Positions 1 through 64,000 of a stretch of DNA of 64,000 nt are shown here, one piece after another. The translations under genes were made by a program, and so were the position numbers. Below the pieces are notes generated by a model, which made no database searches, had not been told where the DNA came from, and was given only the letters and a program-made list of their open reading frames with translations. Where the stretch lies: the NCBI RefSeq assembly GCF_000263715.2, contig NZ_CM001514.1:4033674-4097673 (forward strand), written 5' to 3'. Each line of letters begins with the position of its first letter. Within the stretch, counting starts at the first letter, position 1. Origin of the DNA: Pseudomonas synxantha BG33R. GTDB lineage: Bacteria; Pseudomonadota; Gammaproteobacteria; Pseudomonadales; Pseudomonadaceae.

Positions 1-672
1 TACAACCCCCGCCACCACAGGTGCGGATTCAGATACTCCCATCGTCATGATGCGATTGGCCCATTCCATCGGATTAAAGATGCCGATCACGTTAAGCACT
101 GGATGTGAAGTGTTCAGGCTACCGATACCTAATGCCAACATCCCGACTGAAATCATGGAGAAAAGGGTGTTGGTATTTTGAAAGCCGATAGGCAGTAGCG
201 TCAGCAAAAGCGAGGGCGTGGAAAACAACAAGAAGCACATATAAAAACGCCCAACTATGACAATCCATTCTTCCATCGCCATCGAACCAAAATAACCTCG
301 CGTCAGTACATAAAAAACGGAGCAATAGATAACAGACATGAAGGAGTACGCCAAAAACTGCCCAACGAGAAAAATTAGCTTGGTACGTCTTGTATAAACA
401 AAGGAACGTAAAAAACCACTTTCCCTGCGCCCCACTATATAAAAAGCCAATCCAAACAACGCGACGCTTGAAGAAATGAAAGCGTAGAACCATGAAGTGG
501 CAGACGCGTAGTCACGGGTTGCTTCCTCACCAGAGATTCTGGCGTAAGTTATCAAGTAGAAGGTGACTGCGGGGGATATCACAATCCAGAGCACTGCAAC
601 AGGTTCCTTTAACTGTTCCTTAACAAAAAGCATCGATAGTAAAATCGGTTTAGATAAGGGATAGATATACAT
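1..672 (-). CDS. ABC-2 type transporter permease, C-terminal part cut by window edge
   Basis: The reading frame is open from an ATG at 672 to the left edge (224 residues seen). The start follows a GAGGTG ribosome site 4 bases upstream. The protein has about five long hydrophobic segments (near residues 26-43, 61-80, 98-121, 133-160 and 168-195). A basic stretch with ESGFLRSFVYTRRTK lies between segments 2 and 3, like the cytoplasmic loop of ABC-2 exporter permeases. It is therefore likely an inner-membrane subunit of an exporter whose ATPase lies outside the window. Base composition is much more AT-rich than in the following NRPS locus, suggesting transfer. The family call is by fold pattern only; another polytopic membrane protein is possible. 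Confidence 0.6.
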   Translation of the reverse strand, partial: MYIYPLSKPILLSMLFVKEQLKEPVAVLWIVISPAVTFYLITYARISGEEATRDYASATSWFYAFISSSVALFGLAFYIVGRRESGFLRSFVYTRRTKLIFLVGQFLAYSFMSVIYCSVFYVLTRGYFGSMAMEEWIVIVGRFYMCFLLFSTPSLLLTLLPIGFQNTNTLFSMISVGMLALGIGSLNTSHPVLNVIGIFNPMEWANRIMTMGVSESAPVVAGVV

Positions 673-1139
673 GGCTCACCTCATGGAAATGGCACCATCC
701 TCCTCTGATTCTTTCACTTTCAAACCCCTCAGAATTAATGGTGCACCACTTAATTGAAGCAACTCCCACAATTTAGTAGAAGTAGAAAATCACGCAAGAA
801 AAGCAAACTCTACCCTTAGGAAAAGCATTACTCCCAACTAGGAAATTTCACTCATTAAAATCGGACCACCAATAGTTCTTCAAAGAAGAAAAGAATGATT
901 CAAACTTTCACACCGTGATAATCCCTAGCGAAATTAACGCCTTATAAATCATCATTTTTCTGATATGAAAATTAACTGCGAACGGACTCTGCGTAGGAAA
1001 CAACGTGAAATCTCAGAAATGAGGTAACCAATCCGACAAACGGTCCGGCCCACTCTTATTCTCGAAACAATTTTAAAAGGCCAGCAAGCCGTCTCTCTTT
1101 AAATTGCAGGACATTTCCGAGACAATCCCCGCCGCCTTG
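673..1139. other. AT-rich intergenic stretch, no gene seen
   Basis: About 470 bases rich in A and T with stops in all frames and no ORF with a ribosome site. It should hold the promoter of the leftward permease gene. I see no clear -35/-10 pair, repeat or RNA gene that I could defend. Composition shifts to GC-rich near 1100-1140, which marks the edge of the foreign-looking segment. Confidence 0.5.
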
Positions 1140-1142
1140 TGC

Positions 1143-1371
1143 CGGTTGGAATCGGTGGCTAGTCTGCGATCCGTCACTGCTCATCAGTGATCGGGTTTAG
1201 TCGCCCGGATTCCAGTTGTGCGCAAGCTGTCACCCTGTTCATGGTGGCTGTGCGCAGGGCACCTTCGGGTGCGCCGGATCCAACTGGCCGGTCGACTAAC
1301 CTGCGTACAGCCGCCACCCTCCGTTTAGTCGCGAAGGGGTCGGCTCCTTATCTACCAGTTGGAGCTACACC
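1143..1371 (+). promoter_or_regulatory. Structured leader upstream of the DUF6124-type gene, possible cis-regulatory RNA
   Basis: The leader is full of complementary segments. There is a GCACC-UUCG-GGUGC tetraloop hairpin at 1259-1272. A long stem pairs 1243-1258 (GGTGGCTGTGCGCAGG) with 1300-1318, with one 3-base bulge. A hairpin lies at about 1171-1192 (CACTG/CAGTG extended by CGATC/GATCG). GGAATC at 1148-1153 pairs with GATTCC at 1208-1213. CCAACTGG at 1280-1287 can pair either with CCAGTTG at 1212-1218 or with CCAGTTGG at 1355-1362. The latter overlaps the GGAG ribosome site (1361-1364) of the following gene. These are direct sequence observations; the switch behaviour is inferred. I cannot name an Rfam family. 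Confidence 0.55.
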
Positions 1372-1680
1372 ATGAATAAAGTCTTACCCGACCCACCCTT
1401 CGACCCCGCAAAAACCCGTGCCGCGTTCAACCGCGCCATTGACCATTACCTGCCCAGGCAGGGTTTTCACAGCGTCAACGACGATCTGAGTTTTGAAGAT
1501 GCGTTGCTGTACACCGCCAGCCTGCTCGACAGTGCCTCAGCGACAGCGCTCGATTGTAGCGAGCTGCTGGACAGCCCCGTGCGGGCGAAGATTCTGGCGG
1601 TGTGGCATTTGCTGGAGATTGCCAGAACCACAGTGGATCGCTCTATCGAGTGCATGAAGCCCTTGAAGGCAGCACCGTAG
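1372..1680 (+). CDS. DUF6124 (formerly DUF3077) family small protein
   Basis: A 102-residue protein starting MNKVLPDPPFDP. It has the layout I associate with the Pseudomonas DUF6124/DUF3077 family: a short proline-rich N-terminus, a helix with DHYL near residue 24, and a C-terminal helical stretch typically containing repeated small hydrophobic residues. There is no signal peptide, membrane segment or catalytic motif. The start is set by GGAG seven bases upstream of the ATG, and that GGAG lies inside a pairing element of the leader. Members often occur in several copies per Pseudomonas genome; their function is unknown. It converges on the NRPS gene, with a REP-like hairpin between them. Confidence 0.75.
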   Translation: MNKVLPDPPFDPAKTRAAFNRAIDHYLPRQGFHSVNDDLSFEDALLYTASLLDSASATALDCSELLDSPVRAKILAVWHLLEIARTTVDRSIECMKPLKAAP

Positions 1681-1682
1681 AA

Positions 1683-1708
1683 TGTGGGAGGGGGCAAGCC
1701 CCCTCCCA
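1683..1708. repeat. Single REP-type palindrome, probable bidirectional terminator
   Basis: Near-perfect hairpin GGGAGGGGGC-AA-GCCCCCTCCC between the convergent DUF6124 and NRPS genes. It has the core of the GTGGGAGGGGG REP class found elsewhere in this window (23794, 32681), but as one palindrome rather than a doublet. No strong U-tract follows, so the terminator role is inferred from position. Confidence 0.7.
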
Positions 1709-1728
1709 GATTGAATGCATTCCAATCC

Positions 1729-4700
1729 TCAGATCCTGCGGCGGCGGTTGAGGGCGGGAATGGCGGTTTGCGGCACTTCAACGCGCTGGACCTGCGCCAC
1801 GGTTCTGGCGGCGAGTTGCGCCAGGGTTGGCTGGCTGAACAAGGTGCGTGCGTCCACTTCCAGCCCGGCCTTGCGCAGGCGGGCCACCAGGTTGACTGCC
1901 AGCAGCGAGTGCCCGCCCAGTTCGAAGAAGTGGTCGTGGCGCCCTACCCGCTCCAGTTTCAGCACGTCGGCCCAGATGCCGGACATCAAGGTTTCCACTT
2001 CGCCCTGGGGCGCTTCGTAGGCACGGCTGAGCACCGCGTCCAGGCCCGGCTCCGGCAGGGCCTTGCGGTCGAGTTTGCCGGCAGGGTTCAGGGGCAGTGC
2101 GTCGAGTTGTACAAAGGCGGCCGGCACCATGACTTCCGGCAGTTGCTCCAGCACATGGGCGCGCAAGTCTTCCAGGCTCGGCGCCTGGCCGCGCAGGGTG
2201 AAGTAGGCGACCAGGCGCTCATCGCGAATCAGTACCGCCACTTCACGCAGCGCCGGGTGTGCACTCAGGCGCGCTTCGATTTCGCCCAACTCCAGGCGCA
2301 CGCCGCGCAGTTTGACCTGGAAGTCATTGCGCCCGAGGAATTCCAGATTGCCGTCCGGCAGGTAGCGCACCAGGTCGCCCGTGCGATACAGGCGGTCACC
2401 GGCGACGAAGGGGCTGTCGATAAACCGCTCGGCAGTCATCTGCTCCAACCCCAGGTAGCCGCGGGCTACTCCCACACCACCGATATGCAGTTGACCGCTG
2501 ATGCCTATGGGGACCGGTGCGTCATGGGCGTCCAATACGTACAGGCGGGTATTGTTGATCGGCCGGCCAATCGGCAGTTGCACCGCGGGTACCGGCGCGC
2601 CGGGCTCGAGGGTCCAGGCGCTGCTGTCGACCGTAGCCTCGGTAGGGCCGTAGACGTTGTGCAAGCGCACCTTGGGCAAGCGCGCCTGCACGCCACGGGC
2701 CAGGGCTTCGGTCAGTTCGCCGCCGCCGCACAACACATCGGTGAGGCTGGTGCACAGCGCCGACTCGTCCAGCTCAAGAAACTGCTGCAACATCGCCGGC
2801 ACAAACTTGATCACGCTGATGTGCTGCTCGCGAATCAACTGGGCCAGGTACGCAGGTTCACGATGACCATCGGGCCGCGCCAGCACCAGGCGCATACCGT
2901 TGCTCAATGGCCAGAACAGTTCCCACACCGAACCGTCAAAGCTGAATGGCGCGCGCTGCAACAAGGCGCCGCCTGCGGCGTCGGGGCACAATTGCGAGCC
3001 CCAGTGCAGCAGGTTACCCAGGCCGCGATGTTCGATCATCACGCCCTTGGGGATGCCGGTGGAGCCCGAGGTGTACATCACGTAAGCCAGGTTGGCGATG
3101 CTCAAACCCGGTACCGACGGATTGTCGGCCGGCGCCTGGCTCCAGGTGCAGTGGTCGAAGTCGATCACGGGGATTGCAACCTCGCCCGGCACTTCGCGGG
3201 TAGCGCCGTGTACCAGCAGCGCCACCGGCTGGCTGTCGGCGAGCATGTAGGCCAGGCGTTCGCGTGGGTAGCTCGGGTCGAGGGGCACATAGGCACCGCC
3301 CGCCTTGAGAATGGCCAATAACCCCACCACCAGCTCCAACCCGCGCTCCACACACAGTGCCACCCGCGAGTCGGGCTCTACGCCATGCTCGCGCAGATGA
3401 AAGGCCAGTTGGTTGGCGCGTTCGTTGAGTTCGCGATAGGTCAATTGCTGCTCGCCGGCCTGCACCGCGATGGCATCTGGAATGTCCCGCGCATGGGCTT
3501 CGAACAGCGCCTGGACAGTGAGGGTTTGCGGGTAGTCCGTGGCGGTGGCGTTGAAGCCTGACAACTGGGTGTGCAACTCGCTGGCGGGCAACACCTGTAT
3601 GTCGCGAAGCGGCATTTTCGGCGCCTGCTCAAGCGCATCCACCAGGCCATTGAGCACCGTGTCGAGGTAGCTCAGCACCCGCTCGGCACCCACGGTGCGC
3701 GGCGCCTTGGCCTTGAGCCGGAAACCGCTGGCCACGTCATCCACCGTCAACATCAGCGGGTAACTGAGGATGTCTTCACTGTTGAGCAAGGCCATGCCCG
3801 GTACCAGTTTCAGTTCAAGATCGGCCGAGGTGTGGCGGTAATTGAGCAGACTGTTGAACAACGGTGACACGCCGCTGCAACGCTGGGCCAACGCCAGGGA
3901 GGCTTGTTCATGTGCGAGCAAGGCGCTCAGTTGTGTGTGGGTGTCGTGCAGTGCATCCACCACGTTTTGCCCGACCAGGCGCAGGCGCAGCGGCAAGGTG
4001 TTGATGAACATGCCCAACGCCCGCTCGGCACCCTCGCCGGCTTGCAAGCGGCCAAGCAGTACGGTGCCGAACACCACATCGTCGCGGCTCGCCACCCGGC
4101 TGAGCACCTGGGCCCAGGCCAGGTGGAACAGGCTCGCGGCGCTCACGCCAAGAGCGCGGGCCTGGCTGCGCAGGCGCAGGTTGAGCGCGTCACTGAGCAG
4201 GCGTTCGGCTTCTTCGGTCTCGGCACGCTTGGCCTGGCGCTCCTGCACGCCAAACGCCAGGGTCGGCTCGTCCACCTCTGCCAACTGCTGGCGAAAGAAC
4301 GCCTCGTGCGCAGCCTGGCGCACGGCTGATCGGGCTTGCGCCACCACATTGCGGTACGGCACCGGCACGGGCAATTGCGCCTGTTGGCCGAGCAGATGGG
4401 CGCGGATCTCGTCCACCAACAGGGTGGTCGAAGTGGCATCGTTGACCAAGTGATGAAAGCGCAGCCTGGCGATCCAGCGCTGATGGTGAGGTTCTTCGGC
4501 GTAGTCCAGGGCCATCAGCGGCGCCTGGCGCAAGTCCAGCGGTTGAGCCGGCTCGCGCAGCGGTTGGACCCGCAACCGCGCTTTTCGCCACACCACCTGC
4601 ATCGGTTGTTCAAGGGCATCCCACACCAGGCTGGTGCGCAGGATGTCATGGCGGTCGATCACTTGTTGCAGGGCGTGGGCGAAGGCATCCAGTTGCTCGC

Positions 4701-7700
4701 GGCGCGCAAAGCTGAACAAAGCCTGTTGCTGATACGGGTCGTGCGCATCGGTGATGTGGTGGTAAAGCAAGCCTTCCTGCAACGGCGCCAGCGGGTAGAT
4801 TTCCTGCACATTCGCTGCCCCACCAGGGATGCTTGCGACAATGCGGTCGAGGCTGGCTTGATCCAGCTCGGCCAGGGCGAGCAGATCAGGGGTGATATGC
4901 GTACAGCCCGGCGGAATTCGATTGCCTGGCACCGCCATTTCAGTACCGCCACACGCCGCTGCCAGCGCCGCCAACGTTGGCTGGCCGAACAGCACCTGCA
5001 CATCGGCACGCAGGCCGGCCTGGCGCATGCGCTGCACCAGTTGCACCGCCAACAGCGAATGCCCGCCCAACTCGAAGAAATGGTCGTGGCGCCCTACTTG
5101 CTGCACGTGCAGCAACTCGGCCCAGATCTGCGCAAGGGTAGCTTCCACACCGGCCTGCGCTGCTTCGAAGCGGCGAGTGACAAAGGCTTCCTGGCTGGGT
5201 GCGGGCAAGGCTTTGCGGTCGAGCTTGCCATTGGCGGTCAGGGGCAACGCCTCAAGGCGGACATAGGCCGCCGGCACCATATAGTCAGGTAACGAGGCCT
5301 GCAGATGGGCGCGCAGGGTTTGAATCTCGACTGGCTCACGCGGGATAAACCAGGCCAGCAATTGCCCTTGGCGAAACTGCACTACCGCGTCCTTGATCGC
5401 CGGGTGGGCGGCCAGGGCCGATTCGATTTCCCCCAGCTCGATGCGTACACCGCGGATTTTTACCTGGTCGTCGTTGCGCCCCAGGTACTCAAGATTGCCG
5501 TCCGACAGCCAGCGCGCCAGATCGCCGGTGCGGTACATACGCGCGCCGTTGAAAGGATCGTCCAGGAAGCGTTCGGCATTCAGTTCAGGACGGTTAAGAT
5601 AACCCCGCGCCACGCCCTTGCCGCCCACATACAACTCCCCCACTGCGCCAATCGGCACCGGGCGTTGTTGCGCATCCAGCAGATAAACCTGGGCGTTGGC
5701 GACCGGCGCGCCGATATGCAGCGGCTGGCCCACCTCAACGGCTCCAGAGGTGGCAACCACGGTGGCTTCGGTAGGGCCGTAGTTGTTGATCAGTTCAAAT
5801 GTCTGCGCCTGGGTGAACGTGCGCAGGCGATCGCCGCCAATCAGCAAGGTGCGCAAGGTGGGATGCCCACGCTGCTGGCTGAAGGCGTATTCGGCCACAG
5901 GCGTGGGCAGGAAACACACGTCCAGTGGCTGCGCGCGCCACCAGTCGAGCAACGCATCGATATTTTCCGCGCCGTCGTGCGCCGGTGGCAGGTGCAGCGT
6001 TGCACCCACGCATAACGCCGGCCAGACTTCCCAGGCCATGGCATCAAAACCAAAGCCGGCGACGCTGGCGGTATGGCTGCCCGCGTGCAGGTCGAACGCC
6101 CGGCAGTGCCAGTCCACCAGGTTCGATACGCTGTGGTGCTCCACCATCACGCCCTTGGGCAAGCCGGTGGAGCCGGAGGTGTAAATCACATAGGCCAGGT
6201 TCGACGGCGAGACCGCAACCTCGGGGTTACTGTCGATGTGCGAGGTGACCTGCTCCAGCACGACCACTGGCACCGTGGAGACAGGCAAGCGCTGGCGCAA
6301 ATCCTGTTGGGTCAGGATTGCCATAGGCGCACTGTCTTGCAGCAGGTAGTCGAGGCGTTCAGCCGGATGGGCCGGATCCAGCGGCACGTAGCAGGCGCCG
6401 GATTTGAGCACTGCCAACAACCCCGCCAATGTGTCCAGCCCGCGTCGGGCCAGCACGGCCACGCGATCATCCGGCTGTACGCCGTGTGCCAATAGTTGAT
6501 GCGCCAGGGCATTGGCCTGACGGTTGAGGTGGGCGTAGGTCAGCTGATGGCCCTGATACACCGCGGCTATGGCGTCGGGCGTGTGTGCGGCTTGCGCTTC
6601 AATCCGCCGGTGCAAGGTTTGCGGCAGTGCGTTGGGCTGCACGGTGGCGTTCCAGTGCAGCAGCCGAGCCTGAGCTTCAGGCGCCAGCATGGAAAACTCA
6701 CCGACCGGCAACGAGGGGTCTTCCAGCCCTTGCTCCAATAGCCAGGTGAAGCCGCGCGCCATCGCCTGGACTTCGTCGTGCTGGAAGTACGCCTCGTTGT
6801 AGACGCAATGCAGCCACGCGCTGTCCTGGTAGCGGTTGCTGCGCAGGTGAATGGCGATCGGCAATGCCTCATGGTGGTTGGACACCTTGATGGCACGCGC
6901 CTGCACCTGACCAAAACGCAGGTCATGGTCGTCCTGCTCGAACGACACCGACAGGTCGAACAACTGCCCGCGATCGGTTCGTCGCAGGCCCAGCTCACGG
7001 TTCATCTCGCTTAACGGGAAGCGCTGATGGCGGAAATCCTGCTTGAGCTGATCGCGTATGCCGCGCACCAGCTCACCAAAAGGCAACCCTTCGCTGAACT
7101 GAAAACGCACCGCACTGACCTGGGCAAACATGCCGACGGTGGCGCGAAAACGCGCGTTGGAGCGGTTGAGAATCGGCAGCCCCACCACCCATTCCCGGCG
7201 TTGACTGGTGCGGGTGAAATACACATACATCGCCGCCAGCAACACATGAAAAGCCGACGCCTGGCAGCGGTTGGCGACCTGCTCCATACGGTTGAGCAGC
7301 GCCACCGCAAACCCTTCCAGGAAGGTGTTGCTCGACGCCTTGGTGGTTTGCTTGGGCGTCAGCAGCGGCTCGGGCAGTACCTGGAACTTGTCCAGCCAAT
7401 AGTCGCGGTCACGGGCGTAACGGGCCGAGTGCAGGTAGTGCTGGTCGGTGTCGATAAAGTCGATATAGGACGGTGCGAACGGCTCCACGTGCCGGCCCTG
7501 CTCCAGGGCGGTGTACAACTGCGCGAGGGATTGCAGCAACTGGCCGAAGCCCCAACCGTCGAGAATCAGGTGGTGGGCCTGGGTACCGAGGCGGTAGTGG
7601 TCATCATCAAGTTTGACCAGAAAAAACCGCCACAACGGTTCGCCGTGCATGGCATAGGGCCGGGCCATTTGCGCCTGCATCAAGGCTTGCGTCGCCGCGG

Positions 7701-7998
7701 GTGGATCGGGTAGCACGGAAAAATCATGAACCGCCACCTCCACACTCAGTTCGGGGGCGAATGTTTGCCCAGGCATGCCGTTGGCGTCGGTATGCAGTTG
7801 GGTGCGCAACGCATCATGCCGAGCCACCAGCAGGGCGACAGCACGCTGCATGCGTTCGGGCACGACCGGGCCTGCAAAATCCAGATAGCCGCCAATGTTG
7901 TACAACGGCGAATCGCCCACGCGCATCTGATCGAGCCAAATGTCCTGTTGGGCGGCAGTGAGGGGGAAGCTGGCCGGCTGGCGGGAGGAATACTGCAT
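1729..7998 (-). CDS. Two-module lipopeptide NRPS (Cstart-A-T-C-A-T), no thioesterase
   Basis: A 2089-residue cytoplasmic synthetase. The chosen ATG (7998, [14 protein letters not shown]) follows AAGGA; an upstream in-frame extension lacks this support. The first condensation domain has HHLILDG at 142-148. Adenylation 1 has its TSGSTG core near 606 and specificity residues read as D-A-W-F-L-G-N-V-V, a known Leu code. T1 carries the phosphopantetheine serine at 981. Condensation 2 starts near 1067 with the dual epimerisation/condensation look ([13 protein letters not shown]) and an HHLVNDA site at 1182. Adenylation 2 (core near 1642) reads D-G-W-K-L-G-V-V-D. T2 has Ser2031, and only 58 residues follow it. 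Having a C domain first and no TE fits the initiating enzyme of Pseudomonas cyclic lipopeptides (ViscA/OfaA/MassA class), which loads fatty acyl-Leu and then an acidic residue. The partner synthetases are not in the window. Confidence 0.9.
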
Positions 7999-8481
7999 AA
8001 GATCCTTCTCATGGGGGTCAGGCACTGGCCGCGCAGGGTGGCCCATTACGCCGAATTTGCCGGATTTGAGCATGGGGGGCCGCAGGCGTCTGTCACCCGA
8101 AACCCGGACATTCAAATGGATGGAACGGGCTTGGCGGGCCGTTCACTGCTGAAACGATTAAAGCGCTGTAGGAAATTGGCTATACATGGCCGATGCTGGC
8201 ACTTTGAAACTCTGCAAGAATTTAAACTTTTACCTTAAATATCAACCAGTTAATTAAACCTAAAAATACCATGCGAGCGTTCGTTGCCGGTTTTATTGAC
8301 CAGAAACGTCGGAATAATGACGCAGATTTTATGGCAGCTTGTGTCCCGCGTTTCCGCTACATACGTAGGACAAATCCATATGGCTAAATAAAATCTCGAA
8401 CGCCGAGTCACGTTCAAGCAGTACGGATCGCCCCGCCGCAGCCCGGAGCCTCCGCAGACGGTTTTCGACATCAAGGATGAG
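7999..8481. promoter_or_regulatory. Divergent promoter region between NRPS and LuxR regulator
   Basis: A 483-base divergent spacer, AT-rich at 8140-8400, which must hold the promoters of the leftward NRPS gene and the rightward luxR gene. The NRPS has AAGGA before its ATG at 7998; luxR has AAGGA at 8473. I could not identify a convincing lux-type dyad. The LuxR protein, made next door, is the obvious candidate to bind here. Confidence 0.5.
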
Positions 8482-9282
8482 ATGGCTATGAATCTGACCC
8501 ACAGTATTGGCGACACACAGGGCCCGCATTTTTATGCCGAAATGGGCGAGTTGATTTCAAACAGCGGCCATGAACGCTTCGCCGCAGACATGTTGCATCT
8601 AGTGGACAAATGGGTGCCGATTCACCTGGTGGACCTCAGCGAATGGACGCTCGATGAGCTGCGCGACCGCGTGCTGGACATCAAGCTGCTGGGCAGCGCC
8701 GGGTTGAAAAAGGAGTTGTCTGTACCCCAGACCCTGCACCCATTGAACGACCACCCGCTGATGCGCGAAATGCTGCGCATGCAAGACCCGCTGTTGATCC
8801 AGATGAAAGCCAAGGCCAACAGCGCGCACCCGTTAGGCAGTTCGCACCAGTGCAATCTGGTATCGCGCCAAGGGAACCGACGCTGTGTGATTTCGTTCTA
8901 CCGGCCGCCAACCCAGCGTGGGTTTTCCCTGGCTGAGTTGTCCTTTCTCAAGTGCTTGTCGGACACCCTGTTGCCGTTGATGGAGCGGCACGCGCAACTG
9001 CTGCGCCAGGTGCCGCACGCCGAGATTGAGCCGGGCCACACCCTGCTGGAACAATCGCAATTGCAGCGCGAGTTCTACAAGCGCCTGGCTCTGAGCGATA
9101 TCACCCTTTCGGCGCGTGAGCAGGAAGTGTGCCTCGGCCTGTTGACCGGCGGCACCGTGCCGCAGATCGCGGAAAAACTCAGTGTAAAAAACAGCTCGAT
9201 CGAAACCTACCTCAAGCGCGCCGCCGCCAAGCTGGGCGTGAGCGGCCGGCATGGCCTGGCCAAATGGATGGTGGGCGCCTGA
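8482..9282 (+). CDS. LuxR-type transcriptional regulator of the lipopeptide locus
   Basis: A 266-residue protein with a C-terminal LuxR helix-turn-helix (about residues 205-262: [45 protein letters not shown]). There is no acyl-homoserine-lactone domain and no receiver domain, as in the ViscAR/MassAR/PsoR regulators that flank Pseudomonas lipopeptide synthetase genes. The ATG at 8482 follows AAGGA; a second ATG six bases on is possible. It is divergent from the NRPS gene, and its TGA overlaps the ATG of the efflux gene, so the two are translationally coupled. It likely activates the NRPS and export genes; this is inferred from family and position. Confidence 0.88.
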
Positions 9283-10751
9283 TGAACAAACGGATGCTTT
9301 GCTGCGTCGGTGTGGTGTGGACGCTCAGTGGCTGTTCGCTGATCCCCGAGTATCAGCGGCCAGCGGCGCCGACGCCTGCGCAGTATCCTCAAGGCGGCGT
9401 GTACAGCCTGGCGCAGGCCGGCGACCTGACGCAGAATCCGGATTGGCAGCAGCTGTTCCACGACCCGGCGCTGCAACGATTGATTGCCGATGCCCTGCTC
9501 AACAACCGCGACCTGCGGGTGGCCGCCCTGAATGTAGAGGCGTTCCAGGCGCAGTATCGTATACAGCGCGCTGATCTGTTCCCGGCGATCTCCGCCAGCG
9601 GTGCCGGCAAGCGTCAGAAATTGCCAGGGAACGTGACAGGCACCGGCAAATCGGCGATCACCTCCAACTATTCCGCCACCTTGGGCCTGAGCGCTTATGA
9701 GCTGGACCTGTTCGGCCGCGTGCGCAGCCTCAGCGAACAGGCGCTGCTGACTTACCTGGGCACCGAAGAAGCCCGGCGCAGTGCGCAATTGAGCCTGGTG
9801 GCGAACGTGGCCAACGCCTACCTGACCTGGCGCGCCGATCAGGAGCTACTGGCCCTGGCCGAGCAAACCCTGGTGGCCAACGACCACAGCTGGCAACTGA
9901 CCAGCCGCAGCAAAAACGCCGGCAAAGCTTCGGCGCTGGAGGTGGTGCAAGCCCGTACCGCCGTGGAAAGCACCCGCGCCAGCGTCGCTCGCTATGAACG
10001 CCAGGTTGCCCAGGACCTTAACAACCTCGTGCTGCTGGTGGGCGGCCCGGTGGATGAGCATCTGCCTGCACGCCCGCTGGCCGATGATCTGGTCGCCCGC
10101 GTCCCCGCCGGGTTGCCCTCCGACCTGCTGCAACGCCGCCCGGATATCCTCCAGGCCGAATACCAGTTGCAGGCGGCCAACGCCAATATCGGTGCCGCCC
10201 GTGCTGCGTTTTTTCCGTCCGTGACCCTCACGGCCAATGCCGGCAGCACCAGCAAGGAGCTGTCGGGGCTGTTCAAGGGCGGCTCGGGCACCTGGACCTT
10301 CCAGCCGCAAATCAACCTGCCGATCTTCAACGCCGGCAGCCTGCGTGCCAGCCTCGATTACGCCAGGTTGCAGAAGGACATCACGGTGGCCCAGTACGAA
10401 AAGTCCATCCAGAGCGCCTTCCAGGAAGTGGCCGACGGCCTTGCCGCTCGCCAGACCTTCAACGACCAACTGGATGCGCAACGGGATTTCGTCGCCGCCA
10501 ACCAGAACTATTACGACCTGGCCCAGCACCGCTACCGCAGCGGCGTGGACAGCAACCTGACATTCCTCGATGCGCAGCGTGCGTTGTTCAGCTCGCAACA
10601 GGCGTTGATCGTGGACAGGCTGGCGCAGCTGGTGGCGGAGGTGAACCTGTATACGGCGTTGGGTGGGGCGTGGCGCGTCAACGCAACGCCGACTGCCGCA
10701 ACCGATACTCCCCCGGCGTCATCTGCGCATACCGCAGGAAAAACCGGCTGA
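9282..10751 (+). CDS. RND/ABC outer membrane factor lipoprotein (NodT family)
   Basis: A 489-residue TolC-like outer-membrane channel. The N-terminus is a lipoprotein signal with a lipobox ending LSGC near residue 18. It is followed by the usual [14 protein letters not shown] region and two OEP repeats, with the family hallmarks [46 protein letters not shown] and [17 protein letters not shown]. Its ATG overlaps the luxR stop (TGATG). In viscosin- and massetolide-type clusters such a NodT-like lipoprotein sits beside the first NRPS and is thought to complete a MacAB-type export route. No MacAB genes are in the window. The last 74 bases overlap the convergent hpaA gene. Confidence 0.9.
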
Positions 10752-11568
10752 AATACGCCGGGTCCTTGAACCCCAGCTGGTAGCAGATTTCATTTGCGGA
10801 GTTGCCGGTAAACAACAGCAGGCGTTTGGCCTCTTGCATCAGGCGCTCAAGGATCAGGCGCTTGGAGGGCAGGTCGGCGATGCGTCGGCACACCTCATTG
10901 AGGCGCGCCTGGGTCACGCCGATGGCCTGGGCATAACGCGCCAGCGGCCAATGCTCCAGGTAATGGGCTTCGATCAGTTCGTTAAAGCGGTGAAAAATGC
11001 GCAGGTCTTCATGGGCCGTCGGGCGTGCCGGCAGGGCGTGGGCGCACAGGCGCAGCAGGCGGATCATGATCAGCCGCGTCAGGCTGTCGAGGGCGGCCGC
11101 GCGCCCTGCCCGTTCGGCGTTGATCTCGTTGCACAGTTCTTCGAAAAGCTGGTCCAGCCCTTCGGCGTCGGCGCCCAGCGCGACACACGCAGCCCCGGAG
11201 GCAAGGCTGGGGTCGGCGTCGATCAAGCCCCACACCAGTTGCTGGCGCACCGTCAGCACATGCCCGTCGGCATCGGCTTCGGTGACGAAGGCGTGGGCCA
11301 CCGTGGGCGGCGTGAGGAAAAACATCGGCCCTGCTTCGACGTACTGACGGTCGTCCAGATACACCCGCACCGCGCCACTCTTGACGTAATGCACCTGGAA
11401 AAACCGGTCATGGCGATGCACAGCCATGTTGCGCCCGAAAAAACCTGCCAGGTTGCCCAGCTTGTCGTAATGCACCTCGGCGTCGCTGTAACGCTGGTCG
11501 TAGACCTGCCCGAGGTTGATGTTGGGAATCGGCTGCACGTCGCCCTCCTCTTGTTGTTGTGATGCCAT
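10678..11568 (-). CDS. hpaA: AraC-family activator of 4-hydroxyphenylacetate catabolism
   Basis: A 296-residue AraC regulator. The N-terminal cupin-like sensor domain (about 15-150) contains [15 protein letters not shown], typical of HpaA. Two C-terminal helix-turn-helix motifs follow (about 195-290) with the family end [23 protein letters not shown]. It is divergent from hpaG1, and two GTTAA-N4-TTAA(C/T) palindromes lie in the 98-base gap. HpaA proteins activate 4-hydroxyphenylacetate hydroxylase expression in response to the aromatic acid. Here the classical hpaBC pair is missing from the locus, so its target may be the distant monooxygenase pair at 28.5-30.3 kb or genes elsewhere. That target is inferred. 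Confidence 0.88.
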
Positions 11569-11592
11569 CGGAGTGTGCCACGCTTGACGGTA

Positions 11593-11626
11593 GTTAACAT
11601 ATTAATTATAACGTTAACAACTTAAC
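11593..11626. promoter_or_regulatory. Two tandem palindromic operators, likely HpaR sites
   Basis: GTTAACATATTAAT at 11593-11606 and GTTAACAACTTAAC at 11613-11626 both fit GTTAA-N4-TTAA(C/T). Their centres are 20 bases apart, two helical turns on the same face. A third copy (GTTAATAATTTAAC) precedes hpaR itself. Position between hpaA and hpaG1 and the presence at the MarR-type repressor gene point to HpaR as binder. The palindromes are seen directly; the protein assignment is inferred. Confidence 0.65.
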
Positions 11627-11666
11627 GAACTGCCTATGCAGCCGTCGTCACCGCCAGGAGAAACGC

Positions 11667-12332
11667 ATGAGCCGTACCCTGCATGATGTTGCCAGCGGCA
11701 CCCTGTTCGGCGTTGCGCTGAACTACCAGGGCCTGCTGGACCAACATCTCGCCGCCTTCGAGCAGGCGCCCTACCGGAAGCCGCCAACCAAACCGGTGTT
11801 GTTCATCAAGACGCCCAACACCCGCAATGCCCATGGCGGCACGGTGCTGCAGCCTGCGGGCGAGCGCCTGCAACCGGGCCCGGCGCTGGGCGTGGTGATC
11901 GGCCAACGCGCCAGCCGCGTCAGCCTGGACAATGCCATGGCCCATGTGGCCGGGTATGTGGTGGTCAACGAATTCAGCCTGCCGGAAGACAGCTACTACC
12001 GCCCTGCCGTCAAAGCCAAATGCCGCGATGGGTTTTGCGCCTTGGGCCCGCAAGTGATTGCCCGGGATCAAGTGGCCAACCCCAACGAGCTGGCCCTCAA
12101 GCTCTTCGTCAATGGCGAGCTGCGCCAGCAAAACTCCACCGCCCGTTGGGTGCGCGATATCCCGCAATTGATCGCCGAGATCAGCGAGTTCATGACCCTG
12201 CACCCCGGTGATGTGCTGATCACCGGTACTCCGGAGGGCCGCGTGGATGTGCAGCCGGGTGATCGCGTTGAAGTTGAAATCACTGGCGTCGGCCGCCTGC
12301 TCAATATCGTTCAGGCGGAGGCACTGGCATGA
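11667..12332 (+). CDS. hpaG1: HpaG1: homoprotocatechuate isomerase/decarboxylase subunit, N-terminal half homologue
   Basis: A 221-residue fumarylacetoacetate-hydrolase-fold protein with the family end DVLITGTPEGRVDVQPGDRVEVEI. In E. coli HpaG the two halves are fused; here they are two genes, as in other pseudomonads. The enzyme decarboxylates 5-oxo-pent-3-ene-1,2,5-tricarboxylate and isomerises the product on the way to the HpaH substrate. The ATG follows AGGAG closely. Its stop overlaps the hpaG2 start (ATGA), so the halves are coupled and made in equal amounts. It is the first gene of the long rightward hpa operon. Confidence 0.92.
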   Translation: MSRTLHDVASGTLFGVALNYQGLLDQHLAAFEQAPYRKPPTKPVLFIKTPNTRNAHGGTVLQPAGERLQPGPALGVVIGQRASRVSLDNAMAHVAGYVVVNEFSLPEDSYYRPAVKAKCRDGFCALGPQVIARDQVANPNELALKLFVNGELRQQNSTARWVRDIPQLIAEISEFMTLHPGDVLITGTPEGRVDVQPGDRVEVEITGVGRLLNIVQAEALA

Positions 12333-13099
12333 AGCGCGCACGTATCCGTTTTGAAGGTCAGGTCCATGCCGTGCAGGTAGACAACGATTACAGCGTGCGC
12401 CTCAGCGATGGCCGGCGGCTTGCCGAAGATCAGGTGCAATGGCTGCCGCCCGCCACCGGCAACATGTTCGCCCTGGGCTTGAACTACGCCGATCACGCCG
12501 CCGAACTGGCCTTCACACCGCCAACCGAACCGCTGGCCTTTATCAAGTCGGTCGGCACCTACACCGGCCACCGCCAGGTCACCTGGCGCCCGGACAACGT
12601 CGCCTATATGCACTACGAGTGCGAACTGGTGGCGGTGATCGGCAAGACCGCGCGCAACGTCAAGCGCGCCGACGCCCTGGACTACCTGGCCGGTTACACG
12701 GTGTGCAACGACTACGCGATCCGCGACTACCTGGAAAACTACTACCGCCCCAACCTGCGGGTTAAAAACCGCGACGCCACCACCCCGGTGGGCCCCTGGA
12801 TCGTCGACGTGGCCGATGTGCCCGACCCAGGCAACCTGAAGTTGCGCACCTGGATCAACGGCGAGTTGCGCCAGGAAGGCAGCACCCAAGACATGATTTT
12901 CGATATCCCCTACCTCATCGAATACCTGTCCAGCTTCATGACCCTGCAACCCGGCGACATGATCGCCACCGGCACGCCCGAGGGCCTGGCCGATGTGGTG
13001 CCGGGCGATGAAGTGGTGGTGGAAGTCGAAGGTGTAGGCCGCCTGGTCAACCGTATTGTCAGTGAGACGGAGTTTTTCTCCGTGCGCAAAGAGGCTTGA
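12329..13099 (+). CDS. hpaG2: HpaG2: isomerase/decarboxylase, C-terminal half homologue
   Basis: A 256-residue FAH-family enzyme. An active-site-like acidic patch (HYECELVAVIGK near 92-103) carries the two glutamates that, with a later aspartate, hold the divalent metal in this fold. The closing motif is GDMIATGTPEGLADVVPGDEV. It pairs with HpaG1 to decarboxylate and isomerise the ring-cleavage product of homoprotocatechuate. It overlaps hpaG1 by four bases, and its stop lies six bases before the hpaE ATG. No oddities; length is normal for split HpaG2 proteins. Confidence 0.92.
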   Translation: MKRARIRFEGQVHAVQVDNDYSVRLSDGRRLAEDQVQWLPPATGNMFALGLNYADHAAELAFTPPTEPLAFIKSVGTYTGHRQVTWRPDNVAYMHYECELVAVIGKTARNVKRADALDYLAGYTVCNDYAIRDYLENYYRPNLRVKNRDATTPVGPWIVDVADVPDPGNLKLRTWINGELRQEGSTQDMIFDIPYLIEYLSSFMTLQPGDMIATGTPEGLADVVPGDEVVVEVEGVGRLVNRIVSETEFFSVRKEA

Positions 13100-13104
13100 A
13101 CACC

Positions 13105-14565
13105 ATGATCAAACACTGGATCAACGGCCGTGAGGTCGAGAGCAAAGACGTATTCATCAACTACAACCCCGCCACCGGCGAGGCCATCGGCGAGGTCGCC
13201 AGCGGTGGTGCCGATGAAGTCGCACAAGCCGTGGCGGCGGCCAAGGCGGCGTTCCCCAAGTGGGCCAACACCCCGGCCAGGGAGCGCGCACGCCTGATGC
13301 GCAAGCTGGGTGAACTGATCGAACAGAACGTGCCACGCCTGGCCGAGCTGGAGACCCTCGACACCGGCCTGCCGATCCACCAGACCAAAAACGTGTTGAT
13401 CCCACGGGCTTCGCACAACTTCGACTTTTTCGCCGAAGTCTGCACCCGCATGGACGGCCACAGTTATCCGGTGGACGACCAGATGCTCAACTACACCCTG
13501 TACCAGCCGGTAGGCGTGTGCGGGTTGGTGTCGCCATGGAACGTGCCGTTCATGACCGCCACCTGGAAGACCGCGCCGTGCCTGGCGCTGGGCAATACCG
13601 CCGTATTGAAAATGTCGGAGCTGTCGCCACTGACCGCCAATGAACTGGGACGCCTGGCGGTGGAAGCAGGGATCCCCAACGGCGTGCTCAATGTGATCCA
13701 GGGCTACGGCGCCACCGCTGGTGATGCACTGGTACGCCACCCGGATGTGCGGGCGATTTCCTTTACCGGCGGCACCGCCACCGGCAAGAAAATCATGCAG
13801 ACCGCCGGCCTTAAAAAGTACTCCATGGAGCTGGGCGGCAAGTCGCCGGTGCTGATTTTTGAAGACGCCGACCTGGAACGCGCCCTCGACGCCGCACTGT
13901 TCACAATCTTCTCCCTGAACGGCGAGCGTTGCACCGCCGGCAGCCGGATCTTTATTCAGGAGAGCGTCTACCCGCAATTTGTCGCCGAGTTCGCGGCGCG
14001 GGCCAAGCGCCTGATCGTGGGCGACCCGCAGGCCCCCAAGACCCAGGTCGGTTCGATGATCACCCAGGCCCATTACGACAAGGTCACCGGCTACATCAGG
14101 ATCGGCCTGGAGGAAGGTGCCACACTGCTGGCCGGCGGCCTGGAGCGCCCGGCCAACTTGCCGGCGCACCTGAGCCGCGGCCAGTTTATCCAGCCGACGG
14201 TGTTTGCCGACGTGAACAACCGGATGCGCATCGCCCAGGAAGAAATCTTTGGTCCGGTGGTGTGCCTGATCCCGTTCAAGGACGAAGCCGAAGCGCTGCA
14301 ACTGGCCAACGACACCGAATACGGGCTGGCGTCCTATATCTGGACCCAGGACATCGGCAAGGCTCACCGCCTGGCGCGCGGTATTGAGGCGGGCATGGTA
14401 TTTATCAACAGCCAGAACGTGCGTGATTTGCGTCAGCCCTTTGGCGGGGTGAAAGGCTCGGGCACCGGGCGCGAGGGTGGCCAGTACAGCTTTGAAGTGT
14501 TTGCCGAGATCAAGAACGTGTGCATTTCCATGGGCAGTCATCACATTCCGCGCTGGGGCATCTGA
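13105..14565 (+). CDS. hpaE: 5-carboxymethyl-2-hydroxymuconate semialdehyde dehydrogenase
   Basis: A 486-residue NAD-dependent aldehyde dehydrogenase. It has the NAD-site FTGGTATGKK (about 218-227), the general-base element MELGGKSP, and the nucleophile in NGERCTAGSR (Cys near 277). It oxidises the semialdehyde released by HpaD ring cleavage. I chose the ATG at 13105 (MIKHWINGREVES), which matches the usual HpaE N-terminus, over an in-frame TTG at 13096 inside the hpaG2 stop overlap. Downstream the operon is interrupted by a REP doublet before hpaD. Confidence 0.94.
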   Translation: MIKHWINGREVESKDVFINYNPATGEAIGEVASGGADEVAQAVAAAKAAFPKWANTPARERARLMRKLGELIEQNVPRLAELETLDTGLPIHQTKNVLIPRASHNFDFFAEVCTRMDGHSYPVDDQMLNYTLYQPVGVCGLVSPWNVPFMTATWKTAPCLALGNTAVLKMSELSPLTANELGRLAVEAGIPNGVLNVIQGYGATAGDALVRHPDVRAISFTGGTATGKKIMQTAGLKKYSMELGGKSPVLIFEDADLERALDAALFTIFSLNGERCTAGSRIFIQESVYPQFVAEFAARAKRLIVGDPQAPKTQVGSMITQAHYDKVTGYIRIGLEEGATLLAGGLERPANLPAHLSRGQFIQPTVFADVNNRMRIAQEEIFGPVVCLIPFKDEAEALQLANDTEYGLASYIWTQDIGKAHRLARGIEAGMVFINSQNVRDLRQPFGGVKGSGTGREGGQYSFEVFAEIKNVCISMGSHHIPRWGI

Positions 14566-14578
14566 AGCACGCATTACC

Positions 14579-14679
14579 TGTAGGAGCGAGCTTGCTCGCG
14601 AAGCACCCACAGGCACCGCTGGCTACCTGAAGCACTGCGTTATCGTTGACCTTTTTCGCGAGCAAGCTCGCTCCTACAA
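14579..14679. repeat. REPIN doublet (TAGGAGCGAGC class) inside the hpa operon
   Basis: Two inverted REP palindromes. The left one is TAGGAGCGAGCTTGCTCGCG from 14581. The right one is its inverse at about 14655-14676 (CGCGAGCAAGCTCGCTCCTA). They are separated by about 50 bases of unrelated sequence. The element fills the hpaE-hpaD gap, leaving only the ribosome site CAGGAG before hpaD. It could form large stem-loops in the operon transcript. A close relative lies at 41573. Confidence 0.85.
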
Positions 14680-14703
14680 GAATAAATATTCAGGAGAATC
14701 ATC

Positions 14704-15561
14704 ATGGGCGAAGTGGTTCTGGCAGCGAAGATCTGCCACGTACCGTCGATGTACCTGTCGGAACTGCCCGGCAAGCATCACGGCTGTCGCGAAGCGGCGA
14801 TTGCCGGGCACAAGGAAATCGGCCGGCGCGCCCGCGAACTGGGGGCCGATACCGCCGTGGTGTTCGACGTGCACTGGCTGGTCAACAGCGGTTACCACGT
14901 CAACTGCGGCGAACAGTTCCAGGGCACCTACACCAGCAACGAGCTGCCGCACTTCATCAAGAACATGGATTACGCCTACCCCGGCTGCCCCGAGTTGGGT
15001 GAGCTGATCGCCGCCGAAGCCAACCTGGCCGGCGTGCGCAGCATGGCCCATAACATCCCGAGCCTGGAGCTGGAATACGGCACGCTGGTGCCCATGCGTT
15101 ACATGCACATGGGCGTGCCCGAGGATGAAAAATTCAAGGTCATTTCCATCGCCGCCTGGTGTGCCTGGCATCGCCTGGAAGACAGCTTCGCCTTTGGCGC
15201 CGCCGTGCGCCGGGCCATCGAAAAGAGTGACCGCAAGGTGCTGGTGCTGGCGTCCGGCTCGTTATCCCACCGCTTTTCCGACGACCGCCAGGCTGAAGCG
15301 AATATCCACAACTGGACCCGCGAATTCGACAAGCAGATGGACCTGCATGTGGTGGACATGTGGAAACAAGGCCGCTTCAAAGAGTTCTGCGCAATGCTGC
15401 CGGACTACGCCGAACACTGCTTTGGCGAAGGCAAGATGCACGACACCGCCATGCTTCTGGGCCTGCTGGGTGGGCCGGACTACGCCAAGCCGGCCGAGAT
15501 CATCACGCCGCCGTTCGGCAGTTCGGGCACCGGCCAGATCAACGCGATTTTCCCGCTGTAG
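14704..15561 (+). CDS. hpaD: 3,4-dihydroxyphenylacetate 2,3-dioxygenase
   Basis: A 285-residue class III (LigB-fold) extradiol dioxygenase. It opens the ring of homoprotocatechuate next to the hydroxyls with O2 and Fe(II). Histidine-rich motifs near the N-terminus (AAKICHVPSMYLSELPGKHHGCREAA) and VVFDVHWLVNSGYHVNCGE, plus the later LASGSLSHRF, match the E. coli HpaD type rather than the vicinal-oxygen-chelate type. The start follows CAGGAG. It sits in the operon after a REP doublet and is followed at 15 bases by hpaF. Confidence 0.93.
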   Translation: MGEVVLAAKICHVPSMYLSELPGKHHGCREAAIAGHKEIGRRARELGADTAVVFDVHWLVNSGYHVNCGEQFQGTYTSNELPHFIKNMDYAYPGCPELGELIAAEANLAGVRSMAHNIPSLELEYGTLVPMRYMHMGVPEDEKFKVISIAAWCAWHRLEDSFAFGAAVRRAIEKSDRKVLVLASGSLSHRFSDDRQAEANIHNWTREFDKQMDLHVVDMWKQGRFKEFCAMLPDYAEHCFGEGKMHDTAMLLGLLGGPDYAKPAEIITPPFGSSGTGQINAIFPL

Positions 15562-15576
15562 CTTTGGGAGAAACCT

Positions 15577-15969
15577 ATGCCGCACTTTATCGCTGAGTAC
15601 ACCGACAACCTTGAACCTCAGGCCGATTTGCCTGGCCTGTTTGAAAAAATCCACCGCGTGCTGGGCGACAGTGGCGTGTTTCCGTTGGGCGGCATCCGTA
15701 GCCGTGGTGTGCGCCTGGACACCTGGCGCATGGCCGACGGCAAGCATGACTACGCCTTCGTGCACATGACCCTCAAGGTCGGCCACGGCCGCGACCTGGC
15801 CACGCGCCAGGCAGTGGCCGAAGCGGTGTTCGCGGTAATCACCGCGCACTTCGCCCAATTGCAGGCGCAGCGGTTGTTGGCGCTGTCGTTCGAGATGGTC
15901 GAGTTGCACCCACAGCTCAACTTCAAGCAGAACAATGTGCATGCGTTCCTGAATAACGCGGCGGGATAA
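15577..15969 (+). CDS. hpaF: 5-carboxymethyl-2-hydroxymuconate delta-isomerase
   Basis: A 130-residue small isomerase of the tautomerase-like fold. Pro2 is retained (MPHFIAEYTDNLE), the catalytic N-terminal proline after methionine removal. The conserved GGIRSRGVRLDTWRMADG segment lies near residues 40-60. It isomerises 5-carboxymethyl-2-hydroxymuconate between the HpaE and HpaG steps. A GGGAGAAACCT ribosome site precedes the ATG. Length is normal. Confidence 0.93.
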   Translation: MPHFIAEYTDNLEPQADLPGLFEKIHRVLGDSGVFPLGGIRSRGVRLDTWRMADGKHDYAFVHMTLKVGHGRDLATRQAVAEAVFAVITAHFAQLQAQRLLALSFEMVELHPQLNFKQNNVHAFLNNAAG

Positions 15970-16015
15970 AAACCTGCCCTCCCCTCACGGCCACTCAGAC
16001 AAAAAGTACAACATC

Positions 16016-17320
16016 ATGAGCACAGCCCACTCCACTGCAAGCCTGCGGCTTGCCGAGCACGACCGCACCCATCGTTTGGTGACCTGGCGCCTGATGCCCT
16101 TGTTGCTGGTGTGTTACCTGTTCGCCCACCTGGACCGTATCAACATCGGCTTCGCCAAGATGCAGATGAGCCACGACCTGCAGTTCAGCGACACGGTGTA
16201 CGGCTTTGGCGCCGGGCTGTTTTTCATTGCCTACGCGCTGTTTGGCGTGCCCAGCAACATGGCCCTGGACCGGGTCGGGCCACGGCGCTGGATCGCCTGC
16301 CTGATGGTGGTGTGGGGCCTGCTCTCCACCGGCATGTTGTGGGTGGAAAGTGCTAGGGGCTTCTACGTGCTGCGCTTTTTGCTGGGGGTGGCCGAGGCCG
16401 GGTTTTTCCCGGGGATTCTGGTGTTTCTGAATCGCTGGTACCCGGCGCGGCGACGCGCCCAGGTCACCGCCTTGTTTGCCATCGCAGTGCCCATGGCCGG
16501 GGTGTTGGGCGGGCCGATTTCCGGGGCGATCCTGGAGAACTTCCACGACGTGGGCAGCCTGCGCGGCTGGCAATGGATGTTCCTGATCGAAGGTGCGCCC
16601 GTGGTGCTGCTGGGGCTGGTGGTGCTCAAGTGCTTGCCGGACAGTTTCGAAGTGGTGCACTGGTTGAGCAGCGAACAAAAACAGCAACTGCGCACCCAGT
16701 TGAGCAACGAAGAACAGCGCAAGACCATCACCTCGTTCAGCGGCATCCTGCGAGATCCGCAAGTGTGGCTGCTGGTGGCCGTGTACTTTGCGGTGATGCT
16801 GGCGGTCAACACCCTGGCCTTCTGGATGCCAAGCCTGATCCACGGCGCCGGTATCGGCCGCGACAGCCAGGTCGGCTTGCTCAGCGCCGTGCCGTACCTG
16901 GCCGGTTGCTTCTTCATGCTCGGCTGTGGGCGCTCGTCCGATCGCCACCGCGAGCGTCGCTGGCATTTATGCGTGCCCCTGCTGATGGCCGCTGTCGGCA
17001 TTGCCGTCGCGGGCCTGGCGCCCGGCAATGCGCTGCTGGTGATGAGCGGGTTGGTGGTCGCCGGCATGGGCGCCAGCGCGGCGCTGCCGATGTTCTGGCA
17101 ACTGCCGCCGGCGTTTCTTTCCAACACCACTCAAGCCGCAGGCATCGCCATGATCAGCTCGTTCGGCAGCATCGCCGCGTTCCTCGCCCCCTACCTGATC
17201 GGCTGGATGCGCGACGCCACCCAGAGCGCCAGCCTGGCCCTGTACGTACTCGCCCTGTTTATCGCCCTCGGTGGCCTGCTGGTGCTGCGCACTCAGGCCG
17301 CCATCGTCAACCCACACTAG
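16016..17320 (+). CDS. hpaX: MFS 4-hydroxyphenylacetate permease (anion:cation symporter family)
   Basis: A 434-residue transporter with 12 predicted membrane segments. The first segment carries the ACS-family signature [23 protein letters not shown], and the loop [12 protein letters not shown]-like [12 protein letters not shown] follows segment 4. It imports 4-hydroxyphenylacetate or a related aromatic acid in symport with protons. It lies inside the hpa operon between hpaF and hpaH, as in P. putida-type hpa clusters. Substrate is inferred from context. Confidence 0.88.
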
Positions 17321-17331
17321 AGACCGTTGCC

Positions 17332-18135
17332 ATGCTCGACTCCCAGCAAATCCTCGCGGCCGCCGCCCACCTGGACCGCGCCGAACGCAGCCGCGAACAG
17401 GTACGTCAGTTTTCCCTCGACTATCCCGCCATCACCCTCGAGGATGCGTACGCCATCCAGCGCGAATGGGTCGCGCAAAAGATCAAGGGTGGGCGCACGC
17501 TCAAGGGCCACAAGATCGGCCTCACTTCACGAGCCATGCAGGTGTCGTCGAATATCACCGAGCCCGATTACGGCGCCCTGCTCGATGACATGTTTTTCGA
17601 CGAAGGCAGTGATATTCCCTTCGAACGCTTCATCGTGCCGCGTGTGGAAGTGGAACTGGCGTTCATCCTCGGCAAGCCGCTCAAGGGCCCGAACTGCACG
17701 GTGTTCGACGTGCTCGACGCGACCGAATGGGTGATCCCGGCGCTGGAAATCATCGACGCACGCATCCAGCAGGTCGACCCACAGACCAACGCCACCCGCA
17801 AGGTGTTCGACACCATCTCCGACAACGCCGCCAATGCCGGCGTGGTACTCGGTGGCCGGGCTGTGCGCCCCACCGAGATCGACCTGCGCAAAGTGCCGGC
17901 GGTGCTGTATCGCAATGGCGTGATCGAAGAGTCCGGCGTCTCGGCGGCAGTGCTCAACCACCCGGCCAAGGGCGTGGCGTGGTTGGCCAACAAGCTGGCG
18001 GCGCATGACGTCACCTTACTGCCTGGCCAGGTGATTCTCGGCGGCTCGTTTACCCGCCCGGTGGCGGCCCGCCCCGGGGATACCTTCCACGTCGACTACG
18101 ACCTGCTCGGTTCGATCGCCTGTCGCTTCGTCTGA
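17332..18135 (+). CDS. hpaH: 2-oxo-hept-4-ene-1,7-dioate hydratase
   Basis: A 267-residue FAH-fold hydratase that adds water to 2-oxo-hept-4-ene-1,7-dioate with a divalent metal. It has the typical [27 protein letters not shown] and [10 protein letters not shown] motifs; the glutamates of VEVELAF are metal ligands in the family. The frame is open far upstream through hpaX, but homology-like sequence begins at [18 protein letters not shown], twelve bases after the hpaX stop, so the ATG at 17332 is used. hpaI follows after 16 bases. Confidence 0.93.
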
Positions 18136-18151
18136 ACACTGGAGGATTGTC

Positions 18152-18952
18152 ATGGACATGCCTGTCAACCGCTTCAAACAACGCCTGCACAACGGCGGGG
18201 TGCAGATCGGCCTGTGGCTTGGCCTCGCCAATGCCTATAGCGCCGAGTTGGCCGCCAATGCCGGTTTCGACTGGCTGTTGATCGACGGCGAACATGCGCC
18301 CAACCACCTGCAGGGGATGCTTGCGCAATTGCAGGCCATCGCGCCCTACCCCAGCCAGGCGCTGATTCGCCCCGTGGTCGGCGACACGGCATTGATCAAG
18401 CAACTGCTGGATATCGGCGCGCAGACGCTGCTGGTGCCCATGGTCGAAAGCGCTGCCCAGGCCCAAGAACTGGTGCGCGCCCTGCGCTACCCACCCCAGG
18501 GTATTCGCGGCGTCGGCAGTGCCCTGGCCCGTGCTTCGCGCTGGAACAGCATCACCGACTACCTCGACCAGGCCGATGCGCAGATGTGCCTGCTGGTGCA
18601 GATTGAAAACCGCGAGGGCCTGGCCAATCTGGACGCTATCACCGCCGTCGAAGGGGTGGACGGTGTGTTCATCGGCCCGGCGGACTTGAGTGCGGCCATG
18701 GGGCATCGCGGTAACCCCGGGCATCCTGAAGTGCAGGCGGCGATTGAAGACGCCATTGTGCGCATCGTTCAAGCGGGCAAGGCGGCGGGGATTCTCAGTG
18801 CGGATGAACGCCTGGCGCGGCGCTATATCGAACTGGGCGCAACGTTCGTGGCGGTGGGGGTGGATACCACGGTGTTGATGCGCGGGTTGCAAAGCCTGGC
18901 CGGGAAGTTCAAAGACGTACCGGTGGCTGCCAATACCGGTGGTGTCTACTGA
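18152..18952 (+). CDS. hpaI: 4-hydroxy-2-oxoheptanedioate aldolase
   Basis: A 266-residue class II aldolase of the HpcH/HpaI family. It splits 4-hydroxy-2-oxoheptanedioate into pyruvate and succinate semialdehyde, the last dedicated hpa step. The core motifs are present: [13 protein letters not shown] (about 38-50, with catalytic His45-type position), [23 protein letters not shown] (metal Glu) and [15 protein letters not shown] (metal Asp). The ATG follows GGAGG. A REP doublet separates it from convergent hpaR. Confidence 0.94.
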
Positions 18953-18959
18953 GATCCAA

Positions 18960-19048
18960 TGTGGGAGCTGGCTTGCCTGCGATAGCGGTGTATCAGCGAC
19001 AAATAAGCCAGCTGACCCGACGCTATCGCAGGCAAGCCAGCTCCCACA
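18960..19048. repeat. REPIN doublet (TGTGGGAGCTGGC class)
   Basis: Left arm GTGGGAGCTGGCTTGCCTGC and inverted right arm GCAGGCAAGCCAGCTCCCAC, joined by the complementary flanks GATAGCG and CGCTATC with about 30 bases between. The whole element can fold into one long hairpin. It lies between the convergent hpaI and hpaR genes and could serve as their shared terminator. Confidence 0.85.
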
Positions 19049-19076
19049 GTTGACCGGCGGTGGTTCAGTCATTAGT

Positions 19077-19499
19077 TCAGCGCTTGATGTTCTTCAAGTC
19101 ATCCAGCAACCCCAGCAAGGTCTGGAATTTCTCTTCGCCAAGCTGATCCTGCAAACGCTGGTAATTGGCCTCCATGCACTGGCTCATGGACTCGAAACTC
19201 GCCTTGCCCTTGTCCGCCAAAGTAATGAGCACCCGGCGCTGGTCCTGTTCGGCCTTGCGTCGGTGCACCATGCCGGCGGCTTCCATGCGCACCAGCACGC
19301 CGGTCATGCTCGGCTTTAGGATGCACGCCAGTTCCGCCAGTTGGTAAATCTCCAGCTCACCGTGCTGTTCGAGGATGCGGATGATGCGCCATTGCTGTTC
19401 GGTCAGGCCGTGTTCATTCAGGGACGGGCGGAAAAAACTCATCGCGGCCTCACGCGCTTGCAGCAAGGCCAGGGTCAGGGATTGTCGAGGTTTGGACAT
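19077..19499 (-). CDS. hpaR: MarR-family repressor of homoprotocatechuate degradation
   Basis: A 140-residue winged-helix repressor. It has the HpaR N-terminus (MSKPRQSLTLALLQAREAAMSFFRP), a recognition region ELACILKPSMTGVLVRMEAAGMVHRRKAEQDQRR and a C-terminal dimerisation helix. It is convergent with hpaI and has its own promoter in the 19500-19705 gap, where a GTTAATAATTTAAC palindrome suggests autoregulation. It is expected to repress the meta-cleavage operon until 4-hydroxyphenylacetate or homoprotocatechuate is present. Confidence 0.93.
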   Translation of the reverse strand: MSKPRQSLTLALLQAREAAMSFFRPSLNEHGLTEQQWRIIRILEQHGELEIYQLAELACILKPSMTGVLVRMEAAGMVHRRKAEQDQRRVLITLADKGKASFESMSQCMEANYQRLQDQLGEEKFQTLLGLLDDLKNIKR

Positions 19500-19523
19500 A
19501 GGATCAGGGTCACGAAGTATTTA

Positions 19524-19537
19524 GTTAATAATTTAAC
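19524..19537. promoter_or_regulatory. GTTAA-N4-TTAAC palindrome in the hpaR promoter
   Basis: GTTAATAATTTAAC lies 25 bases upstream of the hpaR start. It shares both half-sites with the copy at 11613-11626. Expected role: autoregulatory HpaR operator (inferred from recurrence and position). Confidence 0.6.
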
Positions 19538-19594
19538 GAAACTCTAACATTCCCCGCCAGCGAGCGCGCTATAACTTGTGTGTGCCCTCGCCCG

Positions 19595-19615
19595 TGGCGC
19601 GCTGAATCAAAAACC
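19595..19615 (+). promoter_or_regulatory. Candidate FeaR-like activator site upstream of amine oxidase gene
   Basis: TGGCG-N9-AAAAACC at 19595-19615, about 90 bases before the amine oxidase ATG. The same pattern TGGCR-N9-AARCC recurs upstream of the permease (27097-27116, minus) and of the aldehyde dehydrogenase (30446-30464). AraC-type activators often use TGGCA-like half-sites. The pattern is short and needs testing. Confidence 0.4.
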
Positions 19616-19705
19616 CGGGCACGCAGGATCAAGACTTCCAGCCCGTCAGGGGCCCTAATGGAGGCATCCGCTTTAGCGCCTTCCTTCACTTTTTCAGGCT
19701 GCGCC

Positions 19706-21004
19706 ATGATCAATATCGAAACCCCCACCTATTACACCGCCACCAAGAAATACAACCTCAGTTTCCCCACCCTGGAGCAAGACATCGACGCGGATGTCAT
19801 GGTGATCGGTGGCGGCTTTTCAGGGATCAACACCGCGCTGGAACTGGCGGAAAAAGGCATCACCAATATCGTGGTGCTTGAAGCGCGCTACCTGGGCTTT
19901 GGTGGCACCGGCCGCAACGGCGGGCAGATCATGGCGGGCATCGGCCATGACCTGGAGAAGATCAAGAAGGACGTGGGCGAAGACGGGCTGCGCCAGGTGT
20001 TCGAGATCAGCGACCTGGGCGCCGATATCATCAAGAACCGCATCGCCAAGTACAACATCGATGCCGATTTCTGCCACGGCTACGGCTATATGGGCTTCAA
20101 CGCCCGCCAGGAAAAAACTCTGCGCGCCTGGGAGAAGGACTTCAAGTCGGTCAACAGTCAGCATGAAATCCGCTTTCTCGGCGGCTCGGATGTGCAGCAG
20201 ATCATCGGTTCCAACGCCTACACCAGTGCGCTGCTGCACATGGGCGGCGGGCATGTGCATTCGCTGAACCTGCTGTTGGGCGAGGCCACCGCGCTGGCCG
20301 GCCATGGGGTAAAGATCTTTGAGAACAGCCCGGCCCTGGAGGTCAGCTACGGCGAACGCATCACCGTGCGCACCGGGCGCGGTTCGGTACGCGCCGGCAA
20401 GTTGCTGTGGGCCTGTGACAGCTTTCTCAACAAACTCGAACCGGAACTGCACCGCTCGACCATCAACACCTACGCTTTCCAGATGATGACCGAGCCGTTG
20501 TCCGAAGAATTGATCCAGCGCATCAGCCCGATCCGTGGCGCCTACAGCGATATCCGCCCGGTGATCGACTACTACCGCGTAACCAATGAAAACCGCCTGC
20601 TGTTCGGCGCCGCGACGCCTTTGGTGGAGCATATTCCCGGCGACCTGAAAGCCTGGAACCGCCACCTGATGCTGAAGATTTTCCCCTACCTCAAGGACGT
20701 GAAAATCGACCTGGCCTGGGGCGGCCCGATGGCGTGCAGCCCGAATCTGTTCCCGCAGATCGGCACCTTGCCGGGGCGCAGCAACGCGTTTTTCGTGCAG
20801 GGCTATTCAGGCTTTGGCGTCACGCCCAGCCACATCATCTGCAAGGTCCTGGCCGAAGGCATGAGCGAAGGCTCGGCGCGCTATGACCTGGTCAGCTCGA
20901 TCCGCCGCCCGACCATCATCGGCAAGGACGCAATTCGCCCTCTGCTGCTGACGGCGGGCAAATCCTGGCACCAATTGTCCGGCTACTGGAACGGGCGTCG
21001 CTAA
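19706..21004 (+). CDS. FAD-dependent amine oxidase (PuuB/DAO family), likely aromatic amine oxidase
   Basis: A 432-residue flavoprotein of the D-amino-acid-oxidase/PuuB family. The dinucleotide fold DADVMVIGGGFSGINTALELAEKG spans about 26-50, with the FGGTGRNGGQIMAGIGHDLE flavin loop. The C-terminal GYSGFGVTPSHIICKVLAEG closes the FAD site. Such enzymes oxidise primary amines to aldehydes, releasing ammonia and H2O2. As first gene of an operon with aldehyde and aromatic-acid genes nearby, tyramine-like amines are the likely substrate. The start at MINIETPTYYTA is chosen by family N-terminus; the ribosome site (AGG) is weak and an earlier in-frame ATG near 19658 is possible. Confidence 0.8.
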   Translation: MINIETPTYYTATKKYNLSFPTLEQDIDADVMVIGGGFSGINTALELAEKGITNIVVLEARYLGFGGTGRNGGQIMAGIGHDLEKIKKDVGEDGLRQVFEISDLGADIIKNRIAKYNIDADFCHGYGYMGFNARQEKTLRAWEKDFKSVNSQHEIRFLGGSDVQQIIGSNAYTSALLHMGGGHVHSLNLLLGEATALAGHGVKIFENSPALEVSYGERITVRTGRGSVRAGKLLWACDSFLNKLEPELHRSTINTYAFQMMTEPLSEELIQRISPIRGAYSDIRPVIDYYRVTNENRLLFGAATPLVEHIPGDLKAWNRHLMLKIFPYLKDVKIDLAWGGPMACSPNLFPQIGTLPGRSNAFFVQGYSGFGVTPSHIICKVLAEGMSEGSARYDLVSSIRRPTIIGKDAIRPLLLTAGKSWHQLSGYWNGRR

Positions 21005-21046
21005 CCCCTACAAAAAATAATGTTGTATTTATCAGGAGCAATTGCC

Positions 21047-21412
21047 ATGACCCTTACTGCTATCAAACATAACGTCCAGCTGTCGGAACTCGATGCCTGG
21101 GGCACCGTGGCCGACCTCGGCTCGCAGATCCTTGAAGGCGAGGTGCGCGCCTTCGGCAAGATGACCTTCGGCGCCCCCACCGATGCGGTCAGCAGCGCCT
21201 ATTTCGGCACCACCCGGGGCAAGTTCCGCATGGTCTACCCCTTCGCCGAACAAGCTACCGTGGTCACCGGCGAGGTGATACTCACCGATGAGTCCACCGG
21301 CCAGTCCAACCGCTACAAGGCCGGTGACAGCTGGTTTGTGACCAAGGGCACGCCGGTGCTGTGGGAAGTGGTCAGCGAGAGTTTCGTCAAACACTACTTC
21401 GCCGTCGTTTAA
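21047..21412 (+). CDS. Small cupin protein (DUF861-type)
   Basis: A 121-residue single-domain cupin. The barrel strands include GKFRMVYPFAEQATVVTGEVILTDESTG and YKAGDSWFVTKGTPVLWEV, matching the (S)-ureidoglycine aminohydrolase-like/DUF861 cupins. The usual metal-binding histidines are not evident, so a binding or isomerase role is as likely as a redox one. The start follows AGGAG. It is 42 bases after the amine oxidase and 11 bases before the MoaF-like gene, so it is part of the amine operon. Function unknown. Confidence 0.8.
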   Translation: MTLTAIKHNVQLSELDAWGTVADLGSQILEGEVRAFGKMTFGAPTDAVSSAYFGTTRGKFRMVYPFAEQATVVTGEVILTDESTGQSNRYKAGDSWFVTKGTPVLWEVVSESFVKHYFAVV

Positions 21413-21423
21413 GGAGCCTTGCC

Positions 21424-22245
21424 ATGAGCACTTCTTCTGACTGGATCACCGTGGGCGCCCTGGCCGACGGTTTTGCACCCGAGGCGTTCATTCTGCCAAA
21501 CCTTGCCGACCTGGCCGGCCAGACCTTCACCTTGCACTTCGCCAATGGCTGGCAGATCGAACACCGTTTCGAGCAGGAGCGCCTGGCCTGGCACGCTGCC
21601 GATGGTCACTCCAGCGGCAGCGCAGCCTACCGCGCCAGTTCGATTCGCCCGGGTCTGTACCTGGTGGATTTCATCAAGCACGAGGCCGGGCAAAGCTGGT
21701 CGATCAGCCTGGTGCTGGACACGCCGAATGCGTCGTTTACCGCCGTGATTGGCCGTCTGCCGGATCAGGCAGAGACCCATGAAGGGCTCTATCACCGCGC
21801 CCTGGCCGGCAAGCCGCTGACCTCGGTGCACGCCGACTTCCTCCACGGCAGCCTCGACCGGCCCTGGCAGGAGGGCCATTGCCTGCACGCTCCCACCGAC
21901 GAACTGGTGGGCCTGCGCAACCACTACCGCTACAGCCCCAGCGAGGTCTACGAGCACATCTACCTCAACCCGCAGTTCTACGCCTGGCAATGCCTTGAGG
22001 GTGTGGAGAAAGGCTTGTGCGACACCGACCGCTGCCATTACTACAAGATCGCCGAGCAGCTGTACCTGTTCGTCTGGCAGGAGAAGATCGTGCCCACCCT
22101 CGGCCTGGTGCTGATCGACCTGCAACAACACCGCAGCGACGGCAAGATCTTCGGCTACGCCGGGGCATCCTTCGACGCGCTGTCGAACTTCCCGATCAGT
22201 TCCTATTGCCAGGTGCTCAACCGCACGGAGTACCCCCGTGACTGA
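21424..22245 (+). CDS. MoaF-domain protein of the monoamine operon
   Basis: A 273-residue protein with two related lipocalin-like halves. The N-terminal half ends near GLYLVDFIKHEAGQSWSISLVLD; the C-terminal half has LYLFVWQEKIVPTLGLVLIDLQQHRSDGKIFGYAG. This is the layout of MoaF, named from the Klebsiella monoamine regulon; despite the name a role in molybdenum cofactor synthesis is not established. AAGGAG precedes the ATG. The last 8 bases overlap the following SDR gene. It probably binds a small aromatic ligand or acts on an amine-derived aldehyde (inference). Confidence 0.78.
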   Translation: MSTSSDWITVGALADGFAPEAFILPNLADLAGQTFTLHFANGWQIEHRFEQERLAWHAADGHSSGSAAYRASSIRPGLYLVDFIKHEAGQSWSISLVLDTPNASFTAVIGRLPDQAETHEGLYHRALAGKPLTSVHADFLHGSLDRPWQEGHCLHAPTDELVGLRNHYRYSPSEVYEHIYLNPQFYAWQCLEGVEKGLCDTDRCHYYKIAEQLYLFVWQEKIVPTLGLVLIDLQQHRSDGKIFGYAGASFDALSNFPISSYCQVLNRTEYPRD

Positions 22246-23041
22246 GCCGCGCACGGTGGTGATCACCGGGGCCGGTACCGGCATCGGCGCCGCCTGTGCC
22301 CGGCTGTACGCGCAGGAAGGCGCACGGCTGGTACTGATCGGCCGGCGCCGCGAGCCATTGGAACAGGTAGCGCAGGCCAGCGGCGGCCTGATCCTGGTGG
22401 GCGATGCCGCCTGCCCCGACACCTGGGAGGGCTTTATCCGCGAGATTCACGCCCACTACGGGCGTATCGATGTGCTGCTGGCGTGTGCCGGCGGTCATGG
22501 CCTGGGCAGCGCGACCCAGACCAGCCCGTCTACGTGGGAAGCGGCGCTGCGCAGTAATCTGGACAGCGCGTTCTACAGTGCCCGCGCCTGCCTGCCGCTG
22601 TTGCAGGCAAGCGCCGGCAGTGTCGTGCTGATCGGCTCCATCGCCTCGCTCGCGGCGGGGCCCGAGGTGTGCGGCTACACCACGGCCAAACATGCGTTGC
22701 TCGGGCTCAATCGCTCGCTGGCACGGGACTACGGCCCCCACGGCGTGCGCGTGAACGCGGTGTGCCCGGGCTGGGTGCACACGCCGATGGCCGATGCCGA
22801 GATGCAGCCGTTGATGGAAGCGTACGGCGACACCTTGCAGCAGGCGTACGAGCGCGTGTGTGCCGATGTGCCGCTGCGCCGCGCCGCCCGGGCCGAAGAG
22901 ATCGCCAAGGTATGCCGCTTCCTGGCCAGCGACGACGCATCGATCATTACCGGGGCGACCTTGTTGGCGGACGGCGGGTCCAGCATCGTCGACGTGCCGA
23001 CTCTGGCGTTTACGCGCCTGGAGCCTGCCCATGCCCAATGA
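22238..23041 (+). CDS. Short-chain dehydrogenase/reductase (first of pair)
   Basis: A 267-residue classical SDR. It has a TGAGTGIG cofactor motif near residue 10 and a CAGG turn near 83. The catalytic Ser (VVLIGSIAS) and Tyr-x-x-x-Lys (YTTAKHALLG) follow, then the PG motif CPGWVHTPM. It uses a GTG start (22238) after GGAG, overlapping the MoaF-like gene. It oxidises or reduces a hydroxyl/keto group in the amine operon. Substrate unknown; a side-chain hydroxyl of a beta-hydroxylated phenylethylamine is one possibility. Confidence 0.85.
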   Translation: MTEPRTVVITGAGTGIGAACARLYAQEGARLVLIGRRREPLEQVAQASGGLILVGDAACPDTWEGFIREIHAHYGRIDVLLACAGGHGLGSATQTSPSTWEAALRSNLDSAFYSARACLPLLQASAGSVVLIGSIASLAAGPEVCGYTTAKHALLGLNRSLARDYGPHGVRVNAVCPGWVHTPMADAEMQPLMEAYGDTLQQAYERVCADVPLRRAARAEEIAKVCRFLASDDASIITGATLLADGGSSIVDVPTLAFTRLEPAHAQ

Positions 23042-23783
23042 CCTGGATTTCAGCGGCCAAGTCGTGCTGGTCACCGGCGGCGCCCAAGGGATTGGCCTGG
23101 GCATCGTCCAGGCCTTTGCCCAACGCGGTGCGCGGGTGGTGATTGCTGATCGCCTGCTGGAACAAGCTGAAAGGGTGGCCGCTGGGTTGTGCGCGCAGGG
23201 CTACCAGGTCGAGGCCGTGGGCGTTGACCTGGCGCAAGCCGAGGCGGTATTCGCCTGCGTTCAAGGGTTGGCGCAACTGGATATTGTGGTGCACAACGCC
23301 GGGTATTTTCCGCTGACAGCCTTTGCCGACATCACCCCGGCGATCTTGCAACGCACCTTGGCGGTGAACCTCTCGGCGCTGTTCTGGCTGACCCAGGCGG
23401 CGTTACCGATGTTTCGTGAGCAAGGCCGGGGTTGCGTGCTGGTGACGTCTTCGGTCACCGGCAACCGGGTGGGTTATCCGGGGCTGAGCCACTATGCGGC
23501 GTCAAAGGCTGGGGTGAATGGGTTTATCCGCAACGCGGCGTTGGAACTGGCGCCGTTGAATGTGCGGGTCAATGGCGTGGAACCGGGCATGATCGCCACG
23601 CCGGCGATGAGCAACCTGGGCGATGCCGCGCTGAATGAGAGCATCGCCAGCCGTGTGCCACTGGGGCGTTTGGGCGCGGCTGCGGATATTGCCGGCGCGA
23701 TGCTGTTTCTGGCTTCTGACCTGGCTGGCTATATCACCGGGCAGACCTTGGTGGTCGATGGTGGCTCCACCCTGCCCGAATAA
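23031..23783 (+). CDS. Short-chain dehydrogenase/reductase (second of pair)
   Basis: A 250-residue classical SDR. It has TGGAQGIG near residue 16, HNAG near 90, the catalytic serine in VTSSVTGNRVG and YAASKAGVNG (Tyr/Lys), and ends with ITGQTLVVDGGSTLP. The ATG at 23031 follows GGAG and overlaps the first SDR by 11 bases. It is clearly a different subfamily from its neighbour, not a recent duplicate. It is the last gene of the amine oxidase-cupin-MoaF-SDR-SDR operon; a REP doublet follows directly. Confidence 0.86.
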   Translation: MPNDLDFSGQVVLVTGGAQGIGLGIVQAFAQRGARVVIADRLLEQAERVAAGLCAQGYQVEAVGVDLAQAEAVFACVQGLAQLDIVVHNAGYFPLTAFADITPAILQRTLAVNLSALFWLTQAALPMFREQGRGCVLVTSSVTGNRVGYPGLSHYAASKAGVNGFIRNAALELAPLNVRVNGVEPGMIATPAMSNLGDAALNESIASRVPLGRLGAAADIAGAMLFLASDLAGYITGQTLVVDGGSTLPE

Positions 23784-23793
23784 CGGGGACCCA

Positions 23794-23897
23794 TGTGGGA
23801 GGGGGCTTGCTCCCGATAGCGATGGTTCAGTCAAATATCCAATGGCTGACACACTGCTATCGGGAGCAAGTCGAATCGTCGCACCGCCCCTCCCACA
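23794..23897. repeat. REPIN doublet with a 16-base variant in the right arm
   Basis: The left arm is TGTGGGAGGGGGCTTGCTCCCG. The inverted right arm is CGGGAGCAAG, then TCGAATCGTCGCACCG at 23871-23886 in place of the expected CC, then CCCCTCCCACA. The same variant arm occurs at 32758-32773. It lies between the convergent SDR and feaR-like genes. Confidence 0.85.
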
Positions 23898-23926
23898 TTG
23901 GATTTCCTGCAGCCTGAAGGATCTGT

Positions 23927-24868
23927 TTATGCCCCCACCGCCTGCAACCGGCTGGAGCGAAAATCCTTGGGCGACACCTCGAACTGCTTCTTGAACGAAC
24001 GGCTGAAGTGCGCCGAGTCGGTAAAGCCCCACTTGTAGGCAATCGAGGTGATCGACTCGCTACGCAGGAAGGGGTTGGTCAAGTCGTCCGCACTGCGCTT
24101 GAGCCGTGCGCGCTGGATGTAGCGGCAGACGCTGTCGTCCTGCTCCTCGAACAAACGGTACAGGTGCCGCACCGAGATATTCAGGCGGTTGGCCAGGCCA
24201 ATCGGGCTCAGGCCAGGCTGGCCCAACGACTCATCAATGACCTTTTGCACATAGCTGCGCAGATTATTGCCCTGCAACGCAGCAACGCCCTCGCGGCACT
24301 CATCGCCCTGCTCCAGCGCCGAGCCCAGCAGCGACACAAAGGCCGCCTGCAGCGCGTCCACTTGCGTGGCGTCGTCATCAGTGTCGTCCTTGCACAGCTG
24401 ATCCATCAACACATGCAACATACGCCCACAGGCTTTGGTCGAGGAGATCTTGCCGAACGCCAGCGCCTGGCCGCCCAGGTGCTTGCACACCTCGGTGCGC
24501 GGCAACGACAGCGAGGCATGTTCGATCAAACCAAAGGGGGTGATTTCGATGGAGCCCACCGAGTCCATCAACAGCATCTCGCCGGGCGCCAGTTGCACGG
24601 TCTGCTCGTTCTGGGTGATCTGCGAATAGCCGCTGCGCTGGCTGACCAGGAAGCACTCCTGGTCATTGTCGTGATCGGCGTGGTGCGTCGGGCGTTTGAT
24701 CAGCCCGGCATTGGTGCGCAGGATGGCCAGGCCACGGGGCAAATTGTGGATCTCGCCAATAAACAGCGAACGGTTGAAGGCCAGTTCGGTATCGAAGTGG
24801 CCACACGCGGCGCGCAGTTCGCGGTTCCAGCTGTCGAGCCCGTCGGGTGCATGCTGTGGGATGCTCAT
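23927..24868 (-). CDS. FeaR-like AraC-family activator of amine catabolism
   Basis: A 313-residue AraC regulator with the FeaR layout. The N-terminal ligand domain (about 1-185) contains FNRSLFIGEIHNLPRGLAILRTNAGLIKR. The C-terminal double helix-turn-helix (about 210-308) has LANRLNISVRHLYRLFEEQ and SIAYKWGFTDSAHFSRSFKKQFEVSPKDFR. FeaR-type proteins activate amine oxidase and phenylacetaldehyde dehydrogenase genes in response to the aldehyde. The ATG at 24868 follows GGAG. A GTTAA-N4-TTATC element lies 47 bases upstream. Likely targets are the amine oxidase operon, permease/porin and aldehyde dehydrogenase (inferred). Confidence 0.85.
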   Translation of the reverse strand: MSIPQHAPDGLDSWNRELRAACGHFDTELAFNRSLFIGEIHNLPRGLAILRTNAGLIKRPTHHADHDNDQECFLVSQRSGYSQITQNEQTVQLAPGEMLLMDSVGSIEITPFGLIEHASLSLPRTEVCKHLGGQALAFGKISSTKACGRMLHVLMDQLCKDDTDDDATQVDALQAAFVSLLGSALEQGDECREGVAALQGNNLRSYVQKVIDESLGQPGLSPIGLANRLNISVRHLYRLFEEQDDSVCRYIQRARLKRSADDLTNPFLRSESITSIAYKWGFTDSAHFSRSFKKQFEVSPKDFRSSRLQAVGA

Positions 24869-24914
24869 GGGGGTGTCTCCGCAGTGGCGTTCTTTTTGTT
24901 GTTCTGATGCAATA

Positions 24915-24928
24915 GTTAACATGTTATC
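24915..24928. promoter_or_regulatory. Near-match to the hpa palindrome upstream of the feaR-like gene
   Basis: GTTAACATGTTATC differs from GTTAA-N4-TTAAC at one position. It lies in the short gap between the feaR-like gene and the DUF3156 gene. If real, it would place amine catabolism under HpaR as well. One mismatch and AT-rich surroundings keep confidence low. Confidence 0.4.
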
Positions 24929-24983
24929 TATATGCACGCAACAACAACCTGTTTGCCCTTTGCAGAAGCACTAATGATGCCAA

Positions 24984-25568
24984 TCACAGCGTCGACAGCG
25001 CCCGCTTGATACCCGCCAACGCCGCCAGTAAATGGTTGCGTTGCTCAGGGCTTACAGCAATGTAACGCCGAAACGCAGGCATCCGGTTGACCACCTCACT
25101 CCCGCCCATATGTTCCAGGCGCACACACCATTGCCGGTCCTTGAGATCAATGCGCAGGCGCTTGAAATCCAGCGGCATCAGCGCCTGGAACAACCCGCTG
25201 TCGGCCAGCAAACGCGCCTGTAGCTCACACGCCAGAGCCTGGCTGCCGGAGCGCCGGCGCACGCGGATACCGTTGCGCCGAATAGCGCCGCCATGGTGCA
25301 CCTCGAAGCTGCCAGCGCCACTCGCTGAAGCCGGTACGCGCAGGACGCACTCGGTCAGCACCAGGTGCATCAACAACTGCGACTCGGTGCGCTCGACAAT
25401 CTCGAAGTTCACACCGTCCACTTCAAGCGTCGCCAGGCCCAGATCACGCCGCAAGCGCGCCAGGGTCACCCCAGGTCGATAACCGCTCGGTGCACGGTCT
25501 GCGCTGAACAGCTCACACAGTTTTTGCCGCAAAGTCGTTATAACCATCATGGGCAGGCCCCGGTTCAT
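24984..25568 (-). CDS. DUF3156 family protein
   Basis: A 194-residue soluble protein of the DUF3156 family, usually found next to an APC permease in Pseudomonas amine clusters. There is no signal peptide, membrane segment or catalytic motif that I can name. A basic central region (GIRVRRRSGSQALACELQARLL) and an acidic/aromatic C-terminal half are visible. The ATG at 25568 (MNRGLPMMVITT) follows AAGGA with good spacing and makes a 56-base overlap with the permease gene, so the two are probably coupled. Role unknown. Confidence 0.75.
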   Translation of the reverse strand: MNRGLPMMVITTLRQKLCELFSADRAPSGYRPGVTLARLRRDLGLATLEVDGVNFEIVERTESQLLMHLVLTECVLRVPASASGAGSFEVHHGGAIRRNGIRVRRRSGSQALACELQARLLADSGLFQALMPLDFKRLRIDLKDRQWCVRLEHMGGSEVVNRMPAFRRYIAVSPEQRNHLLAALAGIKRALSTL

Positions 25569-27012
25569 GACTGAATTCCTTGGCCAACACCTCCTCGACG
25601 CAGGCTGGCTTGAAGGGGTTGACCTTCTGCACCACCAGGGTCCAGAACAACGCATAGGTGGCGGTCACGCCGAGCATCACCCCAAACGGCACATAAATGT
25701 CGGCCGGGTTCATGCCGGGCGGGGTGATAAACCACATGCCCAGCAGGATGCCGATGCTGGAGACGATCTGCGGCAGCGGGAACCACGGCGAGCGATAGGC
25801 CCTGGGCAGGTCCGGACGGCGAATGCGCAGGATCACCACCGACAGCGTCACCAATAGGTAAGCAAAACTCCACGCGCACACCGCCGCCAGCACCAGGTGC
25901 ATGATGTTGTCGGTATTGCCGCCCAGGTACAGCGCGTGCAGGCACGGGATCAGCATCGCCACCAGAATGCACAGCAACGGCGTCTTGAAGCGCGGGTGCA
26001 GATAGGTGAACACCTTCGGCAACGCGCCATCCACCGCCATGCCGTAGAGGATACGCGGCACACCGGCCATCAAGGTATTGATGGTCGCAGCACCGGCGAA
26101 GAGAAAACCGATACCCAGCCACAGCGGCCCGATCTGCCCCATCACCTGCTCGGCGAACCGGGGGATGGCCATGGGTGTGTCCAACAGGTGCACGCCGGAG
26201 GCGGCGTCGAGCACCACGTTTTCTACCTGGCGTTTCATCGCAGCGCCATAGATAAACATGCACGTCGCCACGCCCATCAGCCCGAGCATCATCGCCCGTG
26301 GCATGATCTTGGCCGATTGGCGCAGGTCCGGGGCCAGCGGGGTAACGAACTCGCAACCGACGAACATGAACATCGCCATGCCCACCAGCGACAGCACGGT
26401 GACCAGGTCGGTGCCCACCAGTGATTCCCCGAACCAGCCATCCAACTGCACCGCTGGCGCGGCGATCAGGCCCAGCACACCGAACACCATCAGGGTGGTC
26501 CACATGCCGAACGTGAGGATAATCTCTGCGCGGCCAAAGGCGCTGACCCCGAAAGCATTCAGCACCCCGAACACCAGCACGAACCCCACGCCCAGCAACC
26601 ACGAGCCGCCGGCCGATTCTGCCAGGGTATTGAGGTGTTCGAAGTTCACCAGCGCCATCACCCCGGCGAGGATGGTTTCGGCAGTGCCGGCGAACACATG
26701 CACGATCAGATACGCCGACAGGGTGCCGGTGATCGCGAAGAACCGGCCCATGCCGCAATTGATGTAGTCGTACACCGAACCGGTGGTGGGCAGCATCGAC
26801 GCGGCCTCGGCGAAGGTGGTCGCCTGGGCCAGCATCATCACCACGGCGATCAGCATCGCCAGGGCAAAGGCGCTGCCGCCAATGCCAAAACCCATGGTGG
26901 CGGTGAGGATCACCGGGCTTGCCATGATCAGCCCGATGGTGCTGGCCAACGCGGTGGGGAAACCTACCGTGCCTCGGTTGAGGTGCGCGGTGAGTCGGTC
27001 GTTGATCGACAT
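25513..27012 (-). CDS. APC-family amine/amino acid permease
   Basis: A 499-residue inner-membrane permease with about 12 hydrophobic segments. The first carries the APC signature region STIGLIMASPVILTATMGFGIGGSAFALAM. The conserved EAASMLPTTGSVYDYINCGMGRF follows near residues 65-90. Context (amine oxidase, FeaR-like regulator, aldehyde dehydrogenase) suggests import of tyramine or a related aromatic amine. The ATG follows GAGGA. It is divergent from the OprD-type porin gene, giving a matched inner/outer membrane uptake pair. Confidence 0.86.
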   Translation of the reverse strand: MSINDRLTAHLNRGTVGFPTALASTIGLIMASPVILTATMGFGIGGSAFALAMLIAVVMMLAQATTFAEAASMLPTTGSVYDYINCGMGRFFAITGTLSAYLIVHVFAGTAETILAGVMALVNFEHLNTLAESAGGSWLLGVGFVLVFGVLNAFGVSAFGRAEIILTFGMWTTLMVFGVLGLIAAPAVQLDGWFGESLVGTDLVTVLSLVGMAMFMFVGCEFVTPLAPDLRQSAKIMPRAMMLGLMGVATCMFIYGAAMKRQVENVVLDAASGVHLLDTPMAIPRFAEQVMGQIGPLWLGIGFLFAGAATINTLMAGVPRILYGMAVDGALPKVFTYLHPRFKTPLLCILVAMLIPCLHALYLGGNTDNIMHLVLAAVCAWSFAYLLVTLSVVILRIRRPDLPRAYRSPWFPLPQIVSSIGILLGMWFITPPGMNPADIYVPFGVMLGVTATYALFWTLVVQKVNPFKPACVEEVLAKEFSHEPGPAHDGYNDFAAKTV

Positions 27013-27096
27013 GGTGGGGTCCTCGAAAGCGGTTTTTTTAGTGTGTCGGCACTCTGCGCCCCACCTGGCTCGATCGTCTTGCCCCTGTCTGCCGAA

Positions 27097-27116
27097 GGTT
27101 TTGTTGCTGCCTGCCA
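27097..27116 (-). promoter_or_regulatory. Candidate FeaR-like site in the permease/porin divergent promoter
   Basis: On the minus strand TGGCAGGCAGCAACAAAACC, fitting TGGCR-N9-AARCC with the same spacing as the sites at 19595 and 30446. It lies 85 bases upstream of the permease start and about 115 bases from the porin start. Confidence 0.45.
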
Positions 27117-27229
27117 CGGCGTATCGCCTGGCGGCCAGGGTCAACTGTCTGGCACGCATATGAAAGACTTGACCTGCGACCGCTCGCCCTAATGCGCCCT
27201 CACTCTTAACCAAGATGGGGACAATAACA

Positions 27230-29091
<1,862 letters not shown>

Positions 29092-29116
29092 TTATTGTTA
29101 TGGGTGATAGACGCGG

Positions 29117-30286
29117 CTACACCATGCTCGGGTCGGGCTCCAGCCCCATCAGCTCACGGCCGAGGATCTGCGCGCACACGTCGTAGTCGGTATAGGCATG
29201 GGCGCCTGTCATATGGGAATCGCGGAACAGGCGCTGCATCTCGTTGTGCTCGAACCAGGCATTCCCGCCCGCAGCGGCGAACAGGCGGTCTACCGCGTCG
29301 ATGCACATCTTGGTGGCGTAACCCTGATTGGTGCGCCAGAACGCCAGGGTTTCCCGCGTGGGGTAACGGTGGGCGGCGCTGTGTTCGGCGTGTTCCTGCC
29401 AGGTTTTTTCCAGGAACGCCCGGGCGGCGGCCACCTGGTGGGTGGACTCGGCCAGGCGCATCAACGCCGGGGTGGCTGCGCCGACGGCGGCGCCGGTGTA
29501 GGCGCGCACCCGCGTCCTGGTTTTTTCGCGAAACACCTCAAGCATACGCTCGGCCACACCGAGGCTGACGGTGGAGAAGCCACTGGCGAAATAGGGCCGA
29601 TACGGCGCATAGAAAATCTGGCTGTCGGGGTAGAGGCCAAAGCCTGCGGACTTGCCTTCCATCATATCCTTGGCCTTCTGGATACGGTGTTCGGGCACCC
29701 AGGCGTCGTCGATGATCAGGGTCTTGGTGCCGCTGCCCTTCATGCCGGCCGCAAACCAGTCGTCACGAATCTGATAGTCACTGCGCGGCAACACAGCAAA
29801 GCAGTAATCCTGGGTGCCTTCGGCGTTCTGGCGACGGCAGCCGACAATCGCCCACTCGCCATGGTCACAGCCGCTGCTCCAGCCCATCTCACCGCTGAAG
29901 TACACCCCGCCCTCGCCCTCGGTCACCCGACCGAACGGTGCAATACTGCTGCTGGCCGTGGCATCCGGGTTGGCACCCCAGATTTCCTGCTGCAACTGGG
30001 CCGAGAACAGCGCCAGTTGGTGGCTGTGAGTACACAACAAGCTCATGGCCCAGGCGGTACTGGCGCAACTGCCGGCGAGCAAGGCGATGCAGTCGGCGAA
30101 TTCGGGCAGCGTCAGTTCCAGGCCGCCGAAGGCCTTGGGCTGAAAGGCACGGTGCAGACCGATGCTTTTGAGCAGGGCGATATTTTCATCCGGTACCTGG
30201 CGCAGTTGCTCGGCACGGCTGGCATTCGCGGCAATGGCCGGCAAAAGGGGTTTGAGGTCTTCAAGGAGCGGGTTTGGCTTTTTCAT
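29117..30286 (-). CDS. Flavin-dependent aromatic monooxygenase, acyl-CoA dehydrogenase fold
   Basis: A 389-residue oxygenase of the HsaA / C2-type 4-hydroxyphenylacetate 3-hydroxylase family. It has the acyl-CoA dehydrogenase-like order: N-terminal helices (VPDENIALLKSIGLHRAFQPKAFGG), a central beta domain (SGEMGWSSGCDHGEWAIVG) and C-terminal helices with AAGGNAWFEHNEMQRLFRDSHMTGAHAYTDYDV. With reduced flavin it would hydroxylate 4-hydroxyphenylacetate (or tyramine) ortho to the phenol, giving the HpaD substrate. It is 58 bases upstream of its reductase gene and divergent from the aldehyde dehydrogenase. Exact substrate is inferred. Confidence 0.85.
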   Translation of the reverse strand: MKKPNPLLEDLKPLLPAIAANASRAEQLRQVPDENIALLKSIGLHRAFQPKAFGGLELTLPEFADCIALLAGSCASTAWAMSLLCTHSHQLALFSAQLQQEIWGANPDATASSSIAPFGRVTEGEGGVYFSGEMGWSSGCDHGEWAIVGCRRQNAEGTQDYCFAVLPRSDYQIRDDWFAAGMKGSGTKTLIIDDAWVPEHRIQKAKDMMEGKSAGFGLYPDSQIFYAPYRPYFASGFSTVSLGVAERMLEVFREKTRTRVRAYTGAAVGAATPALMRLAESTHQVAAARAFLEKTWQEHAEHSAAHRYPTRETLAFWRTNQGYATKMCIDAVDRLFAAAGGNAWFEHNEMQRLFRDSHMTGAHAYTDYDVCAQILGRELMGLEPDPSMV

Positions 30287-30445
30287 GGACGGCCCTGCTT
30301 ATTATTGGAAGTCCGACAGGCGTTCAGGATTGCGGAACGGCGCTGGATGCAGGGCCAGTATCGAACGGGCCGTGCAGGCGGGAAATGCACGTTCGGCAGG
30401 CAAGCTTGTACTTTTCACAGGCGCGGCAGGCACAGGCATAAAACC

Positions 30446-30464
30446 TGGCAGGCACAGTCAAGCC
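30446..30464 (+). promoter_or_regulatory. Candidate FeaR-like site in the oxygenase/aldehyde dehydrogenase promoter
   Basis: TGGCAGGCACAGTCAAGCC fits TGGCR-N9-AARCC, 59 bases before the aldehyde dehydrogenase ATG. Two more copies of the core GGCAGGCA lie just upstream (about 30397 and 30425), so this divergent region may hold an array of half-sites. Confidence 0.45.
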
Positions 30465-30522
30465 GCTTATCGGTGCGTTGGTTACCCTCGGGTTTTCTTT
30501 TGTGAACTGCCAGGAACCTGCC

Positions 30523-32010
30523 ATGAGCGATATCCCGTTGCTGCCTCAAGTCGAAGCCTTTTTGCGTCGCCGCCATGGGCTGTTTATCGACGGTGTCAGC
30601 GTGCGCAGCCACGCCGATCAAACCCTGAACGTCATCAACCCTGCCACCGGGCAGGTAATCGCCGAAGTGGCCGACGCTGACCTGGCGGATATCGACGCCG
30701 CGGTCGCTTGCGCCAACCGTGGTTTCCAGCAATGGTCCCAGGCCGCGCCCGCGATCCGCGGCAACGTGCTACTCAAACTGGCCGATCTGCTGGAACAGCA
30801 CCGTGAAGAACTGGCGCAGATCGAAACCTGCCAGTCGGGCAAGATCATCCAGATCTCCCGCGCCTTCGAGGTCGATCAGGCCGCGCATTTCCTGCGTTAC
30901 TACGCCGGCTGGGCCACCAAGCTCAGCGGCCAAACGCTGACCCCATCACTGCCGTCGTTCAATGGCGAGCGCTACACCGCCTTTACCCTGCGCGAGCCGG
31001 TGGGCGTGGTGGTTGGCATCGTGCCGTGGAATTTCTCGACCATGATCGCCATCTGGAAACTCGCCTCGGCGCTGGTGACCGGCTGCAGCATCATCATCAA
31101 GCCCAGCGAATTCACGCCGCTGACCCTGCTGCGCATCGCTGAACTGGCCATCGACGCCGGGCTACCGGCGGGTGTGCTGAATGTGCTGACCGGCGGCGGA
31201 CATGTCGGCAAGGGGCTGGTGGAACACCCCGGCACCCATAAAGTGTCCTTCACCGGCTCAGTGCCCACCGGCATCGCCGTCGGCCGCAGCGCCATGGGCG
31301 CCGGCCTCACCCGTGCAACCCTGGAACTGGGTGGCAAGAATGCCGCCGGCTTCCTGCCCGATATGGACGTGGACAAGGCAGTGGACGGCATCATCGAAGC
31401 GGGCTTCTTGCATTCGGGGCAAATCTGCGCGGCGGCCGAACGCTTTTTCGTGCACCGCTCGCAAATCGACGCCGTGCTGGAAAAACTCAAGACGCGCCTC
31501 GGCCGCCTGAATATCGGCTCACCGCTGGACGAACACACCGAATTCGGCCCGGTCACACACCAGCAGCACCAGCACAAACTGCTCGGCTACTTCAACCAGG
31601 CTCGCGCCGAAAACAACACGATCATCCACGGCGGCCACCTTATCGACCGGCCTGGTTGCTACGTCGAACCCACGGTGATCCTCGCCAACCACCTGCACGA
31701 CACCCTGCTCAATGAGGAAACCTTCGGCCCTATCGCCACCTTCCTGCCCTACGATGACGAAGAAGAACTGCTGGCGCTGATGAACCACGGGCCCTACGGG
31801 TTGAGCGCCAGCCTGTGGACCAACGACCTGGGCAAGGCCCTGCGCATGATCCCGGCGATCAAGGCAGGCACCTTGTGGGTGAACATGCACACCTTGCTCG
31901 ACCCGGCAGTGCCGTTTGGTGGGTGCCGGTCTTCGGGGGTTGGGCGGGAGTTTGGCAGTGCGTTTATTGAGGATTACACCGAGCTCAAGTCGGTGATGAT
32001 TCGGTATTGA
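30523..32010 (+). CDS. Aldehyde dehydrogenase, (hydroxy)phenylacetaldehyde type
   Basis: A 495-residue NAD-dependent aldehyde dehydrogenase. It has VSFTGSVPTG, TLELGGKNAA (general-base Glu) and HSGQICAAAERFF, where the cysteine is the nucleophile, and ends with PFGGCRSSGVGREFG. It is closest in pattern to phenylacetaldehyde dehydrogenases (FeaB/PeaE). In this cluster it would convert 4-hydroxyphenylacetaldehyde from the amine oxidase into 4-hydroxyphenylacetate, feeding the hydroxylase and hpa genes. The ATG at 30523 follows AGGA; the frame is open further upstream without ribosome-site support. Confidence 0.9.
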   Translation: MSDIPLLPQVEAFLRRRHGLFIDGVSVRSHADQTLNVINPATGQVIAEVADADLADIDAAVACANRGFQQWSQAAPAIRGNVLLKLADLLEQHREELAQIETCQSGKIIQISRAFEVDQAAHFLRYYAGWATKLSGQTLTPSLPSFNGERYTAFTLREPVGVVVGIVPWNFSTMIAIWKLASALVTGCSIIIKPSEFTPLTLLRIAELAIDAGLPAGVLNVLTGGGHVGKGLVEHPGTHKVSFTGSVPTGIAVGRSAMGAGLTRATLELGGKNAAGFLPDMDVDKAVDGIIEAGFLHSGQICAAAERFFVHRSQIDAVLEKLKTRLGRLNIGSPLDEHTEFGPVTHQQHQHKLLGYFNQARAENNTIIHGGHLIDRPGCYVEPTVILANHLHDTLLNEETFGPIATFLPYDDEEELLALMNHGPYGLSASLWTNDLGKALRMIPAIKAGTLWVNMHTLLDPAVPFGGCRSSGVGREFGSAFIEDYTELKSVMIRY

Positions 32011-32050
32011 TTGGGGGGGTAGTGCACATCTGGTTTGGTGTACACCGCCC

Positions 32051-32091
32051 CCTCCCACATTTGGATCGCATTGCATCAGTGAGATAGCTGT
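32051..32091. repeat. Half-REP plus 41-base direct repeat, left copy
   Basis: A CCTCCCACATTTGGATCGC... segment that recurs at 32777-32817 with 4 differences in 41 bases. The two copies flank the RidA-like gene and a REPIN. The 5' part is a solitary REP arm (CCGCCCCCTCCCACA); the remaining 30 bases are not part of the usual REP core. Confidence 0.7.
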
Positions 32092-32132
32092 CTTTGTCAG
32101 CCACTACTTGCTGCTTTCAAAAAAGCACTCGC

Positions 32133-32537
32133 CTAACTGAACGGAACCACCGCCTCTGCCTCCACCTCGATCAACCATTCCGGCAACGACAACCCACTGA
32201 CCATAATCCACGAAGACGGCGGCGGGTTGTGTGCGAAGCGCTGACGCAGAGCCTCAGCAATCGGCTCCTGCTGATCTCGTGCAGTTTCGACGATATACAA
32301 CCGCAGCATGATCACATGGGACAGATCGCCCCCCACCTCGGCCAGCACTTTTTCGACATTGTCCAATGCCGTGGCCGTCTGCTCGGCAATGCCTGGGCCC
32401 ACCGTGCGCTCTTGAGCATCCACGCCCACCTGCCCGGAAAGCATGATCCGCCGACCATCCGGCACTTCCATGGCCTGGCTGAAACCGTATTGCAGGGAGT
32501 TGAATACCGTCGTGGGATTAATAACCTTTCGTTGCAT
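32133..32537 (-). CDS. RidA (YjgF/UK114) family protein lacking the usual catalytic arginine
   Basis: A 134-residue RidA-fold protein with the family pattern LSGQVGVDAQ...TALDNVEKVLAEVGGDLSHVIMLRLYIVE. The arginine of the PAR(S/T) motif that RidA imine deaminases use is replaced (PPPSSWIMV). It therefore probably belongs to an Rid subgroup without imine-hydrolysing activity. The ATG at 32537 follows AAGGA. It converges on the aldehyde dehydrogenase and could be an auxiliary to amine catabolism, but it is flanked by repeats and may be an independent insertion. Confidence 0.82.
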   Translation of the reverse strand: MQRKVINPTTVFNSLQYGFSQAMEVPDGRRIMLSGQVGVDAQERTVGPGIAEQTATALDNVEKVLAEVGGDLSHVIMLRLYIVETARDQQEPIAEALRQRFAHNPPPSSWIMVSGLSLPEWLIEVEAEAVVPFS

Positions 32538-32680
32538 GACCAATCCTTGTTTGTCAGTAGGAAGACAAGGCTAACCCAGAGAAACTGCCCACACTGACGG
32601 TTCAACATCCAGCAACATGTTCATGGATGAAGCGCTGGCCTGATGAATAAACGCAAATTCAACAAGCAATGACGTTCCTA

Positions 32681-32785
32681 TGTGGGAGGGGGCTTGCTCC
32701 CGATGAGGTAGTGTCAATCAATACATCTGTGACTGACCCACCGCCATCGGGGGCAAGTCGAATCGTCGCACCGCCCCTCCCACAT
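32681..32785. repeat. REPIN doublet with the same 16-base variant arm
   Basis: Left arm TGTGGGAGGGGGCTTGCTCCCG; right arm GGGGGCAAG, then the variant block TCGAATCGTCGCACCG at 32758-32773, then CCCCTCCCACAT. The right arm is nearly identical to that at 23860-23897, while the spacer between arms differs. Confidence 0.85.
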
Positions 32786-32836
32786 TTTGATCTCACTGCA
32801 TCAGTGAGGTAGCTGTGCCTGGGAGCGCGGGCCAGG

Positions 32837-33769
32837 CTACCAGGTGCCCATCGTCAGGCTGTGCGGTGAAAACTCTGCGAACTGCCAGCGCAGTGCCAAG
32901 GCTGCCGGACGGCGGACCACGTGCTCCACCGTCACCGTCCACAAGCGCTGCGCGCCCTCAAACTCGGCCACTGGCGGCCCGCTGAGAATCAACGATGTAC
33001 GCCCCGCCACTTGCAGCACGTCGCCCGTCTCAAAATCCACAAACAGCAACCCCGCTACCGGGTTGGCGTGCAGGTTACCGAGGGTGTTGAAGAACAGGTT
33101 GCCGGCAAAATCGGGAATGGTCAGCACGTTGCCTTCTACCCGCACAAACCCCGTGTTGCCGCCGCGATGGGAAACGTCCACCGAGCGTTCGCCGTGCTGG
33201 TCCACGTAGCTGGCGACGAAGAAGGTGTCAGCGTTGCGGATCAGCGTTTGGGCGGCGGCGTCCAGGCTGGTGCTGCGCTCCGCTGTATCGCCAGGTTTGC
33301 GCGCAATCCCAGCGACAGGCCGCAGTTGGATGTACTTGGGGCAGTTGCCGAAGGTGTGCACCACGTTCACCGCAAAGCCGTCATGATCCAGCGCTCCGAT
33401 CCGACCGTTCATGCGGTTGCGACGCCGGGTGCCGAGGTCGATGCCCAGCAGGCCAACGGACGCGCCACGAGTGATGCCAGCCCAGGCCGGGTCGCTTCTG
33501 GCGGGCAGGCTGTCGATTTGCAGCGCCTGTGGATCCGGTGAATGGGCAAACCCTGGCGCGCCCTCCAGCATGGTCGCCCAGGGGATACCCTGTTCGTCCA
33601 CCACACCCAGAATGAGGTAAGGCAACAACGGATAAAAATCACGATGCTGCTCGGGCAAATAATCACGAATGACCTTCGGCCCAATCATGGCCATGCGTTC
33701 GGCGACGCCTGCACTTTCCTGCAATTGCCGTTCGCCGACATGCCAAGGGGATTGTTCGATCGAGTTCAT
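32837..33769 (-). CDS. Pyridoxamine 5'-phosphate oxidase-like FMN-binding protein
   Basis: A 310-residue protein of the PNPOx-like split-barrel class that occurs with flavohaemoprotein-type oxidoreductases. Two related halves are visible. The second has ADTFFVASYVDQHGERSVDVSHRGGNTGFVRVEGNVLTIPDFAGNLFFNTLGNLHANPVAGLLFVDFETGD, the flavin-binding part. The ATG at 33769 follows AGAGGTG; a GTG nine bases upstream is less likely. No partner gene is adjacent: the nearest upstream genes are LysR regulators. Substrate unknown. Confidence 0.8.
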   Translation of the reverse strand: MNSIEQSPWHVGERQLQESAGVAERMAMIGPKVIRDYLPEQHRDFYPLLPYLILGVVDEQGIPWATMLEGAPGFAHSPDPQALQIDSLPARSDPAWAGITRGASVGLLGIDLGTRRRNRMNGRIGALDHDGFAVNVVHTFGNCPKYIQLRPVAGIARKPGDTAERSTSLDAAAQTLIRNADTFFVASYVDQHGERSVDVSHRGGNTGFVRVEGNVLTIPDFAGNLFFNTLGNLHANPVAGLLFVDFETGDVLQVAGRTSLILSGPPVAEFEGAQRLWTVTVEHVVRRPAALALRWQFAEFSPHSLTMGTW

Positions 33770-33848
33770 GGCGATCACCTCTGGTTGGATAACCGAATGC
33801 TGCGCCTACCCAACCCTGCAGAGAATGCCCACCCTGGGCAATCCACTA

Positions 33849-34733
33849 TTACGCCAACTGAAATGCCGGATGTTCGCGCAACGCGGTGACGCAGTAGTCG
33901 ACAAAACTGCGCACGCGCATCGGCGCATGGCGGCCTTCGCGGTAGATCACATGCACCGGCAGCGGCGGCATTTCAAAGGCCGGCAAGACACGACGCAGTT
34001 GGCCATTTATGAGGTGATCATGAACCGGATAACTGAGGCAACGAATCACCCCCGCGCCCTGCACCGCCGCATTGATCGCGCCTTGGACCGTGGCGCAACT
34101 GAGGCGGGCGCGGGCGTTGAGGGTGTAATGCAGGAAATCCCATCGCAGCGCTTCGGCGCTGGCAATCAGATGATGTTGCTTGAGGTCGGCCGGATGCCGG
34201 GGCTCGCCTTTGGCCGCCAAATACGTGGGGCTGGCGCACAGCAGGGTGCGCACCTGGCCGACCTGCCGTGCAATCAGCGACGAGTTGGGCAGCTCACCCA
34301 CCCACACCGCCACGTCAAACCCCTCTTCGTGCAGGTTGGGGTAATAGTCGTGGTAGTTAGCAGTGACACGCACCGCCGGATAGCGATCCATGTAGCCGGC
34401 CAGCAATGGCGCCATGACATAGCGACTGAACAACAACGGCAGGCATATCCGCAGGTTGCCCTGGGCGTGCACATGGGCGCCGTTGGCCGAGGCTTCGGCC
34501 GCATCCACCGCTGCCAGCAGGCGTACACAGTCGGCAAGATAAGCCTGGCCTGCATCGGTGAGGTTGACCCCGCGTGTGCTGCGCTGCAGCAACACCACCC
34601 GCAGGCGTGCCTCCAGGCGCGCAACCGCACGTACCAGGGTCGGGCCGGAGACCTGGGCACGGCGTGCCGCCGACGCCAGGCTGGGTTGCCCGGCCAGCGC
34701 GACAAACAGCTGCATATCGCGAAAGCGCTCCAT
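33849..34733 (-). CDS. LysR-family regulator (second of a coupled pair)
   Basis: A 294-residue LysR regulator. The N-terminal winged helix-turn-helix (about 5-60: LASAARRAQVSGPTLVRAVARLEARL) is followed by a substrate-binding domain. The ATG overlaps the TGA of the upstream LysR gene (ATGA), so the two are translated as a coupled pair. The proteins are clear paralogues along their whole length but diverged. Its helix-turn-helix has GPTLVRAVARLE instead of the more usual PPSVTRAIAAME, so DNA specificity probably differs. Target unknown. Confidence 0.88.
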   Translation of the reverse strand: MERFRDMQLFVALAGQPSLASAARRAQVSGPTLVRAVARLEARLRVVLLQRSTRGVNLTDAGQAYLADCVRLLAAVDAAEASANGAHVHAQGNLRICLPLLFSRYVMAPLLAGYMDRYPAVRVTANYHDYYPNLHEEGFDVAVWVGELPNSSLIARQVGQVRTLLCASPTYLAAKGEPRHPADLKQHHLIASAEALRWDFLHYTLNARARLSCATVQGAINAAVQGAGVIRCLSYPVHDHLINGQLRRVLPAFEMPPLPVHVIYREGRHAPMRVRSFVDYCVTALREHPAFQLA

Positions 34734-35653
34734 CAGGTGCGCCGCTTCGTCGCCGGGTTCAGGGCCGGGTCCTGCCCGAGGCGATGGCTTAAGAAATCCA
34801 CAAAGGTATTGACCTTGGCCGGTATGCGACCGTTTTGCTGGAACACCACGTGGATCGGCAGCGGCGCCGGTTCGAAAGCCTCCAGCACCAGCTCCAGCTC
34901 ACCCGCCGCCACCGCTGCCGCCACCTGATAGGACAGCACCCGCGTCATGCCCCAGCCCAGCCGCGCCAGGTTGATCGCGGCATTATTGGCCGTGACGATC
35001 AGGCGTGGCTCAATGGGTACCTTGAGTGGCCGCCCGGCGTCGACGAACGTCCATTCACTGACCAGTTGGCTGGACGATGAGGAGACGATCCTGGCTTCCC
35101 GCAATTGCTCAGGCCGCTGCGGGCGCCCATGTTGGTCCAGATAAGCCGGCGATGCGCACACCACCCGGCGCACTTCGCCGACCTTGATCGCCTGCTGCCC
35201 GGGTTCGTGCAGATGGCCGATACGCACCGCTACATCGACGCCTTCATCGGCCATATTGACCACACGGTCGACCAGCAAGGCACTGATGTTCACCAGGGGG
35301 AACTGGTCCAGGTACTCCCCCAGCACAGGCGCCACATACAGCTCGCCAAACAGCACCGGTGCGGTCACTGTCAGGTGACCGCCGGGGATGGAGTAACTGC
35401 CCGCTGCCGCTTCCTCGGCCTCTTCCAATTCGGCGAGGATGCGCCGGCAATCTTCCAGGTAACGCTGGCCGGCTTCGGTCAGGTGCAGGCTGCGCGTGGT
35501 GCGCGCCAGCAGTTGCGTACCGATGCGCTGCTCCATAGCGGCAATGGCGCGGGTCACGCTGGGTGGCGAGGTCTTCAGGCGGCGCGCAGCAGCGGCAAAC
35601 CCCTCCTCCTCGGCCACCGCCAGGAACACCTGCATTTCATGAAATCGGTCCAT
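34733..35653 (-). CDS. LysR-family regulator (first of a coupled pair)
   Basis: A 306-residue LysR regulator with helix-turn-helix at about 17-47 (FAAAARRLKTSPPSVTRAIAAMEQRIGTQLLARTTRSLHLTEAG) and effector domain to residue 290. The ATG at 35653 (MDRFHEMQVF) follows AAGGG; upstream in-frame sequence lacks family pattern. It is separated by only 16 bases from the GST gene upstream on the same strand. GST-LysR-LysR therefore look like one leftward transcription unit. Confidence 0.88.
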   Translation of the reverse strand: MDRFHEMQVFLAVAEEEGFAAAARRLKTSPPSVTRAIAAMEQRIGTQLLARTTRSLHLTEAGQRYLEDCRRILAELEEAEEAAAGSYSIPGGHLTVTAPVLFGELYVAPVLGEYLDQFPLVNISALLVDRVVNMADEGVDVAVRIGHLHEPGQQAIKVGEVRRVVCASPAYLDQHGRPQRPEQLREARIVSSSSSQLVSEWTFVDAGRPLKVPIEPRLIVTANNAAINLARLGWGMTRVLSYQVAAAVAAGELELVLEAFEPAPLPIHVVFQQNGRIPAKVNTFVDFLSHRLGQDPALNPATKRRT

Positions 35654-35669
35654 CGGCATCCCTTGATCG

Positions 35670-36296
35670 TTACTGTGATTGCAGCCCCACCGCCGTGCGC
35701 GGCATAGCGATAAACCCCGGCAAGGCTTCGATACTGGCAAGCCAGGCACGCACCTCAGGGTAGTCGGCCAGCGACACGTTGCCTTCCGGCGCATGGGCCA
35801 CGTAGGTGTAGAACGCGATATCGGCAATGCTTGGCTGATCGCTGGCCAGAAAGCGGCTCTCGCCCAGCTGCTGCTCCATCACGTTCAGCAGGGCATAGGC
35901 TCGGTTGATCGCGCTGACAGTGTCCACCTCGGCGCCAAACACCGTGGCCAAGCGCGCCGTGGCGGGCCCAGCATGGAGTTGACCAGCGGCGGCTGAGAGC
36001 CAGCGTTGGACCCGCGCTTGCCCGATGGGGTCGCTTGGCAACCACTGCCCTTTGCCATAGGTACTGGCAAGGTAGACCAGAATCGCATTGGAGTCGGCCA
36101 GCACAGTGCCGGCGTCGTCGATCACCGGCACCTGTCCGAAGCTGTTGAAGTTGGCGATGAACGCAGGTGCTTTGTGAGCGCCTTGTTTGAGGTCCACGAG
36201 GATGAATTCAGTCGGCAGATCCAACAGGGACAACATCAGCTCGACTCTGTGGGAGTGGCCAGACAAGGGAAAACCATACAGTTTGATAGCAGGCAT
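35670..36296 (-). CDS. Glutathione S-transferase family protein
   Basis: A 208-residue GST. The thioredoxin-like N-domain has KLYGFPLSGHSHRVELML (Ser in the position of the GSH-activating residue), FGQVPVIDDAGTVLADSNAILVYLA (cis-proline and the gamma-glutamyl-binding DSNAI). The helical C-domain contains PSIADIAFYTYVAHA, the N-capping box. It conjugates or otherwise uses glutathione on an unknown electrophile. The ATG follows GGAG. It marks the last gene of typical composition before the AT-rich island. Confidence 0.9.
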   Translation of the reverse strand: MPAIKLYGFPLSGHSHRVELMLSLLDLPTEFILVDLKQGAHKAPAFIANFNSFGQVPVIDDAGTVLADSNAILVYLASTYGKGQWLPSDPIGQARVQRWLSAAAGQLHAGPATARLATVFGAEVDTVSAINRAYALLNVMEQQLGESRFLASDQPSIADIAFYTYVAHAPEGNVSLADYPEVRAWLASIEALPGFIAMPRTAVGLQSQ

Positions 36297-36436
36297 GAAA
36301 GACTCCAGATCGTTGTCGACCGAGTATTCGCGTCGAGGGAAGCGATCTTCTTATGGGCAACCCTGCGATGGAATCACCAGATTGTGCAATCCAGCATTTC
36401 ACAGAATGAAACAATGAGGTGATCCCTGGCGAACGG

Positions 36437-37684
36437 CTACCTCTCCGCCAGATAAGCCCCCTGCCATTCAAGTATGCGAATCTGGTGGTAATCTGCCTCG
36501 AGCACGGCGGGGTCTTCATGTACCAGATACACCGTGCCCGGCTGACTGAAAACATCCTGCGTCACGCCGATCTGCTGGCCGTCCTCAACGTAAAACACTG
36601 CTTCGAAAAACGACTCAAGCTTGAGTAACTCCCTCAAGAACCCATCTTTTTCAAAACGCCCCTCTGAGCGGTTTATCAAGCAAACATTGTAGGTATGTTG
36701 CAGACGCTGATAATTGATCTTCCTCGCCAGTTGTTGTTCAAATAACTCAGGCTGCATGAGGGATAAAACCACAGCATCGATCTGACCAAGGCCAGTAGTT
36801 ACCTTTGAAACCCCAGGCCGAAGAATGCCGTCAGTGCGGGCAGCAATTTCCACCAGTTTCGGACCGTCTTCAGTAAACATAATCTCCGCATGGCTAGGCC
36901 CATTTCGGATCCCCAGGCACTGCACCACTGCTCGTGTGTATTGGACCAGAATCGGATAAACCATCGAATCGGGCCCAATCAGTTCGTCAATGTCATAGAG
37001 TACGCCGCCGGTCGGCGTTCGCTGCTTTCGATAACGGACGACTTCAGTGACGAGTTGTTGCCCGTCGAGCGATACCATGTTCACCACATACTCCAGTCCC
37101 GCCAGGTATTCCTGAATCAGGACCCGCGTGTTAGGTATATTTAGCTTGTTGGTCGTTCCTAACAGGCGCTCCATAGCAGCTTTGCACGCGCACATATCCT
37201 CGCAAATAGACACCCCATCGGCGCCTGCGCTCTCGAGGGGTTTGATGACCACAGGAAAACGTCCGTGTTCATCGATCCACTCTTGTGCAGGACGCCAACT
37301 ATCAGTAATGAACTGCCTTGCGGCCGGCAACTGCGCCTGGGTAATGCAATGGATCATTTCGTACTTGTTTCGACGTGCGTTAGTTTTGTCGAAATCATTG
37401 CGATAAGGCAGCTGCAGTTGCTCATTCAGCTCGTCAGCCAGAAGCACACCCGTTTCTGCACCCGCGAGGATGAACTGTGGCATGAAGCGTTGGACTTCAG
37501 CCAAGGTCATTCCAAAATCGCTATTGACGATCATCTGCTCATAAAGCGTGCAATCAAAACCTTGATAATAATAGCCGTCCAGTGTTGCTGATGAAGCCAC
37601 ATGCACCAGCACGCAGCCATCGTCGTTCAATTGCTTCGCTAAAAATTTACCCGATGAGAACCCATCGACTATCACAATTTTCAT
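36437..37684 (-). CDS. ATP-grasp carboxylate-amine ligase of the AT-rich mini-cluster
   Basis: A 415-residue ATP-grasp enzyme of the amino-acid ligase type. A Rossmann-like N-domain (MKIVIVDGFSSGKFLAKQL) is followed by the grasp. It has FPVVIKPLESAGADGVSI with the ATP lysine (K148), IQEYLAGLEYVVNMV (E192), and the Mg/ATP residues in SHAEIMF (E267) and KLVEIAARTDG (E279, R283). Such enzymes join a carboxylic acid to an amine through an acyl phosphate, often making dipeptides. Its ATG overlaps the stop of the exporter gene (ATGA). It is the last gene of a PLP enzyme-PRTase-exporter-ligase operon; strongly AT-biased codon use suggests transfer. Substrates unknown. Confidence 0.85.
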   Translation of the reverse strand: MKIVIVDGFSSGKFLAKQLNDDGCVLVHVASSATLDGYYYQGFDCTLYEQMIVNSDFGMTLAEVQRFMPQFILAGAETGVLLADELNEQLQLPYRNDFDKTNARRNKYEMIHCITQAQLPAARQFITDSWRPAQEWIDEHGRFPVVIKPLESAGADGVSICEDMCACKAAMERLLGTTNKLNIPNTRVLIQEYLAGLEYVVNMVSLDGQQLVTEVVRYRKQRTPTGGVLYDIDELIGPDSMVYPILVQYTRAVVQCLGIRNGPSHAEIMFTEDGPKLVEIAARTDGILRPGVSKVTTGLGQIDAVVLSLMQPELFEQQLARKINYQRLQHTYNVCLINRSEGRFEKDGFLRELLKLESFFEAVFYVEDGQQIGVTQDVFSQPGTVYLVHEDPAVLEADYHQIRILEWQGAYLAER

Positions 37685-38598
37685 ACGATCTCCCGTTTCA
37701 GCGCATGCAACGACCTGAACGACAGCAAAAAGATGATGACTGTTACGGCTGAGAGGCTGGCTACAGAAAACCCAACTCTCGAATCCAGGTACTGGAACAA
37801 AAAAACGAACACAGGAAGCGTCAGCAATACCAGGGAAACGTGAATAGGCGTGAGGTAATAGATGGTTTTCTGAATCAGGTAAATCGGCAGCAAATGTCCG
37901 GCTATCACCAAGATAGCCATAGGCAGAACCCATCCACTATCGAGTAAAAAGCTGCCTCCTGTAGCAGGAATCGCAACGGCACAGACACCCACCATCGCGA
38001 TGTTTCTGACACCCAAAATCTCGTAGACCGACCATTGACGAGCGAACATCTCTTTAGAAAAAACCGTGTACATGACCGTGCCCAACGCGCACGTCAATAC
38101 GCTAACGATACCGAGCACCCGCTGCACAGCGGTGGTGGTGACTACACCGCTGTCCCCCGCAAGGGAATTGAACAACATCATCGCTACCGAGATGAGCACC
38201 AGCCATGAAACCACCGCATCGACTACGGCCACCTTCACGCTACGATTGGTCAGCAGGGAGACAATCAACGTGAGTGCAGGGCCGCAGGCTACGGAGGCGA
38301 CTCCCACTACTGCTGGCTCCAGATACCGGAGTGCGTAAAACAACCCGCCCCAATTGCACAGAACCGCAAGATTGATGATAACGATCAATCGCCATTGGGT
38401 TCTGAGCTTTGACCACAATGAATTGGGATTTCGATAAACCGCCCAAACACCAAAGACACAGGCTGACGTTGTAAAACAATAAAAAATAACGTTCAACGTG
38501 CTGATCGACTGCGTGACCAACGCAACATAAACATCGAATGCCGCACTGATCAAGCAAAACACCAAGCCGATAATTAACCCGGTTCGTTGCATCAACAT
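37681..38598 (-). CDS. EamA/DMT-superfamily exporter
   Basis: A 305-residue membrane protein with ten hydrophobic segments in two five-segment repeats, as in EamA-type drug/metabolite transporters. Short basic loops (YRNPNSLWSKLRTQWR near 55-70) separate the segments. It ends SFRSLHALKREIV. The ATG at 38598 is 22 bases after the phosphoribosyltransferase stop, behind GGTGG; its stop overlaps the ligase start. In an operon of small-molecule enzymes it most likely exports the product (inferred). AT-rich like its neighbours. Confidence 0.82.
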   Translation of the reverse strand: MLMQRTGLIIGLVFCLISAAFDVYVALVTQSISTLNVIFYCFTTSACVFGVWAVYRNPNSLWSKLRTQWRLIVIINLAVLCNWGGLFYALRYLEPAVVGVASVACGPALTLIVSLLTNRSVKVAVVDAVVSWLVLISVAMMLFNSLAGDSGVVTTTAVQRVLGIVSVLTCALGTVMYTVFSKEMFARQWSVYEILGVRNIAMVGVCAVAIPATGGSFLLDSGWVLPMAILVIAGHLLPIYLIQKTIYYLTPIHVSLVLLTLPVFVFLFQYLDSRVGFSVASLSAVTVIIFLLSFRSLHALKREIV

Positions 38599-38620
38599 TT
38601 AGCCACCCGCGCGCGCATTT

Positions 38621-39181
38621 TCATTCAACCGTTACTCGATCTTCGCTCACCAACACTTTCAAAATAGTTTTAACGGTAATCCCAGTCGCACCTACTACAT
38701 TCTCAACCCCAAAATTCCCAACCTTCTCTACAGCGCAGACAACATCTGCCACTTCACCACCCGCCCCTTTCACAGCGTCTACCAGCGCAATTACCGCACC
38801 GCCGGAACTTAGCGTATCGTCAATGATGATGACTCGATCGCCAACTTCGACGCCGTTGAGATACAACTGTCCCTTGTAGTATTCGGAGTCAATATCGACC
38901 ACTTGCTCATTGAAACCACCAAGACTGTAGGAATACCACCTGGCCATGGCTAAAGGTATACCCGTCAACAATGAGACCGTGGTTGCCAACGCGGCCCCCT
39001 TATCTTCCTCGGTGACAATTTTCGAAACGTCACGTTCCATGACTTTGATGATTTTATGCGCGACCTCAATTAAAACTTCCGGCCGCAAAGCAGGTATCTG
39101 ATCCGTAAACTCATTGACCGTAGTCAGAGATTTTCCAGATCTCACAACTTTAGCTTTTTTATAAATTTCTTCCAGCAACAT
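38621..39181 (-). CDS. Phosphoribosyltransferase, purine type
   Basis: A 186-residue type I phosphoribosyltransferase. The PRPP loop VIIIDDTLSSGGA spans about 118-130. A flexible-loop region near 81-100 and the preceding YKGQLYLNGVEVGDR resemble adenine and archaeal-type hypoxanthine enzymes. The ATG at 39181 (MLLEEIYKKAK) follows GAGGTG and overlaps the upstream PLP gene by 23 bases; further upstream in-frame sequence is overlap, not protein. It would move a base onto PRPP or run the reverse reaction. A salvage role is unlikely in this setting; a biosynthetic or self-protection role is inferred. Confidence 0.82.
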   Translation of the reverse strand: MLLEEIYKKAKVVRSGKSLTTVNEFTDQIPALRPEVLIEVAHKIIKVMERDVSKIVTEEDKGAALATTVSLLTGIPLAMARWYSYSLGGFNEQVVDIDSEYYKGQLYLNGVEVGDRVIIIDDTLSSGGAVIALVDAVKGAGGEVADVVCAVEKVGNFGVENVVGATGITVKTILKVLVSEDRVTVE

Positions 39182-40130
39182 GGCGCACCTCACTGTACTC
39201 AGGATAAAACCCATCCCAGCGACTCGCATACTTCCAAGAGCTATCAAAAAATAACGTGACTATGTTCTTGCATTTATGCGCTTGAACGATCTCGTCACAC
39301 ATCAGTAGATTGGCTCCGCAGGTTGGTCCAATGGGTATTTTTTCTGACGCGATGAAGTGCTTCATCCGAGCCCAAGCGTCGACATCATCAATCACTCGTA
39401 TTTCATCAACTAGACCGAAGTCTGTATTCGCTGATAAAACTCCTGCGCCCAAACCCATCAAATTGTGCGAGCGATGATTGAACGCCAAATTATTTCTTTG
39501 CGCAAACAGAGGCGCAGAGTTGCTAACCTCCAGCGCTATTGTTTTAATCCCACTGTACGTTTGCTTCAATACCTCAGCGATTCCAGAAAAAGTGCCGCCC
39601 GTACCGATTGAGCACACGAAGAAATCCGGCACGATATTTTGTGCACTCAACTGTTTCACGATTTCTTTCCCACAGCACCGCCAACTGTCTTTATTCAACA
39701 GGCTATTAGACTGATCCAGATAATAAAACTCTTCCGATGAGTTCTCGGATAGATACGCTTTTGCTTGGAGAACTGCTCCCGTCAAAAAAGACTCTTTTGG
39801 AGTCTCTACTATATCCGCCCCATAGGTACGTATTTGTGTTTTCCGCTCCTCGGTCATACCTTCAGGCATGAATATCTTTACGCCGTATCCCTTCAACCTG
39901 CCGATCCAAGCGAGTGCAGCCCCTCCGTTCCCAGTAGAACAGTCAATTAGCGTCATACCAGGTTTAAGGACGCCTGCCTTCTCCAATTTATTGATAATAT
40001 TTAAATAGGTACGATCCTTATGACTTCCCGATGGATTCAAGTACTCACACTTAGAGAAAACCCTATTTCCATTCACAGAAAGTGTTGCCAATTCGAGTAG
40101 CGGCGTATTACCAATATCTTTCAGCTCCAT
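39159..40130 (-). CDS. PLP-dependent cysteine synthase/CBS-fold enzyme
   Basis: A 323-residue fold-type II PLP enzyme. The Schiff-base lysine lies in NPSGSHKDR (K38). The substrate loop is STGNGG (65-70), where O-acetylserine sulfhydrylases have TSGNTG. The phosphate site is GTGGT (176-180), and the pyridine-nitrogen site is in PTCGAN (about 269-274). It would do beta-replacement or elimination on a serine-type amino acid to make a non-protein amino acid. I chose the ATG at 40130 because GAGG lies seven bases upstream; the ATG at 40136 is too close. First gene of the four-gene operon. Confidence 0.87.
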   Translation of the reverse strand: MELKDIGNTPLLELATLSVNGNRVFSKCEYLNPSGSHKDRTYLNIINKLEKAGVLKPGMTLIDCSTGNGGAALAWIGRLKGYGVKIFMPEGMTEERKTQIRTYGADIVETPKESFLTGAVLQAKAYLSENSSEEFYYLDQSNSLLNKDSWRCCGKEIVKQLSAQNIVPDFFVCSIGTGGTFSGIAEVLKQTYSGIKTIALEVSNSAPLFAQRNNLAFNHRSHNLMGLGAGVLSANTDFGLVDEIRVIDDVDAWARMKHFIASEKIPIGPTCGANLLMCDEIVQAHKCKNIVTLFFDSSWKYASRWDGFYPEYSEVRHVAGRNL

Positions 40131-40482
40131 TTCCATGCCTCAGCGACTCGTCAATGAATTCAGACGCTAGCAAATCATTTCGATAAATAATAGCTAGCCG
40201 AACGGATAGGTAATAGAAAACATTTGGCCACCTATCCATTAAGGGAAATGTATGTAGGAACGCCCCGACAACAGCAGGTAAACCACGTAATAACTAACAA
40301 TTTATTACGTACAAAAAAGACTTTTCGTACGAGACTCGCCACCTTCAATAGCAGTGCGCCCTGCCAAATCCCGTGGCCGCAATGGTGCGGCGCCCCCCTC
40401 AGACGAGTTTTCATTAAAAAATTCAAACTATCGCCCTCCCCATCGTTCACACCTTCACGTGCAACGTTAAGTAGGAGGCGAC
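40131..40482. other. AT-rich divergent gap between the mini-cluster and the aldo/keto reductase
   Basis: About 350 bases. The left half is AT-rich and should carry the promoter of the leftward PLP operon; composition returns to GC-rich near 40350. The right end holds AGGAGG for the reductase. No ORF with a ribosome site, palindrome or repeat stands out, and I cannot place a promoter with confidence. Confidence 0.5.
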
Positions 40483-41559
40483 ATGCAATACCGACAACTG
40501 GGTCATTCCGGCCTGCTGGTATCGGAAATCATCCTGGGCACCGTGCCCTTTGGCGGTCGTGCGGAGTTCGAAAAATGCGGCGCAGTGGACGTGCCCTTGG
40601 CCAAGCGTATGTTCGATATCGCGTTCGATGCCGGGGTGAATATGGTCGACACCGCCGATCTTTACTCCCACGGCTTGGCCGAAGAGGTCGTCGGCAAAGC
40701 CTTGGGCGACAAGCGCAACGATATTCTGCTGGCGACCAAGGGCCGCAGCCCGGTGGACCAGAACCCGAACAATTCCGGCTCATCGCGCTATCACTTGATT
40801 CGCGCCTGTGAAGCCAGTTTGAAGCGTTTGGGCACCGACCATATCGACCTGTACCAACTGCATAACTGGGACGGCATGACGCCCATCGAAGAGACCCTCG
40901 AAGCCCTGCGTCTGTTAGTCGGCTCGGGCAAGATCCGCTACTTCGGCACCAGTAACTTCACCGCCTGGCAGATGATGAAAACCCTGGGCAAGGCTGAACT
41001 GCACGGCATGCTCAAGCCCATCACCCAGCAGATCTACTACACCCCGGAATCCCGTGAAGCCGAGTACGAATTGCTGCCGTTGGCCTTGGACCAGCACGTC
41101 GGTACTTTGGTATGGGGCCCGATGGGCGAAGGCTTGCTGACCGGCTCGACCCGACGCGGGCACAAGCCGCCGGCCAATACCCGCCAGGGCAGCGGCTGGC
41201 CGGAACCCTATGTGCATGACCAGGAGCGTGCCCTGGACATTATCGAAACCCTTGCCGCCGTCGGTGATGAGCATGGCGTCTCGGTCGCCCGTACCTGCCT
41301 GGCCTGGCTCAAGGATCGGCCGGGGATCACCTCGCTGATCGTCGGAGCGCGTACCGAAGAGCACCTGCGCGATAACCTTGCCGCGACTGAACTGAAGCTG
41401 ACCGAGGAACAATCGTCACGCATCGAGGCGGTCACCCGGCGTCAGCCGTTGTATCCCTATTGGCATCGCTTTACGGCCGGGATTGATCGTTTTGATCCTG
41501 CGGAACAGCCGTTCCTGGCCGAGCACCAGAAGACCATGGATGCGCGCAAGAACAAGTAA
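40483..41559 (+). CDS. Aldo/keto reductase
   Basis: A 358-residue NADPH-dependent reductase of the AKR superfamily (Tas/YajO-like group). The catalytic tetrad is visible: Asp in VDTADLYSHG (Asp-Thr-Ala-Asp-x-Tyr with the Tyr), Lys in LLATKGR and His in YQLHNWD. The cofactor end ITSLIVGARTEEHLRDNL is near the C-terminus. AGGAGG precedes the ATG. It stands alone and is GC-rich, so it is not part of the AT-rich cluster. Substrate unknown. Confidence 0.9.
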   Translation: MQYRQLGHSGLLVSEIILGTVPFGGRAEFEKCGAVDVPLAKRMFDIAFDAGVNMVDTADLYSHGLAEEVVGKALGDKRNDILLATKGRSPVDQNPNNSGSSRYHLIRACEASLKRLGTDHIDLYQLHNWDGMTPIEETLEALRLLVGSGKIRYFGTSNFTAWQMMKTLGKAELHGMLKPITQQIYYTPESREAEYELLPLALDQHVGTLVWGPMGEGLLTGSTRRGHKPPANTRQGSGWPEPYVHDQERALDIIETLAAVGDEHGVSVARTCLAWLKDRPGITSLIVGARTEEHLRDNLAATELKLTEEQSSRIEAVTRRQPLYPYWHRFTAGIDRFDPAEQPFLAEHQKTMDARKNK

Positions 41560-41572
41560 ACACAGCCCTGAA

Positions 41573-41673
41573 TGTGGGAGCGAGCTTGCTCGCGAAAGAC
41601 GTCATCGATAACGCGTGGTTCCTGATTAAACGTGGCGCCTGTGCGTTTTTCGCAAGCAAGCTCGCGCCTACAA
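41573..41673. repeat. REPIN doublet (TGGGAGCGAGC class)
   Basis: Left arm GTGGGAGCGAGCTTGCTCGCG and inverted right arm CGCAAGCAAGCTCGCGCCTA, about 50 bases apart. Same class as 14579-14679; the right arm has two substitutions, so this copy looks older. The following bases to 41854 hold only the DUF1835 ribosome site. Confidence 0.8.
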
Positions 41674-41854
41674 AGAACCTTAAGCCCGCGCCCACATTTT
41701 CGGGTTGCACCGAATAGCAATGCTGCCTATATTTGCCGCCTGGCGCTCTCTACGCCACCTTCCGCGGAAAGGGCTGCGCCCAGGACATCCCAGCTCTACC
41801 TCATTTCTACGACTCCCAACCTTGAAGCGGAAAAGGTTTGTGCAAGGAGATCGT

Positions 41855-43060
41855 ATGTCGCAACGCCCTTTAGCCTCAAACACCGACGGCCGCCTCAACC
41901 TTGAGCAGCAGCGCAAGCGCGCCAAGGAACTGTTGTCGCGCCTGAAAAGCCAAGACCCCAGCGCAACCTTGTCCCAGGCGCAATGGCAGGTCGCCAAACA
42001 GCTGGGCTTCGCCAGTTGGCCCAAGCTCAAGGCCCACGTCGACGCCATCGACTTTGCCGCCCGCCACCCTGGTTTCGAGGCCAGCGATGAATCCCGTACC
42101 ACCCATTGGCGGTGTGGCAACGATATTGCCCACAGCCTGCAACTGGCCGGGTTCAAGGGCCAGTTCCGGATGCTCACCGACCCGTTGTGCATGGGGCCAG
42201 TGCGTGAACTGCCCAGCGAAGCGTTCCGCGCGATGCGCAGTACCTTTATCAGTCAGGCCTTTGCCCTTGACCCCACTGAAGTCGCGCATCGCGTCAACGA
42301 TGAATACAACCAACTACAAGCCTTGACCAACGCCGATCACAGTGTGCTGTGGTGCGAGGCGGACGCCTACGATCAATTGTTTCTGGTGCGCGCCCTGGCC
42401 GGCCTTGAACAGGCGCCGCGCAAGCTGGAGCTGATTGAGGCCGGCCGCATTCCCGGAGTCGAGCGATTTATCGGCATAGGCCAATTGGCCCCCGATGTGC
42501 TGGCCTGGCTCTGGCCGCAGCGGCGCTTGATCGACGACGACGCAGTGCAATTGGCCAAACGGGCCTGGTCGGCTTACTGCGACAGCTCACCGCTCAAGCT
42601 CGCGGAACTGGCCCGTGGCAATCACCCTGCCCTGCCTTTTCTGGCGCCGGCGTTACAGCGCCAGCTACAGGAGTTGCCGGGTATCGAGGACGGTTTGTCG
42701 CTGACTGAACGTTTGTCCCTGAGGTATATCGCCGAGGCCGGGCCTGTGCCTTTCGGCCGGGTGTTTGCCGAGTTGATGGCCAAGCGCGAGCCGCTGCCTT
42801 TCCTGGGCGACATGATGTTCCATGCGCTGCTGCGCCCATTGATTGATGGGGCGGCGCCGCTGCTGATCGAGTCCGAAACGGGCGTGGAGTGGCCGCGCCG
42901 CGTATTGGCGTTGACGCCACTGGCGCAGCAGGTGCTGGACGGCGACGCCTGCTGGCTGGACCACGCCAGCCATGAGCGCTGGGTCGGTGGCGTGTGCCTG
43001 CGGCCACGGCAAGCTCATTGGGCACTGGGCCTTGATGATCTGCCCGTCTGGCGTGACTGA
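41855..43060 (+). CDS. DUF1835 domain protein
   Basis: A 401-residue cytoplasmic protein. An N-terminal helical segment (LNLEQQRKRAKELLSRLKSQDP ... LGFASWPKLKAHVDA, about 12-65) resembles ankyrin-repeat-associated regions. The DUF1835 domain starts at THWRCGNDIAHSLQLAGFKGQFRMLTDPLCMGPV and continues with LWCEADAYDQLFLVRALAGL. The C-terminal third is DUF3658-like. The ATG at 41855 follows AAGGAG; longer in-frame sequence upstream is not supported. No partner gene; function unknown. Confidence 0.82.
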   Translation: MSQRPLASNTDGRLNLEQQRKRAKELLSRLKSQDPSATLSQAQWQVAKQLGFASWPKLKAHVDAIDFAARHPGFEASDESRTTHWRCGNDIAHSLQLAGFKGQFRMLTDPLCMGPVRELPSEAFRAMRSTFISQAFALDPTEVAHRVNDEYNQLQALTNADHSVLWCEADAYDQLFLVRALAGLEQAPRKLELIEAGRIPGVERFIGIGQLAPDVLAWLWPQRRLIDDDAVQLAKRAWSAYCDSSPLKLAELARGNHPALPFLAPALQRQLQELPGIEDGLSLTERLSLRYIAEAGPVPFGRVFAELMAKREPLPFLGDMMFHALLRPLIDGAAPLLIESETGVEWPRRVLALTPLAQQVLDGDACWLDHASHERWVGGVCLRPRQAHWALGLDDLPVWRD

Positions 43061-43075
43061 TGCTACGCGATACGA

Positions 43076-43597
43076 TCAGCGCTTGGGAAACAACCCCACG
43101 GCACATGCCACCACAGTCGGGTCGCCCTGGTAGACCGCCCGCGGGCTCATCGAAGGCTGGGGCGACCGGCCGTCCACGGCGCGCAGCATGGGCCACTCAG
43201 CGGTCGGAGAACTGTGTGCCGGATCGACGATTTCCATGCAGCGACGCAGGGAGGTGAAGTCTGGTGACTGTGACAACGACAGGTGCAGGGTCTGGCTGAC
43301 CGAGACCGACACCACAGAGCGCTGCGCACATTGCCCGTCATAGATCAGCGTGTGGCGGATCAACGGGTTGTCATGGCAGTACTTGAGCAGGTTGACCTGC
43401 CGCGAGTGCACTAGCGCAGTGTTGATGATCAGCAGGTCAAACGCCACAACGCCCGAGCGTGTCAGTGCCTGCAACTCGTCGAACGAACTCAACGGCGCAA
43501 TGCGGTGATAGCCCAGCTGGTTGAGCATTTTCTCGATCTTGATCCGTTGCAAAAGCTCTGCATCGGCAATCAGAAGGCGTAACGCTTTATTGGACAT
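43076..43597 (-). CDS. Degenerate response-regulator receiver protein
   Basis: A 173-residue protein with a receiver-like N-domain (RLLIADAELLQRIKIEKMLNQLGY) and a C-terminal part without a known output domain. The residue aligning with the phospho-acceptor aspartate is asparagine (FDLLIINTAL, N59) and the acidic pair is reduced to D12/E14. It is therefore probably not phosphorylated. It is divergent from the fimbrial chaperone gene and shares the promoter gap holding two RcsB-box-like sites. Likely an adaptor in the Pvr/Rcs-type fimbrial circuit (inference). Confidence 0.72.
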   Translation of the reverse strand: MSNKALRLLIADAELLQRIKIEKMLNQLGYHRIAPLSSFDELQALTRSGVVAFDLLIINTALVHSRQVNLLKYCHDNPLIRHTLIYDGQCAQRSVVSVSVSQTLHLSLSQSPDFTSLRRCMEIVDPAHSSPTAEWPMLRAVDGRSPQPSMSPRAVYQGDPTVVACAVGLFPKR

Positions 43598-43676
43598 AGG
43601 GTAAACCTGACAGTTGGGCATCCGCGTCGATCATTCAACGCTGAGCAAAGTAACCGTCAGGGGTGAACCCTGACTT

Positions 43677-43732
43677 TAAGGCGATTCTGAAACGGCAATC
43701 CGGGGCACACCGTACTTTTAAGAATCGCCTCA
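43677..43732. promoter_or_regulatory. Inverted pair of RcsB-box-like sites
   Basis: TAAGGCGATTCTGA at 43677-43690 (inverse reads TCAGAATCGCCTTA) and TAAGAATCGCCTCA at 43719-43732. The two arms form a 14-base inverted repeat with one mismatch around a 28-base spacer. Both resemble the enterobacterial RcsB box and the sites at 45501 and 53544. They lie between the divergent receiver and chaperone genes. Confidence 0.55.
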
Positions 43733-43801
43733 AAGCCTTCGCGCCACTCGCTATCTACCATGGGCTGCGTTCCCTTACCCGACCATGGAATTGCCGTGTT
43801 C

Positions 43802-44485
43802 ATGTTTCTACTCAGAATGGTGCTGCTCGCCTGCGGCCTGCTGGTGCTTGCGCCCCCGCCTGCCGATGCGGCGCTGAAGATTGAAGGCACCCGCCTGATC
43901 TATTTCGGCCAGGACAAGGCCGCCGGTATCAGCGTGGTCAACCAGGCCTCGCGGGAAGTGGTGGTGCAAACCTGGATCACCGGCGAGGACGAATCAGCCG
44001 ACCGCACCGTGCCCTTTGCCGCCACCGAGCCATTGGTACAACTGGGCGCCGGGGAACATCACAAGCTGCGCATCCTGTATGCCGGTGAAGGCTTGCCCAG
44101 CGATCGCGAATCGCTGTTCTGGCTCAATATCATGGAGATCCCGCTCAAGCCCGAAGACCCCAACAGCGTGCAATTCGCGATCCGCCAGCGGCTCAAGCTG
44201 TTCTATCGGCCCCCCGCACTCCAAGGCGGCTCGGCCGAGGCGGTGCAGCAATTGGTATGGAGCAGCGACGGGCGCACGGTAACCGTCAACAACCCCAGCG
44301 CCTTTCACTTGTCACTGGTCAACCTGCGAACCGACAGCCAGACGCTCAGCGATTACCTGCTGCTCAAGCCCCATGAACGCAAAACCCTGACCGCGCTCGA
44401 CGCTGTGCCCAAGGGCGCCACCCTCCACTTCACCGAAATCACCGATATCGGTTTGCAAGCCCGTCATAGCACGGCGCTCAACTGA
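43802..44485 (+). CDS. Periplasmic fimbrial chaperone (PapD family), first copy
   Basis: A 227-residue chaperone for pilus subunits. The signal peptide is MFLLRMVLLACGLLVLAPPPADA. Two Ig-like domains follow: the first has ALKIEGTRLIYFGQDKAAGISVVNQ, KLRILYAGEGLPSDRESLFWLNIMEIP and the family IRQRLKLFYRP; the second ends LHFTEITDIGLQARH. Start choice is uncertain (GTG at 43796 or ATG at 43760 also in frame). It is followed by the adhesin-like subunit after 23 bases, giving a two-gene operon apart from the main subunit-usher genes. Confidence 0.87.
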   Translation: MFLLRMVLLACGLLVLAPPPADAALKIEGTRLIYFGQDKAAGISVVNQASREVVVQTWITGEDESADRTVPFAATEPLVQLGAGEHHKLRILYAGEGLPSDRESLFWLNIMEIPLKPEDPNSVQFAIRQRLKLFYRPPALQGGSAEAVQQLVWSSDGRTVTVNNPSAFHLSLVNLRTDSQTLSDYLLLKPHERKTLTALDAVPKGATLHFTEITDIGLQARHSTALN

Positions 44486-44508
44486 TAAATCACGGGGTAT
44501 TTGAACCG

Positions 44509-45492
44509 ATGTCACTGACCAAACGCTGTTTACCGCTTCTGGTGTTGACCTGCGCGGTCTTGCCCGCCACCAGCTACGCACTGGCCTGCCGCGAGGACGG
44601 CACCAACTCGATCATCACCCAGGAAGCGCTGGGCACGGCGCTGGCCGTCGCCGCCGACGCACCCAACGGCACCATCATTTGGGAATCCGGCCCGCGCTCG
44701 ACCAATGTCATCTGCAAGGACGACTACCTCCACGGCCGTGAGGAAGTGTATTTCTACGTCAACCCGGCCAGCGTGAGTATCGGCACCGGGATTCGCGTGG
44801 GCATTCGCTATAACAACCAACCGATTACCCAAAGCACCGGTAAGGTCGGTACCGGTTTCTTCTCCGACCGAGGCTGCAATTTGTCCAACTGCGTGGGCTG
44901 GGACAAGGCGCGCTTCACCCTCAATTTCAGCGTGTTCATCGAGAAGTACGACCCCACGCCACCGAGCGGCCAGGCCAGCACGCTGACCTCTTACCGCGTG
45001 TTCCAACTGGACGGCGTGCGCGGGCTCAACTCACGACCCAACAGCAACTTCAATTATGTGGTCACCGGCATGAACGATATCCGCTTCGTGCCTTGCACTC
45101 CCGAACTGACCATCAGCCCCAGCGTGGTCAACTTCCCCACACCTTCGCGCAAGGCCGCGATCGGTGAAGTCGCCAGCAGCGCGAACTTCAGCCTGAACCT
45201 GCGCAAGGGCTGCGACACGCCCTATACCGTCAGCGCACGCTTCGCCACCACGCCGGGCGGCGGCAGTGTGAACAATGGCCTGCTGGTGCCGGACAACAAC
45301 AGCTCAGTCGGCATCTCGCTGTCTCGCGCCGAGAGCCAGCAGCAACTGCCCTTCAATAATTGGTTCACGCTGCAGGAACTGATGGGCCTGGGCCAGAGCC
45401 ATGATGAATTCCGCGCCGACCTCAAGTGGCGCACCCTACCGATTCCCGGAGCGTTCGACGCTGCCGTAGTGGTGGATATGTACTACAAGTAG
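44509..45492 (+). CDS. Fimbrial tip adhesin-like subunit
   Basis: A 327-residue secreted protein. The signal peptide is MSLTKRCLPLLVLTCAVLPATSYALA. Cysteine pairs follow (CNLSNCVGWD near 125 and C-terminal PCTPELTISPSVVNFP ... RKGCDTPYTVSARF). The C-terminal 130 residues look like a pilin fold ready for donor-strand exchange, ending AAVVVDMYYK with the penultimate tyrosine typical of subunits. The N-terminal 170 residues would be the receptor-binding part. Pairs with the chaperone upstream; matches the adhesin/chaperone pair of CupB/CupD-type clusters. Confidence 0.8.
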   Translation: MSLTKRCLPLLVLTCAVLPATSYALACREDGTNSIITQEALGTALAVAADAPNGTIIWESGPRSTNVICKDDYLHGREEVYFYVNPASVSIGTGIRVGIRYNNQPITQSTGKVGTGFFSDRGCNLSNCVGWDKARFTLNFSVFIEKYDPTPPSGQASTLTSYRVFQLDGVRGLNSRPNSNFNYVVTGMNDIRFVPCTPELTISPSVVNFPTPSRKAAIGEVASSANFSLNLRKGCDTPYTVSARFATTPGGGSVNNGLLVPDNNSSVGISLSRAESQQQLPFNNWFTLQELMGLGQSHDEFRADLKWRTLPIPGAFDAAVVVDMYYK

Positions 45493-45500
45493 GTGATTTT

Positions 45501-45514
45501 TAAGGATCGTCTTA
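45501..45514. promoter_or_regulatory. RcsB-box-like palindrome before the first hybrid kinase
   Basis: TAAGGATCGTCTTA, 36 bases before the kinase ATG. It differs at one base from the perfect palindrome at 53544-53557. It may drive or repress the kinase-EAL-kinase-regulator genes. Confidence 0.5.
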
Positions 45515-45549
45515 TGCCACCGGCAAAGGCCGAGACGTAAAGTCTGCCG

Positions 45550-48348
45550 ATGCGATTGAAAAGTTATCTGCTCCAGATCAACCCCGTCCTCTCCCGACCC
45601 GAAGCAGCCAGAAGGCTGCTTCGTATTTTTGCGACTGTGCTGCTGGTAGGCATCCTCAGCGGGGTCTATACCTTTTTGCTGTCGACCTTCAACAACGACA
45701 TCTCCCAGCGCCGCGGCTACATGAGCAGCGCCATTGCCGAAGCCCATACCTTTTTCACCAACCGCCAAGCCCTGCTCGAAAGCCTGAGCCTGTCGGCAGT
45801 GCGCAAGCAGTCCAGGGTCTATCCGTCCTCGGCCGAAGAACAACACCTGGAATTGGGCGACACATCGGGCAACCAGTGGAGCATCTGGCTGACCGCACGC
45901 ATGCGCGACTACCTCAAGGCCAAACAGCTTAACCTGCTCTATGTCAACGCCGGCCCCACCCCGCAAGTGATGCGCCTTTACGACGCCACCCCGCAGGTAT
46001 TGCCGATTTCCAAATGCATGCTCAACCGCCTCAAGGCCCTGCAGCACACCGACCCGGCCACGCTTAACGAACTTTGGCTGAGCGACAGGACTGAACAGCA
46101 CTCGCACCTGTATATCTTCATCCGCTTGGACGAGCGTGATCGCGACTCCGGCTGGCTCGGCCTGGAGATGGATAGCCGTGAAGTCTCCTCGACACTCAGC
46201 GACCAGAGCGCCGGCGAGTTCATGATGCTCAATTCCCAGGGCATGCTGGTGTTCACCAACAGCACCGATACACAGTTGAGCCAGCAACACCTGAGGCCCG
46301 GCGAAGACAGTTTTTTCGGTTTTGTCGGCAACGGCTGGCTACCCGACCACCTGGTGATTCGCAAACACCTAAAGTCCTCCGAGTGGCAGTTGATGTACTC
46401 CATCGACCTGCGTGCGGTGGTCACCGGCGTGTGGAAACAGCTGCTCGGTTCGCTGCTGTTCTGCCTGTTCAGCCTGACACTGATCTGGCTGGTGATGCGC
46501 CGCGTCGACCAGCGTTTCATCATTCCGTCGATCCATCGCATCCAGGCGTTGATCGAAAGCGAAGCCTTCGGCCGCGATGTGATCCAGACCGCTCCCGTGG
46601 CCCTCTGCGTGCTGCGCCGCACCGACGGCCAGGTGGTACTGGAAAACACCCTGGCCCAGCAATGGCTGGGTAACGGGCCGGAGCGCGAGGCGCTGCGCGC
46701 CGGCTGGATCGAGCAAGCCTTTGCCAACGGCCCTTCCGAGCGCAGTGACTACTTTGAAACCATCGACGGCCGTCACCTGTACCTGAGCAGTGCCCCGACC
46801 CGCTACAAAGGCGAAGACGTGCTGTTTTGCGCCTTCAGTGACATCAGTGCGCGCAAGCAGGTCGAGGCAGCGCTGGAAGAGGCGCGGCAATCGGCAGACG
46901 CGGCCAACGCGGCAAAAACCCTGTTCCTGGCGACCATGAGCCATGAAATCCGTACACCGCTGTATGGCGTGCTCGGCACCCTGGAACTGCTGGCGCGCAC
47001 GCAACTGGATGCACAACAAAAGGACTACCTACAGGCGATCGAAGGCTCATCGTCGACCTTGCTGCAACTGATCTGCGATGTGCTGGACGTATCGAAGATC
47101 GAGGCCGGGCAGCTGGCACTGGAGATGGGCGAGTTCTCACCGCTGGACCTTGTGCATGAAATCATCCAGGGCTACGCCGCAGCGGCCCACGCCAAGGGCC
47201 TGCAGCTGTATGCCTGCTTCGATCCCAAGCTGCCGGAACGCCTGATCGGCGACGTAACGCGCATCCGCCAGATTCTCAATAACCTGCTCAATAACGCGGT
47301 GAAATTCACCGACTATGGGCGCGTGGTGCTGCGGGTCAAAGTGTTGGGCCGCGACGGGGAACGCTCCAGTCTGTTGTGGCAAGTCTCGGACACCGGCAAA
47401 GGTATCGCCCAGGAAGATCAGGCGATGATCTTCGAGCCGTTTTACCAGAGTGAGGGCAATACCAATGTGGTCGCCGGCACCGGCCTGGGCCTGCCTATCT
47501 GCCAGCGCCTGACGGAGTTGATGAACGGCAATATCCGCATGGTCAGCGAACTCGGCCTGGGCAGCAGTTTCAGCCTGATCCTGCCGTTGGAAGAAGCACC
47601 TGTTGCACCGATGACACCGTTGCTGGCCGAGACCATTTACGTGGCCTCGCCGATCCCGGAACTGGCAAACGCGATCGCCGGCTGGTTGCGCCGTTGGGGC
47701 GCCAGGGCCCAGGCCGGCTTGCCGACGCTGGCGGACACGCATCTGCTGTTGCAAGTGCACCCCGGCAGCGTTGATCCGTTACTGGTACCCGAGTGGCCAG
47801 GGCCGGTGATTCACGTGAGCAGCAACGCCTGCCCCGGCGTAGAAGCCGACGCCGGCGCCTGGCACGTCAACCTCAACCACCTGGGGGCTATTCATCAGGC
47901 CGTGAGCCAGGCGCAAGGGCTATGGGTGGCCCGCGCCGATGAGCAAACGCACCGGCGGGACCTGAACAAACTCAACCTGCACCTGCTGGTGGCCGAGGAC
48001 AACATCATCAACCAGCTGATTTTGCGTGATCAACTCGAAGAACTCGGCTGCACCGTGGAGCTGGCGGCCGACGGTCAGCAAGCGCTGCAGCTCTACACCG
48101 CCGGCAATTTCGACGTGGTGTTGACGGATGTGAACATGCCCCATATCAACGGCTATGAACTGGCGCGTGAACTGCGTCGACAGGGCTGCACGTTGCCGAT
48201 TATCGGGGCCACCGCCAACGCCATGCGCGGCGAGGCCGACCTGTGCCTGGCCGCCGGCATGAACCATTGCCTGGTCAAACCCTTTGCGTTGCGGGCTCTA
48301 TTCAACTCCCTGGCGCCTTATGCACGGATCCCCCATGAAGCCCCTTAG
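45550..48348 (+). CDS. Hybrid sensor histidine kinase, PvrS-like, without HPt
   Basis: A 932-residue inner-membrane kinase. Segment 1 at about 24-48 and segment 2 at about 300-318 enclose a 250-residue periplasmic sensor. A PAS-like region (about 335-430) follows. The kinase core has His465 in [16 protein letters not shown]-box NLLNNAVKFTD, DTGKGIAQED and GTGLGLPIC. A C-terminal receiver has phospho-acceptor Asp860 in LTDVNMPHINGYEL. The protein stops soon after the receiver, so it has no HPt of its own. The gene overlaps the EAL regulator by 14 bases. Order and type match PvrS/RcsC-class kinases that govern CupD fimbriae. Confidence 0.87.
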   Translation: MRLKSYLLQINPVLSRPEAARRLLRIFATVLLVGILSGVYTFLLSTFNNDISQRRGYMSSAIAEAHTFFTNRQALLESLSLSAVRKQSRVYPSSAEEQHLELGDTSGNQWSIWLTARMRDYLKAKQLNLLYVNAGPTPQVMRLYDATPQVLPISKCMLNRLKALQHTDPATLNELWLSDRTEQHSHLYIFIRLDERDRDSGWLGLEMDSREVSSTLSDQSAGEFMMLNSQGMLVFTNSTDTQLSQQHLRPGEDSFFGFVGNGWLPDHLVIRKHLKSSEWQLMYSIDLRAVVTGVWKQLLGSLLFCLFSLTLIWLVMRRVDQRFIIPSIHRIQALIESEAFGRDVIQTAPVALCVLRRTDGQVVLENTLAQQWLGNGPEREALRAGWIEQAFANGPSERSDYFETIDGRHLYLSSAPTRYKGEDVLFCAFSDISARKQVEAALEEARQSADAANAAKTLFLATMSHEIRTPLYGVLGTLELLARTQLDAQQKDYLQAIEGSSSTLLQLICDVLDVSKIEAGQLALEMGEFSPLDLVHEIIQGYAAAAHAKGLQLYACFDPKLPERLIGDVTRIRQILNNLLNNAVKFTDYGRVVLRVKVLGRDGERSSLLWQVSDTGKGIAQEDQAMIFEPFYQSEGNTNVVAGTGLGLPICQRLTELMNGNIRMVSELGLGSSFSLILPLEEAPVAPMTPLLAETIYVASPIPELANAIAGWLRRWGARAQAGLPTLADTHLLLQVHPGSVDPLLVPEWPGPVIHVSSNACPGVEADAGAWHVNLNHLGAIHQAVSQAQGLWVARADEQTHRRDLNKLNLHLLVAEDNIINQLILRDQLEELGCTVELAADGQQALQLYTAGNFDVVLTDVNMPHINGYELARELRRQGCTLPIIGATANAMRGEADLCLAAGMNHCLVKPFALRALFNSLAPYARIPHEAP

Positions 48349-49528
48349 TATTCTGATTGTCGAGGACCATCCCCTGCAGCATATCTACCTGCAGAACCTG
48401 CTCAGCGAGTTGGGAGATTTCCTGCTCGAAACCGCCGAGGATGGCAAAGAAGCGCTGGAGCGCCTGCGCCAGCGGGACTTCGACCTGGTACTGACCGACC
48501 TGCTGATGCCCGGCATGGACGGCGTGCAGTTTATCCAGTGCCTGGCCAGCCTGCGCTGCAAGCCGGCGCTGGCGATCATGAGTGCGGCGTCACGGCGCAT
48601 GTTGATGGGAGCCAGCCTGGTGGCGAAAAACCTCGATGTGGAAGTGATCGGGTTGATCTCCAAACCCGTGAACGCCGAGGCCTTGCGCACTCTGATCGAC
48701 CAGCTCAGAAACAAGGTGCGCAAGCCCGCCCCCGAACTTCCCGAGCACATGGACATCGACCGTCACACGCTGGTGCAGGCCATGAGCAGCGGCCAGTTCC
48801 AGGCCTGGTTCCAGCCGAAAAAATCCCTGGCCAACGGCCGTATCGTCGCCGCCGAAGCCCTGGTGCGCTGGATGCACCCCGAGCAAGGCGTGATGCTGCC
48901 TGCCGCGTTCCTGCCGGCGATCAAGGCGTTCGAACTGGAGGAGCGGCTGTTGTGGCTGGTGCTCAAGCAAGCGATCCACGCCCAGGAACACTGGCGCCAG
49001 CGCGGCTATGAAATTCCAGTGTCGATCAACCTGCCGACCCACTTGCTCAACAGCCATGACCTGGCAGACCGTTTGCTGGAGTTCGTGCTGCACCACAATG
49101 GTATCCCGGGAATGATCTGCTTCGAGTTGATGGAATGTTCGGTGCCGCAGGACATCAGCAACTTCTACGCCGGCGCCTGCCGATTGCGGATCAAGGGGTT
49201 CGGTTTGTCCCAGGATGATTTCGGCAAGGGCTACAGCTCCTACCTCAATCTGGTGTCCACGCCCTTTACCGAACTGAAGATCGACCAGGCACTGGTGCAG
49301 GGCAGTCACGACAACGAAGGCATCGCCCAGGCATTGGCGAGCATTATCGCGCTGGGCCGCAAGTTAGGTCTGACGGTGGTCGCCGAGGGCGTGGAAACCC
49401 CGCAGCAATTGGCGCTGCTGCGCAAAATCGACTGCAATCAGGTGCAGGGTTTCCTGATCTCTCACGCCGTGTCTTCGGACCAATTTCAGCAACTACTGAA
49501 CAATGATGGCCCCGCGACATCTCACTAG
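48335..49528 (+). CDS. Response regulator with c-di-GMP phosphodiesterase (EAL) domain, PvrR-like
   Basis: A 397-residue cytoplasmic protein. The receiver domain (2-125, ILIVEDHP, acceptor in LVLTDLLMPGMDG) is followed by a complete EAL domain (about 150-390). Active-site elements are all present: AEALVRW, SINLPTHLL, ELMECSV, DDFGKGYSSYLNL, LKIDQALV, VVAEGVET and QGFLIS. So it should hydrolyse c-di-GMP and oppose fimbrial or biofilm expression, as PvrR does in P. aeruginosa. The ATG at 48335 lies inside the end of the kinase gene, indicating coupling. Confidence 0.9.
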   Translation: MKPLSILIVEDHPLQHIYLQNLLSELGDFLLETAEDGKEALERLRQRDFDLVLTDLLMPGMDGVQFIQCLASLRCKPALAIMSAASRRMLMGASLVAKNLDVEVIGLISKPVNAEALRTLIDQLRNKVRKPAPELPEHMDIDRHTLVQAMSSGQFQAWFQPKKSLANGRIVAAEALVRWMHPEQGVMLPAAFLPAIKAFELEERLLWLVLKQAIHAQEHWRQRGYEIPVSINLPTHLLNSHDLADRLLEFVLHHNGIPGMICFELMECSVPQDISNFYAGACRLRIKGFGLSQDDFGKGYSSYLNLVSTPFTELKIDQALVQGSHDNEGIAQALASIIALGRKLGLTVVAEGVETPQQLALLRKIDCNQVQGFLISHAVSSDQFQQLLNNDGPATSH

Positions 49529-49598
49529 CTGGCGGCCGCGATCATAAGGAGTAAGCTCCATCCAGTGCCGATTTATCCTGCGCCTGCGGAAAACCTTG

Positions 49599-52772
<3,174 letters not shown>

Positions 52773-52795
52773 ACTGGCACTACGGACGGCCCTTT

Positions 52796-53443
52796 ATGAA
52801 AAAATTCAACGTGGTAATCGCGGACGATCACCCGATCGTGTTGCTCGGCGTTCGCGAACTGGTAGAGCGTGATATGCGCTTTCAAGTCGTCGGCGAGGCC
52901 GTGTGCTCGGCCGGCCTGATCAAGCTGTTGCAACACCAAGGCGCTGACATCGTGATCACCGACTACAACATGCCGGGCGACTCGCCCTATGGCGACGGCC
53001 TGAAGCTGGTGGAGTACCTGAAAAGGCATTTCCCGCAGGTACAGATCCTGATCCTGACCATGATCTCCAACCACCTGATCCTCACCCGTCTGCAAGAGCT
53101 GGGCGTGGTCGGCATCATCCAGAAAAGCCAGTTGCATACCGAGATTCAACTGGCACTCAAGGCGATCGCCCAGGACAGCGACTATCGCAGCCTGGAGCCG
53201 CCAAAGACCTCGGTGATAGAGACCCTCACGGCAATTGACGAGCGCTTTACCAGTTTGTCGCCCAAAGAGTTCGAGATCCTGCGCCTGTTTATTTCCGGCA
53301 TGAGCGTGAGTGATATTGCGCGCCGCCAGAACCGAAGTTCAAAGACCATCAGCGCACAAAAGATATCGGCCATGCGCAAACTTGAAGTCAGCAGCGACCA
53401 GGATCTACTTGCTTATTGCCTGGAACGTAACATCTTCAACTAA
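52796..53443 (+). CDS. NarL/LuxR-type response regulator, RcsB-like
   Basis: A 215-residue two-domain regulator. The receiver has FNVVIADDHPIVLLGVRELVE and acceptor Asp in DIVITDYNMPGDSPYGDGL. That insertion after the acceptor is typical of the RcsB/EvgA-like group. The C-terminal helix-turn-helix is LSPKEFEILRLFISGMSVSDIARRQNRSSKTISAQKISAMRKLEV. It lies 23 bases after the HPt-bearing kinase, its probable donor, and just upstream of the major subunit gene, whose promoter carries a perfect TAAGAATCGTCTTA palindrome. It is expected to activate fimbrial genes. Confidence 0.9.
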   Translation: MKKFNVVIADDHPIVLLGVRELVERDMRFQVVGEAVCSAGLIKLLQHQGADIVITDYNMPGDSPYGDGLKLVEYLKRHFPQVQILILTMISNHLILTRLQELGVVGIIQKSQLHTEIQLALKAIAQDSDYRSLEPPKTSVIETLTAIDERFTSLSPKEFEILRLFISGMSVSDIARRQNRSSKTISAQKISAMRKLEVSSDQDLLAYCLERNIFN

Positions 53444-53543
53444 CGCATAACTTGCAAGCCATTCCTGGACAATGGCTTTGCCCTTTATTTTCAAGCCTTT
53501 CACCGCTGCAACAGCACAAATAACCTGCCCACGCCAGCGCTTA

Positions 53544-53557
53544 TAAGAATCGTCTTA
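53544..53557. promoter_or_regulatory. RcsB-box-like palindrome at the major fimbrial subunit promoter
   Basis: TAAGAATCGTCTTA within the perfect 6-4-6 palindrome ATAAGA-ATCG-TCTTAT (53543-53558), 84 bases before the subunit ATG. It is the best of the four related sites in this locus. It resembles the enterobacterial RcsB box TAAGAAT-TCCTA. The gap 53444-53640 holds no other obvious feature. Confidence 0.6.
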
Positions 53558-53640
53558 TTCGCTCCCGCCGCCTCGTCGCCTACTCTTTGCTCGCAGTTCA
53601 ACAACAGCAAACTTTTCAACTAACACTTACGGACATCATC

Positions 53641-54243
53641 ATGAAGAAGTTTTCCCTGGCTGTGATCGCCTCGGCCATTATCGCCGCTTCCGGCAGTGCA
53701 TTTGCCGTGGATCCTGCTCCTACGCCAACCCTGGGCGGCAGCGGTAAAATCACCTTCACCGGCGTGATCAACAACGACGCATGCTCGGTGGACGGCGCCA
53801 ACTCCGACCGCACCATTTCGGTGGACATGGGCAACGTTTCGATCAAGGACATGGGCACCGCGGAAAACCCAACCGCAGGTCGTGTGACCGCCAAAGACTT
53901 CAACCTGAACGTCAACTGCAACCAGGGTACCAAGGTCGCCATGATCTTTGACGCCAACAACGGCGGTTCGGGCCTGGTCACCGGCAAAAAAGTACTGGCC
54001 CTGAACCCGGGTTCGGCCACTGCACAAAACGTCGGTATTGCCCTGCTCGACAGCAAGGGCGGTCTGATTGACCTCAGCTCGCCAAGCACCGCACGCATTG
54101 AAAGCACCATGCACGGTGCCGGTACTGAAGGCGGCGACGCCACCCTGAGCTTCGCGGCCGCCTACGTCACTACCGCAGCGGCTGGTTCGTCGACCGCCGG
54201 TCGCGGTGACGCCACCCTGCCGTTCATCCTGCAATACGAATAA
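53641..54243 (+). CDS. Major fimbrial subunit (CupD1/FimA type)
   Basis: A 200-residue pilin. The signal peptide is MKKFSLAVIASAIIAASGSAFA. The mature protein has the donor-strand region GKITFTGVINNDACSVDG with the first cysteine, a second cysteine in FNLNVNCNQG, and the end GDATLPFILQYE with the conserved penultimate tyrosine. Chaperone-usher assembly via the following genes. A strong GC hairpin follows, which would let the subunit be made in excess of chaperone and usher. Confidence 0.92.
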   Translation: MKKFSLAVIASAIIAASGSAFAVDPAPTPTLGGSGKITFTGVINNDACSVDGANSDRTISVDMGNVSIKDMGTAENPTAGRVTAKDFNLNVNCNQGTKVAMIFDANNGGSGLVTGKKVLALNPGSATAQNVGIALLDSKGGLIDLSSPSTARIESTMHGAGTEGGDATLSFAAAYVTTAAAGSSTAGRGDATLPFILQYE

Positions 54244-54267
54244 TTCGGCGCCCCGGGCACCAAACGC

Positions 54268-54287
54268 GCGAGGCCTTGCGGCCTCGC
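54268..54287 (+). terminator. Hairpin after the major subunit gene, probable attenuator
   Basis: Perfect stem GCGAGGCC-TTGC-GGCCTCGC, 25 bases after the subunit stop. It is followed by CATTGTCTT rather than a full U-tract. Likely partial termination or an mRNA 3' stabiliser that sets the subunit:chaperone:usher ratio (inferred). Confidence 0.6.
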
Positions 54288-54318
54288 CATTGTCTTCTGA
54301 TTACACCGGATAACCCTC

Positions 54319-55059
54319 ATGCCGCCTCGTTCTATTGCCGCATGTCTGGGGCTGCTGGGCTTGCTCATGGCTACCCAGGCCGCCGCCAGCATTTCATTGA
54401 ATGCCACCCGTATCGTGTTTGACGGTGACCACAAGGAAGCCAACATTACCGTGCGTAACGGTAACCAGGATGTATTGATTCAATCCTGGGTCGACATGAA
54501 CGACGCCAGCGCCAGCCGCGCGCCGTTTGCCGTCACCCCGCCACTGGCACGGGTATTTGCCAAGGAACAACAACTGCTGCGCATTCTGTATGAAGGCACC
54601 GGCATGCCCACGGACCGCGAGTCGGTGGTGTGGCTCAATGTGCAGGAAATCCCCAAGGCCAGCGAAGCCGAGAACACCTTGCAGTTGGCCATCCGCCAAC
54701 GCATCAAGATTTTTTACCGCCCTGCCGGCCTTACCGGCAGCGCGCTGCAAGCCCCTGCGCAGCTTGAATGGACGCTGGCCAAACACGGCAGCCAAACCCT
54801 GTTGCAGGTGAAAAACCCAACGCTGTACCACGTGTCCATGGCCGACATCAAAGTGCAGGCGGTATTGGCCAGCGACTCCACCATGATTGCGCCAGGCGAG
54901 CAAAAACAGTTTGCGCTCAGTGCTCCAGTTACCAGCGGGCCGGTGCAGTTGTCGTTTTCCAGCATCAATGACTACGGCGCGCAGAATCACTACAGCGCGC
55001 CGCTGTCCAGCGGCACTGCGCTACCGGCGCATGCGACTGAATCGCGCCTCAACCCCTAA
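54319..55059 (+). CDS. Periplasmic fimbrial chaperone (PapD family), second copy
   Basis: A 246-residue chaperone with signal peptide MPPRSIAACLGLLGLLMATQAAA. It has the first Ig-like domain (ISLNATRIVFDGDHKEANITVRN, LLRILYEGTGMPTDRESVVWLNVQEIP, IRQRIKIFYRP) and a second domain ending LSFSSINDYGAQNHY. It is a diverged paralogue of the chaperone at 43802, presumably for the major subunit. It is 86 bases before the usher ATG, with no obvious promoter between. Confidence 0.92.
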   Translation: MPPRSIAACLGLLGLLMATQAAASISLNATRIVFDGDHKEANITVRNGNQDVLIQSWVDMNDASASRAPFAVTPPLARVFAKEQQLLRILYEGTGMPTDRESVVWLNVQEIPKASEAENTLQLAIRQRIKIFYRPAGLTGSALQAPAQLEWTLAKHGSQTLLQVKNPTLYHVSMADIKVQAVLASDSTMIAPGEQKQFALSAPVTSGPVQLSFSSINDYGAQNHYSAPLSSGTALPAHATESRLNP

Positions 55060-55144
55060 GCACTTTCGTTAACCCACAGGCTCACTTCGCGTGCGTGTTT
55101 GCGTGCCCGGCTGTCCGTCAATCAGGGATGTCATAGGTCTTCGC

Positions 55145-57655
55145 ATGTCTTTTCTTTCCAGCAACAGGCCCGCACGTGGCGTACTGAAGTTGAAGACGCT
55201 GTCGCTGGCGATCGCTGCCAGCTTGCCCAGCCTGGCCATGGCCGATGACGCTGCGCAAACCTTCAACACCACCTTCCTGCAAGGCTCGCAGTCGCCGGTG
55301 GACTTGCAGCAATTGCTCTCGGCCAACAGCGTGCTGCCGGGCAATTACCGCGTCGATTTGTACAGCAACGAAGTGCTGGTGGGCCGGCGCGATATCGACT
55401 TCAAGCGCAACCCGAAAAACGGCCGCGTCGAAGCCTGCCTGACCCTCGACCTACTCAAGCAACTGGGTATCGACCTGCACCGTTTGCAGGCCGAGGGCAA
55501 ACTCGACCCGCAGCAGCCGCAGGAATGCTACGCCCTTGCCGACATGATCGAAGACGCCAGCGTGCGCTACGACAGCAGCCGTCTGCGCCTGCTCGCAAGT
55601 ATCCCGCAGGTGGCGATGCAGCGTGGCTTGCGCGGGTATGTCGACCCACAGTTGTGGGACGACGGTGTGCCCGCCGCCTTCATCAACTACCAGCTCAACA
55701 GCAGCCGCACCGCCGGCGACTATAAAACCCGCATTGCCAATAACCTGGGCCTGCGCAACGGCATCAACCTGGGGGCCTGGCGCCTGCGCAACGAGTCGAA
55801 CCTGAGCGGCGGCACCGATCGCTCGAACACCTTCACCAGCAACCGTACTTACCTGCAGCACGACGTCACCGCGATCAAGGGCCAGTTCAGCGCCGGTGAG
55901 ATTTTCTCCGACACTGACCTGTTCGACAGCGTGCGCTACCGCGGGGTCAAGCTCGCCTCGGATGATGGCATGCGCGCCGACAGCGAACGCGGCTATGCCC
56001 CCGTAATCCGTGGGGTGGCGCAGACCAACGCGACGGTGGAAATCCGCCAGAATGACTACATCCTCTACACCGCCAACGTCGCGCCAGGCCCGTTCGAGAT
56101 CAACGATATCTACCCCAGCGGCTCCAACGGTGACCTGCAAATTACCGTGATCGAAGCCGACGGTACGCGGCGGGTGACGATGCAGGCGTTCTCCAGCCTG
56201 CCGATCATGGTGCGCGAAGGCCAGGTGAAATACAGCGTCTCGGCGGGCACGTTCAAAAGCAATGCCGATGGCCTGGCAACCCCGCGTTTTTTTAGCGGTA
56301 CGCTGGCTTACGGCTTGACCAGCAACCTCAGCGGGATTGTCGGTGTGCAAGCCAGTGAGGACTACAGCGCGCTGTCGATCGGCGCCGGCCGGAACACCTC
56401 GTTCGGTGCGTTCTCGCTGGATACCACCCATTCGTCCAGCAAGGCCCAGGGGCGAACCTCCCAGGGCAGCAGCGTACGCGCCTTGTACGCCAAGACCTTT
56501 GCCGGCACCGATACCAACTTCACCCTGGCCGCCTATCGCTACTCCACCGAGGGCTATCGCACCCTCACCGACCATGTGGAAGACAGCAGCGAAGACCTGC
56601 GCGTACGCACCGGCCACTCGAAAACCCGCACCGACCTGACCATCAACCAGAGCATCGGACGCAACAGCGAATTCGGCAGCCTTTATGTGAATGCCAGCGA
56701 CCAACGCTACTGGAATCGCGGCGGCTCCCAGAGCTTTTCCGCGGGCTACACCGGCAACTGGGGCGACCTGAGCTACAACCTTGGCGTGACGCGCACCAAG
56801 CAGATCGTCACCTGGGGCGAGCCGAGCAGCGACACGCAGGTGAACCTGTCGGTGTCTTTCCCGCTGGGCAGCCAGGCCCGCGCGCCACGGGCGTTTGTCA
56901 CCACCAGCCACCAACGTGGCGATACCACCACCCAAGCGGGCATCAATGGCTACGTGGCCGATACCAGCGACACTTTCTATTCGGTGCAGGCCGGCCACAG
57001 TGACACCAGCGGCGACTCAGGCTCGGTGAACATCAACAGTCGTACCGCCGTGGCAGACGTCAGCCTCGGTTACAGCCAGGGCCAGGGCTACAACTCACAG
57101 AACTTCAACCTCGCAGGCTCCGTGGTGGCTCATGCGGGTGGCGTCAACCTGGGGCAGACGGTCAGCGAGACCTTCGCTCTGGCCGAAGTACCAGGCGTCG
57201 CTGGAGCCAAGATCAGCAGCTACAGCGGGGTGGAAACCGGCTACAACGGCTATGCGGTGGTGCCCACTGCGCAACCTTACCGGGTCAACTGGATCAGCCT
57301 GGACACTCGCGATCTGGGTGGCGACGTGGAAATCACCAACGCTACCCAGCAACTGGTGCCGCGCCGTGGCGCCATCGTGGTGGCGCATTACAGCGGCACC
57401 ACCGGGCGGCGGGTGTTGTTTGAGTTGTTTGATGCACTGCATCAACCGCTGTCGTTTGGTGCCTCACTGGAAGACGCCAATGGCAAGCAGTTGGCGATTG
57501 CCGATCCCAATGGTAATGCCCTGGCACTGGTGGAAGAGGATCAGGGCACGCTGATCATCAAGTGGGGGGAACAGCGTTGTAGCGCGAGCTATGCGCTGGC
57601 ACCACAGAACAAGGCGTTGAACTACGAGCGCCAGGCACTGGTGTGTACGCCTTGA
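55145..57655 (+). CDS. Outer membrane fimbrial usher (FimD/PapC family)
   Basis: An 836-residue usher that threads subunits through the outer membrane. The signal peptide ends near SLAMA. It has an N-terminal subunit-binding domain (FNTTFLQGSQSPVDLQQLL, YRVDLYSNEVLVGRRDIDF), a 24-strand barrel with YAPVIRGVAQTNATVEIRQNDYILYTANVAPGPFEINDIYPSGSNGDLQITVIEADG, and C-terminal plug-like domains ending in CSASYALAPQ. The start at 55145 (MSFLSSNRPARG) is chosen for signal-peptide length. Length is normal, so the machine looks intact. Confidence 0.93.
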   Translation: MSFLSSNRPARGVLKLKTLSLAIAASLPSLAMADDAAQTFNTTFLQGSQSPVDLQQLLSANSVLPGNYRVDLYSNEVLVGRRDIDFKRNPKNGRVEACLTLDLLKQLGIDLHRLQAEGKLDPQQPQECYALADMIEDASVRYDSSRLRLLASIPQVAMQRGLRGYVDPQLWDDGVPAAFINYQLNSSRTAGDYKTRIANNLGLRNGINLGAWRLRNESNLSGGTDRSNTFTSNRTYLQHDVTAIKGQFSAGEIFSDTDLFDSVRYRGVKLASDDGMRADSERGYAPVIRGVAQTNATVEIRQNDYILYTANVAPGPFEINDIYPSGSNGDLQITVIEADGTRRVTMQAFSSLPIMVREGQVKYSVSAGTFKSNADGLATPRFFSGTLAYGLTSNLSGIVGVQASEDYSALSIGAGRNTSFGAFSLDTTHSSSKAQGRTSQGSSVRALYAKTFAGTDTNFTLAAYRYSTEGYRTLTDHVEDSSEDLRVRTGHSKTRTDLTINQSIGRNSEFGSLYVNASDQRYWNRGGSQSFSAGYTGNWGDLSYNLGVTRTKQIVTWGEPSSDTQVNLSVSFPLGSQARAPRAFVTTSHQRGDTTTQAGINGYVADTSDTFYSVQAGHSDTSGDSGSVNINSRTAVADVSLGYSQGQGYNSQNFNLAGSVVAHAGGVNLGQTVSETFALAEVPGVAGAKISSYSGVETGYNGYAVVPTAQPYRVNWISLDTRDLGGDVEITNATQQLVPRRGAIVVAHYSGTTGRRVLFELFDALHQPLSFGASLEDANGKQLAIADPNGNALALVEEDQGTLIIKWGEQRCSASYALAPQNKALNYERQALVCTP

Positions 57656-57714
57656 TTGTGCGGGGGAATGCGCTACTGTGCCGACCACGCACCCATCCTC
57701 TGCGAGATTTGCCC

Positions 57715-58551
57715 ATGCGTAACCTGTTCCTTGCCAGTGCCTGCCTGCTGACCACCGCCCTGGCAGGCTGCCAGCAAACACCCCCGGCCAACGACCAACT
57801 CGACGCCGTGCTCTGGACCCAGACGTCCATCGAGCACGAGATGATCTACCGCCAGCTCTTCGCCAACGCCACCCGCCAACTCGATGTAGCGCTGGCCGAC
57901 CCCAACTGGGACGCACTGCCTTTACCTGCGCGCAAGCTGACCGGTTTGCCGCCGGCGGTGATTGTGGATATCGACGAGACGCTGTTGGACAACGTGCCGC
58001 TCAACGCTCGCGACATCATCAACAATCAGGTCTATTCCTACGATCGCTGGAATACCTGGGTCGAGCAGGCCAAGGCCGAGGCACTGCCGGGTTCCGTGGC
58101 GTTCCTGCAAGCGGCCAGGCAAAAAGGCATCAAGGTGTATTACCTCACCAACCGCGAGCACAGCCAGGTCGCGGCCACCGCCAAAAACCTGCGTTTGCGC
58201 GGCTTTCCGATAGAGAGCGACGCACAGATCCTGGCGGCCAGCACCCCCATCGGCCATTGCGAAAGCGCTGGCTATGGCAAGAACTGCCGTCGCCAGTGGG
58301 TCGCCAGCCAAGCCCGCGTGTTATTGATGGCCGGTGACTCGCTGGGAGATTTCGTGCAGGCCGAACACAACACCCTGGCTGCGCAGCGCAAGGCCGTCGA
58401 ACCCTATGTGAACTGGCTGGGGCAGCGCTGGTTCCTGCTGCCAAATCCGAGCTACGGCAACTGGTACAGCGCGCCGTACGGGGATGATGAAACCTTGCCG
58501 TTTGCGCAGAAACGCAAGCTCAAGCAGCGGGCATTGTTGTTGCAGCAATAA
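57715..58551 (+). CDS. HAD-family acid phosphatase lipoprotein, class C / e(P4)-like
   Basis: A 278-residue lipoprotein with lipobox LAGC near residue 19. It has the HAD motifs VIVDIDETLLDN (nucleophile and acid Asp, DxDET), YYLTNRE (motif II) and LLMAGDSLGDF (motif III). The family dephosphorylates nucleotides at the cell surface so that nucleosides can be taken up. The ATG at 57715 gives the lipoprotein signal (MRNLFLASACLLTTALAGC). It is 60 bases after the usher but functionally unrelated to it. Confidence 0.9.
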   Translation: MRNLFLASACLLTTALAGCQQTPPANDQLDAVLWTQTSIEHEMIYRQLFANATRQLDVALADPNWDALPLPARKLTGLPPAVIVDIDETLLDNVPLNARDIINNQVYSYDRWNTWVEQAKAEALPGSVAFLQAARQKGIKVYYLTNREHSQVAATAKNLRLRGFPIESDAQILAASTPIGHCESAGYGKNCRRQWVASQARVLLMAGDSLGDFVQAEHNTLAAQRKAVEPYVNWLGQRWFLLPNPSYGNWYSAPYGDDETLPFAQKRKLKQRALLLQQ

Positions 58552-58556
58552 AGAGT

Positions 58557-58577
58557 AGCCCCCTCCCACATTGGATC
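58557..58577. repeat. Solitary half-REP
   Basis: GCCCCCTCCCACATTGGATCT, one arm of the GTGGGAGGGGGC REP class with the TTGGATCTG tail also seen near 23890 and 32060. No partner arm is visible within 150 bases. Confidence 0.6.
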
Positions 58578-58711
58578 TGCGTATCAGGAGCGATCAACAC
58601 TTTAGCCCTGAGGCTTGGTGTGCCAACCCGAGGGCCGTTCATCCCACTCATTTGCACCGCTGCCCTCTTGTCATCACACTCGTCATCCACCCGTCGACTC
58701 AGGAATCGCAG

Positions 58712-59269
58712 ATGCCTCACTCGTTGCTCAAGCCTGCCTTGCCCGGCGTTGCGCTGCGGCGATGGCGTTTGCTGCACCGCATCAAGCAAAGTCATGCAGC
58801 GCAGTTGTTCAACGTCACACAATCGACTATTTCGCGCTGGGAAAGTGGCGTACAAGCGATGGATCCGGCTGCGCACCAACAGCTTGAGCAGTTGTTGGCA
58901 GCCCGACTTGATGCAGCCGCCGATCAGGCATTGGCCCGGCTGGTCAGCGAGAGTTCGCAAGCGATGCACTTGGTGTGCGACCTGACGCACCGCCTGCTCG
59001 CGTGCTCACCCTCCCGCGCACGCCAGTTCAGCAGCCCGCTCGCCGAGCTTATGGGCCAGTCGTTGTGGCGCTTCGCAACGCCGCAAATCCAGCTGATCGA
59101 AGCCAGCCTGGAGCATACCGGCTGGCGTGAAACCCAGGCACCACCGGCCCTTGAATTCACCACTGGAAGCAACGACTCCAATCTCGTGCCCATACGCCCA
59201 AGCCTGTGTCGCTGGACACGCATGACCCTGAGCGATGGCAGCGCAGCACGCCTGGTCGAGACACTCTGA
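58712..59269 (+). CDS. XRE-type helix-turn-helix protein
   Basis: A 185-residue protein with an N-terminal lambda-repressor-like helix-turn-helix (about 11-55: LRRWRLLHRIKQSHAAQLFNVTQSTISRWESGVQAM). A C-terminal 110-residue region without a recognisable domain may sense a small ligand (PAS-like spacing at HRLLACSPSRARQFSSPLAELMGQSLWRF). The ATG follows AGGA; longer upstream frame is not supported. Stands alone between the phosphatase and HD genes. Target unknown. Confidence 0.8.
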   Translation: MPHSLLKPALPGVALRRWRLLHRIKQSHAAQLFNVTQSTISRWESGVQAMDPAAHQQLEQLLAARLDAAADQALARLVSESSQAMHLVCDLTHRLLACSPSRARQFSSPLAELMGQSLWRFATPQIQLIEASLEHTGWRETQAPPALEFTTGSNDSNLVPIRPSLCRWTRMTLSDGSAARLVETL

Positions 59270-59355
59270 AAGCCCACCGCGCATATTTTATGCGTGGACG
59301 ATCTGCGCTCGCGCACCTAGGCTTACCTGCACAACCGACCTTGCGGGGCAGCATC

Positions 59356-59928
59356 ATGGACATGGAAAAAATCAAAGGCCGTCTCGATTTTCTGCGCGAA
59401 GCAGAAAAACTCAAGGATGTGCTCAGAAGTGCCCACACGGCTTCGGGCCGCACTGAAAGCACGGCCGAACACAGTTGGCGCCTGTGTCTGATGGCGATGG
59501 TGTTCGCCGATCAATTGCCCGGCCTGGACCTGCTGAAAATCCTCAAGATGTGCGTTATCCATGATTTGGGCGAAGCCATCCACGGCGATATCCCGGCGGT
59601 CAGCCAGGCGGCCTTTCCCAACAAGGGCGAACAGGAGCGACTCGACCTGCTGCTGTTGGCGCAGTCCCTGGACAGCCCCCTGAAAGCCGAGATCCTGACG
59701 TTATGGGATGACTACGAGAACGCGCGCTCGCCGGAAGCAAAAGCCGTCAAGGCCATGGACAAGCTGGAGACCCTGCTGCAGCACACCCAAGGACTGAACC
59801 CGCCCGATTTCGATTACGCCTTCAACCTGGCCTACGGCAAAAAACACACAGATGCCGACCCTTTGTTCGAAGCGCTGCGGGCGTTGATCGATCGGGCGAC
59901 AGAGCAAAGGCTCCACGCCGCAGAGTGA
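59356..59928 (+). CDS. HD-domain phosphohydrolase (YfbR-like)
   Basis: A 190-residue HD-superfamily hydrolase. The metal ligands are visible as TAEHSWRLCL (His), KMCVIHDLGEAIHGDIP (His-Asp pair with the following Glu) and the late Asp in AVKAMDKLETLL. Enzymes of this type dephosphorylate deoxynucleoside 5'-monophosphates. The start MDMEKIKGRLDFL fits the family; the ribosome site (GGGGC) is weak. Upstream in-frame sequence overlaps the helix-turn-helix gene. Confidence 0.88.
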   Translation: MDMEKIKGRLDFLREAEKLKDVLRSAHTASGRTESTAEHSWRLCLMAMVFADQLPGLDLLKILKMCVIHDLGEAIHGDIPAVSQAAFPNKGEQERLDLLLLAQSLDSPLKAEILTLWDDYENARSPEAKAVKAMDKLETLLQHTQGLNPPDFDYAFNLAYGKKHTDADPLFEALRALIDRATEQRLHAAE

Positions 59929-59937
59929 CGGGCGTCA

Positions 59938-60360
59938 TCACACCGCCCGAGCAGCAATCGCCTCCACCTCCACCAACGCCCCCGGCAGCGGCAACGCCAC
60001 CACTTGCAACGCGGTCCGCGCCGGTTTGTTCGGCTGCTCGGGCGTGCCGAAGAACTGCGTATACCCCCGCTGTAACCCGGCAAAATCCAGCTTGCCGTCG
60101 GTTTCTTCCGCGCCGACCAGAAATACCCGCAACTGCACGATATCGCCCAGGTCCAGATCCTGCTGCTGGAGGATTTTGCGCAGCTTGTTAAACACTGAAA
60201 CAGTCTGTACTTCGGTGTCGCCGTAAACCCCAGGCACATTCGGGTCGGCGAGGTCGGGCAGCGTGCCGCTGACGAATATCAGGCTGGCCGAGGCCGGCAC
60301 GGTGACGGTTTGCGAGATGGGAAAATCGCCCACGCTGGTGCGTTGAATGCTGTCGCTCAT
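59938..60360 (-). CDS. RidA family protein with intact arginine motif
   Basis: A 140-residue RidA-like protein with SLIFVSGTLPDLADPN, QTVSVFNKLRKILQQQDLDLGDIVQLRVFLV and PARTALQVVALPLPGALVEVEAIA. The arginine needed for imine hydrolysis is kept. It lies 11 bases after the flavin amine oxidase gene on the same strand, so it probably hydrolyses the imine that oxidase releases, avoiding damage to PLP enzymes. Start ATG at 60360 is the first of the family region; the longer frame upstream is overlap. Confidence 0.88.
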   Translation of the reverse strand: MSDSIQRTSVGDFPISQTVTVPASASLIFVSGTLPDLADPNVPGVYGDTEVQTVSVFNKLRKILQQQDLDLGDIVQLRVFLVGAEETDGKLDFAGLQRGYTQFFGTPEQPNKPARTALQVVALPLPGALVEVEAIAARAV

Positions 60361-60371
60361 GGTGTTGCTCC

Positions 60372-61955
60372 TCAAGAGGCGGCCACAGCCGCAATCTGTC
60401 GTTGTTGAGTGATGCGCTCGGCCAGTTGCGCCACCACATGGCGCGCGGAGTTGGCCGCCGACTCCTGCCAGATGCCCACGCCACTTTGCACCAGGCCGTC
60501 GCCGGCGAAGTACACCCGGCCATGGGGCCGTTCCAGCAATGCGTGGGCCTGGGCGGGAAAGTGTTCGCGTTGCAGCCACGGGCCTTCGCTGTAGGGGATC
60601 TGTTCCCAGGACACCGCCAGTGGATGACGCAAATGTTTGGAATAACCTGGATGCAACAGCTCTACGGCTTGTCGGGAGGCGGCGTGCTGCTGTTCGAGTG
60701 GCTGTGCGCCGAACACGTCGGCGCCCTCCCCGGTCACGTAACCGGCCACCAGCACGCCCTCGCGGGTGTTGAGGTCGTTGCTGGGGTACCACAGCAAGCG
60801 CGCCGGGTGCTCGACCCATGACAGGCCGCCATAGGTGCGGTAATCGGTTTCCCAGAAACGCGGGGATTGCCACGCCACCTTGGTCGCCTGGTCGCTGCGC
60901 GTGCTGAGCAAGGCGGCCTTGACCGGGTCGCTGAAGTCGCTGTCGAGCCTGGCCAAAAGGGGCAGCGGCAAGGTCGAGACCAGGTAATCGGCGCGCACCA
61001 CCTGCTCGCGGCCGCTGTGCTGGTCGTGATAGGTCACCGCCACGCCGTCCTCCAGCTGGCGGATCTGCCGCACTTGGGCGCCCAGCTGCACCTGCTCATG
61101 CACGCGTCGGTAGAGGGCGTCGGTGATCCGGTCCATGCCGCCCACCGGCTGGAACATGGTGGCTGAAAATTCCGGGAATTCGGTGTGCAACAAAGCGCCC
61201 CAGAGTTCCGGGTGCAGCAAGCGCTCCAACCCCAGCGGCTTGTGGCGGGCGGGCAAGGCGCCAGGGTGGGCGGCGGATTCAAGGTGCCCGGAACGCAGGG
61301 TGCCCTCGAAGGCCAGCTCCTGGGACAGGTCGCCATACACCTGCAAGAAGCCCAGCAAGCGTGTGCGCTCTTCGCCACTCAGTACATCGTCGAGAGCATC
61401 ACGCTGCACCGCCTTGGCCAACAGCCCGGACAGGTGCCCACGGGTGTCGTTGAGCGCCTGGCCGACGCTGAACGCCGGCTGGCTCAGGTCCGGCCGCACC
61501 TGGGCGCCATGGCTGCTGTTGACCAGCACTTCCAACGGCACGCCCAGCTCGCTGCAATAGTCGAGGATCGTGCGGTGCTGGCTGGGAATGCGCGCCGGGC
61601 CGGCGTTGAAATACTGGCCCGGATCAAACCCCACGGTTTGCGAGCGGCCATCCTTGTAGTCCACGCGGTCGCCGTTGCGCAGGGTCCAGGTGCGGCCACC
61701 CACGCGCTCACGGGCTTCCAGCACCTGCACGCTGAAGCCGGCGCGACTCAGTTCCAGGGCCGTGACCAATCCTGCAATCCCGGCGCCCAGCACCAGCACG
61801 CGGGTGCCCTGTCCCAGGCCATCCTTGAGTTTCAGCGGTTGCGGTCGGCGGTGTGACGATGGGCCCAGACCCAACACCGCCAGTGCATCCTTGACCGCCT
61901 TCTCACCGCCCACTGCGGCAATGCTCGACAGCGCTTCACGTCGTGTCAGTCCCAT
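60372..61955 (-). CDS. Flavin amine/amino acid oxidase (FMO family)
   Basis: A 527-residue flavoprotein of the monoamine oxidase/L-amino acid oxidase family. After a short TRREAL-containing N-terminus (a weak twin-arginine-like motif) comes the FAD fold VLVLGAGIAGLVTALELSRAGFSVQVLEARERVGGR (about 52-87). Typical later elements are FQPVGGMDRITDALYRR and the C-terminal GRVYFAGDGLVQSGVGIWQESAANSA. It would oxidise an amine or L-amino acid to the imine with H2O2. Between RidA and an amino-acid ABC transporter, its substrate is probably an imported amino acid (inference). Confidence 0.86.
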   Translation of the reverse strand: MGLTRREALSSIAAVGGEKAVKDALAVLGLGPSSHRRPQPLKLKDGLGQGTRVLVLGAGIAGLVTALELSRAGFSVQVLEARERVGGRTWTLRNGDRVDYKDGRSQTVGFDPGQYFNAGPARIPSQHRTILDYCSELGVPLEVLVNSSHGAQVRPDLSQPAFSVGQALNDTRGHLSGLLAKAVQRDALDDVLSGEERTRLLGFLQVYGDLSQELAFEGTLRSGHLESAAHPGALPARHKPLGLERLLHPELWGALLHTEFPEFSATMFQPVGGMDRITDALYRRVHEQVQLGAQVRQIRQLEDGVAVTYHDQHSGREQVVRADYLVSTLPLPLLARLDSDFSDPVKAALLSTRSDQATKVAWQSPRFWETDYRTYGGLSWVEHPARLLWYPSNDLNTREGVLVAGYVTGEGADVFGAQPLEQQHAASRQAVELLHPGYSKHLRHPLAVSWEQIPYSEGPWLQREHFPAQAHALLERPHGRVYFAGDGLVQSGVGIWQESAANSARHVVAQLAERITQQRQIAAVAAS

Positions 61956-61965
61956 GTCGATGCTC

Positions 61966-62889
61966 CTAGTCCGGCAAGCCCGGTGGATTGATCAGCGACT
62001 TGTCGACGCGTTCGACATCCAGGCCCCAACGTTGCAGCACCTGCTCGTATTGCCCGCCGGCAATCGCGCCTTCCAGGGCGGTGTGGATCGGCTGGACCAG
62101 GCCGTTGTCCTTGCGCGTGGTCACGGCGATATCGGCCTGCAACGGCCAGCCACCGTTGACGGTGCCGACGCGCTTGATGCCGCCGGTGATCGCCGCCGAA
62201 TAGGCGTACACCGAGTTAGGCCCGAACAGCGCATCGCTGCGCCCTGACTGCACCGCCAGTTGCGCGGCGGCCTGATCGTCGAAGTATTGCAACAGCGCAG
62301 GCTTGAGGCCGGTTTTTTCATTGGCCTCGTTCCAGGCCAGCAGGACCTTTTCCTGGTTGGTGCCGGAGCCGACGATGATCTTCAGCCCGGCAATGTCCGC
62401 CGCCTGCTTGATCTCAGTGATCTTGCTGGTGCTCTTGACGTAAAAGCCGAGCACATCCTGGCGGTAGGTGGCGAAGTCAAAACGCTTTTTGCGTGCCTCG
62501 GTGACGGTGACGTTGCTGATCACCACGTCGTATTTGCCCGAGCTGACGCCCAGGGGCCAATCCTCCCAACTGGTCTGTACCACATTGAGTTGCAGGCCGA
62601 GGCTATCGGCGATCAGTTGTGCGGTATCGGCTTCGCTGCCGATGGTGGTCTTGTCGTCACTGGCGAGCAGTGCCAGGGGCGGCCCGGCCACGCCGGACAC
62701 GGCCACGGTGAACTTGCCCGGCTGGGCGAACTTGAAGCCCGGCGGGATCTGCGCGATGGCCGCTTCATTGCGCGGCACATGGATGCGCGGGCGGTCGGGG
62801 CTCAGATCGACCTGTTGCACAGCGAAGGCGTATTGCGCGGTGCTGACGGCAAGCGCCAGCAAGGCCACGCGGGTGGTATGGATGAACAT
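61966..62889 (-). CDS. Periplasmic amino-acid-binding protein of ABC transporter (family 3)
   Basis: A 307-residue binding protein. The signal peptide is MFIHTTRVALLALAVSTAQYAFA. The solute-binding family 3 pattern KFTVAVSGVAGPPLALLASDDKTTIGSEADTAQLIADSLGLQLNVV is followed by GKYDVVISNVTVTEARKKRFDFATYRQDVLGFYV. The N-terminal mature part carries an unusual extra segment (residues about 24-60). The ATG at 62889 follows AAGGAG. It belongs to the leftward operon with the ATPase and permease; ligand probably a polar amino acid or amine. Confidence 0.9.
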   Translation of the reverse strand: MFIHTTRVALLALAVSTAQYAFAVQQVDLSPDRPRIHVPRNEAAIAQIPPGFKFAQPGKFTVAVSGVAGPPLALLASDDKTTIGSEADTAQLIADSLGLQLNVVQTSWEDWPLGVSSGKYDVVISNVTVTEARKKRFDFATYRQDVLGFYVKSTSKITEIKQAADIAGLKIIVGSGTNQEKVLLAWNEANEKTGLKPALLQYFDDQAAAQLAVQSGRSDALFGPNSVYAYSAAITGGIKRVGTVNGGWPLQADIAVTTRKDNGLVQPIHTALEGAIAGGQYEQVLQRWGLDVERVDKSLINPPGLPD

Positions 62890-62906
62890 GACAGTCACTC
62901 CTTGAA

Positions 62907-63680
62907 CTAAAGCACCTTGCCGAGAAAGGCCTGGGTACGGGGATGGCGGGGTTGGCGGAAGATCTGTTCGGGCGGGCCTTCTTCGATCAACTGGCCGTCG
63001 CAGAGAAACACCACGTGGTCGGCAACTTCGCGGGCAAAGCCGATCTCGTGGGTGACGATCACCAGGGTCACGCCCAGTTGGGTGAGGCCCTTGATCACGT
63101 CCAGCACCTCGCCCACCAGCTCAGGGTCGAGGGCCGAGGTGGGCTCGTCGAACAGCAGAACCTTGGGGTCCAGCGCCAGAGCCCGGGCGATGGCGACGCG
63201 TTGCTGCTGACCACCGGAGAGCTGGCGCGGATAGGCGTCGGCCTTGTCCGCCAGGCCGACCTTGGCCAGCAACTCGGCGGCCTTGAAGTGGGCTTGGGCC
63301 TTGCTCCAGCGCTTGTGGGCCAACGGCGCTTCGGCGATGTTTTCCCAAGCGGTCAGGTGCGGAAACAGGTTGAAGTTCTGGAACACAAAACCCACGTCGA
63401 TGCGACGCTTGAGGATTTCGCGCTCCTTGAGTTCGAACAGCAGGTCACCCTTGCGCCGATAGCCGACGTATTCACCGTCGATGGTGATATGCCCGCTGTC
63501 GATCTTCTCCAGGTGGTTGATGGTGCGCAGCAAGGTGGACTTGCCCGAGCCGGACGGGCCGAGGATCACCGTGACCTTGCCGGGGTCGATGGTCAGGTCG
63601 ATGTTATCGAGCACCTGCTGGTTGCCAAAGCGCTTGCCCACGCCCTGGATCTGGATGCGCCCGGCGCGTGCTTCAGCCAT
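62907..63680 (-). CDS. Amino-acid ABC transporter ATPase
   Basis: A 257-residue ABC ATPase of the polar amino acid class. It has Walker A GPSGSGKST, Q-loop VFQNFNLFPHLTAWENIAEAP, signature LSGGQQQR, Walker B VLLFDEPTSALDPE and the His switch VTHE. The ATG at 63680 overlaps the permease stop by 8 bases, indicating coupling. A longer upstream frame is rejected. It drives import with the binding protein encoded 18 bases downstream. Confidence 0.93.
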   Translation of the reverse strand: MAEARAGRIQIQGVGKRFGNQQVLDNIDLTIDPGKVTVILGPSGSGKSTLLRTINHLEKIDSGHITIDGEYVGYRRKGDLLFELKEREILKRRIDVGFVFQNFNLFPHLTAWENIAEAPLAHKRWSKAQAHFKAAELLAKVGLADKADAYPRQLSGGQQQRVAIARALALDPKVLLFDEPTSALDPELVGEVLDVIKGLTQLGVTLVIVTHEIGFAREVADHVVFLCDGQLIEEGPPEQIFRQPRHPRTQAFLGKVL

Positions 63681-64000
63681 GGGACTTCTCCTTGAGCCAC
63701 AGGCGCAGGCGCTGCAACGGCGTCGGCGGCAGCACCCGGGCGGTGCCACGGGCGAAATGACGTTCGACGTAGTACTGGGCGCTGGTGAGCACGGTGGTGA
63801 TGATCAGGTACCACACCGTGGCCACGATCAGCAGCGGGATCACCGCCTGGGTGCGGTTGTAGATGACCTGCACGGTGTAGAACAGCTCGGGCAGGGCCAG
63901 TACGTAGACAATGGAGGTGCCCTTGACCAGGCCGATGATTTCGTTGAACCCCGACGGTAAAATCGAGCGCAATGCCTGGGGCAGGATAATGCGAAAGATA
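63673..64000 (-). CDS. Amino-acid ABC transporter permease, cut by the right edge
   Basis: The C-terminal 108 residues of a HisM/GlnP-type permease. The frame is open to the edge and shows the EAA-loop region (IILPQALRSILPSGFNEIIGLVKGTSIVYVLALPELFYTV). Two membrane segments follow, and the end is PLQRLRLWLKEKSHG. The protein start and any further permease gene are outside the window. Confidence 0.9.
   Translation of the reverse strand, partial: IFRIILPQALRSILPSGFNEIIGLVKGTSIVYVLALPELFYTVQVIYNRTQAVIPLLIVATVWYLIITTVLTSAQYYVERHFARGTARVLPPTPLQRLRLWLKEKSHG

What the first reader, a model, noticed from the sequence alone, without database searches (positions are those of the whole stretch)
36437..40130. 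AT-rich four-gene operon PLP enzyme-phosphoribosyltransferase-exporter-ATP-grasp: candidate new antimetabolite pathway
Seen: four leftward genes, tightly coupled (overlaps of 23 and 4 bases, one gap of 22), much richer in A/T than flanking genes. Known: fold-type II PLP enzymes make beta-substituted alanines or diaminopropionate; ATP-grasp ligases make dipeptides; EamA proteins export amino-acid derivatives. The purine-type phosphoribosyltransferase is not expected in such sets. Inference: the product may be a small exported dipeptide containing a non-protein amino acid. The phosphoribosyltransferase may supply or remove a nucleobase-like group, for example in a heterocycle-linked alanine, or give self-protection. 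I know no characterised pathway with exactly these four genes.
Basis: partly seen in the sequence, partly recalled or inferred. Interest (0 to 1): 0.82.

Follow-up and report, generated by a model that had tools for sequence, protein, structure and literature searches.

The report
Travelling gene set for exported dipeptide
A small set of four neighbouring genes, found in bacteria as far apart as Pseudomonas, Yersinia and Streptomyces, probably builds and exports a tiny two-part peptide from an unusual amino acid; its product is unknown, and a nucleobase-handling enzyme at its heart sets it apart from the known pathways it was compared with.

Summary
Four leftward genes overlap or nearly touch: a CysK-like PLP enzyme (PALP), a purine-type phosphoribosyltransferase (PRT), an EamA exporter and a DdaF/L-amino-acid-ligase-like ATP-grasp. 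They are 48.8% GC against 61.6% in the flanks, and a related genome has the flanks without the genes.

The set is a real, horizontally spread cassette. Of 29 loci from a PRT-seeded scan of 84,980 species, 25 hold all four genes (Pseudomonas, Photorhabdus, Yersinia, Streptomyces, Sorangium and others). In PALP-seeded searches of three samples, all 7 PALP carriers have the PRT beside it. In 10 of the 29 a fifth gene, yggS, joins. PALP and PRT are the core: they persist in two genomes without the ligase and are better conserved between phyla than ligase and exporter. ATP-grasp plus EamA recur elsewhere behind HalD-family genes.

Most likely PALP makes a beta-substituted alanine, the ATP-grasp ligates it, EamA exports the product, and the PRT handles a purine-like base on that route. 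Anatomy, spread and selection are shown; all chemistry is inferred. PALP is not the genome's cysteine synthase. Ten searches of an open-access library found no description.

The parts
39159..40136 (-). PALP: fold-type II PLP enzyme, CysK-like, Lys40 in HKDR, loop STGNGG where cysteine synthases have SGNTG
   Evidence: Pfam PF00291 202.6 bits; cysKM 212 bits against cut-off 344; loop compared with five paralogues of the same genome
38621..39181 (-). PRT: type I phosphoribosyltransferase of a purine-using family
   Evidence: NF009211 243.4 bits against cut-off 188 (scanned as the longer TTG-start ORF); PRPP loop and EEDKG invariant in 24 rows; AlphaFold model, mean pLDDT 88.9
37681..38598 (-). 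EamA/DMT-family exporter
   Evidence: PF00892 43.8 bits, cut-off 28.2
36437..37684 (-). ATP-grasp ligase, dapdiamide synthase / L-amino acid ligase type
   Evidence: NF005543 496 bits against cut-off 302 (scanned as the 498-aa ORF); closest solved chain 30vh_A 'L-amino acid ligase' 205.6 bits
40137..40482 (.). A/T-rich stretch between the operon and the divergent aldo/keto reductase gene; presumed to hold the operon promoter (inferred)
   Evidence: sequence; the sigma-70 pattern scan found no site here
36295..40403 (.). stretch missing at the empty site of a related genome (L081: window 36294 and 40404 map to bases 8323 and 8482, with 158 bases between)

Best explanation
A horizontally acquired cassette for making and exporting a small peptide without an NRPS. 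PALP (CysK-like) makes a beta-substituted L-alanine from an activated serine. The PRT handles a purine-like base that is either the group joined to alanine or a by-product of making it. The ATP-grasp joins the amino acid to a second one, and EamA exports the result. Shown: gene content, linkage, spread, purifying selection, empty site. Inferred: every chemical step, and that the PRT belongs to synthesis rather than protection.
For: Four genes conserved together in 25 of 29 loci of Pseudomonadota, Streptomyces and Sorangium, diverging in step (Mantel r 0.76-0.98; 0 of 999 permutations as high). PALP-seeded searches: 3 of 298 Pseudomonas, 1 of 207 Enterobacterales and 3 of 199 Streptomyces genomes have PALP, and all 7 have PRT beside it. 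PALP and PRT stay adjacent though their order differs (PALP-PRT in Pseudomonadota, PRT-PALP in Streptomyces and Sorangium). Identity of the window's proteins to the six Streptomyces cassettes: PRT 51-54%, PALP 46-48%, ATP-grasp 34-36%, EamA 29-30%. In Marinomonas and Stutzerimonas, PALP+PRT+yggS occur with another EamA and no ATP-grasp match at E 1e-20. ATP-grasp+EamA recur behind HalD-family genes, whose known members halogenate free amino acids (recalled). The genome has its own CysK, a CysM-like gene and a xanthine PRTase. An APRT-type enzyme in a specialised pathway has precedent, AgmE of angustmycin (PMC8599513, passages).
Against: No product, assay or expression data. The 29 loci were found with the PRT, so its presence in them is by construction; the check with PALP rests on 7 carriers, of which 5 (G000, G278, G666, G667, G673) had already come in through PRT searches of the species-wide kind or as the query. 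In one carrier, G255, the PALP frame is interrupted. No phosphatase or serine-activating enzyme is in the set. PRTs normally run toward the nucleotide, which fits poorly with a route ending in an exported dipeptide. The ATP-grasp tree puts the Pseudomonadota cassette ligases and the Streptomyces/Sorangium ones in two groups (3 changes needed, 2 forced by starred branches, 0% of bootstrap trees with one; long-branch and composition warnings), so the ligase may have been recruited twice and products may differ.
Confidence: 0.5

Rival explanations
1. The PRT is self-protection, not synthesis: the exported amino-acid antimetabolite blocks purine or PRPP-using steps, and an extra purine PRT lets the producer get round the block by salvage.
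For: The best-matching families and solved relatives are purine PRTs; YggS, a PLP-binding family, could likewise guard PLP pools. Amino-acid antimetabolites of purine synthesis are known (alanosine, hadacidin, azaserine; recalled).
Against: The PRT is the best-conserved of the four proteins between the window and Streptomyces and lies beside all 7 PALP genes of the PALP-seeded searches; protection genes are often lost or swapped (general knowledge). No sensitivity data.
Confidence: 0.27
2. The product is a signal rather than a weapon: a dipeptide or amino acid exported for communication.
For: In Stutzerimonas the set lies next to luxR and luxI genes.
Against: Seen in 1 of 29 loci. No regulator is conserved with the set: the widest regulator family in the flanks, a LysR type, occurs in 8 loci of three genera, not at one place.
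Confidence: 0.1
3. Four ordinary housekeeping genes (cysteine synthase, purine salvage, amino-acid exporter, ligase) that happen to be neighbours.
For: Each protein belongs to a common superfamily.
Against: CysK and a CysM-like gene lie elsewhere in the genome, at 30% and 36% identity; this PALP is in only 3 of 298 Pseudomonas genomes; the set is conserved in 25 of 29 loci of three phyla.
Confidence: 0.04
4. The PRT is a non-catalytic PRPP sensor or partner that controls the PALP.
For: PRT-fold regulators exist (PurR, PyrR; recalled); the two genes overlap by 23 bases in the window.
Against: D121, D122, T123 and G127 of the PRPP loop and EEDKG (58-62) are invariant in the 24 PRTs of alignment A7, as expected of an active enzyme.
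Confidence: 0.09

Closest known systems
Dapdiamide / herbicolin-type pathway of Pantoea (Dda genes)
   Same: A PLP enzyme related to CysK makes an unusual amino acid and a DdaF-type ATP-grasp makes the peptide bond (pathway recalled; DdaF similarity).
   Different: DdaF model 231.8 bits against cut-off 840 and SbnA model 127 against 350, so neither enzyme passes as the dapdiamide one; no PRT is known there (recalled).
L-amino acid ligases (BacD, TabS, plu1440)
   Same: Same ATP-grasp family; the best solved relative is named 'L-amino acid ligase'. plu1440 of Photorhabdus makes Asn-X dipeptides (PMC6920838, passages).
   Different: Substrates of this one are unknown; the passages read do not mention a PALP-PRT pair. 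Whether plu1440 is itself the Photorhabdus member could not be tested.
HalD plus ATP-grasp plus EamA clusters
   Same: Same kinds of ligase and exporter side by side.
   Different: The front end is a HalD-family gene with a methyltransferase or desaturase gene, not PALP-PRT.
Angustmycin AgmE
   Same: An APRT-type enzyme recruited into a specialised pathway (PMC8599513, passages).
   Different: Makes a nucleoside; the six-enzyme route described there has a phosphatase and no amino-acid ligase.
Plant beta-substituted alanine synthases (willardiine, lupinic acid)
   Same: CysK relatives that join a nitrogen heterocycle to alanine (recalled; the willardiine paper was seen only in the listing).
   Different: Plant enzymes; no PRT or ligase partner known to me.

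Membership tests
Cysteine synthase CysK/CysM | score above the curated cut-offs (TIGR01136 344, TIGR01139 351) | tested here: not met
   212 and 203 bits; the genome's own CysK scores 434.8 for TIGR01139
Cysteine synthase CysK/CysM | SGNTG substrate loop | tested here: not met
   STGNGG, invariant in the 24 cassette PALPs aligned; CysK and the CysM-like paralogue have TSGNTG
2,3-diaminopropionate synthase SbnA | TIGR03945 cut-off 350 | tested here: not met
   127 bits
PRK12560 adenine phosphoribosyltransferase | NF009211 cut-off 188 | tested here: met
   243.4 bits
PRK12560 adenine phosphoribosyltransferase | transfer of phosphoribose to adenine | not testable with these tools
   needs an enzyme assay
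Dapdiamide A synthase DdaF | NF041595 cut-off 840 | tested here: not met
   231.8 bits
L-amino acid ligase (ATP-grasp) | sequence relative of a ligase of solved structure | tested here: met
   30vh_A, 205.6 bits over residues 2-407
L-amino acid ligase (ATP-grasp) | dipeptide formation from free amino acids | not testable with these tools
   needs an enzyme assay
NRPS-independent dipeptide cassette | amino-acid-making enzyme, ATP-grasp and exporter together in a conserved gene set | tested here: met
   25 of 29 loci; that they are one transcript is inferred from overlaps in the window
NRPS-independent dipeptide cassette | a dipeptide product | not testable with these tools
   needs metabolite analysis
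YggS family (fifth gene of some loci) | TIGR00044 cut-off 106 | tested here: met
   149, 139, 127 and 160 bits in Marinomonas, Stutzerimonas, S. niger and Pantoea; the six Streptomyces cassettes by tblastn; no such gene in the window's operon
Anti-phage defence | match to a PADLOC model | tested here: not met
   0 of 4 proteins

The most novel reading that the evidence does not exclude
A bacterial route to a nucleobase amino acid: PALP joins a purine-like base, handed over by or recovered through the dedicated PRT, to the beta-carbon of alanine, and the ATP-grasp turns it into an exported dipeptide. This would be a bacterial, NRPS-free nucleopeptide whose genes have spread across three phyla.
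Probability: 0.2. Interest if true: 0.85.

Novelty: new variant of a known kind. Interest (0 to 1): 0.62.

Why it matters
A compact, self-contained set shared by Pseudomonas, Photorhabdus, Yersinia and Streptomyces is a ready target for discovery of a new small exported compound. It also poses a clear chemical question: why does a CysK-like enzyme travel with a purine-type phosphoribosyltransferase? The set is small enough to express whole and to rebuild in vitro, so the question can be answered directly.

Tried and rejected
Housekeeping genes side by side by chance: rejected. Phage or defence cargo: no PADLOC match for 4 proteins; a scan of viral contigs with PRT patterns found 22 stretches, none a relative; no PRT match in phage records. 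Plasmids: PRT relatives only under 60% identity (10 records), PALP none at 1e-40, ATP-grasp one at 1e-60, Tistrella, in another setting. E. coli genomes: no match to the operon DNA. Riboswitch clue: none at gathering scores in 10 of the 29 loci, none in the window stretch. Literature: ten searches listed no paper that I recognised as describing the set; two of them returned nothing, and the library lacks most subscription papers. I first thought an E-Y pair in the PRT loop matched the catalytic E-Y of human APRT (recalled); the profile alignment with a solved APRT (4m0k) sets these residues two columns apart, so I make no claim. That Photorhabdus plu1440 is the cassette ligase could not be tested; a passage that calls the neighbouring locus tag plu1441 nikkomycin-related (PMC4070556) speaks mildly against it.

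PRT-like genes in other clusters (TrpF-PRT fusion; Haloferax) were looked at as guides to PRT function and decided nothing.
Full report
OBSERVATION. The four genes are there, leftward, at 36437-40136: PALP 39159-40136 (start perhaps at 40130), PRT 38621-39181, EamA 37681-38598, ATP-grasp 36437-37684. The cassette is 48.8% GC, 21 kb of flank 61.6%. The genome is a 6.3-Mb single contig; its genus sample includes Pseudomonas sp. JAI120 (G278 and L014 share a contig length), so I call it Pseudomonas.

FAMILIES. PALP: PF00291; the closest curated models are cysteine synthases, far below cut-off (212 of 344 bits). PRT: NF009211 above cut-off (243 against 188). EamA: PF00892. ATP-grasp: NF005543 above cut-off (496 against 302), dapdiamide synthase far below (232 of 840). 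The best solved relatives are: for the ATP-grasp 30vh_A, 'L-amino acid ligase', 205.6 bits; for PALP cysteine synthases; for PRT xanthine and adenine PRTases. The ATP-grasp reference used lacks the first residue. The PRT model has mean pLDDT 88.9 but could not be searched against solved folds.

NOT HOUSEKEEPING. The genome holds a CysK (434.8 bits, cut-off 351), a CysM-like gene (matched part only: 365 and 368 bits for the cysM models, cut-offs 394 and 413) and a xanthine PRTase. A separate adenine PRTase was not looked for. The cassette PALP differs from all five paralogues aligned in the substrate loop, STGNGG; its HK at the PLP lysine is shared by one paralogue, L053. Loop and HK are invariant in the 24 cassette PALPs aligned.

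SPREAD. A scan of one genome for each of 84,980 species (tool's figure), seeded with three PRTs and two peptide patterns, gave 29 loci; more distant members may be missed. All four genes lie within about 5 kb in 25 of 29: Pseudomonas, Photorhabdus, Yersinia, a record labelled Martelella, Streptomyces and Sorangium. The exceptions: Marinomonas and Stutzerimonas (PALP, PRT, yggS, another EamA, and no ATP-grasp match in the genome at 1e-20); S. niger (PRT and yggS only in the locus; its PRT departs from the conserved SEY and TGG stretches); Pantoea brenneri (PALP and the start of PRT at one contig end; a further part of PRT, yggS, EamA and ATP-grasp at the end of another contig of the same assembly). 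Of the other gene families in the 14-kb loci, yggS is the only one shared widely and at a fixed place; LysR, ABC-transporter, aldo/keto reductase and aminotransferase families turn up in two or three genera, and some families are only reading frames opposite the cassette genes. yggS is in 9 of the 29 loci plus the Pantoea genome.

CHECK FROM THE OTHER SIDE. Because that scan used the PRT, I searched with PALP too. Pseudomonas: 3 of 298 genomes carry it (E up to 1e-55), exactly the three with the PRT operon; a fourth genome has only a TrpF-fused PRT. Enterobacterales: 1 of 207, the genome the query came from. Streptomyces: 3 of 199, all three among the 4 of 246 with PRT in an earlier, larger draw; the fourth was not among the hits and may not have been drawn. 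So 7 of 7 PALP carriers have PRT beside it; 5 of the 7 had come in through PRT earlier as query or scan hit. In one carrier (G255, L008) the PALP frame is interrupted. The ATP-grasp is not so tied: 8 of 295 Enterobacterales have a relative at 1e-60, and only one shows other cassette genes of ours within its roughly 1.5-kb flanks apart from distant EamA matches in two.

HISTORY. The cassette proteins diverge in step: Mantel r 0.92-0.98 for 22 cassettes and 0.76-0.94 for the 15 of Pseudomonadota, 0 of 999 permutations as high (of 26 cassettes, window and 25 loci, I left out L014 and L020-L022 as near relatives of others kept). In those 15 the cassette's GC is 5 to 16 points below the flanks; in the 7 of Streptomyces and Sorangium it is within 2.4 points. 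A related Pseudomonas (L081) has both flanks with 158 bases between them and no cassette; in another (L080) other genes lie there. Pseudomonas cedrina has a C4 antisense RNA about 300 bases from the set, and Photorhabdus khanii a tRNA about 3 kb away; no viral contig or phage record matched. dN/dS is 0.05-0.14 for all four genes against L031 and L013.

MODULES. PRT and PALP keep 51-54% and 46-48% identity to the six Streptomyces members, ATP-grasp 34-36% and EamA 29-30%. A tree of 30 ATP-grasps puts the Pseudomonadota cassette ligases in one group (14 rows, 99/99) and the Streptomyces and Sorangium ones in another that also holds a non-cassette ligase (6 rows, 97/92); 3 changes of label are needed, 2 are forced by starred branches, and the program warns of long branches and uneven composition. 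ATP-grasp plus EamA also occur behind a HalD-family gene with a methyltransferase gene (L083; a similar set with split frames in L084, by eye) and behind HalD plus a desaturase gene in Tistrella. So PALP+PRT (+yggS) looks like a monomer-making unit and ATP-grasp+EamA like a ligate-and-export unit.

HOW IT MOST LIKELY WORKS. Inferred: PALP makes a beta-substituted alanine; the ATP-grasp adds a second amino acid; EamA exports. The PRT is of a purine-using family with its PRPP-site residues kept; its constancy beside PALP, in either gene order, argues for a role in synthesis, such as supplying or retrieving the base. Protection by purine salvage is the main rival. YggS may keep PLP balanced or act on the amino acid. 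None of this chemistry was tested.

NOVELTY. Ten full-text searches of the open library listed nothing that I recognised as this set. Single parts have precedents: L-amino acid ligases (PMC6920838, passages) and an APRT-type enzyme in angustmycin synthesis (PMC8599513, passages). The combination is a new variant of the known NRPS-free dipeptide cassettes.

Noticed in passing
L009 4361-11051 and L011 4572-11993: A separate cluster shared by a Pseudomonas and a Rhizobium phaseoli plasmid: luciferase-like oxygenase, isochorismatase-like, TrpD-like, a fusion of TrpF with a PRT 40% like ours, an MFS-like exporter and a UbiD-like enzyme (some named by eye). Product unknown to me.
   Followed up: partly
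L010 6419-10983: A Haloferax larsenii plasmid has a 44% identical PRT between prenyltransferase genes and a geranylgeranyl reductase gene.
   Followed up: no
L083 7050-10792; L084 5523-9308; L089 2636-7251: HalD-family genes (L084 by eye) beside ATP-grasp and EamA genes of the kinds seen here: candidate halogenated-peptide cassettes. In L084 the ATP-grasp and EamA frames are split.
   Followed up: partly
L032 7016-8753: luxR and luxI genes just downstream of the PALP-PRT-yggS-EamA genes in Stutzerimonas.
   Followed up: partly
L019-L022, about 4200-5610: Four Photorhabdus loci carry a second, decayed copy of the operon upstream: PALP or PRT remnants with a full-length EamA.
   Followed up: no
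L015 5653-5738: C4 antisense RNA (P4-phage type, recalled) next to the operon in Pseudomonas cedrina.
   Followed up: no
window 33849-35827: Two LysR-type regulator genes in a row beside a GST gene downstream of the operon; they also flank the empty site in L081.
   Followed up: no
L053 1501-2376 (own genome): Another cysteine-synthase-like gene with SHKAR at the lysine; its matched stretch scores below the cysteine-synthase cut-offs. Setting not examined.
   Followed up: no
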